Assembly: GCA_002104985.1 (NCBI GenBank) | Contig: MCGO01000005.1 | Location: 806,001 to 870,000, forward strand | From: Rhizoclosmatium globosum | Taxonomy: Eukaryota > Chytridiomycota > Chytridiomycetes > Chytridiales > Chytriomycetaceae | Reading direction: 5' to 3' | Length of the DNA stretch: 64,000 bases | In this document: piece by piece, positions 1-64,000 of the stretch | How positions within the stretch are numbered: position 1 is the stretch's first letter | Layout: the number at the start of each line of letters is the position of its first letter | The notes under the pieces: model-generated | The model's input: the letters and a program-made list of their open reading frames with translations, nothing else | Told to the model about the DNA's origin: nothing | The model's database searches: none | Program-made: the position numbers and the translations under genes

Positions 1-1559
1 TGAACACAATCCACGATCGACTCCTTTGCATTCGCGACTAAAAACCAAAGGAAGGAAAACGGGGTTTTAACTAATATCTATGTGTTTTTGTGGAATGGGG
101 AAGTACCTTCTACAACAAGCTCTTTCACCAACATCCCAAACTTATCAGCGTTGAGCGTTCCAGCTACACTCTCTAGAATCGTGACGCGCTTTTCGTGTAA
201 AGAGAGTGCGGATTTTGGGGTTGCGAGTTCGTGGAAGGCCGCAAGGGATTTGTAGAGGCGGGATTGGTCTTGAATTATGTCTGTGTATTCGGAGACGTGG
301 CCGTTTGCGATTGAGTAGTATTTCGTTGCGTGTGTGAAGGAGGTTTGGGAGGCGAGGAAGTATGGTGTTGCTGCGTGGGAAGTTTTGGGGGGTGGGGAGG
401 TATAGGGAGGTGGAGGGGGGAGAGGTTGTTGGCGGTGGAGAGAGTTGGACGGGTTTGGTTGTGGAAGAGTAGTGGTGGGGAATAGTGGGGTTGTCATAAG
501 GTCTTTGAATGATGTGCTGTATTTTGATTGAGCGGTGAAGGTTGAACGGTGTGATAGATGAGCTAGTCACCTCAAGTCATTGATTACATCGGAATCTCTG
601 TCGTGTATCCATTTGACGATTGCGAGGTAAAACTTTCCTTGGATCCAATGTAAGTCCGCTATTGATCTTTTGAGAGTATCTACTTCTTCAACGTCTTGTC
701 CATCTGGGATTGGAATACTGGAAAGCATTTGCAATGCTGCTGCAAGGCATTGGTACCCAAGATCGAATGCATTTCTTTCTGTATAGAATTGAGAGAGTGT
801 CATGCAGTCTAAAGACCAAGTCTGATTTTGGTGTTGTCGTTAATGCTGGACATTGACTCTGAAAGACAACGAACCAATCTGTTTATGGCTCCACCGTATC
901 CATTCAACTGCCGTTTCAGAGTCAGCAAACAGTATTCCGCGGACTTTTCATCTTTTCCTTGTATGAGCCCGTAGACTTGAGCAAGAAAGTAGACAGTCTT
1001 TGTGTAACCTTCCTCCAACGCCTTCCAACCCTTTCCTTCGTGTCCTTCTTCCTCCTGGCTAATATCAGGTCGAGACTCTTTTAATACATCGACGGGTTCA
1101 ATTCCAGCCTTCTTTGCCAACAGATAAACGCGTTCGGACTCCAACAAGACCTCGAGCGCGCGTCCAACTTCCTCCCACCCAACATTCACGATAGCAAGAG
1201 AGTTGTACGCGTGCTGGAGAGCGAGGGCAAACTCGTGGATGTGTGCGTGGGATTTGAGGATGGGAACGACAGAGGACGTGAGAAGGGTCACGCCAGCGGA
1301 AGCGTCTTGGGAGTGGATGTGCGAGAGAGCAATGTGGTGTGTGATGAGGGCTTTGTGGAGCTGGTTCTGAGTGTGTTTAAGGAGGGATTCCTGTGCAGTG
1401 TACGTTTAATAGTTGGGTACTTCATAGAAACAGTCCAATGAGGCATACCAGAATGGCACGGGCTTCGTACTTGGACTTGAAGGGAGTTTCCGGTGGGTCG
1501 CTGGCGGATTCGAGCAGTTGCAGTGCTTTGGAGTACGATGCTTTGTCGGAATCAGACAT
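1..1559 (-). CDS. KIFBP: KIF-binding protein (KIFBP/KBP) homologue, 3' end outside window
   Basis: TPR-like helical protein that in animals binds kinesin motors and regulates microtubule transport. The start ATG is at 1559 (MSDSDKASYSKALQLLE). Exons join through introns at about 1395-1447, 804-840, 500-570 and 38-107. Recognition rests on segments that line up with the family: YCLLTLKRQL followed by TLSQFYTERNAFDLGYQCLAAA (human KBP has the same order HCTLKRQL then TLSQFY), and the late segment in which residues around YFLASQTSF and DIIQDQSRLYKSLAAFH match the C-terminal KBP_C region. The last visible exon is 1-37, so the C terminus lies beyond the window. It starts only 16 nt downstream of the MESH1 stop codon. 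Family assignment fairly sure; the kinesin role is by homology. Confidence 0.72.
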
Positions 1560-1575
1560 TTGATACTAAGTTTGT

Positions 1576-2118
1576 TTATTGTTGTCTTTTGGTTCTGTGT
1601 GCACTGTACAGGTCATCCAAGATAGCCTCCATGTGAGCATTGACACCCCTGCAACCATTCGTAACCTTCTCCGCCCAGTCAAAGTAGTCGCTGATTCTCT
1701 TCTCGTCCCAGCCCACGGGTGGATCCCCTTCAATGCTTCTCAGATTGTGGATCTTGTCAGCGAGTTTCACCAGTTTCGCGTTAGTTGAGGAAGCAGGGGC
1801 CTTGTCGATCTGGGCCTGTTTTCGGACGTGTTTCTCGAGGGACTTGTCGTCAGTCACTTCGTCGACGATTGTCCGAATGGCGACACCGAATTCGTGCTCA
1901 ATTTCAGATGAAGTTGTGTCAGTGTCTTCGATTGTGTCGTGGAGAAGCGCCGCCGCGAGAACCGACACGTCGCCGACTCCGGCTTCAACTAGAATTCGTG
2001 TAACCCCAATCACGTGGTTGACATACGGCGTGGCGCTTGCGTTGCGCCGCCGCTGGTCAGTGTGCTTGGTTGCTGCAAAGTCTACTGCTCGAACAAGTGT
2101 GGCTAAGTCAGTGTTCAT
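1576..2118 (-). CDS. HDDC3: MESH1/HDDC3-type HD-domain hydrolase
   Basis: Single-exon HD-domain phosphohydrolase of about 180 residues, the size of metazoan MESH1, which removes pyrophosphate from ppGpp and also acts as an NADPH phosphatase. Visible motifs in order: the first metal-ligand His in the TPYVNHVIGV segment, the HD motif LLHDTIEDTD, and the KLVKLADKIHNLRS motif typical of RelA/SpoT hydrolase domains. There is no synthetase domain. I chose MNTDLATLVRAVDFAA at 2118 rather than the in-frame ATG at 2148 because family members begin just before this helix. It lies between the OpuAC receptor (stop 50 nt upstream) and KIFBP, all on the minus strand. Function by homology. Confidence 0.88.
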   Translation of the reverse strand: MNTDLATLVRAVDFAATKHTDQRRRNASATPYVNHVIGVTRILVEAGVGDVSVLAAALLHDTIEDTDTTSSEIEHEFGVAIRTIVDEVTDDKSLEKHVRKQAQIDKAPASSTNAKLVKLADKIHNLRSIEGDPPVGWDEKRISDYFDWAEKVTNGCRGVNAHMEAILDDLYSAHRTKRQQ

Positions 2119-2168
2119 TTCACTTGAAATTAAAGAACTAAAAATCATATTACGTAAAGGGAATAATG

Positions 2169-5100
2169 CTATTTTTTGATAAAGTCGTAAGTGATTGGAT
2201 CTTCTGTGCTAATGGGGCTTCCTGGAACTTCTGCTCTTGAATTCTCCCCCGCATTGTTTACATTGGACATCCGCACTGTTTCTATTCGAATTTGACTCAC
2301 GTCCCGTCTTGCTCCAGAAATTGGAATCTCAGTAGCGCTTGAGTGTCGGCCATCAGTTCTTTTCATTGGCGATAAACTCGAAAGATCATTTGCACTTGAC
2401 ATTTTCGTAGCCTCAGGTCTCAACGTATTTGAATCTGATTTCTTGGGTGTCACTGTCTCTCCAACCAAGTTTGTCAGGGACCCTTTGGTTGGATCACTTG
2501 GTCGAATTGCACTTGATTCAATCCGTTTTGCAGACTGGGTTCTCATGGGTCTTGTTAATTCAATGGACGCCTTTCTGCCTCGCTTTGCAGCAACTGCTGT
2601 CGGACTGGTTGCAGGAACTGTCACAGAACCGTCTTGTGGGGACGTTGATAAGGACGTTGTTTGTTGTACCCCTGTCATCGACGATGTCTGAACTGTGACA
2701 CGAATGTCTGTGAAGGACTTGCTCAGAGATGATTTGGATCCAGTTGAAAATTTGCTTGCAGCCGTTCCCATTTTGCTTGCCATTCCCTTGATACTTCCCT
2801 CGTGCTTTTCATAATTGTGGGCGAGCCATCGTAGTGCGTGGAGAGCAAGAGGGAGAATGATGATTGTTCCAATTTGTGCCATGATTGCCTGTGTGGGATT
2901 GAAGACACTGTATTTGTATTTTGGTTAACTGTTAGTCTTTGATGAGCAAATGCGGACTTACTCGAGGTAAATTCTGAAACCAATAAGGATGAGGATGCAG
3001 AGACAAATCTCACGATTCAAGAACGCTTCCAGATGTGAGTGATACGGCTGCCAGTAGATTCGAGTAGAACATAGAAATCCAAGGAAAATCAGATAAATGT
3101 TGACTTGAGTATCTTCTCGAAGGTTGTTCAGCAACGTAAACACCATCGCCACGACTCCTTTCTCCATAATCGTGATTGGTAACATGAAAAACATTTCCGG
3201 CTTAAACACTAAATAAAAGCATTGAAAGAGCTGTTGAGCATGGGACACATCTTCAGTTTCGTAAATAATTCGCTTGGCCAAGTACAACTTTCGCAAAATG
3301 AGTGCAAGGCCGATTGGAAGAACAACGAGAAATAAAGCTATTACTATAAGAGCAAATATGAAACCTGGAAGGTGTTCTTGGCTGTAACACAAGACTTCGG
3401 GGGCATTATGAACTACGTATTTCCCTTCAATTTCGGTGCATGGCAAACTGGAAATGATAATTATTAAAATAATTGAGTCACAGGAGAACGAACTTACATT
3501 TTCAGGCTGGCATCAACAAGTGGCATCACCAAAAACATGACGGCAACAATTCCAGCTCGAAAACAAATCAAACTCATACTCTGACCTCGCATATAATACG
3601 GTGTCCAACTTGTCATGGAACCGCCAAAACCGAAATTGCGTGCCATTTTCACAGCAACAAAGATCACCCCAATAAAACCCAACATCAACGCCGGCAACAA
3701 AAACCGAAACAAGAGTTTCGAAACCCCCGCAATCGGAAGCGTGCAGTCATTCACAATCCGATCAATATCCAACGTAACAACCGCCAAAAACGGAACAAGG
3801 AACTTGAGCCCTCCCACCTCCAACTGGTTTCCGAAAATACAACCCGCAACTTGAAAGTAAAAAAACAGGATTTCAACGGTGGGTACTTCTTCGTAGGGAA
3901 GACACAAGAGGAGGATTGCGACCATAAGTGCTCCCAGCACAATCCCGAGGAGACTGAGTCCAGGACCGGACGAACAGTCGCGGCATTCAGAGTTCCACAT
4001 GTAATGGTTCCGCTCTACGCATTCCATGCAGAGAGGGCCTGTTGCCCCGTGGGCACATGTTCCTGGCGGGCAAGTACTGTTTTGACAACACGCTTCTGGA
4101 AAGGGGCATGGATAAAACACGGGGTAGGGGTACACTGATTTCGCTGCCATCCAGTCTCCTGTTAGAACATTGACTGTGGAACCTCCCGGACAATCCATGT
4201 TATCAGGACAGTGCTGTATTTAGGGAACTTGTTAGGTGCATCGGAGGGAGACTTGGGAAGTTGGACTTACTTCGCATACGTCAGTCGTGTTTTGTTTCCA
4301 GTTGAATGTACCGCTAGGACAGACGACGCACTGGAAAAATGTTCCTTGGTTGTACCTTCCGAATCCAATAGGGCAATTATCTGTGAACACAGTTTCAGCT
4401 GTGCTTTCATCCTTTGAAAATAAAGCAAGCATTTCATACCGACTGATTGGGGAGCAGTGGGTATCCATGGTAGCCAAGTAACATTGTTTGTGTTCAAAAA
4501 CGTACACATGACATCTCCGTATGTCTTTCCGTTGATAAGCTGCCGAATAACCTGTCGTTGAACGCTATCCGCCAAATTAAAGACTCCCACAAATGCCTCT
4601 AATTCAGGGAAATCGATCAAAAACTGTTGTGACGAAAGTTTTGTCAAAATTTGAGTTGGGAAGTCTGATGTTAAGGGTGCAGATCGATCTAGAAACAAAT
4701 ATTCATCAATAAACAGTTAGATCTATCGTTTTCCCCTTACTTGTGCTGAATTTATAGTACTCTGATGGATTATTTCCCGGAAGCAGAACTCTTGTGATAG
4801 GTTGGACTGACGTAAAAGCTGTAGGCGACCAATTATAAAAGAGAATGTTTTTCTTGGCTGCCATGGCACTCAAAATTATCTGCGTTGCGTTCGAGCCGAG
4901 AAAGTTGATTGTGAAATTGAGTCCTGATCCATCCAACAATCGCTGGACCATATCAGGTGAATATGATGGATCGTATGCCCACAACTCGCCGCAGTTTGAT
5001 TTATAGCCTCGGCATTGAAGAGGAGTGTACGTTCCGTTGACACAACTGGTAGGATCTCCATTACACGTGCTGAGAGGTGTATCGAGTTTTGGGCCAGTTC

Positions 5101-5890
5101 CCATTGGTGGAAAGTAACTTATTATTTGAGGATTATAGTATGATCGCCAAAAGTCAAAGTTGAGTGTTGGGTATTTTGTAATCATATATGTTGGGACATA
5201 GAATCCAACGTTCCCAGAGTATCCAACCGCTCCCATACTCACAGCAACGCCGTCCGTTTTGGTCAAGTTCTTCAACGTGGGAGTGTCGGAGGGCCCTTAT
5301 GAAGTTCATCGTTACAGCAACGTTTGCTTCAAAACAAGCAAACTCACAGATTTCCAATTCAAGATCCACAACATTGTCATAAAACTCACGACTTGGTGTA
5401 AAATTATCTGTCTATTGAGAACAGTAAGAATTTCGAGCAACAGTAATGGTATAATCCAATCATACCCCCACAACGACGTTTACTCTGTGTAAAACAAAAC
5501 GTAAGAACCAATGACCATGAGTAATGAACAGCGACAAATCAATGAACTAACCGATATCCCATTGCTTCCAAAAGGAATTGCATTGCATAAGTTGTAAGAA
5601 ACGAACTGTCCCTAGTGACAATGTCAAAGCCAAGTCCCTTCTCAAACGTGATTCCTTTACCATTGCTGAGCGAGCAACACGATAGGCCTCTTGGAACTCG
5701 TAAACAGCGTTCCGTCCGCGTTTTTTAATGTGCTCCACCCAGGAATCGGGGTTGTCAAATTACACTTTGGCGCGTTTGCGAAAACAGGATAGATGTTATA
5801 CTTGGACCAGTTCACATCAGCGGAAACGAAAGATGCTAGGATTAGCACGTATGCACTGCCGAGGAGATACAGATTCATGGCGGGGTACAA
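2169..5890 (-). CDS. Receptor-like protein: OpuAC betaine-binding domain + Cys-rich region + multi-pass membrane domain
   Basis: About ten exons. The N terminus is a signal peptide (ATG 5890, or 5878 at MNLYLLGSAYVLILASFVSA). Exons 1-6 encode a complete type II periplasmic-binding domain of the glycine betaine/choline (OpuAC) family: PIVLLAQQW then DSSFLTTYAMQFLLEAMGY, the LEIWPSDTP motif, GYSGNVGFYVPTY, ILFYNWSPTAF, and the usual C-terminal helices around FPTQILTKLSS and VTWLPWI. Next comes a Cys-rich stretch ending GPLCMEC, CRDCSSG, then about 9-10 hydrophobic segments (between about 3950 and 2830), and a Ser/Thr-rich tail of roughly 200 residues. Approximate early exons: 5890-5661, 5611-5552, a 19-nt exon 5484-5466, 5412-5348, 5295-4741. 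The membrane part resembles TRP-like or protist receptor domains with the same Cys pattern. Ligand and signalling role are inferred, not shown. Confidence 0.8.
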
Positions 5891-6134
5891 TCCGCCTTTG
5901 TTGCAACTTCAAATTCGTCAATCCATTACAATGGAGATGACGGAACTCCGCATATCACTGAAGCGCCAAATAAACTGCAGATTTCAGTGTTATTTAATTA
6001 GTTTTTTTATATTTCATAGCCGACAGTTCGGTTCTTGAAACCAAAATCATTACTATACCAAGAAAATCGAGACATTCATCCACATTTCAAGGATTCTTCA
6101 CTCGAGATTTATTCTTATTATATCAAACCAGTTC

Positions 6135-9100
6135 TCAAAGGCGTCCCAAAAATCCGTCAATTTCAAAAATGGCTTCCTTCACAACATCACCACCCTTTCC
6201 ATCTCTTGCCATAACATCCAGCACAGATTTGGTTTGCTGAATGTTATCCAACGCCTCCCTTCGGCCTTCCTCTCCATTCGATGCAATCACGTGCGATGAA
6301 ATCAAGCTAATAATTTGAGAGATCAAGAAGCAGAGGGATTGGGCGTCAAATGCACGTTCTTGAATTAAGTCTGAGGTTGATGCCGAGTTGTTGACGCCTT
6401 TGCCGGATAGAGTATCCACCACGAATGAAAGACTTTCAAACAGAGTGCTCAGGCTGAGTCCTTTGTTTACCACAGATGATGCATCCCCAATAGATAAGCA
6501 GGCTTCCACGTTGAAAGACACACAAAGGAAGGATGCAATATTCCGGTCTAAATTTGAATCAGTATCGAAGATTCAAAAACTTATCACAAAAACTCACCAA
6601 TCAACAAAATCAAAGCCTTGATATGATTCAAAAAGACATCCTGGAATTCAGTTTCAGGAACACTTGTGACACCATCGATTTCTTCTCGGCTCATATACAC
6701 TGCCCGCGCCTTCAACGTTGCTGGATGTCTCAAGATATATACGCTTTGTCGATATACGTGAGCCAGCAGTTCTCGACACTTCACCAAGAAGGAAACATCA
6801 ACATCAGTCTTTGTTCCAAGTGAGGCACCAACGACCAATCCATGCATAAGCTCGGAATACACCTCGATTTCTTCCAACGAGCCGTTGTTTAACACAGAAT
6901 CAAAGGGTGCAGAAAGTGACGCTTCAATCTGCTTCCAATGTAATTTGAGGAATCCAACGACGCTTCGATGGAATTGGAGTGGATTACTGACGTTTCGAAG
7001 GGCCACACTGACTACTTTCACAAGCAAGCACCATAATCGATGTAGAGGATGTCTGTCCTGGCCAATGTAGTTTGCTAAACCTGTTTCAACGACAAGTTGA
7101 GATAGCTGGCTGTTACAGAATGAGGCAATCAGTCCACTTGCGATAACGTGGTCTGCAAGAGGGTTGATTCGGACAAACAGAAGCAAAAGCTGAAGAGCGG
7201 CTTCACAGTTCAGGTACTCAAGTTCAAATCGTTCACTGGAATCGACAGCGCTATTTCCAACATTACAGATGAAATTCAGAAGGAAGGTAATCAAGTTGGA
7301 TTCTCCAAGGATGGAAACACAAGCTTCCGCGGCAGCTGAAGTCTGGTCAACAAGAATCAAGAGCTCGTTCACGATAGACATTAATACAAGTGAATGGTGA
7401 GCAGTATGGACTTCCATAGGGGATGCCAAAATCTGCTCCAAAGGTCGAAGTGCGTATGGCAACACACTGACACAGAACTCCCCAGATGAACGGTTAAATT
7501 TGGCGTCATTAAGTAGAGCTGAAACTTCTGAAACAGTTTTGATGGTAATCAAATGAGCCGTCCAAATCTGGTTGTAGTATGCATGAGCTGTCAAGTCGTT
7601 TGAGAACAAGAATTCTCGGAACCGTGGATTAGCAACACAAGTTTGAAGCGACCGAAGAAACTCTTGCACTTCTTGAGCCTTTGGTTTCGCTTTGACTGAA
7701 ACTCCAGGTTTTCCAACCTCTTTGGTCCAAAGAGTCAGAAGCACAGTCAGCAGAGAGCTCAACTCTGAGCAAATTCCAAGCTTTTGAACAGAGAAATCGT
7801 CGACACCAGACACAGTGTCACATACAAGCTTCAGTACCTTCAACAGAGCAGAGTCTCCACCCCATGTACTTGTTCCAAGCTTCAAAGCTGTCACTTTCAC
7901 AAAGCAAACGACAGCCTTCAACAACCCTTCATCCACATCCACCTTAGAAATAGAGTGATTCAACTCTTTCACAGCAGCAACGAGCACATTATCCTCGCCC
8001 GCTTCGTCCAATTCAAGTACATCCCTCCCCTTCTCCTCCAAAAGCTCAACATCATACACAAAACCACTCCCATACTCTCCAAAAATTTCATCAACAACAG
8101 CAGCGCCGCTACCACCGCTTCCAACCCACGTCTTCCGGAACACTTCCAACTCAATAAAAACACCTTCCTGTCTCCCTTGCTCCAACACATCCAACACCTT
8201 CTTCTGCTTCGTAACTACACCACCATCCCGCATCCCAGCCTCCAAAACATGCTGCAACACAGCCCCAGAAACAGTCTTCCCCACAACCCGCGAAACAACA
8301 TCATTCGCACCGCCACCGTAAAACACTTGATGTGCGAGGATTTTGTAGACATGCGATTTCGAGACTTCGAGGGCGTATCGTTGTCGAAGGACTCCTTCGT
8401 GATGGAGCTGTGCCATTTCTTCTTCGCAATCGACTTGCGCGTTTAGGATCGATTCGAGGGTTTCCCAGAACCCGTCGATGGCTTTGAGTTTTGAGAGGGC
8501 GTTGTGGAATTCGTTTCCGCCACGCCAGAGGACTTGGAGGAGGCGGAGCATGGAGGGGAGGACGGTTGTGCGGTGGGTGAGGTATTCGGACCATGATTTT
8601 AGGATTGTTTGGATGGAGTGGAGGATGGAGTGCGGGCTGATTTTCGTTGTTACAACAGCTGTTGTTGATTTGTTGGATGTTGGTTTTGGGTCCTCGTTTG
8701 TTCCAGTCAAGAATAGGGTTCCAAGTCCTGGCTGCGTCTGAATAACTACTGTGACGAAGTCAAGAGCAGAGCGTTGAATTGCTTCTCTGCCAGCAATCAC
8801 AATAGGGTCTTCTCCAATGTTCTGCACCTCTTGACTCGCCTGTTCCACAAACGTCTTGACAACGTTCAATGCATCTGATCCAAAGTATCCAATAAATGAA
8901 GGTGGCCGAGGAGTCCATTCTGATGCAACAGAGCACAACAGAATCAAAACCTAGTCCCGCAAGTTAAATCAAGAAACTCAGTACTGCAACTTTACCTCAG
9001 CAGACAACTTTGGAATTCCAACACAATACTCGTACGAAAAGTAAGACGCAATCACATGAACCAACTCAGTTCCGTCCTCTCCACTACGCTCCCCATCCTT

Positions 9101-11705
9101 CTTTGACGCCCTCTTCACACTGTGATCTAAAATCGCATGCTCCAAAACAGTCTGCGTTTTACCTGCTTTCTTCCGCTCAATAAGCAACTGCTTAACAAAC
9201 AAGAGCGCTTGCTCAATGGACTCTTGCAAGAGAACACCTTCAAGCTGTCTGAGTCGTTGGAAGTAATCAAGCGGAGCTTTCACACCAACTCCAAGCACCT
9301 CCAGCACAGGAGAGAGTTGGAAAAGTGATCCATCCAGGTATACTTGGATCAAGAATTGACGCAAGGAGGACAAAGCTGGAGACGTATGTGTCACAGTAAA
9401 GTCTTTCAAAATCATGTTGAAAATCTGTTTCAACCCGTATTAGCACTCAAAAACCCGAAAAACAGTGTGAAAAAGATCACAATACCTTCAACACAGCAAC
9501 CCCAATACTCAATTTATCCCGAATCCTAGCATACCTCCAACTCTGATACGTAGCAAAAACCTCTTCCTGCACAAACCGAACACAACTCGTCACAACCTCT
9601 GCCTGCTGCTGCTTCAAAAACTCTAACCCCCCAACTCCACTTCCACCGTTCTTGACATCCACATACCCTACAAGCTGCGTCTCTTCAACCATCTTCCCAA
9701 CCAACTCCAGAAACGCGAGTGTCGTTTCGTAGGTTCCTGTTGACCTTTCGTAGGGTAAGAGGCATTGTTGCATGTATCTGCTTCCACCGCTGGTCACGAC
9801 AAGACCGCCTTCTCTGTACCGTGGGATCGGCATCTCTTGGCGTAACAGGTTCCACACACCTTGGTGGCTCGAGAGTAACAGTGTCAGGGTCTTGAGACAG
9901 ACGGTCAAGAGACCTGTTGGTGGTGCTCCGCCTGTGTTTTCTAAACTACAGGAACGGGTGAAGACGCGACAAATCATGGCTGCGAGGTCGTTGCTTCCGA
10001 ATCCAGGCATTTCTGTTGCTGGGAGTTCGCACAGGTGATCCATGAGGGAACTGATTTCTGCGTGGGTTGTTGCGTGGACGAGGAGGTTGTTGAGGAGGTG
10101 GAGCCAGTCTGTCATTATTTCTGTGGAGACTGTGGTTGTGGTTGGGGATTCGAGGAATGCGTCCATGTAGGCGACAAAGAGGTGGAACGCAGAGTATTCT
10201 ACGTGGATGCGGAGGACGGGTGGGTTTACTGAAATGACACGGACAGGGGTTCCTTTCATTGCGTAAATGTGTAATCGGGAGGAGAGGTTCTGACAGAGGT
10301 CGTATGGCGCTGCAAGAACTGATGTTCCGTTCATTGTGGAAACCATGTTGTAGTCGTAGGGTCCAGTGAAAGTTTGAAGTTGCTTGAGGTATTCGAAAAC
10401 GAAACTGGCTGTCGTTTGGTTTCCACTGAGTGAGCCGAGGAGTCGAACAAATGCTTTCTGCTCATATGGAAAGCGAGCGCGGGCTGCATCAAGCAAGGAT
10501 CTGCAGTCGTCGAGTGGATAGTCCTGGAGCCAAAATTGCTCGGAAATAAGAGGAGATTCGTGAAAGATTTGAATAAAGCATTCCGACAAGTCATCAAACT
10601 TTGGGGTATCATCGACATTGAAGCACTGGATAAATAGTTTCAGCAGACCCTTAAGGACACTCTTGTATCCAAGGCTGTTGAGGTTATCACTGTCCCAGAC
10701 AGGATATGATTTGATGGAAGTTACGAGGTATTCAAAGACATTCAAGTTGTTTGCAGCTTGAATAAATTTGAGGGAGGCAGAGGCAGCCTGAATTCCATAG
10801 TCTTGTTGAAGTTTCTCTGCAGCCGGCGTGTCTGTCATTTTCTGCAATAGAGATCCCCACGCAAGGAGCAGAGGTGCAACGACGGCACCTTCACTCGGGT
10901 TTGTGGTATCAAAGTATTTTGCGAGCAGTTTGGACACGTCATACAAATGGTTGGTACAATCCATAAACGTGACAGCCTTTTCGGCTGATGCATCTGAATC
11001 ATCATCCATTTCTTGTTGCGTCAAGGACGCGGAACCCGACACTTCTTCCAAATCCAATACAGTCAATGACAACAGAATACACATATGCGCCACTTCCTTC
11101 CAAAGTAAATGCGCCGTCTCATCAAAAAGAGGCGCATTCGGTTGATGAAGACCGAAACGAGCCGCATCCAATTTCGTAATCAAGGAAGCAGCTCTGTCAG
11201 GTCCACAAACACGTTCATCATAAAAGATGAGAAAGAGGATTTCAAGGTAACCCTTCTGTTCACGTAGGTTCTGTGTGGCCCATGCTGTGGCACGTAAGGG
11301 ATGAAGCTCGAGATGAGAGGGTACGCGTGCAGTAAGAGCAGTTGAGAGGTGGGTAATGAGCGAGTCAACAAAGGCATCTGAAGTAAGTGGGGCAATGTGG
11401 GCAGTGATTTCTGCACAAAATGGATGAGAGCTATCTCTGTGAGCTCTAAGCAGGGCTGCTACAGAAGCCAAACGAGCAGTTCTGCATTGGTTTCTTTTAG
11501 CAAGAGAAGCCGAACAAGAAAACAAACCTTTCTGAACACAAAAACGCCGCCAACTTCTCAGTCAGATCATCGTTGAATTCGAGTTTGTCCAGCGTTGACA
11601 CTTCAGCTCGAACAAATGATTTGAGAAGGGAGTTCGCAGCCGATTCGGTAATTTGGAAAGAAGAAGCGAAAGCGCGGGTGAACAGGCCTTGTTTTGAAGA
11701 GTCTT

Positions 11706-11740
<35 letters not shown>

Positions 11741-11972
11741 GAAGAAGAAGAAGAAGAAGAAGAAGAAGGTTTGGTTGGCAGTGAATAGACTGTGTTTTGG
11801 GTGTGGTTACAACAGCGTCCACCCAAAAAACAAGTACTCAACAGTCCAACAACTTTGCCAAAGTCGCTGTTTCCGTCGAAAGGAACTCGGCCACGTCCTC
11901 CTTCGCGTATCCACTGTGCTTTCCCTGAACCATCGTCACAAAGTCGCTGCTCGTCGAAAACGATAGCGTCAT
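6135..11972 (-). CDS. NUP188: Nucleoporin Nup188-like
   Basis: Very large alpha-helical protein (about 1,800 residues) in at least six exons, read through long frames at 8947-6584, 9433-8978 and 11525-9477 plus short terminal exons. A segment near 10210-10270 (GTPVRVISVNPPVLRIHVEYSAFHLF) resembles the SH3-like insertion of Nup188, an inner-ring scaffold nucleoporin. The region around WRYARIRDKLSIG also fits the Nup188/Nup205 family. The start is MTLSFSTSSDF at 11972, with an in-frame ATG at 12023 as alternative. An intron of about 53 nt (near 11842-11790) joins exon 1 to a low-complexity Ser/Thr run at 11700-11770. The last intron is about 6522-6590. Nup205/Nup192 is the main alternative because of shared fold. 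Inner nuclear pore ring role is by family. Confidence 0.65.
11703..11769. repeat. Trinucleotide microsatellite (GTT)n(GAA)n in Nup188 exon
   Basis: Plus strand reads about eleven GTT units directly followed by about nine GAA units. On the coding (minus) strand this gives a poly-Ser run followed by a poly-Thr run near the N terminus of Nup188. Confidence 0.9.
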
Positions 11973-12217
11973 CTGTTGAATTGGTTGCGATATTTTAGCT
12001 TGGAGTAGCTTGGAGTAGTACAAGGTAAGTGGGTGTCAAGGGGTGCGTTACGTTGAATAGTTGGTTGGTTGAGCTGGGTTTTTGTTGTTTTTGGATTGCT
12101 CTCTCTTCCTCTTTCTCTTTCTCTCTTCCATAAACCAATTTAAATAATTAAATTCGTTCTACTTCTTTAATGAAATGACGAAAAAATAAAAGGTTGCTTA
12201 AAGACAGAAAATGAAAA

Positions 12218-14949
12218 TCACGCATCCTGCTCTCCTCCTTGTCCTTGTTCTTCTTGTTCCTGCGCACGTCCCTCCGTCGGCCCGTCTTCCTCCATATCCT
12301 GATTCAATTCATTGATTTCCTTCATTTCTTCATCACTCAACTTTACATCCTCAACTTCACTCACACGTCCATCTTCATCCATCTCACTGTCAGCTCCACC
12401 ACCACCCCCGCTGAGACTAATGGTAGGCAACGGATTGATACTGCTTCCTCCACCAATCCCTGCTCGTCCAGAAAACGTTCTCTGTCGCATTCGTTCGTTT
12501 CGGTCCGCAACTGTGTCAACCCTCTTTCCACCTTCATCCCCACTATCTTCATCCATAGCAGTCCGGCTACCTCCAACTCCATTATTATCATCTCCTCTCG
12601 CGTTATTATTATTGATACCACCTCGGCTATTTCCGGCACCACTTCCTGCATTCCTTCCATTCGCAGCTACAGTCCGTGGCTTCTTCTTGGCACCTGCTGC
12701 TGCACCAGAACCACTCCCAGCCCCGCGTCCAGACCCGCCAACTCCACGATAACTCGTACGATCCCGTCGTCCCCCGTCTTCAGCTTCACTGTCACTCAAC
12801 GCTTCTTCAGGAACTCGGTACGCGTCACGGTATCGACTGCGCATACGGAGTTCTTTGGCAGAGGTGCTGTTGGGGTTGTCGGGGTTGATGGGGTTCATGG
12901 TCAAGTCGTCGTCGCTTTCATTGTCACTGCATGAGAACTGGTCCACAGGAATTTCGTGCGACTGGACAGAGGGTGCGTGTGGGATCTGGCGGAGACTTTC
13001 GAGAATCTTTGTTCTGATGTATATGTATGGGTGTCATTGGGTTAGTATCGGTTTCATTGGACATACACAAGAAACTCAACTGAATTTGATCCAGGTATTT
13101 GCGGCTGTTGAGGTTCTCCATGTTGCTGGCGGGAATGTCAAGCAAGAAAGTAGGTCCATACCCTTCAAAGTAATCATGGTATGGAATTTCTATAACAGAC
13201 AGAATTAAGCAACCCAACCTCTAAGTCGCTAACCCCCTACAAACCTTTCGGAACTTCTTCGCCAAGCGCCAACGTCGTTTCATGACACCAAGCCTTTGCA
13301 ACATTACGAATCGTGTATCCACCACCACCCAACAAAATCAACGGAACGCCAAACGACTTCATGAACGAAACACTGCGTCCGTGTCCATGCATAGAGAGGT
13401 TGAAACATCCAAGACGGTCTCCAATCAAACTATCGGCTCCAAGCTGGAGAACTACGGCGCCGGGCCGGTATCGAGTCATGACTTCTTTCATGACTGTTGT
13501 GAAAATGCCGTGGTATGAGTCGTCGTCGATTCCGTCGTTCAATGGCACGTTAACACTACGAAACTGATTGAGCACACCAAGTCCAGAATTAAGACTCCTA
13601 TTTCTTCTCTCACCTGTAATGCTTTCCTTTCCCGAAACCAATGTCCTGGAAACAGGTCTTGAATTAGCAAAACAATTGACGAGAAAACAAGCTCACTTAC
13701 ATTGACGTCTCCAGTTCCCGGGAAGAACTCTCCAAATTTGTGGAAAGACACTGTCATAACACGGTCTGTTGTGAAAAAGGCTTCCTCGACACCGTCTCCG
13801 TGGTGGACATCCGTGTCAATGTACTGTCAACCGGATGAGTAAACTGCAATATAAAACGATTCAAGAACTCACCACTACTCTTTCATGCACTTTCAATAGT
13901 TCCAGAATCGCCAAGACGATATCATTGACTTTGATGTGAGAAACGTGAATGTTAATTTCTTCCGTTCCAGTGTGAGAGTCTCTCAGCTGTCCTCACCATA
14001 ACAGAATCCAGAAGCTTCACTCTTCTTAGCGTGGTGCAAACCACCCGCCCAGCTGCAAAAGGTATATCATAAGCACAACCGAGAATTGAGAATCCCAAAA
14101 CAACAAACTTGATAGCAATATCGCTCCGCCCAGAGTTTAACCGCATCGCTGCATCTAAACAAGCAAAAAAAAGCGTCTAAATAAAACCAAATGGCTGTCG
14201 GACTGTAACAAAATACCTATAGAACCACCAGCACTGAGCATACAAAACTCATAAATACCGTCAAAGACGGGACAATCCCCACAATACTCTCCCATATTGA
14301 ACTTTGTCTCATACTTTTTCAAGCTCTCGTCATTTGGGTTTGTCGTGACTCGTCGCAGAAAGTCCTGTGAACAGATTGAATTGCACTTGTGAGTAACACC
14401 ACGAGTTTATGGTGTGATTTTTACGATGTATTCGTCCGTATGGAACTTTGTCATTTGCTTGAATGTTGCATAGTTGGGCACCTTGTTTTGGTAGGAGTGT
14501 TTAAGATGGTTGGTGAAGATATGATGGTTTGGGATGGGTCAGGTACCTCGACAGCCATTTTCCTGTGAAGTCCATATGCGGTAATCAACGAGTGTGTCAT
14601 TCTCACACGGGCAGGCTAAAAGGGAAAGGAGAAGGTCGAAAGTCAGAAAACCCAAGCATACACACAGAGTTCCCTTTCAGTTCAAAGGGGGTTTCTGACC
14701 TTCATGTAATGCTTAGGACCATAACTGTACAATCCAACATCGGCTAAATGGTGGTGTGATAGTTAGCACAGAAGGTTGAAGGGGACAGCGAAGGAGACAT
14801 GCGAAGTCAAGTGAAAGGACGAGGTCCAAGGAACCAGTAACTTAGAATCATATCTGAAAGTAAAGTCACGTACGATGATAATGGTAAGAAACTCGCGCCT
14901 TTTGTGATCGCACTCCGTTCGAGTTGGCAACTGTCTCAGCCCCGTTCAT
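12218..14949 (-). CDS. RPD3: Class I histone deacetylase (Rpd3/HDAC1-type)
   Basis: Zn-dependent lysine deacetylase in eight or more short exons. Start ATG at 14949 ([12 protein letters not shown]), leading into SYHYH and then [20 protein letters not shown], the conserved N-terminal segment. Catalytic landmarks: [16 protein letters not shown] (near 14050) with the active-site His pair, [32 protein letters not shown] with the zinc-binding Asp/His, [27 protein letters not shown] and [20 protein letters not shown]. All these residues match active enzymes. The C-terminal exon (12946-12218) is a roughly 230-residue acidic, Gly/Ser/Asn-rich tail, longer than in most Rpd3 proteins. Expected to act in nuclear corepressor complexes of the Sin3 type by homology. 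Confidence 0.93.
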
Positions 14950-15027
14950 GGTTTTTAAAAACGATTTTTTGGGAGGAAGCCGCCGCCTTCACATACTCTC
15001 TACCACTCCCAGCCTTTATTGATGTAT

Positions 15028-18000
15028 TTATTGATAAAACATACAGGCCAAGTCAACACCAACAGTTACAACGTTCCTCGTTACAATCCCAAGCAAAGTC
15101 TCCTTCCACATACTCGCGACTTGTTCCAACTTTGCCCTTGTCTCCGCACTATTACCATCATCGTGGCTTATATCCATATCTTCACCACCACTGTACTTTC
15201 GTTTCTTCACAGCCTGCTTCACATGCCCAGAATACTCACTCTCAGAAACCTCCCACAGCGCCGTCACAAGAACAGCCTTTTCGCTGTTTCCGATAACAGG
15301 CAGCAGTAAAATTGCATCAGCAGATCCCATGACGCCTATATGTGCACGTGCAACAACGCGAATGAGCCACTCGGTCGCGACGGCTTCGTCTGGGAATGGC
15401 TTTGTGATTGTCGCGGTACGTGTGTAGAATTTGGAGAGTGTGATGCGTGTGCGCGAATCACGTCCTTCATGTAAATGTATGCGTTGGAATCTGAAACAAA
15501 TTGATGTTTTAGGCTTTTGAGATTGACAGTAGCATGATGCTTACCATTCGCAATCAGCATCATACACTCCCATAGTACAGGATGGCTTTTGAACTTGGAG
15601 ATAAGGTTGGTGTCGCTGTTTTCTAAATGTCAGTGACCGAATTCATATACAGAGAAACATACCTCTGACTTTGAGCTAACGAGGCCAAAGCAACCGGAGG
15701 ACTATCAAATGGTCGCAATTCCAGCACTTCATGAAGAGCCTCCGCCAACGAGAACGGGCCAGTCACACCAATCTCGTCACAACAAGCACCAATCAAGTAC
15801 GACACCAACGCGTCAAACTCAACCGCCCAAAACCTCTTCTCCACTTTGTTCCCCTCCTTTTTCCGCCGCTTCTCAAGCACATCACTGTTCTGCCTCCGAA
15901 ACTCTTTCTTCTCCATAAACAGAATCGCAGGTCCATCGTCACCACCAACCAAACCCCCTGAAACGTGTTGCCTCAATGCGTCCAGAATACTTGTTTGTTT
16001 GTCAGGGATTTCAGGGATTGTGGAGACAGCTCTTGCAATGCTTGCTGGCGTCGAGTTTCCACTTTGTCCCATCACGACACCGGTCATTGCATTGCCGGTG
16101 ATGGAAGTTCCAGTCCCGCCCCAGAGTTCGCCTTCAGGTATAGACAGCTCGAAATTCAAGACCTTGATAAGAGCATCACAAAGACACTCTTTGCGCTGTG
16201 GAAGTTGTTTGGTTCCCCATCAGTGTTGGATGAAACAGAAGAAGCTATGATATGTGACAGTGTGTGCAAATACGTGATACTGTCTTTGACGTTTGGCTCT
16301 CCAGTTTGTTGATGTGGATGTTGCTTTTCGCGTACAATGCTCAGAAGCAATCTGTTAGAACGGAGAAAAACGTGTCGAGGAGAGAGGGAGCAGGAGAGAA
16401 GTAGTTGGCGCGAGAGTCGTTTGCTTTAGGACTGTGGGTATTAATTGATGCAGAATTCTGAGGAGGTTGATTTGAGATGACACAGGAAGTGAAGACGTTT
16501 TTGGAATTGAAAGTTGGAGAATATTGGCCCAGTGGGGAGCGAGGATATATCTTCATACACCGAATTAAAATCTAGTTTTACAACGAGATGGTACAAACTT
16601 TGTCGTAATGTCGCGGTCTGCATGAATCACAACTTCGTCTTTCAGCAAGACCAAATACCACAAATTCGTAACAGTCGTCTCATCCAAAGGAAGTGACCCT
16701 CTCCTTTCTTGACCAAAGTCTCCAACGCCAGTCTTCAAATCCAGCCATTAACAAAACGAAACCCCTTAAAAACGCACAAAATACTCAACTTGTAAGCATC
16801 AGCAGTTCCATTCGCCCCTTCCTTCGCTTTCCAAGCCAACCTCAAACTCCCAACAATATGCACACTATTCAACTCCCCTAAATCACTCTGACGAAGCGCA
16901 ACGGGATCCAACGGCAACCCCAAACACGGTCGAGCGCATTTCCGAATCACATACACGAAAATCTCAAACGCAGCTTGCTTCCCAAGCACGAGTCCACAGA
17001 GTTCAAGAAGAAGCACTAAATGAATATTTTGCGGTATGTTGTTATTCGCGGCGGACATTACTTGTGTTTGTGTGATTCGTTTGGTTTGTTGTTCCTGATC
17101 ACATCGGGTTGCTAGGATCTGACACAGTCGGGATAATTGGGCACTGGTGAAGCATGACATGAGGTGAGAAGTTGGCGCGTTGGGTCCTTCTCGGTCTCTG
17201 GTCAAGCGAAATCTTGAAGCTGTGGGTATGTTAGAAACAAAATAAGAAGTGTAAGACCCCTTACTAGATCGATTATCCGCATTAATATTATATCGGTTTG
17301 CACTTGTAACATAAGTTTTGATCCCAATAGTTTATCGACTGGAACTCCCATCTGAAACCACTTTCTCTCAACTTCCAAATTCACCGTACTTTTGCAACAC
17401 TATGGACTTCTTCCATTGCACAGAATGTTTCACACAGCTGTGGGGCAATAACCATCAATCCACTCTTCAACAGAAATTCTAGCGACATTGTAGCAACATC
17501 ACAAACAAAGAGCTCTTGATTCGTTTGCGGAAACGGTTTATAAATCGAGAACCGGTGAATTGACTCCATAAGCGCGATTTTGTAGAGACTCAAGGTTTGA
17601 GAATGAGTTGATAGATGCGATGACAGTTTGGGTATCAATAGAGGTAGTATCTGAGGAAAGAGGAGGACTGTTGTCACGAAAAACGACAACATCTTTCGTT
17701 TGTACGCCGATGCTATATGAATGACAAAGGCTGTGAGCATTGAATCTCAAGAGTACCGAATTTGAGTCACCATTATCGAGCCCAGCTCGAACAGTTTGAG
17801 TCAGTCCATCGACATAATGAGTAAAGAAAAGGTCTTTGAGACTACAAGAATCAAGGTGAGCAAGTCGCGTATGTCGCAAAATATGTACCTTTCCGCCAGT
17901 TGGTCGGGACAGAATTCCCCAATCACGTTCAAATACTCGTGTATTCGGCCAACAACAGCATGGTTGGTATTCGGTGCTCTGGGGTTGAATGTGTTAATGT

Positions 18001-18643
18001 AAAAAGCGATTCTCTCGCTTCTCTCGCGATCCCTCGGAAACCTCCTTATTGCATATAACTTATTCCAGTTTATCTTGATACAGTTATCATCTTCTAAAAG
18101 GCAGATGATGTATGTCTTCGCTATTTCAAAACTCCCAATGGTGCCATGACCACCCTCTTTGGCAATTCTCTTCACTTAGCTAATAGTACAATCTCTTCTC
18201 ACTCATGGTCATGAATTAAATTCGTACCCTTGTGTTCTGACGCTCTCAAACACTGGATTCCCCACATCGAAAAGGCGTTCAGCAGACAATAAATGCAGAT
18301 ACATCAGAGAATATTCTGGAGTTTGCTGAACGACGCAGAATAAAAGCCATCGAAGAGCAGCAATATCGTAGATAGAATGAATGAAGCAGACCGAGTTTGA
18401 GACGGCAGGAGGAAGACCCGGTTTGAGGGACACGAGTTGCGGTGATTTAATTGCAACAATCAGAAGCTGAATGAGAGCCTGAACAAGCGGGTTTGTGGAT
18501 CTGTAGTTAATAAGGTCCTTGTATGATGGCAATCCAATAGAGGGAACTGGAGAGTGAAGAGAGGTCAACAGACAATCGGTGAAGCAGGAGCAACCGCACC
18601 AGGCAGGACATTCAACAAGGAGACACACCACTACTTGATCCAA
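15028..18643 (-). CDS. Large helical protein, unrecognised
   Basis: A multi-exon gene on the minus strand whose open frames follow each other at 18643-18209, 18175-17890, 17879-17560, 17740-17385, 17384-17225, 17205-16735, 16159-15640 and 15330-15028. The joined product would be roughly 1,000-1,100 residues, mostly amphipathic helix without transmembrane segments, zinc motifs or P-loop. Typical donors and acceptors are visible at most joints. The final exon carries a basic patch (KKRKYSGG) that could be a nuclear signal. I could not match it to a family. Large helical Mediator tail subunits (Med5/Med24/Med23 size class) are a weak possibility only. The 5' end is uncertain: a GC-rich exon further upstream at 18727-18968 may belong to it. 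Confidence 0.45.
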
Positions 18644-18726
18644 ACCAATGAAATAGTTTCAATTATTTAAATATTTTAATAGTTTCGAAACAAGGTTTAA
18701 GTAGTCACGCACCAAAACAAGGCCGT

Positions 18727-18968
18727 TCACATCGGCACCAACCCAGAAAAGTCTCTCAGTCGCTGCGTCAAATGCTCGAGCGCCTGGGCACGCGCATTGA
18801 CGGCGTCGGGTGCGGCCGCGGCGTCGGGCGGCATTCGAAGCAGCGCATCGATCAGCGACCGCAGCTGCGTCTGTTGGTTTTGGAAGAGAAACAGAAGTTA
18901 AAGGTGCTGTTAAAGTGGTCGGAAACCATCAGTGCTCCATTCACTCCATTCGTGTTCTGTGTTTGCAT
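18727..18968 (-). CDS. Small GC-rich two-exon ORF, or first exons of the downstream gene
   Basis: A start ATG at 18968 gives MQTQNTNGVNGALM, then a GT-AG intron of about 50 nt, then an exon with strongly GC-rich third codon positions encoding a short amphipathic helix (segments QLRSLIDALLRMPPD and ALEHLTQRLRDFSG) ending at a TGA at 18727. Total about 60 residues. Codon bias supports coding in this frame. It may be an independent microprotein, or the exon may splice (GT sites before the stop) into the large gene that continues at 18643. Confidence 0.4.
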
Positions 18969-19018
18969 CCTTCTTTCTTTCTTCTTTCTTTCTTTCTTCC
19001 ACTTTTCCCTTTGACTCA

Positions 19019-19275
19019 GAAATGTGTTACTTTTCGTTGATTCTAAGGGATCGCATCGATATTCCATCTACTTCAATTATGGTTGAATTGCGGACAGCAG
19101 TGTGGGAGAAGAACAGGCCGTTATTTGAAAGGTGTCGAGTTAGTCCAGTTGAACTCAAAGCGTTCGCATCCCGGACAAAGAAAATGAATTTCTTGGTGTT
19201 GCTGATTGTTTGGATGGATTAGGCGTGTCCCACATGGATCCTGTCGTCATCCTTGTACCTAAATCTGGTATGCTT
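19019..19275 (+). pseudogene. Decayed crinkler (CRN) N-terminal header
   Basis: This stretch aligns by eye with the N-terminal headers of the two downstream CRN genes: a LRTAVWEKN segment corresponds to LKKVVWTES, VSPVELKAFAS to ALQELEIYTS, and the end DGLGVSHMDPVVILV is nearly identical to the header end of the third copy. The two halves are in different frames, with a shift around 19180, and the canonical MKIWC start is missing. It ends at an intron-donor-like GTATG just as in the intact genes. No effector C-terminal region follows, so this looks like a truncated relic of a tandem duplication. Confidence 0.7.
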
Positions 19276-19515
19276 CCCGTTCCTCTCCTTCGAAACCTCC
19301 GAGAAAAGTGCAATCAAGATCTGTGTAATCGAGACTGTGCATTGGATCTCCAACTCCTTCAGGAAAGGCTCGAGTAATTTCGGTCTGGTGGTTTCGCGGG
19401 GTCCACATCAGAATATTGACCACTTGCTCAAATAGATGCTACAAAGATACGCATTTCACGAACATTTACAGCAAGTCAAGATTTCCTGCTGAATCGCAAT
19501 GTGGAATGTGGTGAT

Positions 19516-21804
19516 ATGAAAATATGGTGCTCCCTTTTCCTTCCAGACAACTCTCGGCTTTCAGAGAATTTCGTATTAGATGGCGTATCCTCTAGTTGGC
19601 TTGTGCAAGACCTTAACAAGGTTGTGTGGGTGGAATACCAGCTTGAAAGATTTCATATAGCACCATCAGAACTGAAACTGTACGCGTCTCAAGGCAACTT
19701 CAATGAGAAATTAGCTCTCGAAATTACAGACAATATTATTGGATTGGGAACATCACGTACGGATCCTGTTGTAATCGTTCTACCACAGTCTGGTATGTTG
19801 TTGCCCTTAGTTACCTTCTGTGGCTGACACATTGATTCAGCTTCAATGATATCAGACCTAGAGCTTCCGCAAAAGAAACAGCGGACTAAATCTCCTGCTC
19901 CACCCTTACCAAAATGGAAGGACGACGTTCCATACATTCCTTCTCTTGAAAATGACACTCTGTACTTTGTAGACCGAACGGATGCTATCAGTCAGCTTCA
20001 AGCTATTCATTCACACAAATACAATAGAGCCACGACGGGGGTGGGACTTGAATGGGTTATTCCTATCGCAGACCATATCTGGGACCTTGGAAAGTCGTCA
20101 TTTTGGAGAAATTACATTCGAAAATCAAGAGAGACTTGGCCTATTGTCGCTATGAGGACTCCATTCCAACAGACACTATGTGACTCTCGCACCGTTTATA
20201 TCTCTTTTGATCGAGGCGAACTGTCAAAGAAACCGAAAAAAGTAATGATGAAACGTCTCATCAAAGCACTCAAACCAATGTTTGATGTCGCACCGTCTGT
20301 ACTCTATAGTTCCACCAAAGCAGTTGATTCATTCATGGAGCAGCTTACAAAAGAAGCTGGCCCTGTATTCATTGTGCTTAACGAAATCGGCCACGCCTTT
20401 CATTCAACAGGTATTAATATCTTTCAAGAACGAGAAAAGTTCTTTCAATTTTGTGGAAACGTGATTAGCAAGTGGTTCCAATTGGAGCAGGTTTTCTTTG
20501 TACTCCTTGGTCGCGGCTCGCTCTTTAATCACGCTACCCTCCGCCCGTCAACAGACTTCCTTGCCTATAACTTTGTATTTGAACGTCTGAAACTCAACTT
20601 ACTTCAACAAGAATCGATTGTGGCGATTTTGAAGAATACGCTTCATTCGGATGGACAAACAATATCATCCAGCTTGGGACTCTCAGATTCAGAAGTGATT
20701 CAAGCAGCAGATTGTCTCTTCCTGCAAACAAACGGTTTACCGAGAGCATTGACCAAGGCTCTGATACAGTGCCGGTCGTTCAGTAATATTCTGGAATACG
20801 ACGAACCACTTCATATTCCTGAATCGAATTGGACTAAATTCTGTGATTGGTTGGTTTGTTTCAAAGAACCGATGAAGAAGCTGTTGGAATCATCGAATCT
20901 CGGAACTACAATCAACATGAACGAAATGTTCTTGGATGCTGGCGGCCAACCAGTCTCAATGGATTTAATCGCCACAAATGCGTGTGTTATCTGGGAAGGA
21001 ACGGCCGAGAAAGCTCGAGTACGTTTTCAACCCATTCTCAAAGAGCACGTTGAAGCCCTTTTGTTTCCATTGACAGATTATATTCGATATATCATCGACT
21101 ATCAGTTCGTATCTGATAACATCTTGGAATGGATATTTCTCAAACGGTTTCAAGAATTGTTCTCGTCTCCTGGACAGCCTCGCCTGGTTCTGCCTGACTT
21201 TTTCGATACTCCAATATTTGGTGATTGTACTGGTGTTAACTTCAGTCCAGTAACTCGCCCCTTGCCGAAGATAACTGATAACGGAGCTCAGTTGCCTGAT
21301 ATTGATTCAATAACTGCATCGCCGAGGAGTTGGAGTAGTTTGGTTAGCAAAATTGATTATTTGGCAGCTGTTTGTTTGAAGCCTCGACAAAAGTCTGCAT
21401 CCTCTGACGGATTCTTGATAACAAATGTAATCCATCATGCGAAAGCTGTAAAACTTTGTTGTGGTTTAGTTGTGAAGAATTTCTCAACAATCTTTTCTGT
21501 TCAGCATCTGAACGCGGAATGCAAACTGTTCAATCGCGTGTTTGATGGTACTAATTGTGAGGGACGTCTGCAGATTCTCTTTATTTGTTGCACACACTAC
21601 GCGAGAGAGTTGTCTGATAAATTTGTTGGAAATTCATTTGTCAGCATCTCCGATAAAGCAGCGTATCCTAATATCGATGAGATTATTTTGCTAAATCTGG
21701 AAACGTCCAAACATAGAGCTGCGTTCTTTGGGACGGATGAGGTGGATTCCAGATATATCGAGAAAATCGTTTCGAAATCTGAGGCTGAATACTTGAATTT
21801 CTGA
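19516..21804 (+). CDS. Crinkler (CRN)-type effector with degenerate P-loop domain
   Basis: Two exons. Exon 1 starts at MKIWCSLFLPD (19516) and encodes the ubiquitin-like crinkler header of about 95 residues ending DPVVIVLPQS. A 55-nt intron follows (about 19794-19853), then one long exon. The mid region shows a P-loop-like segment IPIADHIWDLGKSSFW (near 20065-20105) in which an Asp replaces a Gly of GxGKS, followed by VFIVLNEIGHAF as a Walker-B-like strand. The C-terminal part contains DEIILLNLETSKHRAAFFG, a segment typical of CRN C termini. CRN proteins are effectors or inter-organism conflict proteins that act in the nucleus in oomycetes and chytrids. A basic KKQRTK patch after the header could serve as a nuclear signal. 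Exact activity not determinable here. Confidence 0.85.
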
Positions 21805-21881
21805 TTAGTATACATAAATTGCTATCATTATTAATATCCATGACTTTTTTCCACTTTTTTTTTTTTTTTTTTCAAAACGTC

Positions 21882-24199
21882 ATGAAAATCTGGTGTCTCC
21901 TTTTACACCCTGACGGCTCTCGCCTTTCTGAGGCTTTCAAAGTCGGCGGTTCATCCACAACTCTCACTGTTGAAGAATTGAAGAAGGTGGTGTGGACGGA
22001 GAGCAAGTTATCTGAGACGTATCAAATTGCGTTGCAGGAACTTGAGATTTATACATCCCAGGCCAAGTTTAAAGCGAAAGAAGCTCTTAACAATGCTGAT
22101 TCTTTGGATGGATTGGGCGTGTCCCATATGGATCCTGTTATTCTTGTTGTACCACGCTCTGGTACTTGTTCTTTATTCCCTAGGTTTCCCCTCTTCCCTT
22201 CTCAGGACATCAGAATCAATTCCATTGAAAGAGATGTTTTACTGCATCACACGCCCCTCCAAGAAAAGCTTGATCTCATCCAAGTCTAATTTTTGACACT
22301 CGAACAGATTGCAAGGCTTCACAGAAACTTTCAGTGAGCGATGAATACCTTGCAACATCAAATATGAAACTTCAAACTACTCTTGATGTCATCAAATTTC
22401 TCGAGTGCAGGATGAAAGCTCAAGCACCATTCGATCCCGAAACTCCATATCGATCAGCGTACTTAAATAATTGCTTGGAGAACAGATTGGATCAGCGTCT
22501 TACAACTTATCAACTGAATGCACAAAATAACGTGAAAGTATTGGTTTCAGTTTCTGGTTTGGGAAAGACGAGACAACTCTTGGAATTACTATACTCTCAG
22601 TTTGGCTATTACTTTGTAGTTGACGTTCAACTTCAGGATTTTGGGTCAGCGGATATGTCTCGTTGCTTCCAACTCGCCTCAAACAATCCATCACAAACTC
22701 AAGACTTATTGGAGACACTTTACTTTGTCCGAATGTTCGTATGTGACTTCCTGATGAAACATGGATACAACAGGCCATCTCAGATTCTGTTGGCTCAACT
22801 TCACCCAACCGCCTTTTTTGGCTGTGATATATTTGCTGACCTTTTTGATGCCTTGGCTCGTCTCCCAAGATTCGTTAAACGTTTTACAGTATTCACGCAT
22901 CGTTTCCCGTTCGTTGCGATCGATGATATCCAAGGAGCTCTTGAGGGGAGAGCCGTATTTTCATTACCCCGTAGTCAAGAAAATAGACCATTTCTTTCTC
23001 CTCTAGTCTACTATTCGAAGCATATGGGATTGTTCCCGCAGTTTATCGTCAGTGGAACTGGATTTAATTTTGATTGTTTAGATGAACTGCTTTTGGCGGG
23101 GGCTATGAAGGCTGATCAGGTTACATCCTATGAAGTTATTTCAGGACTTGATCTATTAGACACACATGCAGTTGAATTACATATACGTTCTGCCTTGAAC
23201 GAGCGTAAATTGGACTTGGACTTTATACAAAGCGTCGTGGCCTTGTTTGCAACAAATCCGCTGTTTCTTGGGCGTGGTCAATTTATTGCATTCATATTGG
23301 ATTCTATTACTTCTAACGAGCTGCCACATCAAGCCATTTCCCGATTTCTGAAGGGTCTGACGGAGCCTCAAAGTCCACTATTTCCTCTCAAGTATTACGC
23401 AGAAGAGCTTAAAAATAGACCTTCCGATGTGAATAATCTCGGCCTGATTCTACGAATGGGGTTGATTGAGTTCCTCTTCAAAGGATCAGCAACGTTTCGT
23501 GTTCAGAATCAACAGGCATTGGATATGATTCATTATGGATTTGGATTTCCTCAAGTGATTGATGGCAGAATCCAAACAGTTGAGCTACAAGAACTGGCGA
23601 CTGTGGAATCTTTGCGACGTTTAATACCAGTTTCTGATTTGGTACCCGATATATGTGTTCGGCTTTCGACGTTTCCTAAACCGCAGTGTGCTGGGTATGT
23701 CCTGGAGTACCTTGTTGGAATGGCGTTAGTGATGAATTTGAAAGCTGAAGCTACGAAAAACCTCAAATCAACGCGTGGGAATTTAGCAGCCTATTTACGC
23801 GTATGCGATGCAGATGAAATCTGCTTTCCCGATCATTGCTGTGGCCCCGATATTGTATACAAACTCGGCGATGTTGTCTATCTGATTCAGATCAACTTTG
23901 TTGACGAAATCAGTAAACAAGAACGAGTCGATGCATGCAGTACAACTGAACCGATGTCATTTTATACGAATAAGAATACTGGCAGAGTATTGGATGGTTG
24001 GACGGCGACAAAGGAAGCAGTCCTGCACGAACTGAAGGAATCCAATTGCCAAATTCGCCGCCTTATATTCCTCCACACATTGACGAAAGCAATTACAGAT
24101 ATGGACGGTGTTGAAGTCATTAATCAAACAAATTATCCAACGTTTTTCGATAAATTGAATCCACAGCTTTGGAATATGTTAAACAAATTGAGACCATAA
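21882..24199 (+). CDS. Crinkler (CRN)-type effector with P-loop and REase-like C-terminal domain
   Basis: Start MKIWCLLLHPDGSRL at 21882, just after a T-rich tract. Exon 1 is the ubiquitin-like header ending DPVILVVPRS. The intron runs from about 22162 to 22306. Exon 2 carries an intact Walker A, VSVSGLGKTRQLLELL (about 22545-22590), and FPFVAIDD as candidate Walker B. The C-terminal portion has the layout of the restriction-endonuclease-like fold known from CR-type effectors: a helix with Glu in GYVLEYLVGMAL, then GPDIVYKLGDVVYLIQINF, where the usual E/Q-x-K strand is represented by Q-I-N, so the catalytic Lys may be absent. It is paralogous in the header to the upstream CRN gene but divergent after it, consistent with header shuffling. 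Confidence 0.85.
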
Positions 24200-24349
24200 T
24201 AAAAAGTAAATGTTTGTTTATTAATTATATTTAGAATTAATTGATTCGGAATCATCCTCGGAATCATGTGATTCAAAACCAGTTTAGTTTTTGTGCCAAG
24301 TTTTGGCACGTTTTCTCTCCCAATACGTTTTTCTCCAATCCAGTCCAAA

Positions 24350-25951
24350 ATGCTTAACGGCCAGACAATGCAATCAACGCAAAATGCAGCTTCCATACTT
24401 TGGAGAAACGGACGTTTCTCTCTGAGATTGGGAGGATCCAACTTTGGTTCGCTGGCCAATGGTCCTCTCCCCATTCCCCTTATCCTCGTGACTGATCGTT
24501 GGTGAACACATCAAGGTGATCTTGGGACTCTCGTACCCATCCTCGTGTCACTGTGTGCGGCAGGCCAGGCAAATCTAACCACCTCGCTTCTCTTTGGCGG
24601 CATCTTCAACATTATCGCTGGTCTGTGGTTCAAAATCCCCGTAAGCTTAATACCTGCTTCAACCTTTACATCACCTCTAACCCACCAATGAAACAAAAAC
24701 CCCAACAACGAACCAGATGTGTGTCCAACCAATGAAAGCAATTGCTGCAGTCGCCCTTTCAACACACCTTTCCGCCGCCCAACTCGCAACAGCCGGATTC
24801 ACAACATCTTCAATCATCCTCCTCCTCACCCTCACAAACCTCCTCACTCCAATCTATCGCCTCTGCCCACTACCCCTCATCCGCGGAATCCAACTCGGAA
24901 CAGGCCTGTCCCTCGTCACGAAGGGAATGACCTCCATCTTGAATTCAGGAACATTCTCGGGAAACCCAGGCACACTCAAGTTTTGGAGCGATAACTACAT
25001 GGTTGCTCTGGTTGCGTTTGTAGGAGTCTTGGCCCTATACCCTCGGAAGCGGCTCAACTTTACAGCGATTGTCTTGATTGCTTATTCCCTTATTATCGCG
25101 CTTATAAGTGTAACGACGTCGTCGGTTTCGCTGGGTGGCATCGGCCCTGCGTTTCCAAGTTCTTTGCTTTGGAGTAATGTGACGGGTGTGGACTTTAAAC
25201 TTGGGTTTTTGAATGCGGGGTTGGGGCAGTTGCCGCTTACGCTTTTGAATTCGGTGTTTGCGACGAGTAAATTGGCGGATGATTTGTTTCCTGAGAGGAA
25301 GAGACCCGTGGCGAGTGTGAGGGATGTCGGTGTGTTTGTTGGGCTTATGAACGTTATTGGTGTTTGGTGAGTTTTCTGTGTGTTTGGTGTGGGGTATGAA
25401 GGTGGAATTATATAATAATTATCTGCAATGCTAGGTTCGGTTCAATTCCTTATTGTGCGGGATCTGGTGGTCTTGCAGGACAGTATCGATTTGGTGCACG
25501 ATCCCCATTTTCAGTCGTTTTCTTGGGTGTTTGCAAGATAATTGTGGGACTTCTATTCGGAAAGGCGCTGTTGCCAGTTATTCAAGCGTTCCCAGGAAGT
25601 GTTATGGGCGTCATGCTCGTGATTTCTGGTGTTGAACTTGCAAGCGCCATGCGAGACCTAACAGTGACCGAGAAAGCAAAATTGAAGGACTCACCAAATG
25701 GATTTTTGGTTGCCTTTGTTGGAGGAAGTGTTGTTGTTGCAAGCGGGAATGACGGAATTGGATTCCTCGTTGCATCAGTGACAGCATTTGTTCTTTGGAT
25801 GCATGAAGTGAATGATGAGGAGAAGGAGAAGCGTGAGGTGGGTGTTTCTGATGGGAGATCACTTGTCCGTGTTGCATGGGACCGCATCAAAGTACACGTG
25901 AAGGACTGTTTTATGCCATCACACGAGGAATTGAATATTCCCTCCAATTAG
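24350..25951 (+). CDS. MOT1-type molybdate transporter
   Basis: SulP-like high-affinity molybdate transporter. Exon 1 starts at ATG 24350 and joins by an intron (about 24445-24512) so that the signature GSNFGDLGTLVP is formed, matching the family motif GDLGTF.P. Exon 2 ends LLFGGIFNIIAGLWFKIP, exon 3 continues MCVQPMKAIAAVALS, the second hallmark (P-V-Q-P-M-K). Further landmarks: PLIRGIQLGTGLSL, GQLPLTLLNSVFATS, then after an intron near 25370-25435 GSGGLAGQYRFGARS. About ten hydrophobic segments and a short hydrophilic C terminus. Likely at the plasma or vacuolar membrane, supplying molybdenum for cofactor synthesis. Both family motifs are intact, so identification is strong. Confidence 0.92.
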
Positions 25952-26012
25952 CTCATGTCTAATAAAAGTAGAAGTGAGAAAGTAAACTTTCCCAAAAAGG
26001 CGCCTTCTTCCA

Positions 26013-27639
26013 ATGGACCACGCGCCACCTTTGAGCAACAGCCACGAGCCCGAGCCCGCTGCAGCAACGCCTTCTACGACGACATTTCAACCAACAAACG
26101 AAGGCGAATTGTCGCAGTCTTCGCACTTACCAGCACCACCACCAGCACCACCCTCCAACGAATCAACTGAATCAAGCGAATCAACCGAATCAACGGACCC
26201 GCCCGGAACAATCGGCAGTTTCCTGTGGCAGCTGCTCTCGTCCGCGATCGCCGACGACACGGCCTTCGACCACAAAACCCAGTCGGCCCATCCGAGTCAA
26301 TCGCCAAAACACAATCCAACCACCGCCACCGCCACGCCCGAACAGCCAAACCCAATCCACATCGAATTCCCAGAGACAAAACACTCGTTGATTGACCTGT
26401 CCGAGGGAAAGAAACACTCGGACCCAATCCCAATTCACTCGGCCCGGCCACTTCCTCAAATCCCGCATTCCTCTCACTCCCACTCCCACTCCCACTCCCT
26501 TCCTGACAACCACTCTCACACTGAAACCCTGCACACTTCTCCTCTCCAGAACCCAATCTCTTCCATCTTCTCCTACGGCAAACAAATCTTTTCCCAAATA
26601 TCACAACCTGGTCTTCCCTCCTCCTCGCCACCCGCTCACCTTCCTTACGAAGAATACGACATCCCTGCACCTCAAACGCGGCTAAATACGACTACTCGCG
26701 AGGAACGTGATTCATTGCTTGATTTGCACACTGCAATGAAACCTGTCACTTTGCTTAGAGGCGGGAAACTGCCTCAAAATGCACCTGTTATTCTGAGTGC
26801 TGAAATTGCTGAAAAGGTATGCTTATCTATTATTTGAAGGGATGTTGGGGTGGTGTATCATAATAGAGAGGGAACTCTGAGGCTTCTGACGTGGAAGTTT
26901 ACTGTCTTTGAATTTGAACGACGGAGACACATCATGGAGATATTTATTCGATTGACAATCCCCATGAGCGAGATTTTAGAATTATGTTGACGATGAATGG
27001 CAAACTTACCCTCTTGCGATTCAGATCCGACCCGCTTTACCTCCATTACACAGAGAATCTTCAACTTGGCGTCTGATTTACTCACTGGACCACCACGGAA
27101 TCTCACTCAACACAATGTACCACAACTGTGAGCCATTAGGCACGAGCCCTGTTCTACTTGTTATTAAAAACACGGACGGCGAGATTTTTGGTGCATATGC
27201 AAGTGAAGCTTTCAGGGTGAATCATGGATACTTTGGAAACGGGTCTTGGTGAGCTTCTCTCGATGTCTCTGAATCTAAAGCGACGACCTAACGTGACCAC
27301 CTCCCATAAAAAGCTTCTTGTGGAAGGCAACAGAATCGGTTGATGGGGGGTCTCAACCTGACGTAAGGGTCTTCAAAGCAACTGGTGCGAATGACTATTT
27401 GATTCTTGGAGAGGCTCACATGATCGCACTTGGTGGAGGGTAAGTTTATAACTTCCAGTGGAAGAGGTTCGATTGTAATTTTCTTATCTCGTGACAGGGA
27501 GGGTCATTTTGGATTATGGGTGGATCAAGATTTATACAACGGACACAGTGGGCCGTGTCAGACGTTCAATAATGAGCGGCTATCCAGTAAGGCTGAGTTT
27601 GTGATTCAATCTCTTGAGTTGTGGGCTTTTGAAATGTAA
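26013..27639 (+). CDS. OXR1: TLDc-domain protein (OXR1-like)
   Basis: Start ATG 26013. The first exon encodes a roughly 230-residue disordered region rich in Ser, Pro, Thr and His with a run of His-Ser dipeptides, ending with PVILSAEIAEK. Introns follow near 26818-27024, 27248-27312 and 27439-27497. The TLDc domain is complete: WRLIYSLDHHGISLNTMY, LLVIKNTDGEIFGAYASEAF, GYFGNGSCFLWKA, NDYLILGEAHMIALGGGG, FGLWVDQDLYNGHSGPC and FVIQSLELWAFEM at the end. OXR1 family proteins protect against oxidative stress, and in yeast Oxr1 and related TLDc proteins bind and regulate the V-ATPase. No LysM or GRAM domain is present. Confidence 0.9.
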
Positions 27640-28343
27640 ATGGGAGGATGATGTGGGGGATTATATCACAACCAACTCGCTCACTCGCAATAAACAAACC
27701 AAACCATAAATAAATAGCCCCCTTCTTCACTCTTCTTTTTAACTACCTTCGATTCGAGTTTGAAATTTTTTGCAACCACTTTTGCTGCTTATTGTGTGGA
27801 CAAAGAAACACCCCATACACCACCAAAACAGCTTTTCCTCGCCACCAACTCGTCTGGAACCTCTCACAAGGTACATATTCAGCCCTTGAGGAAGCCATCT
27901 AGACGGGTTTTACATCTTGCTGGGACGTGTGTTGGAGGGTTGAAACGCGGTCCGGGCCTTTGCCGATCTTGGAAGCAGTTGAACGGACGAGGAAACATAA
28001 AATCACTGCTTTTGAGTCTTCGAGGAGTTTAGCAAGTGAAAACAGTATTCTAACCCCTTCTTTCATGTTGCAGGCTTCATCAATCCAATCAGCCCACAAC
28101 CAACTATCCAACGCGAATCTTGGCGTAATACGATATATACAGTCTTTGAAAACTATCTTCTATTAAGTTATCGTCGGATCTTGTTTCCGTGAAACTATTA
28201 TCTGGGATCTTGATTCTTGTCTTCATTTGACATCAAACCTTCCAACTCTTGTGTCTTGAAGCTTTACATTAATCACGACGAATCTATATTACTTTCGACG
28301 AAAGAAATCAAAATCACTGTTTCGGAAAAACTGATTATTTCAT
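27640..28343. other. Intergenic, no gene seen
   Basis: Between the OXR1 stop and the first G-alpha start. Only a short unsupported frame is present (27760-28032, no homology seen, no coding bias). The last 150 bases are AT-rich and presumably hold the promoter of the first G-alpha gene. Confidence 0.6.
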
Positions 28344-29940
28344 ATGGGAAACTGTGTTTCAGCAGAAGCAGCCGCTGCAGCGGCGGCCAGTAAAGAAATC
28401 GATAAAGCTCTTAAACTGGAACTGAAAGCCACAGAGCAGAACATCAAATTACTTCTATTAGGTAAAGATTTACTCGTGCTTTCCACAATCCAGACCTCAT
28501 TTTCCTTTCCACCTCCACACAAATCACCTTAACCCTACCACATAAAATAACCCTTTCCCCACCATTAGGCGCCGGAGAAACCGGAAAGTCAACCGTTCTA
28601 AAACAAATAAAACTAATCCATGGAACTGGATACGTCGACGAAGACCGAATCGCATACCGAGTCACAATCCTAACCAACATCATAACCTGCGCCAAAACCC
28701 TCCTAAACGCCATGGAAGTCCTCAAAATCCCGTTCGGCTTCGACCCCTCCACCGTAGACGTTGCACAACTCCAGGTGCTGGATTCCATGGCCGGCGCCGA
28801 TGACTCCAGGAGCGAGACGGGGTCTGTCGGGGAGGGCGAGGCTGGTGAAGATGAGCCCAAGAAAGATGTTGTGGAGGGACAGTTGTCGAAGCATGATGAT
28901 CCGATTGCGAGGGCGGCGGCGCAGTCGTATTTGGATTTGTTGAATACGGGGGAAACGCAGGTGGGGCCTCTGTGGGATGCTGCGGCGATTATTCATGCGA
29001 GTCCGATGGGGTTTGGGATTGGGGAACCGATTCCAAAGAATGTTGTTGATGCTATTGCTTTGATTTGGAGGGATTCTGGGGTTCAGTATTGTTATCGACG
29101 GGCGAATGAGTATCAGCTGATAGATTGTTGTGCTGTGTATGTATTACTATCTCTTTTCTGGTTGGTTGGCGGCTAACGTTGACTGATGTAGCTTCCTGAA
29201 TGACTTGGATCGATTGTGTCATCCTACATTTATGCCAACTGATCAGGATATCCTCAACTCTCGTGTAATGACAACAACAATCAGTGAAACGAAATTCAAA
29301 ATCGAAGGGATTATATTCCGAGTGTTTGACGTCGGAGGTCAACGAAGCGAAAGGAAAAAATGGGCACCCTATTTCGATGACATCAATGCTATCATTTACC
29401 TGGTTGCAATCAACTCATATGATCAAATATGTTTTGAAGATAACTCAACAAATAGAAGTGAGAACTTAGCGATAGATGATAAATCATGACTAACACGTGC
29501 CAACTATTTAGTGGTGGAATCGCTAAATCTCTTCGCTTCAATTTGTAATCATCCTATGTTCAAAAAGACGGCCATGATCATTTTCATGAACAAGATCGAC
29601 TTATTCCGTGCAAAACTAGAAACGACGCTCATCTCAGACTATTTCCCAACATATGAAGGTAATTTCATTTGGATTTTAAATACTTGCTTATGTTTCGTTT
29701 AAAGGCCCCAACGACTATGACAATGGATCAGAGTACTTTGCAACCAGGTTTCTATCACTGAACAAATATGAGAAGAAAATATACGTGCATTTCACATGGG
29801 CAACAGACACAAAACAAATCAAAACAGTGCTGGCGATTGTGAATCAAATCATTCTACGGTGAGGAATATTGTCCTCGCGTATTTTAGCTAAAGATTTTAT
29901 TTATTTTGAAAGATCGAACCTTGTGGAAGCAGGCCTATGA
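28344..29940 (+). CDS. Heterotrimeric G-protein alpha subunit, copy 1
   Basis: First of five tandem G-alpha genes. MGNCVS gives an N-myristoylation Gly and palmitoylation Cys. Exons: 28344-28461, 28569 to about 29138, then four more ending at TGA 29940. GTPase motifs: G1 GAGETGKST across the first splice, switch I RVMTTT with the catalytic Arg, switch [14 protein letters not shown] with the catalytic Gln, NKID, and ATDT. The C terminus is SNLVEAGL. Between KIPFGFDPS and DSGVQYCYRRANEYQL lies an insertion of about 90 acidic/Ser-rich residues in the helical domain, absent from animal G-alpha subunits but placed like the insertion of yeast Gpa1. All key residues are intact, so it should be a functional GTPase coupled to 7TM receptors at the plasma membrane. 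Confidence 0.95.
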
Positions 29941-30179
29941 TACATATGTGTTTTTACTGAAATGAGGAAGCTATTGCGTGGATTTTTGAGAATACGTGTC
30001 GTGCTGTTGGATTGGGCTAGTTATGAATTCATTTATTTTCGCGTTTTCTTTAAGACAATATACGTCATAAAAAGTATCTATAGCTTTATATAAGATAATG
30101 GAGAGAAGAGAGAACTACTGAAAATTGTAAATCTCGTCTGTCCAAAAATTCAACCGCGACATCAACCTCTTTCATTCAA

Positions 30180-31712
30180 ATGGGAAGCTGTGTCTCGATC
30201 GAGTCAGCTACAGCTGCAGCGCAGAGCAAAAAGATAGATCAGAACATCAAAGCGGAGCAAAGGCAGGCAAAGTTTCAGCAAACCGTGAAAATGCTTCTAT
30301 TAGGTAGATCTGCAGTAAGAAGCACGAAAGCGTTATTTACTGAGCACTACTGTTTGCAGGTGCTGGAGAAACAGGAAAGTCTACGATTCTGAAGCAGTTC
30401 AAGTTGATCTATGGAACGGGATACACAGAAGAGGAAAGGATCGGCTACAAAACAGCAATTTTAGCCAACGTCGTAACGTGCGCCAAAGCACTTGTATATG
30501 CTATGGATAGTTTGAAGATTCCATATGGATTTGAACCCCCACCGTTAAAAGAAACCGCATCAGGAGCTTTTGGAAGCGCGTTTCGAAGTCACGCGTCTCT
30601 CAATCAACCTGAAAAAGAGAGTGGGGATACGGGATCTGTACGTAGCTTAAACGAAGGGAAAGAATTGGGACGCGTCGCGAAATCAGCGGAGGAAGCCTAT
30701 TATGCTGCTGGTGGGGAAAATAGACAATCGGGGCCTAGCCCTAAAGCAGCACAAGTTATTCGGGGATGTGAAATGAGCTTCTGTTTTGGAATCGACGAGT
30801 CTGTACCTGAAGAAGTAATAGAATCCATCAAAACTGTTTGGCAGGATAGCGGGATACAATATTGTTACTCAAGGGCAAATGAGTTTCAACTGTTTGATTG
30901 CTGTGCATAGTGAGTTTTAAATGATATAGTTCACGTTTTTTATTTGGTTAACTGCGATTTTTAGCTTCCTGAATGACCTGGACAGAATAACCGATCCAAA
31001 ATATATACCGACAGACTCTGATATTCTCAATTCACGTGTTATGACAACAACAATCACGGAAACAAAGATTAAGATTCAGCATGTTCTATTTCGAGTATTT
31101 GATGTGGGGGGCCAAAGGACGGAACGGAAGAAATGGGTGCCTTACTTTGATGATGTCGACGCGATAATCTATATGGTTGCTATAAGCTCTTATGACCAAG
31201 TATTAGTGGAAGATAATGCTACAAATAGATGTAAGTTGACGTAAGCTTTCTGCGTCAAGCTGATAAAGTGTTTCTGCAGTGGAAGAAGCTATGACACTAT
31301 TTTCATCAATATGTAACCATCCAATCTTCGCATCTACGGCTATCATCATTTTCATGAACAAAATTGACATCTTCAAAACGAAGCTAAAAACGGTTCCTAT
31401 TACGAAATATTTTCCCAAGTTTAAGGGTACTGTTATTTCCTCCCATCAAGAAAATATGCTTACCTTGAGAACGACTTAGGCCCAAATAACGTTGACAAAG
31501 GCTCAGCCTTCTTCGCTTCGCAGTTTTTGGCGTTAAATGCTAATGCGAAAAGAAAAATATACGTTCACTTTACCTGGGCAACTGATACGAAACAGATCAA
31601 AAAAGTACTGGCAACTGTATATCAAATTATAACGAGGTATTTTGCGCGTATTTCTTATTGTGTCCTTAACTCTTAGCACAACAGTTCAAACTTGAAAGGC
31701 GCAGGAATGTAA
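30180..31712 (+). CDS. Heterotrimeric G-protein alpha subunit, copy 2
   Basis: Second tandem G-alpha, 240 bp after copy 1, same exon layout. It starts MGSCVS (acylation site intact). G1 GAGETGKST is formed across the intron near 30305-30358; switch I RVMTTTIT, switch II DVGGQRTERKKW, NKIDIF and WATDTK are all present. The helical-domain insertion (about 30535-30780) differs in sequence from the other copies. The last exon encodes SNLKGAGM, ending at TAA 31712. No frame break was found. Like all copies it lacks the Cys four residues from the C terminus that pertussis toxin modifies. Confidence 0.93.
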
Positions 31713-31841
31713 GATCGGCAAAAATCAGCGTTGTCAAATAGAGTGAAATAGTAAAAATTAATAAAATGCATCTCTTTTTAAGAAAGGGTTGCGCCGTTTT
31801 GGCGTTCCATTGTTCCAGTAAACTCACACCTTAGTATTAAT

Positions 31842-33439
31842 ATGGGCGCCTGCGAGTCCTCACCGGAAACCGCAGCTGCGGTGATTGCAAGTAAGCAAAT
31901 AGACAAGCTACTCAGAGATGATATGAAGAAAATGGAGAATACGGTGAAGCTTCTATTGTTAGGTTGAGTTACGTACACTGAAGTCATGCGAACCTTACCA
32001 CTTTAGAATAGGTACTGGCGAAACAGGAAAATCGACTGTACTGAAGCAAATTAAGCTCATCTATGGGAAAGGATTTGAAGCGGAGGAAAAGAAAGTATTC
32101 CGAAGTGCAGTCCTCTCAAACATATTGACATGTATCAAAACGCTCGCAATATCAATGGATACGCTCAAAATACCTTTCGGTTTTAAATGGCAATCTTCGC
32201 ATATTTCCACTGCAAAACCGTCAAAGACTGAGCAAGTCGAAGAAGTTGGTTCACCACAAAATCGAAGTTCTATGCTATCCTCAGAGTTGTCATCACAAAC
32301 GGCTTCTACTTTAAAACTTCAGAAAATAAGTGCGAATGTAACAAAGCAGTCTATTGCTGAGGAATCAATGATGGAACGAGACAAAACAGCCGATTTATAG
32401 CGCCATCGGGTATTTCACATCAGGACCTTGCGAAGTTGGCGGAAGAAGAGTATATCAAAGCGGGAGGAAAATCTCAAAGTGGTTCAGCTGCTGAGGCATC
32501 CCGCTTAGTTCGAAAGAATGTAGTAATGGTTTTGACGTCAGAGGGGTTTGTTTGGATGAGAACCTTGTAGATGCAATCAAGCTTCTTTGGGCAGATTCTG
32601 GCATACAGTACTGCTATTCAAGGTCGAATGAATATCATTTGCTTGATTGCTGCGCCATGTAAGATCATAAATCTATTTATGACGTAAAACTAAAGTATGA
32701 CAGCTATTTGAATGAAATAGATCGAATATGCGTTCCTGACTATGTTCCTACAGATCAAGATATTTTACATAGCCGAATTACGACAACTACCATAACTGAA
32801 ACGCGTGTCCAGATTGAGAAAATGATGTTTAGAATATTTGATGTTGGGGGGCAGAGGAGTGAAAGGAAAAAATGGGCGCCTTACTTTGACGACGTGAATG
32901 CGATTATTTATTTGGCTGCCATCAGCTCCTACGACCAAATGTGCGAGGAAGATAACGCCACCAACAGAAGTAAGCGAACGTTTTGGTTTCGTGGAGTTTA
33001 AGCCCCAAACAGTGACCGAGGCATTAAACTTGTTCTCATCCATCGTCAATCATCCATTTTCAAGACAACTGCGATTGTTTTGTTCCTCAACAAGATTGAC
33101 TTGTTCAAGCTTAAGCTTCCTAAATCGCTTATTTCCATACATTTCCCCAAGTATCAAGGTATAGTGGGCTTCGCTTCCATTGCAATAACTTCTGAGCTGA
33201 TTTATAGGTCCGAACGACTTTTTTAACGGAAAAGAGTACTTTGCATCGTTGTTTTTAGAGACAAACAAGTACGCAGACAGGAAAGTCTACGTACATTTCA
33301 CGTGGGCAACAGATACCAAACAGACAAAGAAGGTATTGGAAACTGTCAACAAAATTATCATGAAGTAAGTAAAGCAGTGTTTCTCAAGTCTTGAATGTTA
33401 AAATATATCAGTGAAAACCTAAATGAGGCTGGTATCTAA
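31842..33439 (+). pseudogene. G-protein alpha subunit, copy 3, with several frame breaks
   Basis: Starts MGACESSPETAA (31842) and keeps the family exon structure. G1 reads GTGETGKST (Ala to Thr). Three frame breaks relative to the paralogues are visible: near 32395, where the insertion frame hits TAG; near 32525, before the [15 protein letters not shown] segment; and near 33055, in the NHP-F segment, where one base appears missing before the NKIDLF motif. Switch I RITTTTIT, switch [14 protein letters not shown] and the C-terminal ENLNEAGI are otherwise preserved. Either a recently decaying duplicate or a gene damaged by assembly indels. The shared MGACESSPET start suggests copy 4 is its closest relative. 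Confidence 0.7.
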
Positions 33440-33525
33440 CAACCTAACGATAATTATGCAAATAAAATTCTTAAGATGGGTGAGATGTTTTTCCCACTTC
33501 TAGAAATAGAACACAGTCACGAAGT

Positions 33526-35071
33526 ATGGGAGCTTGCGAGTCATCACCAGAAACTCAGGCTGCCCTGATAGCCAGCAAAGAGATCGACAAGCTTCTTCAT
33601 TCAGAAAAGAAAGGGAGTGCTGATGTGGTCAAACTATTGCTTCTGGGTTAGTTTCACAACTTTCGAGCTTGCTCTCTGATTATTCACAAACAGGAGCTGG
33701 AGAGACTGGCAAATCAACAATTCTGAAGCAGATTAAAATTATCTACACCTCAGGGTTTCTGGAAGAGGAGCAACAATCGTACCGAACGGCAATTCTTGGC
33801 AATGTTATCACGTGTGCCAAGAGTCTAATATTTGCCATGGATACGCTCAAGATTCCTTATGGGTTTGATCCATCTGCAACTTTGGAACGTGTTGACGACC
33901 AAGCAGCAAAAAATGAAGATGAAGCAGATGGTGACTTTCACGGTTCTGTTGAGTCCCAAACTGGAATAGATAGAAATGGATCCGATTCAAAGCGTGAAAG
34001 TGTCACGGCTTCAAAACATAGTATTGGAGAAGGACATAATCCCAACCTTAAGAACAATCCTCTTGTACTGCTTGCGGAACAAGAATATAAGCGGAAGGGA
34101 GGATCAAGGCAGACTGGGGCTGTGGCTGATGCGGCCATCGCAATTAAAAAGCATCCATTCAGCATTATACAAGGGGAGTTTTTGTCGCCAGAAACTGTTG
34201 CACATATCAAGACAGTGTGGAACGATTCAGGGATTCAGTACTGTTTCTCACGCGCAAACGAGTTCCAGCTGATGGATTCTTGCAAATAGTGAGTTCGTTT
34301 TTGTAGCATAAGGGGAACTGATTTTACTTGCATAGCTTTATGACGGATCTTGATCGAATAACACTGAAGACATACGTTCCCAACGAACAAGATATCCTGA
34401 ACTGCAGAATAATGACGACATCGATAAGTGAAACCAAAATCTCTATTAAAAGTGTGACAGTTAAAATCTACGATGTTGGGGGACAAAGGAGTGAACGAAA
34501 AAAATGGGCACCGTACTTTGATGACGTCAATGCAATTATTTACCTGGCTGCCATCAGCTCATATGACCAAGTTTGCTTTGAAGATAACTCAACGAACCGA
34601 AGTAAGTACCTAACAAAATGTCAAGCAACTTACAAACTATCAACAGTCTTAGAATCTTTAAATCTATTCAGCTCCATCTGCAATCACCCAATGTTCAAAA
34701 AGACATCAATGATTCTATTTCTCAACAAAATTGATCTGTTTAAAAGCAAGATTGAGACTTCCCCAGTCGCCAACTATTTCCCATCATATACAGGTGAGAC
34801 CAACCTTGCTTTACAGAGCATTTAAAACCGTTCATAGGACCGAATGATTTCGAAACACGTCAGAGTACTTTGCCAGTCGATTTTTGGCATTGAACAAATA
34901 TCCAGAGCGGAAAATCTATGTCCATTTTACATGGGCAACCGACACAAAGCAAACAAAGAAGGTCCTCGATACGGTCAACAAAATTATTCTCAAGTAAGTT
35001 TTAATGTTTCGATAAATGCATAAATTTGATATGTTGTTCTCAGTTCCAATTTGGAGAACGCCAACATTTAA
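33526..35071 (+). CDS. G-protein alpha subunit, copy 4 (one late frame break)
   Basis: Begins MGACESSPETQAALI only 87 bp after copy 3. G1 GAGETGKST, switch I RIMTTSIS, switch [22 protein letters not shown] and [10 protein letters not shown] are all present. Helical-domain insertion about 33880-34190. In the penultimate exon a one-base deficit near 34855-34862 (between PNDFE and SEYFASRF) shifts the frame; the downstream sequence is otherwise perfectly family-like. The final exon encodes SNLENANI and ends at TAA 35071: the near-invariant Gly of the C-terminal tail is Asn here, which would alter the receptor-contact tail if real. Confidence 0.82.
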
Positions 35072-35160
35072 CTTTAAGCATGATATATATATTCTTGACA
35101 ATAAATTATCACTACTCAAAGGCTTTCTTCATAAGTTTGAGTAAATCTTTGTTTTCAAGA

Positions 35161-36669
35161 ATGGGCGGATGTGCATCCAGTCCTCAAGATGCAGAAGCAA
35201 TTGCAGCTAGCAGAGCTATAGACAAGGCCCTCAAAAACGACGCAAAAGAAATCGATGACTCTATACGACTACTTCTCCTTGGTATATGTCAAATATCCAC
35301 TATTTCAAACGCTAACATCTATTCAGGATCTGGAGAAAGTGGCAAATCAACAATCCTAAAGCAAATGAAACTTATATACGGCAAAGGTTTCGCCACAGAT
35401 GAACAAGTCATATACCGTACTGCGATCCAGGGGAACGCTATTACGGCTGCGAAAGCACTGTGTTGGGCTATGGATTCCCTGAAAATCCCTTACGGATTCG
35501 ATCCTGAGGTGCTTGCTACCCCCGCACCTGCTATTCCTGATGACCTGGATCGACTTGAGTCGCTTAGTTCTCAGCATAATGCGTCACGGCCTGTGAGCGC
35601 GATTATAGGGAGTATTGGTGGTGGGAAGGGTTCTGATATTCTGGGAAGTGAAGAAAGTTTGGATGACTCAAGGTCGAATATGGAGTCGCCGATGGAGGAG
35701 GAGGGTGAGGCGGTTAAGGTTGTTGATGCGAAGGCGAAGGCGGCTGAGGCTGAATATAAACGTGTCGGAGGTTCAAGGCAGGTGGGGCCGGGCCCTTTGG
35801 CTGCGGCGAAAATCAAGTCAACTCCGTTCACACATTCGGGGGATTCAATATCAGCGGAGATTGTGGACGCTATCAAGCTGATATGGAACGACCCTGGAAT
35901 ACAGTATTGTTACTCCCGTGCAAATGAGTTTCAGCTTATTGACTGTTGTAAATAGTTGAGTATTGGCATTTACTCGTTGCGTGGTGCTAACCTCCATCAC
36001 ATTGCAAAACAGCTTCATAACTGACATTGACCGCATCTGTGTATCAACGTATACCCCAACACCACAGGATATTCTCCACTGCCGAACAATGACGACAAAT
36101 ATTACCGAAACAAAAATGAAATCAAAAAAGTTCTGGTCAGGATTTTTGATGTGGGAGGTCAGCGAAGTGAACGTAAAAAGTGGGCCCCCTATTTCGACGA
36201 CGTGAGCGCAATTATATTCCTTGCAGCCATAAGTTCCTATGACCAAGTATGCTATGAAGATAACTCCACAAATCGAAGTGAGTATTGTTCCACCTCAACA
36301 CCCAATATCTAACCGCACCACCTCAAACAAGTCTTGGAAGCTCTCAACCTATTTGCATCCATCTGCAATCACCCCCTCTTCAAAACAACATCCATGATTC
36401 TCTTCCTCAACAAAATCGACCTCTTCACCGAAAAAATCAAAACGTCACCTGTATCCCAATTCTTCCCAGACTATATCGGCGACGACACAGATTACGGGGG
36501 GACAAGCACGTTCTTTGCAAACAAGTTTTTGGCGATTAACAAGTACCCTGAACGCAAGATTTATGTGCATTTTACGTGGGCGACGGATACGAAGCAGACG
36601 AGGAAGGTGCTGGATACAGTGAATAAGATTATATTGGGGAGTAATTTAGATGATGCGGGGATTGCGTGA
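35161..36669 (+). CDS. G-protein alpha subunit, copy 5 (one frame break)
   Basis: Fifth G-alpha, 90 bp after copy 4. It starts [15 protein letters not shown]1 is GSGESGKST, the classical animal-type P-loop sequence. The catalytic Arg ([10 protein letters not shown]) and switch [12 protein letters not shown] are present. One frame break lies near 36121 in an A-rich run, between TETKM and [10 protein letters not shown]. The last intron found in the other four copies is missing here: [16 protein letters not shown] is encoded in one exon, and the tail has an extra Ala. Helical insertion about 35505-35860. Homopolymer context makes an assembly error a real alternative to decay. Confidence 0.83.
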
Positions 36670-36798
36670 AAATGATGTGTGATGGTGGTTGGCGAGGGGA
36701 ACGAGGAAATTAGGAATGTTATGTAGTTTATGTGTTCGCACACGCGTTTCAATAGTTGGAGACTAAATATATCCACCTAAAAATTTATCCGCTGCACT

Positions 36799-38710
36799 TT
36801 ACGCGGATTGAGGCATGGCAGATTCAGGAATCAACGGCCCAAACAGTTCCTTATCCAACTTTACCAACACCTCGAAATCCACCTTCACAACATCTCCACA
36901 AACTCCATCAAGTACCTTCACAACTTCCTGCAACAGCCCTTTCAATTCCTCCCTCCGCATTCCAGCCTTATCGTCGCCTTTCGTCCAACACGTCGCGTGT
37001 CCCGTTTCTCCACTTCTTCTTCTCTGATGACTTCCATCCAACACCCTGCAACAGCCTTCACAACAACATCATGGTACACTCCAATACGCGGCCACCCGCC
37101 TCCCCTTATTACAGCTAGTAACCCCGCGCCGCAGGATTTGCGTGTCAGTGTCACTCGTGTGTATTTCAAGTACTTCACACAGGTAGTGGTAAGTGGTGCG
37201 AGGTGTTGTAACACGGTGTGTGCACCGAGTAAAGGCATGAACTCTGGGATCGCGGAGAGGATCGTGCGCAGTGGTGCGAGTGTGCCGCCGATTGTGAGTG
37301 GCAAGCCGCGGAGGATTCCTTCACGGAAGAGGAGTGTTGCGGATGTGTGGAGAGTTTGGAGGGATGATTTGGTTGGGTACAGGGTTTTGAGGAGTGGTGG
37401 GGTGGCGAGGAAGGCTGCGGAGAGGACGGGAGGGGTTGAGTGGTATGTGAGGCAGACCGGAGGGAGTCTTGGAAGACAGTGCCGAGGTTGGTGGCGCGGA
37501 GACTTTCTGGGGAAAGTTTTGGAGGAGGATCGGGAGGAGAGTTAAGCCTCGAGTTTTGTACGTTGGTTCGTAGTCGTCGATGAGGGTGAGTATTGTGGGG
37601 ATGATTAGGTTTTGAAGGGAGGGAGGAATGGAGGAAATACGAGCAATGAGGGATTCAAAGATCAAGACACATTCGGGAAAGTCTGATTTCCATGGTTGTG
37701 TTTCAAAGACTTGTCCCGCAATGTGTTTTGGTTTTGGAGCCTTTCCCAAGGTTTGTTTGGTGTTGTTCGAAGAGCTGTGAGTTGATCAGTTGACTTTGCA
37801 AAATAGGGCTTTACTTGAGTAGACAAGATTCGAGCTGCATGTATTTGAAGGAGGGATTCTTCGGGTGTAGTTGGCGGGGAAGAGGAGCGCGTAAGTTGGA
37901 GAAGTGACGTTGGGAGAGAATTGAAAGCATAGTTTGAGCATTATTTTGCGACTCTGTCGTTATCCATTTGGGATGCGATGCAGAACAAGGTAGAAACGCG
38001 AGGCATTGTGTAATCAGAAGTCCAACATTTCGTCTTCAAGAAACTTGAAATCACAATTTTCGGAGACAGAAAGTTGATAATGATTTGAAAGAGCAGAGGT
38101 GACGTTGCTTCGAAAGACTTGATTTGTGTCCAAGCTTGGGAATCAGTTACTGTGGATAGAGTCAGATCGTACACTATACGTTGTATTCAAGTTCCTTCTT
38201 ACATGTTTCCAGGTCAGATGCATAAATTAGAGGAATATTGAGGAACGAAGTGAGTTGAACGATTGAGCTGTTGAAAGATGAGCTCAAGTCAGAAGCATCA
38301 AGATTCGTTTGTATTGTGGAATAATGTTGTGTGATTGAAACAAAGAGAGCTAGCGCTTGTGCTTTCTGATTGGTGAAGAGGGTCAGTGGGTTTGGAGGAC
38401 GAGTTTGTAAACGAAAGCGTACCTCCTTTAAGTTGGACTCCCTCGCCTTGAGACATGCACATAGCTTAAGAAGTATCGCTGGGGCCACTTTGAAGCGAGT
38501 GCAGCAGTGAGAACCTGAACGAGACGAAAGGGTCAGCAATAGCATCAAACAGAGGATGCATTCAAGGAAGGCCACGCACCTCAGGTCTTCAGCAACCGAA
38601 TCGCATCTTTTGAGACAATTGAACGATGAGAGCGGAACCAGTGCATCAAACAGAGAAACTAGTTCAGGCTCCGTTGCAAATGTCCCAGTTGAAACAGCGG
38701 AACCAATCAA
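36799..38710 (-). CDS. TTI2: Probable TELO2-interacting protein 2 (TTI2)
   Basis: Helical-repeat protein read through frames at 38710-38174, 38174-37941, 37749-37560 and then to TAA at 36799. Start candidate MIGSAVSTGTFATEP at 38710. The late part (LTLIDDYEPTYKTRGL, then LLFREGILRGLPLTIGGTLAPL and LGAHTVLQHLAPL) has the arrangement of the TTI2 family, in which a regional turning point LLDD...R.RG is followed by REGIL and a conserved HL-x-PL segment. TTI2 acts with TTI1 and TELO2 in an HSP90-linked complex that stabilises PIKK kinases. Convergent with G-alpha copy 5 and head-to-head with ZNF277. Identification moderate; another HEAT-repeat protein is possible. Confidence 0.5.
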
Positions 38711-38831
38711 GAAAGGCTCTTTGTTGCTTCTAATTCGTTGATTGTTTCAAGTGAATCCCCTTGGAAATCGACAGGAGAAGTGCATCCATTGCTCATTTGG
38801 TGTTTCTTCTCTTTCTTTTATTGATAAATCA
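38711..38831. promoter_or_regulatory. Head-to-head intergenic region of TTI2 and ZNF277
   Basis: Only 121 bp separate the two divergent start codons, so both genes must be driven from this shared interval or from within each other's 5' parts. No clear TATA box or initiator motif was recognised. Confidence 0.45.
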
Positions 38832-40727
38832 ATGCGACCACTTCGATCGATTGGCCGCGGAGTTTCTCTTCCGCCGTCGCCGTCGCTTCCCCCGCCAAAG
38901 CGCCGCCTTCGAACTCGTCCTCAAAGCGCATCAGAGGCTGTTAACCCTAACCCTAAGGACGACAAGGACCTGGACGAGAAGGACGAGAAGGACGAGAAGG
39001 AAGAACCCGCAAAACAACTGATTCCAGAATCAAGTTTCTTCAGCGGAATCAGTCATTTTGCATGTCCATTTCCACTTTGCAACGACGCTTTGGACCAGTC
39101 ATCGCTGCTCAATCCACACAAGGTCCTTGACCACTTGGCCTCTGTCCACCGGCTCTGTGTCTGTCGTAGGACTCAGGTCATGCCGTATCTTGATTGGTAC
39201 TTGGTGAAGTGGGGAGGCATTATGGACGGTGCGTTGTTTGGTTGGTCCTAATAACTTCGATTCTTACGACTCTTTCCAGATCACTTAATCGCAAAGTCGC
39301 ATCCACAACCTCAACCAGATCCTCTTACTGAAGACGAAATTGATTGTTTCTCTGGTCAGGAAGATGAAGATGATTTGGATGATGACCACGATATGTATTC
39401 TCTGTCAGATTCAAAAGAACACGCTCAGCCAGATACATCTATCCTATACGAAATATACAATGAACTTCAGATTCCATTCACTCTTGAAGATGTCTCAACA
39501 TACAAGTCATTTACATGCACTGGAAATCCTACATCTACCACTCCAGCATCAACTTCCCACAACCCATCACAACTCCAACCAATCTACCATCTCGGACACC
39601 CAAACACTCCAACAGACTTATACCTCCGCCATTCCCTCCACAAAAACAAACTAACCTCCCTCCTAACACATCAAAAAACATCCCTCCACACATCCCCACC
39701 TCCACCCCGAAAATGCATCTTCTGTAAAATAACCCCCGACTCCGACAAGACCTCTTCACGCACATGCATCAGGAACACTCCTTCCATTTAGGAAACCCCT
39801 TGAATCTGATTGATGTTGATACGCTGTTTACGGAGCTGGAGGCGAAGATGGCGAAGGGTGTTTGCATCTACTGTGAGGGTGTGTTTCCGGATACTGTTGT
39901 TTTGAGGAGGCATATGAGGAAGAAGAGGCATTTTAAAGGTGGGGTTATTAACAGCTCGATGCCCTGAAACCGGAAAATAATGGAAATGTGAGCGTAGCGA
40001 ACGAGTTTTTCGCGGGGAAAAGTGGGGAGCGAGTTCATAAGCGGCAATCCAAATCTTTAACAGCAGAAGCTGAGAAACAACTTCCTACTTGTCACAATGA
40101 ACTAACTGTCAAGTATTAGTGAACCCATGGAATTGCGAGTACGATCGCTTCTATCTCATCAACTACTCTGATTTCGAAGGGCGGCGGTGGCGTGACTTTG
40201 AAGGAGTCCTGGATGAAGACGAAAACGAGTTGATTATGACGAAGACGATGAAATGGACGAAGACGTAGATCGAATGCGACGACGACACGGACAAGAAACG
40301 AGGTCAGGAGGAACTTGGGGATTGGGAAGATTGGCATGCGGATCTGGAGGATTTGGGTGGGGAAGGAACCATGTGTTTGTTTGAAGATGTGATGCTTCCA
40401 AATGTTCAGGAGGCGGTGGAGCATTTGGAAACTATGCATGGGTTCAGTTTGAAAGGGATTAAGCGTGAATATGCTTTGACAGAGTATGGAATCATTCGAC
40501 TGATCAACTATATTCGTGGTTGTACGGCGGAACTTACGTGTTTTGGATGTCAGAATGTGTTTCCTACGATGGAAGACTTGTCGGTTCATTATGGGACCAG
40601 TGGGCATCATATTTCAGGAATACCAGTGAAGGGTGATCCATTTTGGAGGGAAGTTGAGCATTTGTTTCCGAGTTATGAAGGAGACCCGCTTTTGACTTGG
40701 GATTGTGAGGATGAAGATGAAGATTGA
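38832..40727 (+). CDS. ZNF277: C2H2 zinc-finger protein, ZNF277 orthologue
   Basis: Start MRPLRSIGRGVSLPP at 38832. A charged N-terminal linker is followed by CPFPLCNDAL...HKVLDHLASVH, then CIFC...HMHQEHSFHLGNPLNL, CIYCEGVFPDTVVLRRHMRKKRH, YDRFYLINYSDF, and after an acidic stretch MHGFSLKGIKREY and CFGCQNVFPTMEDLSVHY, ending HLFPSYEGDPLL and an acidic tail. Order and spacing follow animal ZNF277 closely (EHAFNIG, CLYCEKTF.DK..LK.HMRKKQH, EYDRFYVINY). Two places change frame: near 39750, before DLFTHMHQEH, and in the acidic repeat around 40230-40290, where a stop also appears. In a strongly conserved protein these are better explained by indel errors than decay, though decay is not excluded. 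Confidence 0.85.
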
Positions 40728-40811
40728 TTGAATGTATCTTTGTTTTTATTAAAGCCAGGAATGTATATTGTGCACAAGTATTTATATTGGTTTTCTCTTT
40801 CAATGATTAGG

Positions 40812-42023
40812 TTAACGGGGCAATGCTTCCAAGCCTTTGGGGAGCTTGAGGCCTTCAACGAGACTTTCACGATGCTGGTAAATGATTTTGTATGCTGTTA
40901 TCAAGAAATTAGCCATCAATCCAAGGTTGAGTGAACGAGGAACATACCGTTCTTCAGGGTTGCTTCCGTGCATCCAGACACTCCTGCAATATCCATAGCA
41001 CTCTTTGGGTTCTCACTCATACATACGACAAAGTAAATAACAGACGCAACAAGCGTGATGGTGGATCTTCCAGCTAGCAATTCACGTTCATACACACTAT
41101 TTCCAACCGTCACACAAGCAGACACAATGGCAGGTGGCAAATCCAAGTCTCCCGTAAAACGACGAATAAAACCTTCCACACCCGAAGGACCCTGCACAAG
41201 CTCTCCACTTTGCCCTTGCTCCGCCATATCTTTTTTGAAGTGTTGTTGCAAGAGTTTGTAGAGTTTTCCAATTTCCTTCTTTGGAACGTTCGTTGCACCA
41301 CAGATTTCTTTGAATGTACGGTTCACACCATTGGATTTGCAGGCAAGATAGATACACGCGGCCATGACCCAAGTAGATGGCTTTGCTTTGAGTTGGGCGT
41401 TTGATTGCGATGATTTGTACAATTGGATAGCTGAGTTTGTTGTTGTCTTTTCAAGACCAATACGGTCGGACCTATTTGACGTGTGAGGTGAATGGAGGAG
41501 AAGGAAGAGACGATTCTTACAATGCAGAAATCTCTTTAGCGGCATCCATAAGAGCATTCTGTTTTTTGGAGTCTGCGAGTTTGTTGTGGATACGGGAAAT
41601 GTCCTTTGCCCGTCCAGTTCCGCCGTCCTTGCGAGAAATAGTAGTTGATTCGAGTGTATTTGCATCACCGAGAAGCGAGTCTGCGGCAGCCTGAGTTCCA
41701 AGTGATTAGAACAGGTGCATCCAATCCATGTGTGGGGCGGGCAAGGGTGAGTGAGTGTGCCAAGTGGTTCACGGAAGGAGAGCCCAGTCCAACCAACAAA
41801 CCAACAACTGAACAACTATTCAATCAATACTTACACCAACACGCGACGGGTCATCGCCTTCTGAGTCAGCAAATGTTCTCCATTCAGACCGAGTGTCCAC
41901 CACCTTGTCAGCAAGAACGAGGCCACAGTCGCCGCAAATGAGGTCGCCGTCTCGTGTGTTGTCGATAATGTTTGGTACTGGGTTTCTGCAGTGCGGACAA
42001 ATGAGTTTGACGCTGAGGTCCAT
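40812..42023 (-). CDS. SUA7: Transcription initiation factor TFIIB
   Basis: General RNA polymerase II factor that bridges TBP-DNA and polymerase. Start MDLSVKLICPHC at 42023. Exon 1 gives the zinc ribbon (CPHC, CGDCG) followed by the B-reader segment VDTRSEWRTFADSEGDDPSRVGV. Further exons encode LGDANTLESTTISRKDGG, NKLADSKKQNALMDAAKEIS, the first cyclin fold (AACIYLACKSNGVNRTFKEIC) and the second (VIYFVVCMSENPKSAMDIAG). A final 53-nt intron near 40870-40945 joins CTEATLKN to AYKIIYQHRESL. TAA at 40812. All expected parts are present at normal length. Confidence 0.95.
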
Positions 42024-42132
42024 CGTTTGGTTTGGGTTTTTGGAAAGAGAAAAAGAAGAATGAAGAAAAGAGAACTTTCAAAAAACAAAATGGTTGTGAG
42101 AATCTACTGGTCCACTGAAACACCAACGAGGG

Positions 42133-44185
42133 TTGTCCGCCGGATCTTGGCCTCGGGAAAACTGTCAATGGCCTGATTACAACGGCCGGCCTGATCATCA
42201 CGCTGCTACTGGTGATATCGGCGATACTGACACTGGTGGGACCAGGCACTGTCAAACTACCCACTGCACTTTACTAATGCATACTTCAATCCAGGATGCT
42301 CCGAAGCCTATTATACCCGCAACTACAATATCAAAAGAAGCTGTCCCGGAACCACCGAGCTCCGATCACACATCCGCTGTTCTCCTTGCTGAAGAGAAGC
42401 TCAAACGCCTGTGCATGTCCATCAACGGCCTTCCTCGAACTCCCTCAGAACATAAACCAAAAGTGTATGACTATATCGTATACCAAGGATACCTCGATCA
42501 CCTCGAAATCAGACTCAATACACTCGCAGCACATGTTCATACCTTCATTATTGTCTATCACAAGACGCATCAGCTGTCAAAGCTGGAGCATAATCTCGCA
42601 TTGCTCCATTCTGGAAACAACTCGTTTTTATTCCAATCACTGAAGGTGCCATACTCGATGTTGGAATGATTCGAAATGAAGGCATTCCTGCCTTAACGAA
42701 ACTGAATATCTTGGAGAAGGGCGACTTATTACTCGTGTCTGATGTCATGGAGATTGTGAGAGGTGAATTGTTGGATGCTTTGGTTCTTTGTGGGGGATAT
42801 CCCGATGTCGTTGGTCTTGGGTTGGACCATTACTATTATTCGTATCAATACGCTAGTGTCAAAGTACAAAACCGGGCGGCTAAAGTAATCCGTGTGCAGG
42901 ATCGGATTCCTGAAGACGTTCAGGCTTTGAGAGACAAAGAGGCGGAACTTGTTTTGCCCAAAGCTGGATGGGCTTGTACATTATGTTTTCAAACTTTGGG
43001 GATCTTACAAGGTTGGGGCTTCACGAAAAGGACAATGCGACATTATTGAATGGGGTGCGGTATGGATATGACGTGACGGGTTCTGGTGATTTGATAGGAC
43101 ACGTTGAATCCAATCATGACTTGCCTCCATATTGCTCAAAAATCGGGGTCAGTTTGAGTATCTTGTGAATCGACGGAACGAGTATTCTGGATTCGTGGAC
43201 ATTCAACTTGCTCAAAATTTGGAGAAATTCAAGCACAACTGTAATGACTTGTCTGGTATTACTCGCACCACAGAAGAACGGATACCCCAAGTCGTCGACT
43301 ACTTTCTATATTCGGGAGAAAAAGATATGCTTGAAGTCCGACTCAACACAATTGGTCCATACGTGGATTACTTTATCCTCGCTGAACCCATCAATCCCTT
43401 GATTCTACTCATCCACTGCAATTCAACTCCATCAAAGAAGACCCACTCTTCTCAAAGTACACTCCAAAAATCATACACGTCCCAATCACACCTGACCCAG
43501 CATGGACGAAATCCAAAGGAAAAGGTCCACACGACCATCGCCTCTACTACCGCAACCACGGCCTCACAAAAGGCCTCGAATCCATCCCCATCCAAGACGG
43601 AGACATCCTCCTCGTCACAGACGTGACAGAAATCCCACGTCCAAACGTCATCGAATCCCTCAAATCATGCTCAAACTACCCATCCACATTCACACTAAAC
43701 CTAAAATCGTACCAATACGGATTCGAGTACCAACACGCTGTAGGACTGCAGGTCTGGCGAAAGCACATGTCTGGAATTCGAGCGAGGCTGTTACGGCTGA
43801 AGACATTCGACACGCACATGAGAACGGGAGGAATAAACCTGTTGATGTGTGGAATGCGGGGTGGGCTTGTAGTTGGTGTTATTCAACGTTTAAAGAGACG
43901 TTGGAGAAGGCTGAGGCGCATCCTTTGGCGAGTGCGGTGGTTGGAACAAAGGAGAATATCGTTCGAGCGGTAAAATGGGGTGTGGATGTGTTTGGGAGGT
44001 CGGATGTGCGGTATATCCATGTACAGGATAATATGGATTTACCGGATTGGGTTTTGGCAAAGAGGGATCGGTTCTCGTTTCTTTTGAATCGGAGGAATGA
44101 GTTTGCTGGGTTTGTTGATTTGCGGGAGGAGAGTAAAGCGGAGGCGGCTGCAGCGGCTGCAGCAAAGGTTGTAAAGCCAAAGTAA
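42133..44185 (+). CDS. Tandem-domain GT17 glycosyltransferase (GnT-III-like), frame-broken
   Basis: Two successive glycosyltransferase family 17 units. Unit 1: KVYDYIVYQGYLDHLEIRLNT, then LLLVSDVMEI, HYYYSYQYA, AGWACTLCFQ and VNRRNEYSGFVD. Unit 2 repeats the order: VVDYFLYSGEKDMLEVRLNT, DILLVTDVTEIPR, NAGWACSWCYSTF, HVQDNMDLP, LLNRRNEFAGFVD. GT17 enzymes transfer beta-1,4-GlcNAc in the Golgi. A hydrophobic stretch near 42175-42235 in a third frame could be the membrane anchor. Unit 1 runs into unit 2 without a plausible stop plus start in the coding frame, suggesting one two-domain protein. At least four single-base frame changes (about 42650, 42975, 43140, 43405) break it, so it is a pseudogene or a poorly polished gene. 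Start uncertain. Confidence 0.7.
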
Positions 44186-44373
44186 ATTCATTTTGCAGTT
44201 GTATATTGTATATTTGTTGCGCAACCTTTTAGTAAAGGTCAGTCATTCCGATCATTCTTGGCGGTCAAGTCATCGCATGTTAAAATTGAGGTCAAGTCAC
44301 CGTGGATGTTCTCCACCCATTTTCTTGGTAGCTGTTTAAACGTTTGAATGTAAATCTTGTCAACAAATCACAG

Positions 44374-44837
44374 ATGAGTTGCACAATTCCAAACTGTACT
44401 CTCCCAATGGCTCCAGGCGATGAAATCTCCAGCAGTGGCGGTAAAATGACGTACGTTGTTGACATCCACGCCTTGATCCATCAGACAGCCAACCATCCAA
44501 CCCAATCCATTCGAGTCTCTGACCTCCCATCGAATGGATGACCCAAAAGTGCTGGACAAACATGGAAGGTCCAAATGTCCCACGTCCGGCTCCAGACTTG
44601 TTTTCTCCACAAGAGCTGTTGGATGATCCATCGAAAAGCCCACAACATTGGAAACAGCTACAGGAATGTGATATGATTTACCCAATTTTGCTTACAAATG
44701 CACCAGATGGGAGTTGGAATATGGTGAATGGAAAACATAGGTATATCAAGTCGGTTTTGGAGAAGAGGGAGTTTGTGATTGCGAGAATTGTTTCGCTTGA
44801 GGATTTGGATGCTGCAAAGTGGGACGACGCTGAATAG
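44374..44837 (+). CDS. Small protein with ParB/sulfiredoxin-like core
   Basis: Start MSCTIPNCTLPMAPG at 44374, stop TAG at 44837, about 150 residues, with one frame step near 44535 between SDLPSN and WMTQKCW. The second half, YPILLTNAPDGSWNMVNGKHRYIKSVLEKREFVIARIV, has the strand-G-x-HR-helix layout of ParB/sulfiredoxin-fold domains (usual form: P-I-hydrophobic, D/N-G-x-H-R, then a helix). ParB-like domains bind or hydrolyse nucleotides or nick DNA in different contexts; no specific role can be claimed for this one. Not recognised as a named family. Confidence 0.5.
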
Positions 44838-44961
44838 AAATAAAACCAGATCGACATTTATTTGCTTTGGATGGGTAGAATGGACAAGTTTAGACAGCTT
44901 TCGTTTGGAGGGTGTTGGAAGGGGAATGCGTGCAAAGTTGCAACAATCTCCAAATCGAAAA

Positions 44962-46069
44962 ATGCAGACCACACTTGTTCTTGCCGCCTTCGCTGCCAGC
45001 ACTGCCCTCGCTGCCAAGCCAACTGGAACTCTGAATGTCGCTGTTGATCCAAATAGTGAGTGAAACGGCTTTGGAGGAGCAAAGTGTCTTTTAACCCAAT
45101 TACCCATTAGTTGCAACCAACCAGTGTATCGGCGGGTCCATCCAGGTCACTATTTCTGCAAACGGAGTTCCACTTGTCAACCCAGACACTGCCGGTGACG
45201 AAACCCAAATCGTCATTGCTGTTACTTCTGCTTCTGCTACAACAAGCTCCACTGCCGCCTTGACCCAGTCTTTGAGATCCCTCTTGAACGGTGCTAGCTC
45301 TGTTAACCAAGTTATTACTATTCCACAAGGTGCTCTTGTGGGTGGAAACGGATACTCCGATGCTGTTGTTCAGGCATCTATTTACTACGCTAGCCAGCCT
45401 ACCAACAACGCTATTGCAGTCTCTTCAACTCCATTCTCTGTCTGGCAGTGTGATACCAATGCTAAAGTTGCTGGATCTGGTTCCCTTACTTACACAGCCC
45501 CTAAGTCTCTGATTTGTGCTGGAGATGTTATCTCCTACAACTTGACTTTGCAAGGTGTTCCAGCATTTGACCCTAAATACGGTCCAACCTATGTCAGAAT
45601 TGAGACTGAGCCTGCTGCTGATGTCACTGAGAACCGTGGCCCATACCTTAACAGTGCCAACGTCCTTCCACCAGTTGTTTTGACTGCGAACACTCTTACT
45701 GGATTGTCTGGTCAATACGTTGTCCCACGTGGATACTCTGGAATTAACGGTGTGTTGTGTGAAAATTGGGAAACTGATTAGAGTGTCTAAATCTTAATTC
45801 TTTTTTTAATTAATTATTAGGTTTCTATTTCAAGGCTGAGCTTAACTACTTTGGATCCAACGCTACTAACGGAGTTGCGACCAACCCTGCTACATTACCA
45901 GCATTCAAAGTCTCTCTTCAACGTTGGTGATGTTTACGTCTGTGGACCAACCAAGGCGACCACTGCCCCTGCTACCACTGCTACTGCCACTGTTACCACC
46001 AAGTCTGGAGCTGACAAGGCTTTGATGGCTTTTGGTGCTGTGGCTGCGATGTTCATTTCCCTTTTGTGA
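44962..46069 (+). CDS. Secreted, probably GPI-anchored Ser/Thr/Ala-rich protein
   Basis: Start MQTTLVLAAFAASTALAAK at 44962 is a clear signal peptide with an Ala-rich cleavage site. An intron near 45057-45110 leads into CIGGSIQVTISANGVPLVNP and a domain of about 200 residues with few Cys and beta-strand-like periodicity. A second intron near 45750-45819 follows. The tail is Thr/Ala-rich (ATTAPATTATATVTTKSG) and ends in a hydrophobic run (ALMAFGAVAAMFISLL), the pattern of a GPI-attachment signal. A frame step near 45905 separates the domain from the tail. Likely a cell-wall or surface protein; the domain itself is not recognised. Confidence 0.7.
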
Positions 46070-46352
46070 TTAACGCTCTTCTGAGTATTCCATTATTTCA
46101 TTTTGCCGGTTTTTAGAAGAAACAAGAGTTTTGGTTAATGAATGGGAGAGTTGATGGGGAAGGTTCGGAAAATATCGGGTTCTGAAGCTGAAACACACAA
46201 GGGTTACTGACAATGTCAAAGGGAGGCACCCAATGAGCTTAAATAAGAACAACTTGAGTAAAGGTTAAAATGGTGGTTTATTTAACACGGTCTACAACGA
46301 GCGTTATGAATAGATATGCAGCATAGTTATGCGAGAACTGAAGAAGAGAAGG

Positions 46353-46970
46353 TTACAGTGATGAGACTGTCACTGGAGGAAAACCTGCTGACCCACTTAG
46401 ACTTGATGGTGGAGAGCCTACAGGAATAGGAGATTGTTGTTGCTGCTGTTGACCTTGTTGTTGACTTTGACCCCAAAACGAAGTTCGGATGGGTCGGACG
46501 GTGGTTCTTTGCCCTGGAGCGAGGGTCCATGGAACGTTGGAGACAATAGATGGCATCTTGAGAGTATAGAGCTTGCGTGATGAACGGTGAAAGGTTTTTT
46601 GGCGGTTTTCTTTCCGGTCTCGAGTTTTTGGAGGCCAAGAATGGCGTAATCGCACGGATGGATTTTGCTGCTGACAAACAAACCACGCCTTTGTACACGC
46701 TGTTTGTACCAAAACTGGAGACAAAGAAAGAACTTTAAGTAACATGCTGTTTTGATTCTAAATGACGAGATGTCAACGATAACTTTATAATCAAATAAAT
46801 AATCGTTTGAACAGCACAGCTGTATATGCAAATGCATGGCTTCGCAAGTTGGAGTCTGGACACGCTAAGTATCCTATATCACTATGTTTGAAATGGCCGT
46901 TCAACGAATACTTACTGTCTCACAATTTCAACTGCAGTTTGGGCAGACGTCAGGACCATAATAAACATAA
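46353..46970 (-). CDS. Unrecognised minus-strand gene with Gln-rich C terminus
   Basis: Weakly supported. A frame with good third-position bias (AILGLQKLETGKKTAKKPF) is followed, after a frame step near 46560, by NVPWTLAPGQRTTVRPIRTSFWG, a poly-Gln run and SPIPVGSPPSSLSG, ending at TAA 46353. An upstream exon MVLTSAQTAVEIVRQ with a GTAAGT donor is visible near 46965-46919. The 5' structure is uncertain, and no domain is recognised. Confidence 0.35.
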
Positions 46971-47224
46971 TTTCTCCATGCTTAATAAATTCTCATACTG
47001 ACCTAGATGAAAACGAGCGAGAATATTAATTGTAAGTATTATGAATGCTCTCGTTGTCTGGGAACCTTACATGCTATTTTCTTTTGTTTTCACAGAGCTT
47101 CGCTCTACCTTAGTCTGCTTAATTTCAAAAGCTTCTTTTCTTCTCTTTGTCTCTTCTAATCTGATTCATTGATTGCAGGGTGAGCAAGCGAGGGAGGTTG
47201 GATTAGGAAAATTGTCTGGTTGAA

Positions 47225-48250
47225 ATGCGAGGAGGACGTCGAGGCAGCTACAGACGGCCGTACAACAACGGCAACCAGTACTCACAGGGCAGCCAGGGAC
47301 CAAGAGGAAACGGGATGGATTTAGACTATGATGCACCTCGGCGTCAGCAACAGCATCCACTTCCTCAAGCACCAGTTCAGTACCAACAACAACAACAGCC
47401 ACTCCAACAGCAACAACACTTCCAGGCTCAGCAAGTACAACAGCCAGTACAGCAGCAGCAGCAGCACAGCCAGTCCAACCACCAACTCACACGCCAACTA
47501 TCCTGTCAATCAAAAACCTGCATTACAATGTTCGTGTTTCTTAAGCGCGCAGTCTTACTTACTCCTCTTCCCACAATCACCATCACTATAACCCGTGACA
47601 CCATTTAAAAATCAAAAAACAAAATAGGTCAGTCCTCAAGACCTCGTTGATGCCGCAATCCACCTCCATGGAACCACACTCCCACCCCTCAAACCACTTG
47701 GTCTCCCTAAATTCGAGTACGACAACTCAGACCGAAGCACGGGCGGAGCATTGTGGACGATCACGGATCCGAATGATGCGATCCGAGTTGCACATTTGTT
47801 GAACAATGAGATGTTGGATGGGATAGCGATTAGTGTTAGTGTGTTGAGTGCGGGAGTGCCGCTTGTGAATGGTGGAAGGAGAGGCGAGCAGTATCATCAG
47901 GCGGCACCGGCTGCGAATGGTGTGCAGGGAGGAGTGAATACCAGTGCGTTGAGGGGTGTTCAGGGAGGGCAGCAGGGATTCAAGAGGGGTGGTGGACAGG
48001 CTGGTGGACAGAAAAACAAGTTATTGGCGAGATTGGGACCACCAACTGTAAGTTGTTGTTATTTTAGTACGGTCCTCAAAAGCGACTGAGATTTGGATAT
48101 TTTAGGTTATTTCGAGATTGGGACCAAAGAAGGAGGATCTTTTGGCTAGACTGGGACCCAAAACAGGAGGACCCACTATTTTGGGACGTTTGGGTGCCAA
48201 GCCAGGGACTTCGGCTGTAGGAGCCAATAAGCGTGGAGGAAAGAAGTGAG
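47225..48250 (+). CDS. RRM RNA-binding protein, Aly/REF (Yra1)-like
   Basis: Start MRGGRRGSYRRPYNNG at 47225: an Arg/Gly-rich N terminus, then a Gln-rich stretch on a CAG repeat. The RRM begins TILSIKNLHYNV (RNP2-like) and continues in the next exon after an intron near 47555-47630: FEYDNSDRSTGGALWTITDPNDAIRVAHLLNNEMLDGIAISV (RNP1 weak). A Gly/Gln-rich tail with repeated ARLGP and SRLGP motifs and a final basic KRGGKK follows after an intron near 48050-48104. The layout of RG N terminus, single RRM and RG tail is that of mRNA export adaptors of the Aly/REF family. The Gln-repeat frame and the RRM frame differ by one step, probably repeat-length variation or error. Confidence 0.65.
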
Positions 48251-48406
48251 CATGGGTGGAATCAAGTTGAAGGGGATATCGTCGTTGCCACCGTCCTTTT
48301 TTATTAATGCTATATTCTTACAAATGAAAGAGTGATTCTTTTCTCTTTGTGGCGTTTGTGAGGGTGGCAACATCAGTTCGGCTTTGCAGAAAAACCTAGT
48401 CAACTG

Positions 48407-48656
48407 ATGAGTACGACAACGAACCGAGCGACGCCTGAATCGAGCAGTTCCTCGGTTGAATCCAAGGTGCAACTGCGACTTCTTGACAACGACACGGCAA
48501 GCGACATTGATGTCCTGGGTCGCACATCGTCAGATTCGCAGCACTTGTTGAACTTGTTTGCGAATGCGGGCGACTCGGGCGAGGCGACGCAGTTGTGGAA
48601 CGAGGTGGCGGCCGTGTTTGGCGAGTCGAATTTGGGTGGCGAGTGGGACCTGTGGA

Positions 48657-48689
<33 letters not shown>

Positions 48690-50286
48690 CCTGTGTGTTT
48701 CCAGTGAGTGTTAACCCTAAGAGTACTCATCACTCTCTCTTCAAATCACAGCTTTCAAATGCAGCCACGGGAAAGATGCCGGCTCGCTCTTTATCGCACG
48801 CCACTCGCTCTACTTTGTTCCGGCTGAGTGGCGGGACCCTTTCGATGTATCGATTCAGAATGTGTCACTGGCCAGGACCCACTCCCTCAAACAGTCGTTA
48901 GGCACCAAGAGACTCTCAATTGCGAATAATGCAAAGAACCTGTTTGTTTCAAAGAAGGAATCCGGTGTCTCTCTGCGAGTGGCTCTCTCAGACTCAGAAG
49001 ATACTTCTGCTGCCAATACTGCTCCGGCTTCGCTGCCTCGGAACTGGCGGGCGTCAAGGCGCTCTTCTGCTGAACATCCTCCTGTCGAACCCCCTGTATC
49101 GGCACAGGCTTCCTCCACTGCATCCCGCAGAATGTCATTCTTCAAATCTCAAAACTCTCCTGCGTCTGCCCCTATCGACGACAGCAGCCACACTTCTCAT
49201 TCACAGATTGAACCATTCCAAATTCCTGTCTCCTCCATCTTGTCAGTCACAAAAACCAGGTCTTCGCCTGTCCACTTGACTGCCAATGCAATTCTCATTG
49301 AAACAAGAAACACTTCGGATGCCGTCTTTTCTCACACTTCCAAACATGTTTTCTATGGATTTGCGTCTGCCGTGAAACTGCCCTCTTTGGAAAAGAAAAT
49401 CACATCTCTTGTTGAGGTATGGCGTGAGAAGGAAGGGGAAAATGTCGTGAAGAAGAAGGGCGTGCCCAGACGGCCCAGTGTTGGCACAAGTGCTCTGTAC
49501 AGTCTCCTGGCAGGCAAAGACGGTGACGATTATTCTCACATCACAAGTGATTTGATTGCTGTCGATCAATTGACCTCGGAAAAGAAAGTAGTCGCTGGTC
49601 CAGAGACTATTCGGTTGCAAGTGACCAAAAATTTATCCGGGAACGGTAGAGTTGCGGACTCGGATGCAGAAAATGGATTGGGTGGCGGCACTGGCGAACC
49701 ACAAACTATTCGGTCAAGCGAAAAGAGCGGTGTTGATTCTCAACCAATTAGCAATGTCGCACCTCCTTTACCCAGTATTGGTACCAATTCTGCTACCTCC
49801 AAACACAAGAAGGGAAACAGTGAATCGTCACCATCTCAGGACTCATTCCAACTCCTGCCAATACACCACCTCCATCCACTCTTCCACGCAAGAAAAAAGC
49901 ATGTCACTATACCTTCCACGCCTAACCAGCTTAATACATCTACCACTACGACACACTCAAGGCCCCGTCGAAAGTCACGGACTGGTCATCACATGGCACA
50001 CCTCCAGTCACGATTCCTCACCACTTACATCACATTGTGCCCCCTCCGCGAACAGCTTCAAGACAAGGCTGGAACGAGCCTGTGTCGGCCCCCTCCCTTC
50101 TACAGTAACGATATATGGCGCCAAATTCCACGTCGATTTCGAACGGCTTGTGGATGTGTTGGTTGTTGGGGGCGTGTTGGTTGTCATTGGGGTTGTCGTT
50201 GTGGATTTGTTGTTGATCGCGAATATCCTATTTTGAGTTTCTGCAATTGCTTCTATGTGATTTACATACCGAACGGGCTTCTATGA
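48407..50286 (+). CDS. GRAM-domain protein with probable C-terminal membrane anchor
   Basis: Start MSTTTNRATPESS at 48407. After an intron that begins inside a GT microsatellite (48660-48751), the frame gives FKCSHGKDAGSLFIARHSLYFVPAEW, the first strands of a GRAM domain. A Ser-rich insertion of roughly 110 residues follows, then IPVSSILSVTKT, HLTANAILIET, KHVFYGFASAVKL and LVEVW complete it. GRAM domains bind phosphoinositides or phosphatidylserine, often at membrane contact sites. Past 49840 the coding frame changes more than once. In one frame the end is a single hydrophobic helix (VLVVGGVLVVIGVVVVDLLL, stop 50236), suggesting a tail anchor; in another it reads on to 50286. The exact C terminus is unsure. 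Confidence 0.65.
48660..48690 (+). repeat. (GT)n microsatellite at an intron donor
   Basis: About fifteen GT dinucleotides start directly at the exon end ATCTGTGGAAG-like position of the GRAM gene, so the GT donor dinucleotide is part of the microsatellite. Confidence 0.85.
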
Positions 50287-50692
50287 TTTTGATTGATTAG
50301 TTTGGAATAAATAAAGTTGTTTCTTTATTTAATTTCAAAACGTCCTGGAAGCGGAGATCCAAGTGGAGATATTGTGCGAAAAACTTGTTCGGAGTCTCCG
50401 ACAGTGCTGTAAGTTCGCTCTCGTTCTCTGATCCTTGCCAACCTCTACTTTCCTGCTACTCCTCATTACTTCTATCTGATATACTCCAATTAGAAAACCC
50501 GATGGGCAACTTTCTTTCTAAAACGGGTATGGGTCGCTTTTACTGTATTTAACATTTTAGAAGAACATTAAAAAAAAACAAAAGGTAAAAGAAAAAAACA
50601 TACCTGTAAAAAATAATTAGAATTATGCCATAAGGAAATCAAGGCCATACCAAATTTCTTTGTATTGTTAATCAGGAATGTATCCAGGGCTG
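50287..50692. other. Intergenic 3' flank of Fanzor gene
   Basis: Lies between the GRAM gene and the Fanzor stop codon. A short frame at 50340-50410 shows possible splice signals on both strands (GTAAGT after GACAGTGCT on plus, TTACAG on minus) but no recognisable product. The stretch 50560-50690 directly after the Fanzor stop is AT-rich with an A run; in characterised Fanzor/TnpB elements the guide RNA is encoded at this side of the gene. No terminal inverted repeat was recognised by eye. Confidence 0.4.
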
Positions 50693-53600
50693 TTAAATGA
50701 AAGCTGCAGGTCGACCACCAGTATGATTGTAATGAAACAGCAAGTGGCGAATGTTGCATGCAGCTTGAATATCTTTGTCCACAATCTTAGCAACAAATGT
50801 TAGTGCTGGTACCAGTCACAAGCATACATACAGTAGGGGGTCCTGGAATGAGTGGGCACTCAACAAGACCATAAACTGAACTCTGGATGTTAGTAAGATC
50901 AGGGCATTGAACAAAGGGATGCATTGGTTGTTTGTCATCATCAATGCAGTATTTTCTCCAGTGAAGATCCTGAAACTTGCGTTTCTTGTGGGGGCATCTA
51001 AGAATAGGACGTCGAACCTAGTCCAACATTAATGTAAGACTTACTTTGTTGATTACTTACTGTCACAACTGGTGGATATTGGAACACACCTCCTGCCTCA
51101 TAGCCAGCACTGAGACGATGGGACCGCTGTGAAGTCAAATGCTCATCAATAACAAACACAAAGTGCTCATGAGCAGCCTTTTCTCTGATTCTCTGTGTGA
51201 AAAACACATATTTAGTATTGCCAACCATTGCGTTAAACTGACATTGTTGGGAACAGGTGCCCATGGTCTCTGGTGATTCCAAGATCCATCGCCATAAGCA
51301 AAATAGACTGGTGCAACAGGAAAAGCTGGAATATTATTCAAGCGGCGTGTTCGACGGCGGAGTTTTCTTGCTCCAGGAACAATCCTGCCTTGCATACTGT
51401 TCCAATCAGTGTCTGTCATGCGCCCAGCCATACGATTGATGAGAGCTTGTTCAGCCCGCTGGTGTTTCATACGACTGCTCTGCTTCCACTTTAGATGCTG
51501 GGGACGAGAATACTCTTGCAACAAGAATTCTGACTGGAAATGCTTGACCATCCAGGTCCATTGACACCAATGACCCAGTGTACGTTGACCAATAACACGT
51601 GGAGAATTTTGAGCAAGGACATCATATGCAAAGTTGATGCGGTGATCATTGTCTCGGAACACCTCTTCCCTCTTTTCAGAGAGCTTAGAACCATTGATTT
51701 GACGCATATGACCATGGGAAACCTGAACAACGTGGTCATGAATAATTTGTCGTGATGGAGGATGTGCAGGCGGAGGTACTGGAACTGGAGCAACAGCAGC
51801 ATTGTTGATTTGGAGCTGGATATCACTATTGACACAAGTTACAACATTCCTGATACCTAAATAGGTAAAATAAATATCAGAAGCTGATTTAGTAAGCCAA
51901 ACACAGAAATCAAACCTGGGTCAACACTAATAACATTGTGAGGATCCAAGATTCCAGCTTGAATTTGATTCACAATTCCCATATTGTTTATGTGATGATC
52001 CACACGCACCATTCCACGACCATTTATCATGAATTGGTTATAGTTATAATTTTGTGGGAGTGAATTTGCATCATCAGTCCAACTTTTGTGAGGAACTCTG
52101 TTGGCATTTGCTGCAAGATTGTTCTGAACAAAGGCTTGTCTGGTATTCAGAGTCCATGAAAAGCTTCTGCCATCAGTTTGAAGATAATATGAAGCTAGGG
52201 CCCTTTAGAATTATTCAATGCAATAAAGTTTTACATACAATCAACATCATTCCTCAAGTGGCGACTCCAGCGAACAGATTCAACTCGAAAAAACAGTCCA
52301 ATTATGCCACGATGTTCAGCTCGAGTCCCTCCATGACCATTGTATCTTCCAACCCCATTTGGTGGACTAATTATTCCCAATGCAGGTACAATGATGTGCT
52401 GGAAATGTGCAGCAGCAGCTACAAGTGAAGGTGGAAAGTTAACTCCACCTGGTGGTTGAGGAAGTGGAACAGCAAGAGGCCCCAAAAGGTCCCTCAGTCG
52501 TGGCATAAAATATTGACATAGAACACGATAGTCTATCCCACAAAAGACTGCTTGAGCCGTGGTAGCATTGGTTGGAAGTGGTGCAAGAGGAAAATAAGCT
52601 TCACTTCCAAGGAGTGCCATATCTGGGCGAATAAAACTGTTTCAATGGTAGTATGTTTGAAATTAGCAAATGAAGGCTTGACAGATAAAAACTTACTCTC
52701 TGGTATAAGCCAAAATATTATTGCCCATTCTTGACATTGCCCTAATAAGATTCATTTCAAAGTGTGGGCCACGCTGAATGTTATTGAAGGGCATGGCAAC
52801 AAGAAACTGTCTGTGATGGAGAAGAAATGCAACAATATTGTTGGTCACTGCCTGTGGAACTGCTACAGGAAGTGCAAGTGGGGCACCAAATGGTGGGGTC
52901 AGGTAATTGTATATTGCTGTCTTTGCAGTTGCCTTGATAACAGCGGTAGGTTGGTATCCATGCAGGAAGCAATGAAAGTTGAAAACCTGAATTATGTTGT
53001 AAGATTTAAAGTAAATTTCAGACAAGATCAACAAACCTCCTCAGCCAGCTTGCCTAAATTGGCAATGAATCTGCGAGCAAGTGCATTTTCAAAGTCTGTA
53101 CGCAATCGTTTGGCTTCAATGGCAATAACTTGCTCCCATTCATAGCCGGGACAGTTAAAGAGGGGAACCATTCGAAGACCAGGTTGGATGGGTTGTCCAT
53201 TCTGAAAACCATTGTTGTCACAACTAAATGGATGATGAAAGTTTTGGAAAGTTTCCAACAAGTAATGTCTTGTGACAGAACGGCGGGTGTTTTGGTGTGC
53301 CTGAAGGGCTGCACCAACTGGAAGGATGTAGGGTGTGCCAACAGGATTGCCAGGAAGTACAAAACCAATTGGAAGTGGGGCATGATAATTATTGGCGAGC
53401 AGATTTCCAGAAGCATACTTGAGTGCAAATTGGAAGAAGGATTCTGAAAACTCAATGTCAAGATGATCGTGACCTAATTTTAAGTCCCAATGAATTTAAA
53501 CGATATTAATTTGAGCTGTTAAATACCAGTTGGGTTGCGCTCTAGGTGAAGGTTGATTGCAAGCATGGCATCGGAGCGTAGGAGGGACACATTTCTTGCA

Positions 53601-53758
53601 AACTCTTGTAAGAGTGGCCCCATTACACAACGTAGTTCTGGTCGAGTAGCTTGTCTTGCTCCAACATGGCGAGTGCGATGGAAGTTGTTTTGAGCCATAT
53701 GAATGACAGAAGTGGCGACCAAAAGAATGAGAAGAATAGATAGGAGGCAAGGCCTCAT
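50693..53758 (-). CDS. Fanzor (eukaryotic TnpB homologue), RNA-guided nuclease family
   Basis: Intron-rich gene of about nine exons, start at 53758 (or MAQNNFHRTRHV at 53698, preferred because the longer start adds a signal-like hydrophobic stretch). RuvC-I: NVISVDPG (about 51925) spliced to IRNVVTCVNSD (about 51855), giving the TnpB/Fanzor DPGIRN motif with catalytic Asp. A TnpB-like VYFAYGDGSW segment (near 51300) follows. RuvC-II: FVFVIDEHLTS (near 51155) with Glu. RuvC-III: last exon IVDKDIQAACNIRHLL...GGRPAAF (50790-50693) with Asp. Between RuvC-II and III, Cys residues occur (LRCPHKKRK, RKYC, QCPDL, ECPL), but the usual CxxC after TS is TSQRSHRL, so the zinc finger is altered. Fanzors cut DNA guided by an RNA encoded next to the gene. 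Catalytic residues look intact. Confidence 0.87.
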
Positions 53759-53865
53759 CAGTTGGCTCGTGTTTTTTTCTCGAATGCAATTTTCACACTG
53801 TTATCTTTTTTATCCGATCTCATTTTCCGTTGGGGTTTACCCGGAGTTTTTCCGGCTTTCTTCCT

Positions 53866-53934
53866 CTCAGCAACACGAACCTAGAACCTCTTGATTCATA
53901 GTCGAGCGCGGTAACCATTTGGCCATTCGCCCAT
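53866..53934 (-). tRNA. tRNA-like relic (degenerate)
   Basis: Read on the minus strand, box A TGGCCAAATGG and a box-B-like GGTTCGTGTTG frame an anticodon-arm-like stretch (CTCGA, loop CTATGAA, TCAAG with one mismatch), overall colinear with nuclear tRNA genes. The acceptor stem does not close and the T-arm is imperfect, so it is more likely a tRNA-derived relic or SINE head than a working tRNA. It lies about 110 bp upstream of the Fanzor start. Confidence 0.45.
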
Positions 53935-54092
53935 GACATGTGGTCAAGATCGGCAAAGAAAAAATGAAGATGAATGTTCTTCGTCTCTGAAAATAATAGT
54001 AGGATGACCAATTGCCTTAAAGCAGATAGAAGAAAGAAAAAAGAAGGAATACAATATTTATTTTGTTTTACTCATACTCAAGTTGATGTGAA

Positions 54093-54685
54093 TCACAAGT
54101 TCTTTTCTGGTTGCGACTCAGATGATGGTGATGGGGCAGTGAAGGTAGATGGCATATTGTAGGCTCCAGTACAATCCTGCAATGAGTCGCCCAACTTTAC
54201 AACAGTGTATCGAATGACACGCTCGTCAAAAGACAGAGCTTTCCTCAGACCAGCCATAGTTGAAGGAGAAGCGTCAAACTGCATAGCCCAAGTGATTCCG
54301 TGCGAAAAGATTTCCTGATGTCTGCGCATGCGGTAAGGCAGTTCCTGAGTTTGCAGCCGTTGGAAGCCACGGACAACTCCGCCATTGTCAAGGACGTGAA
54401 GGGCGGCAGTCTTCATGAGCGGCTTCACGATTTCCTCCTTCCATTTCTACGATGATCAGGGTATTGAGAGTGAGTCATGTGTTGATTTGGAGGTGATTTG
54501 GAGGGGTAGGAGGCTTACAGAGTCGTCCTTTGAGAACATTGAGGTGACAGACTCAACGGCTGCACCGACAGCTCGGGGCTTTGTGCGGCGGGCGATGCAG
54601 ACAAGATCGTAGAGAGGCTGGGTAGTGAAGGGGTTAATGCATTAGTCGTTGGTGTGTGTGGTAGGCAGAGTAGCGAACTAACCAT
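54093..54685 (-). CDS. MRP17: Mitochondrial ribosomal protein bS6m (MRP17/MRPS6)
   Basis: Small-subunit mitoribosomal protein. Exon 1 contributes only the start codon: ATG (54685-54683) is followed at once by GTTAGT. Exon 2 (from about 54613) reads PLYDLVCIARRTKPRAVGAAVES, matching the YEL-type first strand of S6. After a second intron near 54450-54515, exon 3 gives LHVLDNGGVVRGFQRLQTQELPYRMRRH, GITWAMQFDASPSTMAGL and LDERVIRYTVVKLGD, the full S6 fold, plus a short Ser-rich tail. No separate presequence is obvious, as in other MRP17 proteins. Divergent from VPS53 with 98 bp between the starts. Confidence 0.88.
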
Positions 54686-54783
54686 TTTGGTTGTCGATTT
54701 TGGGAGGGAAAAAAGAAGAGACGAAAGAGAAAGAGAAAGGAATCAATCCATCCTCTCAAATCAAAACCACCAAACCAACAACA
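54686..54783. promoter_or_regulatory. Shared promoter interval bS6m / VPS53
   Basis: 98 bp between divergent start codons, purine-rich on the plus strand (GGGAGGGAAAAAAGAAGAGACG-type run shortened here). Presumed bidirectional promoter by position only. Confidence 0.4.
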
Positions 54784-55073
54784 ATGTCGTCTCGATCACG
54801 GCCAAACTCAGCAGCACGAACACGTGGCCGGTCACCACTTCCCACTGATGGCACAGGAGGAGGAGGAGGAGGAGTAGTAGGTGGATCAAGTGGTGGTGGT
54901 GGCTCTGGAACACCAACTGGAACTGGAACCAGCCAACAAGGACAAGGACAAGGACAAGGCTCAAGTGGTTCCCGGCCCTCGTCTGCGCAGCGTCCACAAA
55001 ACAGATCGCGTCCTTCTTCTGCCCAAAACCAGTCATCGTCGCTCAAACGGAGAAGCGAAGCCAGAACCACAAC

Positions 55074-55104
<31 letters not shown>

Positions 55105-56137
55105 ACCCTCAACGACTCAACCGACTCAACAACTTCATCAGCCGATCCACTCGACTCGCCGCGCTTTGATCCAGCCCAGTTTGTCCAACTCATCTTTCCT
55201 TCCCAGAACGCGAACGCAGAACAAGTCCTGCTGCGAATCAAGGCAAAACTGAAAGACATGGACAATGATATTACTCAGCTCGTGCGTCAACAGGCTGAAA
55301 AGGGCGGCCAAAGTGCCACAAAAGAATTTGATGAGTGCAAGGACTCCATTGTCGTAAGTAACTGACTGTTTCCTCTGTTCTCGGGAATATTCCACTCAAC
55401 TCTCATTACTAATACAGCTCCTCTTTGATAAAATAAAACGTATTCGCGAGAAAGCCGCAGCTTCTGAACAACTCGTGCAAGATATTACGCGTGAAATCAC
55501 CTCTCTTGACCAGGCAAAGAAAAACCTCATGCTCTCAATGGCCACTGTCAAGAAACTCCAAATGCTCGCTTCTTCTTTGGATCATATGAAAGTAATCATG
55601 GCCAAAAAACAATATCTCGATGTGGCGCAATTGTTTGAGGTGAATTATCGTCGGTCATATTTGAAAAACAAAGGAAAGCGAAGCCAACTATAAGATCATC
55701 AATTATTCTACAGAACCCTTCAAATTACCTCGATCTCCTGCATTTCTCTCAACTCCCTTTTTTCAACCCACTAAAACCCGAGTCTAGGTTATCACAAAAC
55801 TCAGCAACTACTTTGAAGGCTTCCGGAACGTTGCTCAAATCGCCGTCCTCCTAGAACGCGTTGTCCAACTCCGCATTGACATCAAGCGACAAGTTTTTGG
55901 AGACTTTGATGCCGCGTTAGTTTTTTTAAATTTTCCTCCTCATTATTTCTTTTTCTATATGACTAATCCTTGAATAAGTTTTGTCGGTGGAACACTTCGA
56001 TCTGTTGTTGCTCAACTCTCTGATGCTTGTTTTGTTGTGCAAGTGTTGGGTGCCGATACGCAAACGGAACTTATTAATTGGTACTGTGACGTGCAGCTTA
56101 AGGAGTACAAGGCGATTTTTAGACAGAGGCATTTTAG
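54784..56137 (+). CDS. VPS53: VPS53 (GARP/EARP subunit), truncated by rearrangement
   Basis: Start MSSRSRPNSAARTRG at 54784. A low-complexity N terminus (Gly, Gln, then an Asn run on an AAC repeat) precedes the conserved VPS53 N-terminal domain: FDPAQFVQLIFPSQNANAEQ, MDNDITQLVRQQ, LLFDKIKRIREKA, EQLVQDITREITSLDQAKKN, KKLQMLASSLDHMK and, after further introns, LSNYFEGFRNVAQIAVLLERV. The last recognisable part is LINWYCDVQLKEYKAIFR near 56130. VPS53 normally continues for some 500 more residues, but the next bases belong to an Hsp70-like gene on the other strand. VPS53 tethers endosome-derived vesicles at the trans-Golgi. This copy, as shown, cannot be complete. Confidence 0.85.
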
Positions 56138-56819
56138 GAATCCCCTCAATGTGGACAGTGTGAACCAAGTACTGTTTCAAAATCGAATCACCATAGTAGA
56201 AGTCGTAGTCGACACATGTTTGATTGTTCTCGGACGTGGTCATCTGCTTGATCACAGAAATACGTTCATCCTTAAACGCAGTGAGTCGTTTGAGAAGTTC
56301 TCTGGCCACCTCCCGTTTCTCCATTTCGTCATACACCTTGACTCGAATGTCATTTGCAAGTAGCTCTGTGACAACCAGTTCTTTATGAGGTCCATCTGGC
56401 TCGCACATCTTGTTACAAAACATGGCAGCACCCCGCGCAACAGCACAAGGCTCACGGATATTCCACCACATCTCTACATTTCCCCTAAAGGATTCTCTCA
56501 ACACTGTTTGCAATCGTAGACAAGCCGTTGGTCCACCAACAAGAAACCCATATTTATACTGGAAATTTGGGGCTTTGGTCAAAGCGGCTTTGATATTTTG
56601 AGCAAAAAGGTCCAGAAGACTTTGAATGTGGTTGTAATCTTTTAGGTCGCTTTCCTTTCCACCCAGTCTGAACTTTAGCAACTTAGACGTAGTACCAAAT
56701 GACCAATTTGCTGTAACAGTGCAACCATTTCGTAAGCATGATGCGCAAGACGTAATACACCTCGATGAAGCAAGTGTTCCTTGTTTGCGTACAAAGGCAA
56801 GAACATTACTCTCAATCAA
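56138..56819 (-). pseudogene. Hsp70-like (HSPA12-type) C-terminal fragment
   Basis: Minus-strand frame from 56819. HIQSLLDLFAQNIKAALTKA, YKYGFLVGGPTACLRL, VLRESFRGNVEMWW and CAVARGAAMFC correspond to the end of the actin-like ATPase domain of divergent Hsp70s (HSPA12 type), where GG-x(n)-P-x-x-A-V-A-x-GA is the adenosine-binding region. A presumed substrate-binding part follows (VKVYDEMEKREVARELL, DYDFYYGDSIL). The N-terminal ATPase half with the phosphate loop is absent, and the 3' end runs into VPS53 sequence near 56140. Truncated at both ends, hence classed as a fragment. It is head-to-head with the TIR-NACHT-WD40 gene. Confidence 0.65.
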
Positions 56820-56875
56820 CCAATCTCACATTCAAATTCCAGATTATTGAAGCTTTTGCCTTGAATCCAACGGCT

Positions 56876-59800
56876 ATGATCAATATTTACTACAAGATTC
56901 TCGTGAGCTCTGATAGCAACACATTATATATGCTATCCAATCAGGCTCGACTAGCGAACATTTTCAAGAAAGTCAATGACCTTCAGAATGAGCTTCTGTT
57001 TGTGTTTCATTCCCGCTTTGTCCTAACTATTAGTGCCAAGAATGGTAATGTTGAACCTGTTGTCGTTGAACTTGAGGAGACCGATATTGCTCTGCTCAAG
57101 AAGATGGTGGGTTTCCTATAACTATTGATGTCGTATTCTTACTTTGATTGTTCTTTAGATTGCCTCTCACTTTGGTGGCATTACAAATGTTCTCGTGTAT
57201 TACCAAAGCAAGGAGACAAATTCAAAAACAAGTGTAAATGACTCTGAATCGCTTCAAGGCGCACTTACTGACTCAGGTTGTGTCTTTTTTGAACCCTCGG
57301 AGCCTGTGAGCCATCCAACACCTTCGTTCCAGCCTGTCATCCAACCTATGCATCTTCAACGCGAGTCCAAGTCACACAAAGATTCAGGCTTGTTTATTTC
57401 ATACAATTGGTCTACCAAGGTGCATGTCAATGCTGTTGTGAACAAACTTCAAGCTCTCAAACCAAATCTAAAAATTTGGCTTGATACTGAGAATATGGAG
57501 TCCAACATTTATGACTCCATGAGGAGCGGTATTGCTGGTTGTCAGGTGTTTGTGGCTTGTTTTTCGAAGGGATATTTGGTTTGTGCTATAATTTCAACAT
57601 ATTATCATTAATGCCTAATTTTTTATCAGGATTCTGTAAACTGTATGCTGGAACTACAATTTGCCCAAGATCTCAAAAAAACAATCATTCCGCTTTTTTT
57701 CTTCGAAGACAATGATGACATCAATGCTCTCCGGTTAAATTACAGTGCTTTCTTGATTATATCAGGCAAACTCTACACAGACTTCAGGAGATGGGATAAA
57801 CTGGATTCCAGGTGGGAAGCTGCTTTTACCAGCTTTGTCAAAGAAGTGGACAAAGCCTTAGAAAAAATCACCCCTTCTGTCTCTAAGACTCTCAAGAGCC
57901 CATTAGACAACTGGCTCCTTCCAGAGTCATTTGCTTCTGAGTTTGAGGGATATGCTCAGGAGTATGTTCCAGGGACCCGCTTATGGATTATCACTGCCCT
58001 GGAATCCTGGATTCTCACAGAAGAACAAGTTTTATATCTCAATGGCGGTGCTGGAACTGGCAAGTCACTTATTGTTTATAGTTTGACCAGGAACCTTCCC
58101 TCAAATTTTGTTATTGGGGCTCTGTTTATTAGTCGCTACAACAATGTACACAAGAGTGACCCAATTATTCTTGTTAGTTCTGTTGTGAGCAATTTGTGTC
58201 TGTCTTTGGGTGGAACCTTCAAAGAGCATATAGAAATGGAGTTGGAAGCAGATATAGAGCGTATCAAAGAAGGAAAACAGTCTATCATCAAGTCTCCAGT
58301 TGAAGCTTTCAATGCATTAGTGGTCAATGGTTTCAAAAAGTTGCAACTGTCAGAATGGAGAAACAAAACTCTGTTGATTGTCATTGATGCATTGGATGAG
58401 CTCCACAAGGAAACCCGCCATTCTATTCTCAAAATTTTGGTTGATTGCTGCCCCCTTCTTCCTAAATTTGTCAAGATTATTGCCACAGGACGTCCAGAAC
58501 GAGACATTTACTATGCATTGCAAAAACTCAGTCCTTTTGTCTTAAGCCCAGCTGACAGCAACAATGCAGCAGATTTGAAAGTATTTGTCAAGTTTCGGTT
58601 AGAGGCTTTGTGGGGGACAATCCAACCAAACACAGACGCAGCAAAATGTTGTGAAACTCTGCTTGAAAAGACAGATGGTCATTTTATCTATGCACGTAAT
58701 GTCTGTGAATATATCAAAAAGCAGAACTTGGATCCCACAAAGGCTCTTGCTGAAATACAAGCTCTTACTTCAAGTTCTGATGGTATTTATAGAGCCATTA
58801 TTGAGCGGGAGCTGCAAATCAACAGAGCAGAGAGGCTAAATTTATTCAAGAATATTTTTTCTGTTCTGTTCACTGCTCAGACACCTTTGACAATGACAAG
58901 TTTAGCCAATATTGGTGGATTAGACATACATATTGTTGAAGTTGTTGTTTCAGAGGTAATTATTTATTATCATTTAATTGGGCTTACAATTATTATAGTT
59001 CAGGTCTATCCTCAGAATTGAAGCTGATGGCAATATTTCTGCCATTCACAAGAGTGTTAAAGATTTTTTAACTGATTATACACGTTGTGGCACAGACCTA
59101 TTCATTCAAGTTTCAGATACAATTGTTGCTGTTCAATGTCTACAGATTCTATCAACTAATTTGAGGCCCAATATTGCCAATTTGGATTCTACAAAGTTGC
59201 ACAACAAAAACGAGCTTGCACAACTTACACCACTGAACCAGGATATAGAGTATGCACTCCTCTTTTGGGGTTCTCACTTTTGCCTCGGCTTCCCAAGTGC
59301 ATCTATTCATGACCAAAAAGAAATCATTGCTCTGCTGCACAAGTTTTTTACCACAACTCTTCCATTTTACCTAGAAGCTCTGCTTCTCATTTCTAGGCTG
59401 AATAATGTTCATTCAATGATTGAGTCTATTTCTCATGCCTTGTCTAGCTACGAACAGTCTCAGGAAGTCAAAACAATATTGTTGTTGCTGATTGACCTCA
59501 AACATATATCTATCAATTTCCGTCAGGAATTATTGGCTAGCCCACTCCAAGTATACAATCATGCAATGATTAGTGTGCCCCATAAAACTATATACAGTCA
59601 ATTGTATTCTCATCTTGCACTAGCCTGGATAGCAATTGGTGCTCAAAACAATTGGGGCCCATTTACACTTAATGGCCATTCTGGATGTGTGAGTTCAGTG
59701 GGATTTTCTAATGATTTGAAAGCTGTGGTTTCTGGCTCTTGGGATAACACAGTCAAAATATGGCTTGAGAAAACAGGAGAATGTGTAAAAACATTCGAAG

Positions 59801-61356
59801 GGCATTCAGGTTATATTTATGCAGTGGCATTCTCTCCTGACTCTAAGCTTGTTATTTCTGGATCAAGTGATGCAACAATTAAATTGTGGTCTTTGGAAAC
59901 AGGGAATTGTATTCAGACCCTAGAAGGACATTCTGATACTGTTACATCATTAGGATTCTGCCCCAATTCCTCAATGATAGTGTCTGGATCAGAAGATAAG
60001 ACATTAAAATTGTGGTCCACGTTAACAGGAGAATGCACCAAGACACTCAAAGGTCATTCAAACTATGTATATTCAGTGATGTTCTCTCCTGACTCTAATA
60101 CTGTTGTGTCAGGAGCTGGTGATTTGAGTGTCAAATTATGGTCAGTGGAAACAGGAGAATGTCTCCAAACACTACATGGCCATTCAAAACGAGTTTATTC
60201 AGTAGCATTCTCGTTTGACTCCAAGATTTTAGTATCTGGGTCAGAGGATAAGACAGTTAAATTGTGGTCTATTGATACTGGAAAATGCATTCAGACCCTT
60301 GAGGGGCATTCTGGCACTGTGAGATCTGTGGTATTCTCATCTGATTCAAAGACTCTGCTTTCTGGATCAAGTGACAATACCATTAAGTTATGGTCTGCAG
60401 AGACTGGAGAATGTGTTTATACACTTGATGGAAATTCTGATGCTGTGAATTCAGTAGCATTCTCTAATGACATGAAAACTGTAGTTTCAGGATCTGATGA
60501 CATGACTGTCAAATTGTGGCACATTGAAACAGATAGGTGTGTCATGCCATATGAAGGGCATTTAAAATCAGTGAGCTCATTAATGTTCTCCCCTGATTCC
60601 AAGATTATAGTTTCTGGGTCAACTGACAGGACAGCAAAAGTATGGTCAGTAGAAACAGGAGAATGTATCAAGACACTCACAGGGCATATAAGCTATGTGA
60701 TATCTGCAATTTTCTCCCCTGATTCAAAGATGGTGCTGACTGGATCAAGTGACAGCACTTCCAAATTGTGGTCAATGGAAACAGGGGAATGTGTGAAGAC
60801 CCTTGATGGACATAATGACACTGTAAATGTAGGGTTATTTTCCCCTGACTTGAAGATTGTTTTCACGGGATCAAGTGACAAAACTGTCAAATTATGGTCT
60901 GTAGAAACAGGACAGTGTGTTGTTACTCTTGAAGGGCATTCTGACACTGTTAGTTCCCTGGCTTGCTCACTTGACGGCACACTTTTGGCTTCTGGATCAT
61001 ATGACATGTGTGTCAAATTGTGGTCTATAAAAACAGGAGAATGTATTAAAACATTTTCAACATTAAGCTATGTAAGATCAGTGGAATTTTCACCAGATTC
61101 TAAAACTATAGTTTCCACATACTATGACAATACTTGCAGAATGTGGTGTGTAGAGACAGGAGAATGTCTTAAAATATGGCCTTGTCCTCGTAGTAGACAA
61201 CAATCTAGTTCAGGATTACAACTTTTGGATGGATGGATTTGTTGTCAGAATGGGGCCCATTTATACCATCTTAGACAAGAAATAAGTGGTTTTTCTAAAG
61301 ATTCTGTCATCTGGGCTGTTGAAAAGAACGTTGTTTGCCTTACTCTGAAAAAATAA
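56876..61356 (+). CDS. TIR-NACHT-WD40 STAND receptor (NLR-like)
   Basis: Four exons: 56876-57106, about 57160-57567, about 57631-58954 and 58999-61356. Start MINIYYKILVSSDSN. Residues 1 to about 160 form an unrecognised N-terminal domain. Then a TIR domain: DSGLFISYNWST, LKIWLDTENM, CQVFVACFSKGYL, and DSVNCMLELQFA holding the Glu at the position of the TIR NADase glutamate. NACHT: Walker A NGGAGTGKSLIVY (about 58045), Walker B LLIVIDALDEL, ATGRPERDI, and the winged-helix end marker VKDFLTD. A helical linker leads to 12 WD40 repeats (about 59665-61180), nearly all 42 residues with pattern GHS..V.S.AFSPDSK..VSGS.D.T.KLWS.ETGEC. Fungal STAND proteins of this kind act in non-self recognition and cell death. 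Function here is inferred. Confidence 0.92.
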
Positions 61357-61483
61357 AATGTTATGTTTTGTTTCTATTAACTTTGTTTATACCCTTAGTG
61401 TTGGGATGGGTTAAGATGGTCATCTGGACCATACCTTCATAAATGGTTCTATACTCCAGAGTTAGGAGAGTTAGGATCAAACC

Positions 61484-61742
61484 ACATCTACACCAGCCAT
61501 CTACACCAGGATTCTACACCAGGATTCTACACCAGCCATCTACACCAGCCATCTACACCAGGATTCTACACCAGGATTCTACACCAGCCATCTACACCAG
61601 GATTCAACACCAGGATTCTACACCAGCCATCTACACCAGGATTCTACACCAGGATTCTACACCAGGATTCTACACCAGCCATCTACACCAGGATTCTACA
61701 CCAGCCATCTACACCAGCCATCTACACCAGGATTCTACACCG
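61484..61742. repeat. 13-bp minisatellite with two alternating unit types
   Basis: About 20 head-to-tail units of exactly 13 bp. Two unit types differ only in the first bases, CCATCTACACCAG and GATTCTACACCAG (one unit carries TTCAAC). They are arranged in irregular order. Any frame is open because the unit lacks stops in all phases, so the apparent frame across it is not evidence for coding. Located 130 bp after the NLR stop. Confidence 0.92.
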
Positions 61743-62049
61743 GGTTTAGATGAAAAACTTTAACAGTACTATACACTTTATTTATTTCTATTTGATTTCA
61801 AAAAGATCAAGTTTGTAGTTTTAGCATTGTATTGATAACCTGTATTCTTTGGATGGAATACCTTTAAAAATTGCATTGTTTCTCCATCTGAGCCAGGACA
61901 TTTTTTAAGATTGAAACTTGTCCAGAGAGTGTTGCTGGGATTGAGATCTCCACATGGTAACACTTCAAGTCTTTCTCTGGCTTCAGGTAACAGCTTTGTT
62001 TAGGGTTAGGGATAGGGAAAATTGTTGTCTTCAAACAGATACAGTGTGT

Positions 62050-63894
62050 ATGGAGACAACATCAAGACAACAGTCGCAGCCTGCAGTGCTCTTCCCCCCA
62101 AAGGAGGAAGTACTCGAAGACATGCTCAAGCTTTCGACAAACAATCGACCAGAACGATTCGAGTTCTGGGAGCGTAGACTCGCAACCGCGATCCAACCGT
62201 TGTTGCGCTGTCCAAACTGCAAGTGCAATGAACCATCAATGAAATCGCATGGAGTTGGTGGAAATGTACTCTCATTCGGTGCCAGACGCATTCAGCTCGG
62301 CTGCCAGGCTTGCACAAAGAAGTGCAGGTTGGAGGAGTCAATGAAGGCAGCTGGCCCTTCTACTGCACATACCTTGGAAACTATTCAAGCTGCGTATAGT
62401 ACCCTGCAACCAGCGGCTAAACATACTGGAATGGCCTCTAAGACTGCTGGTCCAAAGCAGACTACATTGAAGTTCCAGCCAACTGCCAAACAATCAGCCA
62501 AACCTCCATCAAAGAGACTTAGACCTTCCAGCTCTTCTGGAGATGCATCTGACGCAGATTCAGACATAATGGAGGTGTTTCAGGATGCCATGAGTGGGAA
62601 TGAGTCTGCTGGAGCTGTTGGAGTTGGGGTGCCAAGTGAAAAAGCTATGCAGCAGGTGATCGCCCCAACGGAACCTTCTCAAAATTTAAACAGGTATTCT
62701 ACTGATATCTTCGCTCAAATCGACGCTGGTTTGGAGGAAATCGCTCCAACGGTCGAAAAGTTAGCCAGCGCTGCACCAGGAGCCCCTGTACAAGTCCCAG
62801 CAGCTTCAAACAAGTTCGTGGGTGAAAATAGAGCGAATTTGAGTGGGAATATGGTGTCTGGAAGCGGTGGTGGCAGTCAGGAGTTGTTGGCTGAGAGTCA
62901 GTCAAAAATGCACCAAGTCCAGCAACACCAACAACAACAGCAACAATCCCAACCAAGTAACTGGGAACAATTATATCGTGAAGCCAATGCTAGAGCTGCT
63001 AGAGCTGAAGCACAAATGGAGGAAATGCGCAAAGAGCTGTTGGAGATGAAACAGCTCATCAAGGAACTTGCTCATGGGAGAGAGCAAACTAGAGCACCTC
63101 AAACAACTAGTAATGAGGAGAGCGTAGCTAATCGTAATGGACACACTGCTGGTGGTCGAGTTGGGCGTGGTGGACGCACACCTGGAACTGCAAACCCCTT
63201 CAGACCAAAAACAGCAGCAGATTACCTGAACCACAGAACTGCAGCTCAGCAAGCAATTTATGATCGAATCCCTGAAAACACTTTGATTGAGGTTGGGAAC
63301 TCTATGGTGAAGAAAGGCAGTGTGTTAGAGAGGGCCTGGTCTGCGCGCGAAGCCCTTGAGTTGAGAGGCATGAGTACAACTGAGGCAACGAATGCCCTTT
63401 TGGCTGTTGGAATTGAAACCAGGTGGGGCAAGGAACCATCACTTGGTCAAGCTGCTGGAACTTCTGGGTCTGGAGTCAATGGACGTCATGTACCAGGTCT
63501 GGATATTAATAGACCATCTACTTCTCGTGTTAGCTGGGCAGATAGTGTCCCAGACTCAGATGAAGAACACGATGCCCAGTTTAATCTCGTTAGTAGGCGC
63601 AAGAATACGCGCCTTGCTGGAGAGGGGGGCCGCATTGGCGGCCAAGATTTTAAAGTCGGTCCCCCCACGGGATCGATAAGTACTATGGCTTCTCTTCATC
63701 ATAATACTTATGCACCTCTTGCCTCTCAGTCTCAGTCTCTATCCAGTCTCAGTCTCAGTCAGCAACACCATCCTTCTTCCAGTCTGCGCCACCAGCTTCT
63801 CTTGGAGGACCAAAAGCGCACGAGGGGGACCGCATCAGCGGTCCAGAACATCTTTAAACAATGGTCCCCCTCAGGGACCGATAAGTACCCATAA
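62050..63894 (+). CDS. Retroelement ORF1-like protein (zinc motif, coiled coil)
   Basis: Start METTSRQQSQPAVLF at 62050; an upstream in-frame ATG at 61954 is preceded by no better context. Residues 50-100 hold a Cys motif, CPNC...CQACTKKC, in a context resembling zinc-binding N-terminal domains of element-encoded proteins. Then long Ser/Ala/Gln-rich linkers, a coiled coil (REANARAARAEAQMEEMRKE onward, about 62975-63090), a conserved-looking block (TAADYLNHRTAAQQAIYDRI, ALELRGMSTTEATNALLAVG) and an acidic tail VSWADSVPDSDEEHD. This composition, next to a minisatellite and rearranged genes, suggests ORF1 of a LINE-type element whose ORF2 would lie beyond the window. No reverse transcriptase is in view. 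Confidence 0.5.
   Translation: METTSRQQSQPAVLFPPKEEVLEDMLKLSTNNRPERFEFWERRLATAIQPLLRCPNCKCNEPSMKSHGVGGNVLSFGARRIQLGCQACTKKCRLEESMKAAGPSTAHTLETIQAAYSTLQPAAKHTGMASKTAGPKQTTLKFQPTAKQSAKPPSKRLRPSSSSGDASDADSDIMEVFQDAMSGNESAGAVGVGVPSEKAMQQVIAPTEPSQNLNRYSTDIFAQIDAGLEEIAPTVEKLASAAPGAPVQVPAASNKFVGENRANLSGNMVSGSGGGSQELLAESQSKMHQVQQHQQQQQQSQPSNWEQLYREANARAARAEAQMEEMRKELLEMKQLIKELAHGREQTRAPQTTSNEESVANRNGHTAGGRVGRGGRTPGTANPFRPKTAADYLNHRTAAQQAIYDRIPENTLIEVGNSMVKKGSVLERAWSAREALELRGMSTTEATNALLAVGIETRWGKEPSLGQAAGTSGSGVNGRHVPGLDINRPSTSRVSWADSVPDSDEEHDAQFNLVSRRKNTRLAGEGGRIGGQDFKVGPPTGSISTMASLHHNTYAPLASQSQSLSSLSLSQQHHPSSSLRHQLLLEDQKRTRGTASAVQNIFKQWSPSGTDKYP
63620..63890. repeat. Two direct copies of a ~70-bp hairpin-bearing unit
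   Basis: Unit 1 (about 63622-63690) and unit 2 (about 63823-63890) share GAGGGGG, CCGCAT, GCGG, GGTCCCCC, GGGA, CGATAAGTA in the same order and spacing. In unit 2 the arms GAGGGGGACC and GGTCCCCCTC are perfectly complementary, and inner arms GGACCGC/GCGGTCC flank ATCA. The two pairings compete for the same bases. Confidence 0.7.
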
Positions 63895-64000
63895 TGCTCC
63901 TCTTTCTTATGCTCATGCAGCAAAGTCACAGCTCCCTCTTCTCTCTCAGAAGCAAATGCTCCAACGCCGCAACTGAGCTGTGCAACAAATGCTTGCACCT

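Follow-up and report, generated by a model that had tools for sequence, protein, structure and literature searches.

The window analyzed here, a stretch of 64,000 nt from the genome of the chytrid Rhizoclosmatium globosum, carries an intron-rich gene whose product has RuvC motifs resembling those of the RNA-guided Fanzor nucleases. The first-pass annotation took it for a Fanzor that might be domesticated or a solo element. The locus raises the questions of whether this protein belongs with Fanzor, whether it is a gene kept by the host or is carried by a mobile element, and what an RNA-guided enzyme might do for such an element.

Gene model and RuvC motifs

On the minus strand, between window positions 53758 and 50693, nine exons joined across GT-AG introns give a single uninterrupted frame of 887 codons, stop included, encoding 886 amino acids (Table 1). 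Rereading the sequence reproduced the start, end, strand, and named peptides of the first-pass annotation, along with its description of an intron-rich gene in which splicing joins the motifs. The DPGIRN junction, formed from NVISVDPG and IRNVVTCVNSD, is also present in P0001, an NCBI gene model of another copy (Rhizoclosmatium globosum BCR33DRAFT_848342) that is independent of the window model. P0001 matches the window gene in exons 1 to 5, in exon 6 minus its last few residues, and at this junction, and intron 4 was set according to it, giving 886 amino acids. The P0001 model stops within exon 6 because its copy is truncated at the 3' end; the joins leading to VIDEHLTS and DKDIQAACN therefore rest on the GT-AG sites and the open frame.

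Table 1. Positions of the gene, the element, and predicted features in the window
Feature	Window position	Strand	Basis
Fanzor-like gene, exons 1-3	53758-53527, 53473-53037, 52986-52697	(-)	Splicing and P0001
Fanzor-like gene, exons 4-6	52636-52239, 52194-51916, 51856-51243	(-)	Splicing and P0001 (exon 6 nearly all)
Fanzor-like gene, exons 7-9	51192-51061, 51017-50832, 50785-50693	(-)	GT-AG sites, open frame
Codon of D544 (RuvC-I, DPG)	51920..51922	(-)	
Codon of E767 (RuvC-II, "alternative" Glu, DEHLTS)	51142..51144	(-)	
Codon of D861 (RuvC-III, KD..AACNI)	50771..50773	(-)	
Fanzor-like transposon, element proper, 3457 bp	50543..53999	(-)	Common sequence of 18 copies stops, flanks differ
Left TA target-site duplication	54000..54001	(-)	Copy comparison, empty sites
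Right TA target-site duplication	50541..50542	(-)	TA at 21/21 right junctions (18 copies and 3 ghosts)
Predicted TAM 5'-CCTA-3' (CC host DNA, TA duplicated target)	54000..54003	(-)	Copies, ghosts, empty sites
3' conserved block, predicted guide-RNA scaffold	50541..50742	(-)	91-93% identity with gene-less ghosts L061, L063, L064
Predicted guide of the window copy, first 20 nt of host DNA past the right TA	50521..50540	(-)	SpuFz1 analogy
Left end (about 63 bp with TA) in common with pogo/Tigger-type transposase elements	53939..54001	(-)	
tRNA-like dispersed repeat in 5' leader	53876..53937	(-)	About 60 bp, 85-90% identity, at least 14 other places

The protein presents, in order, D544PG, G734DG, E767 in DEHLTS, and D861 in KDIQAACN. 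A DPG motif together with an "alternative" Glu marks the Fanzor lineage (PMC10711439). In Fanzor1 this Glu stands six residues ahead of the first zinc-finger Cys and is followed by [TS][TS]; here the corresponding stretch reads E767-HL-T770-S771, the position of the Glu being judged from the expected site of that Cys (S774). The spacing from D to [TS][TS] is 225 residues, which lies inside the published Fanzor1 pattern D-X(125,275)-[TS][TS] (PMC3627910). The distance from G734 to E767 is 33 residues, with G734 matched to the conserved Gly by reading rather than by alignment, compared with 36 residues between G500 and E536 of SPu-1 (PMC3627910).

It might be argued that the open reading frame is a transposon accessory protein unrelated to Fanzor, with RuvC-like motifs that are coincidental. 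The spacings given above speak against this, as does the order of the motifs: with an expression built from published motifs after the protein had been seen, the full order DPG..G..E..[TS][TS]..[RK]D..AA occurred in 0 of 100,000 shuffles of the protein. Shorter versions are less demanding; DPG..E..[TS][TS] alone was attained in 450 of 100,000 shuffles, and the full order minus the final AA in 89 of 100,000, the latter figure favoring coincidence. Two departures from Fanzor1 also favor it. A C4 zinc finger should lie between motifs II and III, being described as "strictly conserved" in PMC3627910 and as present in "many" members in PMC10711439; here it is absent, and there is no CxxC in the whole protein. 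The RD of RuvC-III reads KD, so that the Arg is missing and the Asp (D861) is retained.

The first-pass annotation had also proposed a profile search. This was silent, indicating neither Fanzor/TnpB nor a contrary family: the NCBIfam profiles gave nothing, and the sole Pfam family listed to E=10 was OrfB_IS605 (E=0.79), across the DPG segment. The PF07282 zinc-ribbon model had no match in the genome. Sequence searches of the PDB with the protein returned no TnpB or Fanzor chain and no significant similarity, and a word-based search of 5.8 billion proteins (2250 and 8000 candidates scored) matched only the protein's own model. A scan of viral contigs for a Fanzor1-like signature gave 0 matches, and a TnpB zinc-ribbon consensus run against plasmids and the PDB found TnpB/Cas12 and no chain labeled Fanzor. 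The single-sequence AlphaFold prediction of P0001, made without relatives, had a mean pLDDT of 31.7 and was unusable. Within the set of papers searched, none paired Fanzor with Rhizoclosmatium, pogo, or Chytridiomycota. This lack of a significant database match to Fanzor or TnpB is what an unrelated protein would predict; however, the single Pfam family listed is OrfB_IS605, it lies over the DPG, and the element has a right-end block and a left-flank motif as in Fanzor elements (see below). We consider an unrelated protein very unlikely.

Carriage by a eukaryotic DNA transposon, another Fanzor1 trait, is seen here in 18 copies, TA duplications, and empty sites. We call the window protein a divergent, zinc-finger-less Fanzor-like RuvC nuclease carried by a pogo-type transposon. 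The DPG, the Glu, the spacing, the Gly, and the transposon are found while the zinc finger and a significant match are not; we therefore take the protein to work like a Fanzor1 and to be probably a diverged member, without classifying it formally. The Fanzor identity first proposed for the gene thus stands as regards the Fanzor-type RuvC arrangement (DPG, alternative Glu, TS) and falls short at the missing C4 zinc finger.

Copies of the element and its left-end relatives

The genome (56.9 Mb, 420 contigs) contains at least 130 exon matches to the Fanzor-like gene. Eighteen loci, including the window, have 97-100% identity in exon 6, and further degenerate copies exist. The sequence common to the 18 near-identical copies starts CTATTATTTTCAG after a TA and finishes TTAAATACAG ahead of a TA, and beyond these points the flanks differ. 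The terminal inverted repeats are poor (by eye). Judging from this comparison of copies, the element is a young, multicopy, non-autonomous DNA transposon inserting at TA. A Helitron identity was rejected, as the element ends and the TA duplication do not fit it.

Nine of the 17 other near-identical copies are readable across the whole coding sequence; eight of these are free of stops and frameshifts, one of the eight carrying a 6-nt deletion, and the ninth has a 1-nt deletion. The remaining eight were read in part, with a stop in one. The catalytic D, E, and D are kept in 16 of the 17, and the copy in C24 is without the last two because it is truncated. Over seven degenerate copies pN/pS is 1.05, which gives no signal of selection, and the old gene copies are neutral-like pseudogenes.

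A domesticated or solo nuclease gene maintained by the host, as first suggested, would agree with the intact frame and with a 3.46-kb element that itself has no transposase, but not with 18 near-identical mobile copies at unrelated sites with different flanks, with TA duplications set against empty sites, or with several decayed copies. Copy number and the empty sites refute a domesticated single gene, and we regard this alternative as virtually untenable. Transposase genes with the same left end are found elsewhere in the genome.

The bases at the extreme left end are altered in 4 of the 18 copies. In three of them (L070, C367:123 kb; L071, C334:511 kb; L030, C24:672 kb) the altered bases equal the copy's own 3' flank after the TA, a match of 8 nt in C24, as though target sequence had been copied into the element; in L067, the fourth, there is no such match.

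In the window, the element lies about 90 bp beyond the stop of the ribosomal protein S6 gene (PF01250, E=2.5e-15), which identifies the ribosomal protein neighbor named by the first-pass annotation. A GRAM domain, claimed for another neighbor, was not found by Pfam in the single frame tested. The S6 gene is duplicated at 98% identity (window 54000-54685 and C201:320538-321218), and the border of the duplication is exactly the CCTA occupied by the window element. In the C201 copy, the 98 nt beyond the duplication match nothing else in the genome; a dispersed repeat was rejected there, the sequence being single copy. Past the right end, a 69-bp stretch (window about 50409-50341) recurs at 96-97% in five other places and matches no Rfam family at gathering scores. 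Within the element, a tRNA gene in the 5' leader was rejected after ARAGORN proved negative at normal settings and gave only forced calls at a lowered threshold.

The left end is not confined to the protein-bearing copies. A search for elements with the left ~65 bp and no protein gave 19 rows, from which one carrying a Fanzor exon 1 remnant and a 39-bp orphan, both with CC, were dropped, leaving 17 relatives, of which 4 are without TA. The bodies of 16 of the 17 were read over 2-4 kb and have no match to the Fanzor-like protein. The relative in C373 (in L031) has a decayed Fanzor-like gene on its outer side and an inner 3.4 kb without a match. Thirteen of the 16 bodies, L057 included, match the transposase of L057/L058/L060, though only over short stretches; L102, L103, and L104 have no match to it. 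Pfam identified HTH_Tnp_Tc5 and DDE_1 in L057 and L098, the two relatives tested, with the HTH_Tnp_Tc5 score just below the cutoff in L057 and above it in L098. Across the genome, DDE_1 is matched 29 times. We take elements with this pair of domains to be of the pogo/Tigger type, and the TA target-site duplication is the one expected of that group within Tc1-mariner. Most of the 13 TA-bounded relatives contain whole or partial transposase genes. The Fanzor-like element probably shares a pogo/Tigger-type transposase with them, as judged from the left end only.

Two further loci deserve mention. L093 (C360:49800-53220), flanked by CC-TA, is a decayed composite in which a left part resembling a transposase is combined with Fanzor exon 1 (80% over 71 aa). 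In L057, minus-strand open frames beside the transposase (1939-2587) resemble a histone H3 variant by eye, and this stretch lies partly inside a region of 97% identity with L095.

The CC dinucleotide, the 3' block, and the empty sites

The dinucleotide CC stands ahead of the left TA in 17 of the 18 protein-bearing copies; in the exception, C334:448553, the terminal bases have been lost. It is also present in 3/3 ghosts (L061, L063, and L064), which lack the Fanzor-like gene and combine the same last ~200 bp with an unlike body of about 630 bp. Among the 13 TA-bounded left-end relatives without the protein, CC precedes TA in none; the 13th, in C373, has TT. The difference between 17/18 copies and 0/12 relatives, counted before the 13th was included, gives a Fisher P of 1.5e-7, and the background in the window is 172 of 5576 TA preceded by CC. 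One of the 17 relatives (L078/L094) has CC, yet ahead of AA, and junctions in decayed ends such as those of L073 and L077 were placed by eye, neither of these two being CC before TA. The unclassifiable 39-bp left-end orphan (C367:303222) reads CCTA too. Elements related to the ghost body but with a different 3' end (L086-L090) are found at TTTA or CTTA, with CC in 0 of the 5 read (two weaker rows were left out). Since copies and ghosts have CC, and left-end and ghost-body relatives do not, the motif goes with the 3' block. This block occurs at 32 places, comprising the 18 copies, the 3 ghosts, and 11 decayed copies or fragments outside the left-flank count. Whether or not they encode the protein, elements that have the 3' block and a readable left end lie almost exclusively at CCTA. 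The L086-L090 family, lacking the 3' block, might point to a further Fanzor system that uses a different TAM.

The 3' block covers the last codons, the stop, and the 3' part of the element and finishes ACAGTA. In two degenerate copies compared with the window, it differs at 2/199 and 3/172 sites, versus 83/2565 and 94/1407 sites elsewhere in the gene region; L020, the third copy compared, has no such contrast (3/74 versus 70/2407). Evidence of a conserved RNA fold was not obtained: folding of the block was no better than that of shuffles (z of -0.36 and -0.73), compensatory changes were seen in 0/34 predicted pairs, and the 8-bp closing helix was attained in 37/500 shuffles. Rfam gave nothing over 50400-54100 up to E=1, nor across the whole window at gathering scores. 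The guide RNA of SpuFz1 comprises the right end and 14-15 nt of flank (PMC10432273), and the terminal inverted repeat and target-site duplication are predicted to be part of the Fanzor1 RNA scaffold (PMC10711439). By analogy, the scaffold here is predicted to end ACAGUA, with the guide running from window position 50540. The shared block (50742-50541) falls within the 3'-side region, 50500-50760, in which a guide RNA had been expected from the first reading, and that expectation appears sound.

SpuFz1 has CA ahead of the left repeat in both gene-bearing and ghost elements, and its TAM is CATA (PMC10432273). Because CA and TA occupy the same place there, the TAM of the window element is predicted to be CCTA. 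CC might instead reflect the target choice of a transposase recognizing the 3' end, RNA-guided cutting playing no role. That CC tracks the 3' end, in 3/3 ghosts with another 5' end and the same 3' block against TTTA/CTTA in 5/5 relatives with another 3' end, is compatible with such a preference. A transposase must bind both ends, however, yet CC is found in 0/13 of the TA-bounded elements sharing the left end, and in SpuFz1 the matching dinucleotide belongs to the measured TAM. We consider a transposase preference unlikely and retain CCTA as the predicted TAM.

With the joined flanks of the 18 copies and 3 ghosts as queries, and 40 of 52 candidates scored, three element-free counterparts were found. 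C290 corresponds to the C174 copy, C170 to the C399 copy, and C363 to ghost L064. All three have CC, a single TA, and then the 3' flank, and thus TA is what is duplicated and CC belongs to the host; CC as element sequence is ruled out by its retention at these three sites. Relative to the C399 flanks, C170 lacks 17 bp and is otherwise identical over about 200 nt on the left (all that was compared) and 85 nt on the right. The gap begins 1-3 nt past the TA (+2 to +18 through +4 to +20), its placement being ambiguous because of a 2-nt microhomology, and loss and gain are indistinguishable because the extra 17 bp of C399 includes a short duplication (a possible gain). C290 lacks 1 bp at +6 and has other differences from the C174 copy, clustered on the left. 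C363 has three mismatches in the first 20 nt and a 3-nt gap near +26, and on the left it differs at 2 of 60 nt.

SpuFz1 cuts after 16-17 and 20-21 nt (PMC10432273). Scars of empty sites in the predicted protospacer could mean that the guided nuclease cuts element-free host sites, which are then filled or scarred, leaving a footprint of Fanzor-driven retention. This reading is tentative and, in our judgment, somewhat less probable than its opposite: it would rest on just three empty sites, including that of a ghost, which is not enough to assert a footprint, and C290 and C363 differ from their partners outside the protospacer too.

Proposed mechanism and closest known systems

The gene, the ends of the element, its TA duplication and copy number, the modular 3' block, and the linkage of CC are established by the sequence comparisons above. 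We infer a guide RNA, guided cutting, mobilization in trans, and retention, which may be connected as follows. The element, non-autonomous, is probably moved in trans by a transposase of the pogo/Tigger type (Tc1-mariner superfamily) with the same left end. Its right end would be transcribed to yield a guide RNA, with the last ~200 bp (...ACAGUA) as scaffold and the flanking host sequence past the right TA as guide. The complex would recognize CCTA plus a match to the guide, which is the empty site after excision or on the other chromosome copy, and the nuclease would cut about 15-20 nt downstream. Repair from the filled copy would then restore or copy the element. We propose that insertions at CCTA are kept because cut empty sites are repaired from the filled copy. 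Taken as a whole, the account of a Fanzor-like element that is mobilized in trans, makes a guide RNA, cuts at CCTA, and is thereby retained seems to us likely to be correct.

The nearest precedent is SPu-1/SpuFz1, the Fanzor1 of the chytrid Spizellomyces punctatus in a TA-duplicating element (PMC10432273, PMC3627910). As far as these sources describe it, that element and the window element are alike in being multicopy, non-autonomous, and flanked by a TA duplication, and in having protein-less ghosts with a common right-end block, which is the region of the guide RNA in SpuFz1 and of the predicted guide RNA here. In both systems a dinucleotide stands ahead of the left TA in both classes of element, CA in SpuFz1 and CC here. 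They differ in that the window gene has nine exons and encodes 886 aa, whereas SPu-1 is a single 633-aa open reading frame; unlike SPu-1, the window element has poor terminal inverted repeats (by eye) and its protein has no C4 zinc finger. Transposase elements with the same left end occur in R. globosum, whereas none is reported within the Spu-1 repeats of S. punctatus in the relevant account (PMC10432273). The Mariner elements PGv-1, PUl-1, and PUl-4 carry Fanzor1 with or without a transposase between family ends that duplicate TA (PMC3627910). Those proteins are Mariner-borne, whereas the left-end relatives of the window element are of the pogo/Tigger type and have one end in common with it.

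TnpB has a RuvC D-E-D triad and recleaves the empty site, by which its element is retained. The window protein shares the D-E-D, but unlike TnpB it has the DPG and the alternative Glu, and its element has eukaryotic cut-and-paste ends. For TnpB of IS200/IS605 and IS607, a right-end RNA, a guide derived from the flank, and recleavage of the empty site are described (PMC10432273).

The biological role of Fanzors is given as unknown by Saito et al. (PMC10432273). The distribution of the copies suggests that the guide RNA decides which insertions survive, a role that is still unproven for such an enzyme. This genome provides a built-in comparison, in which elements sharing a left end are found at sharply different sites according to whether they have the protein and the guide-RNA block. 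Should measurement show the TAM to be CCTA, guided cutting as the means of retention would be the simplest account in a eukaryote. A Fanzor that functions despite lacking the C4 zinc finger would also narrow the requirements of the fold.
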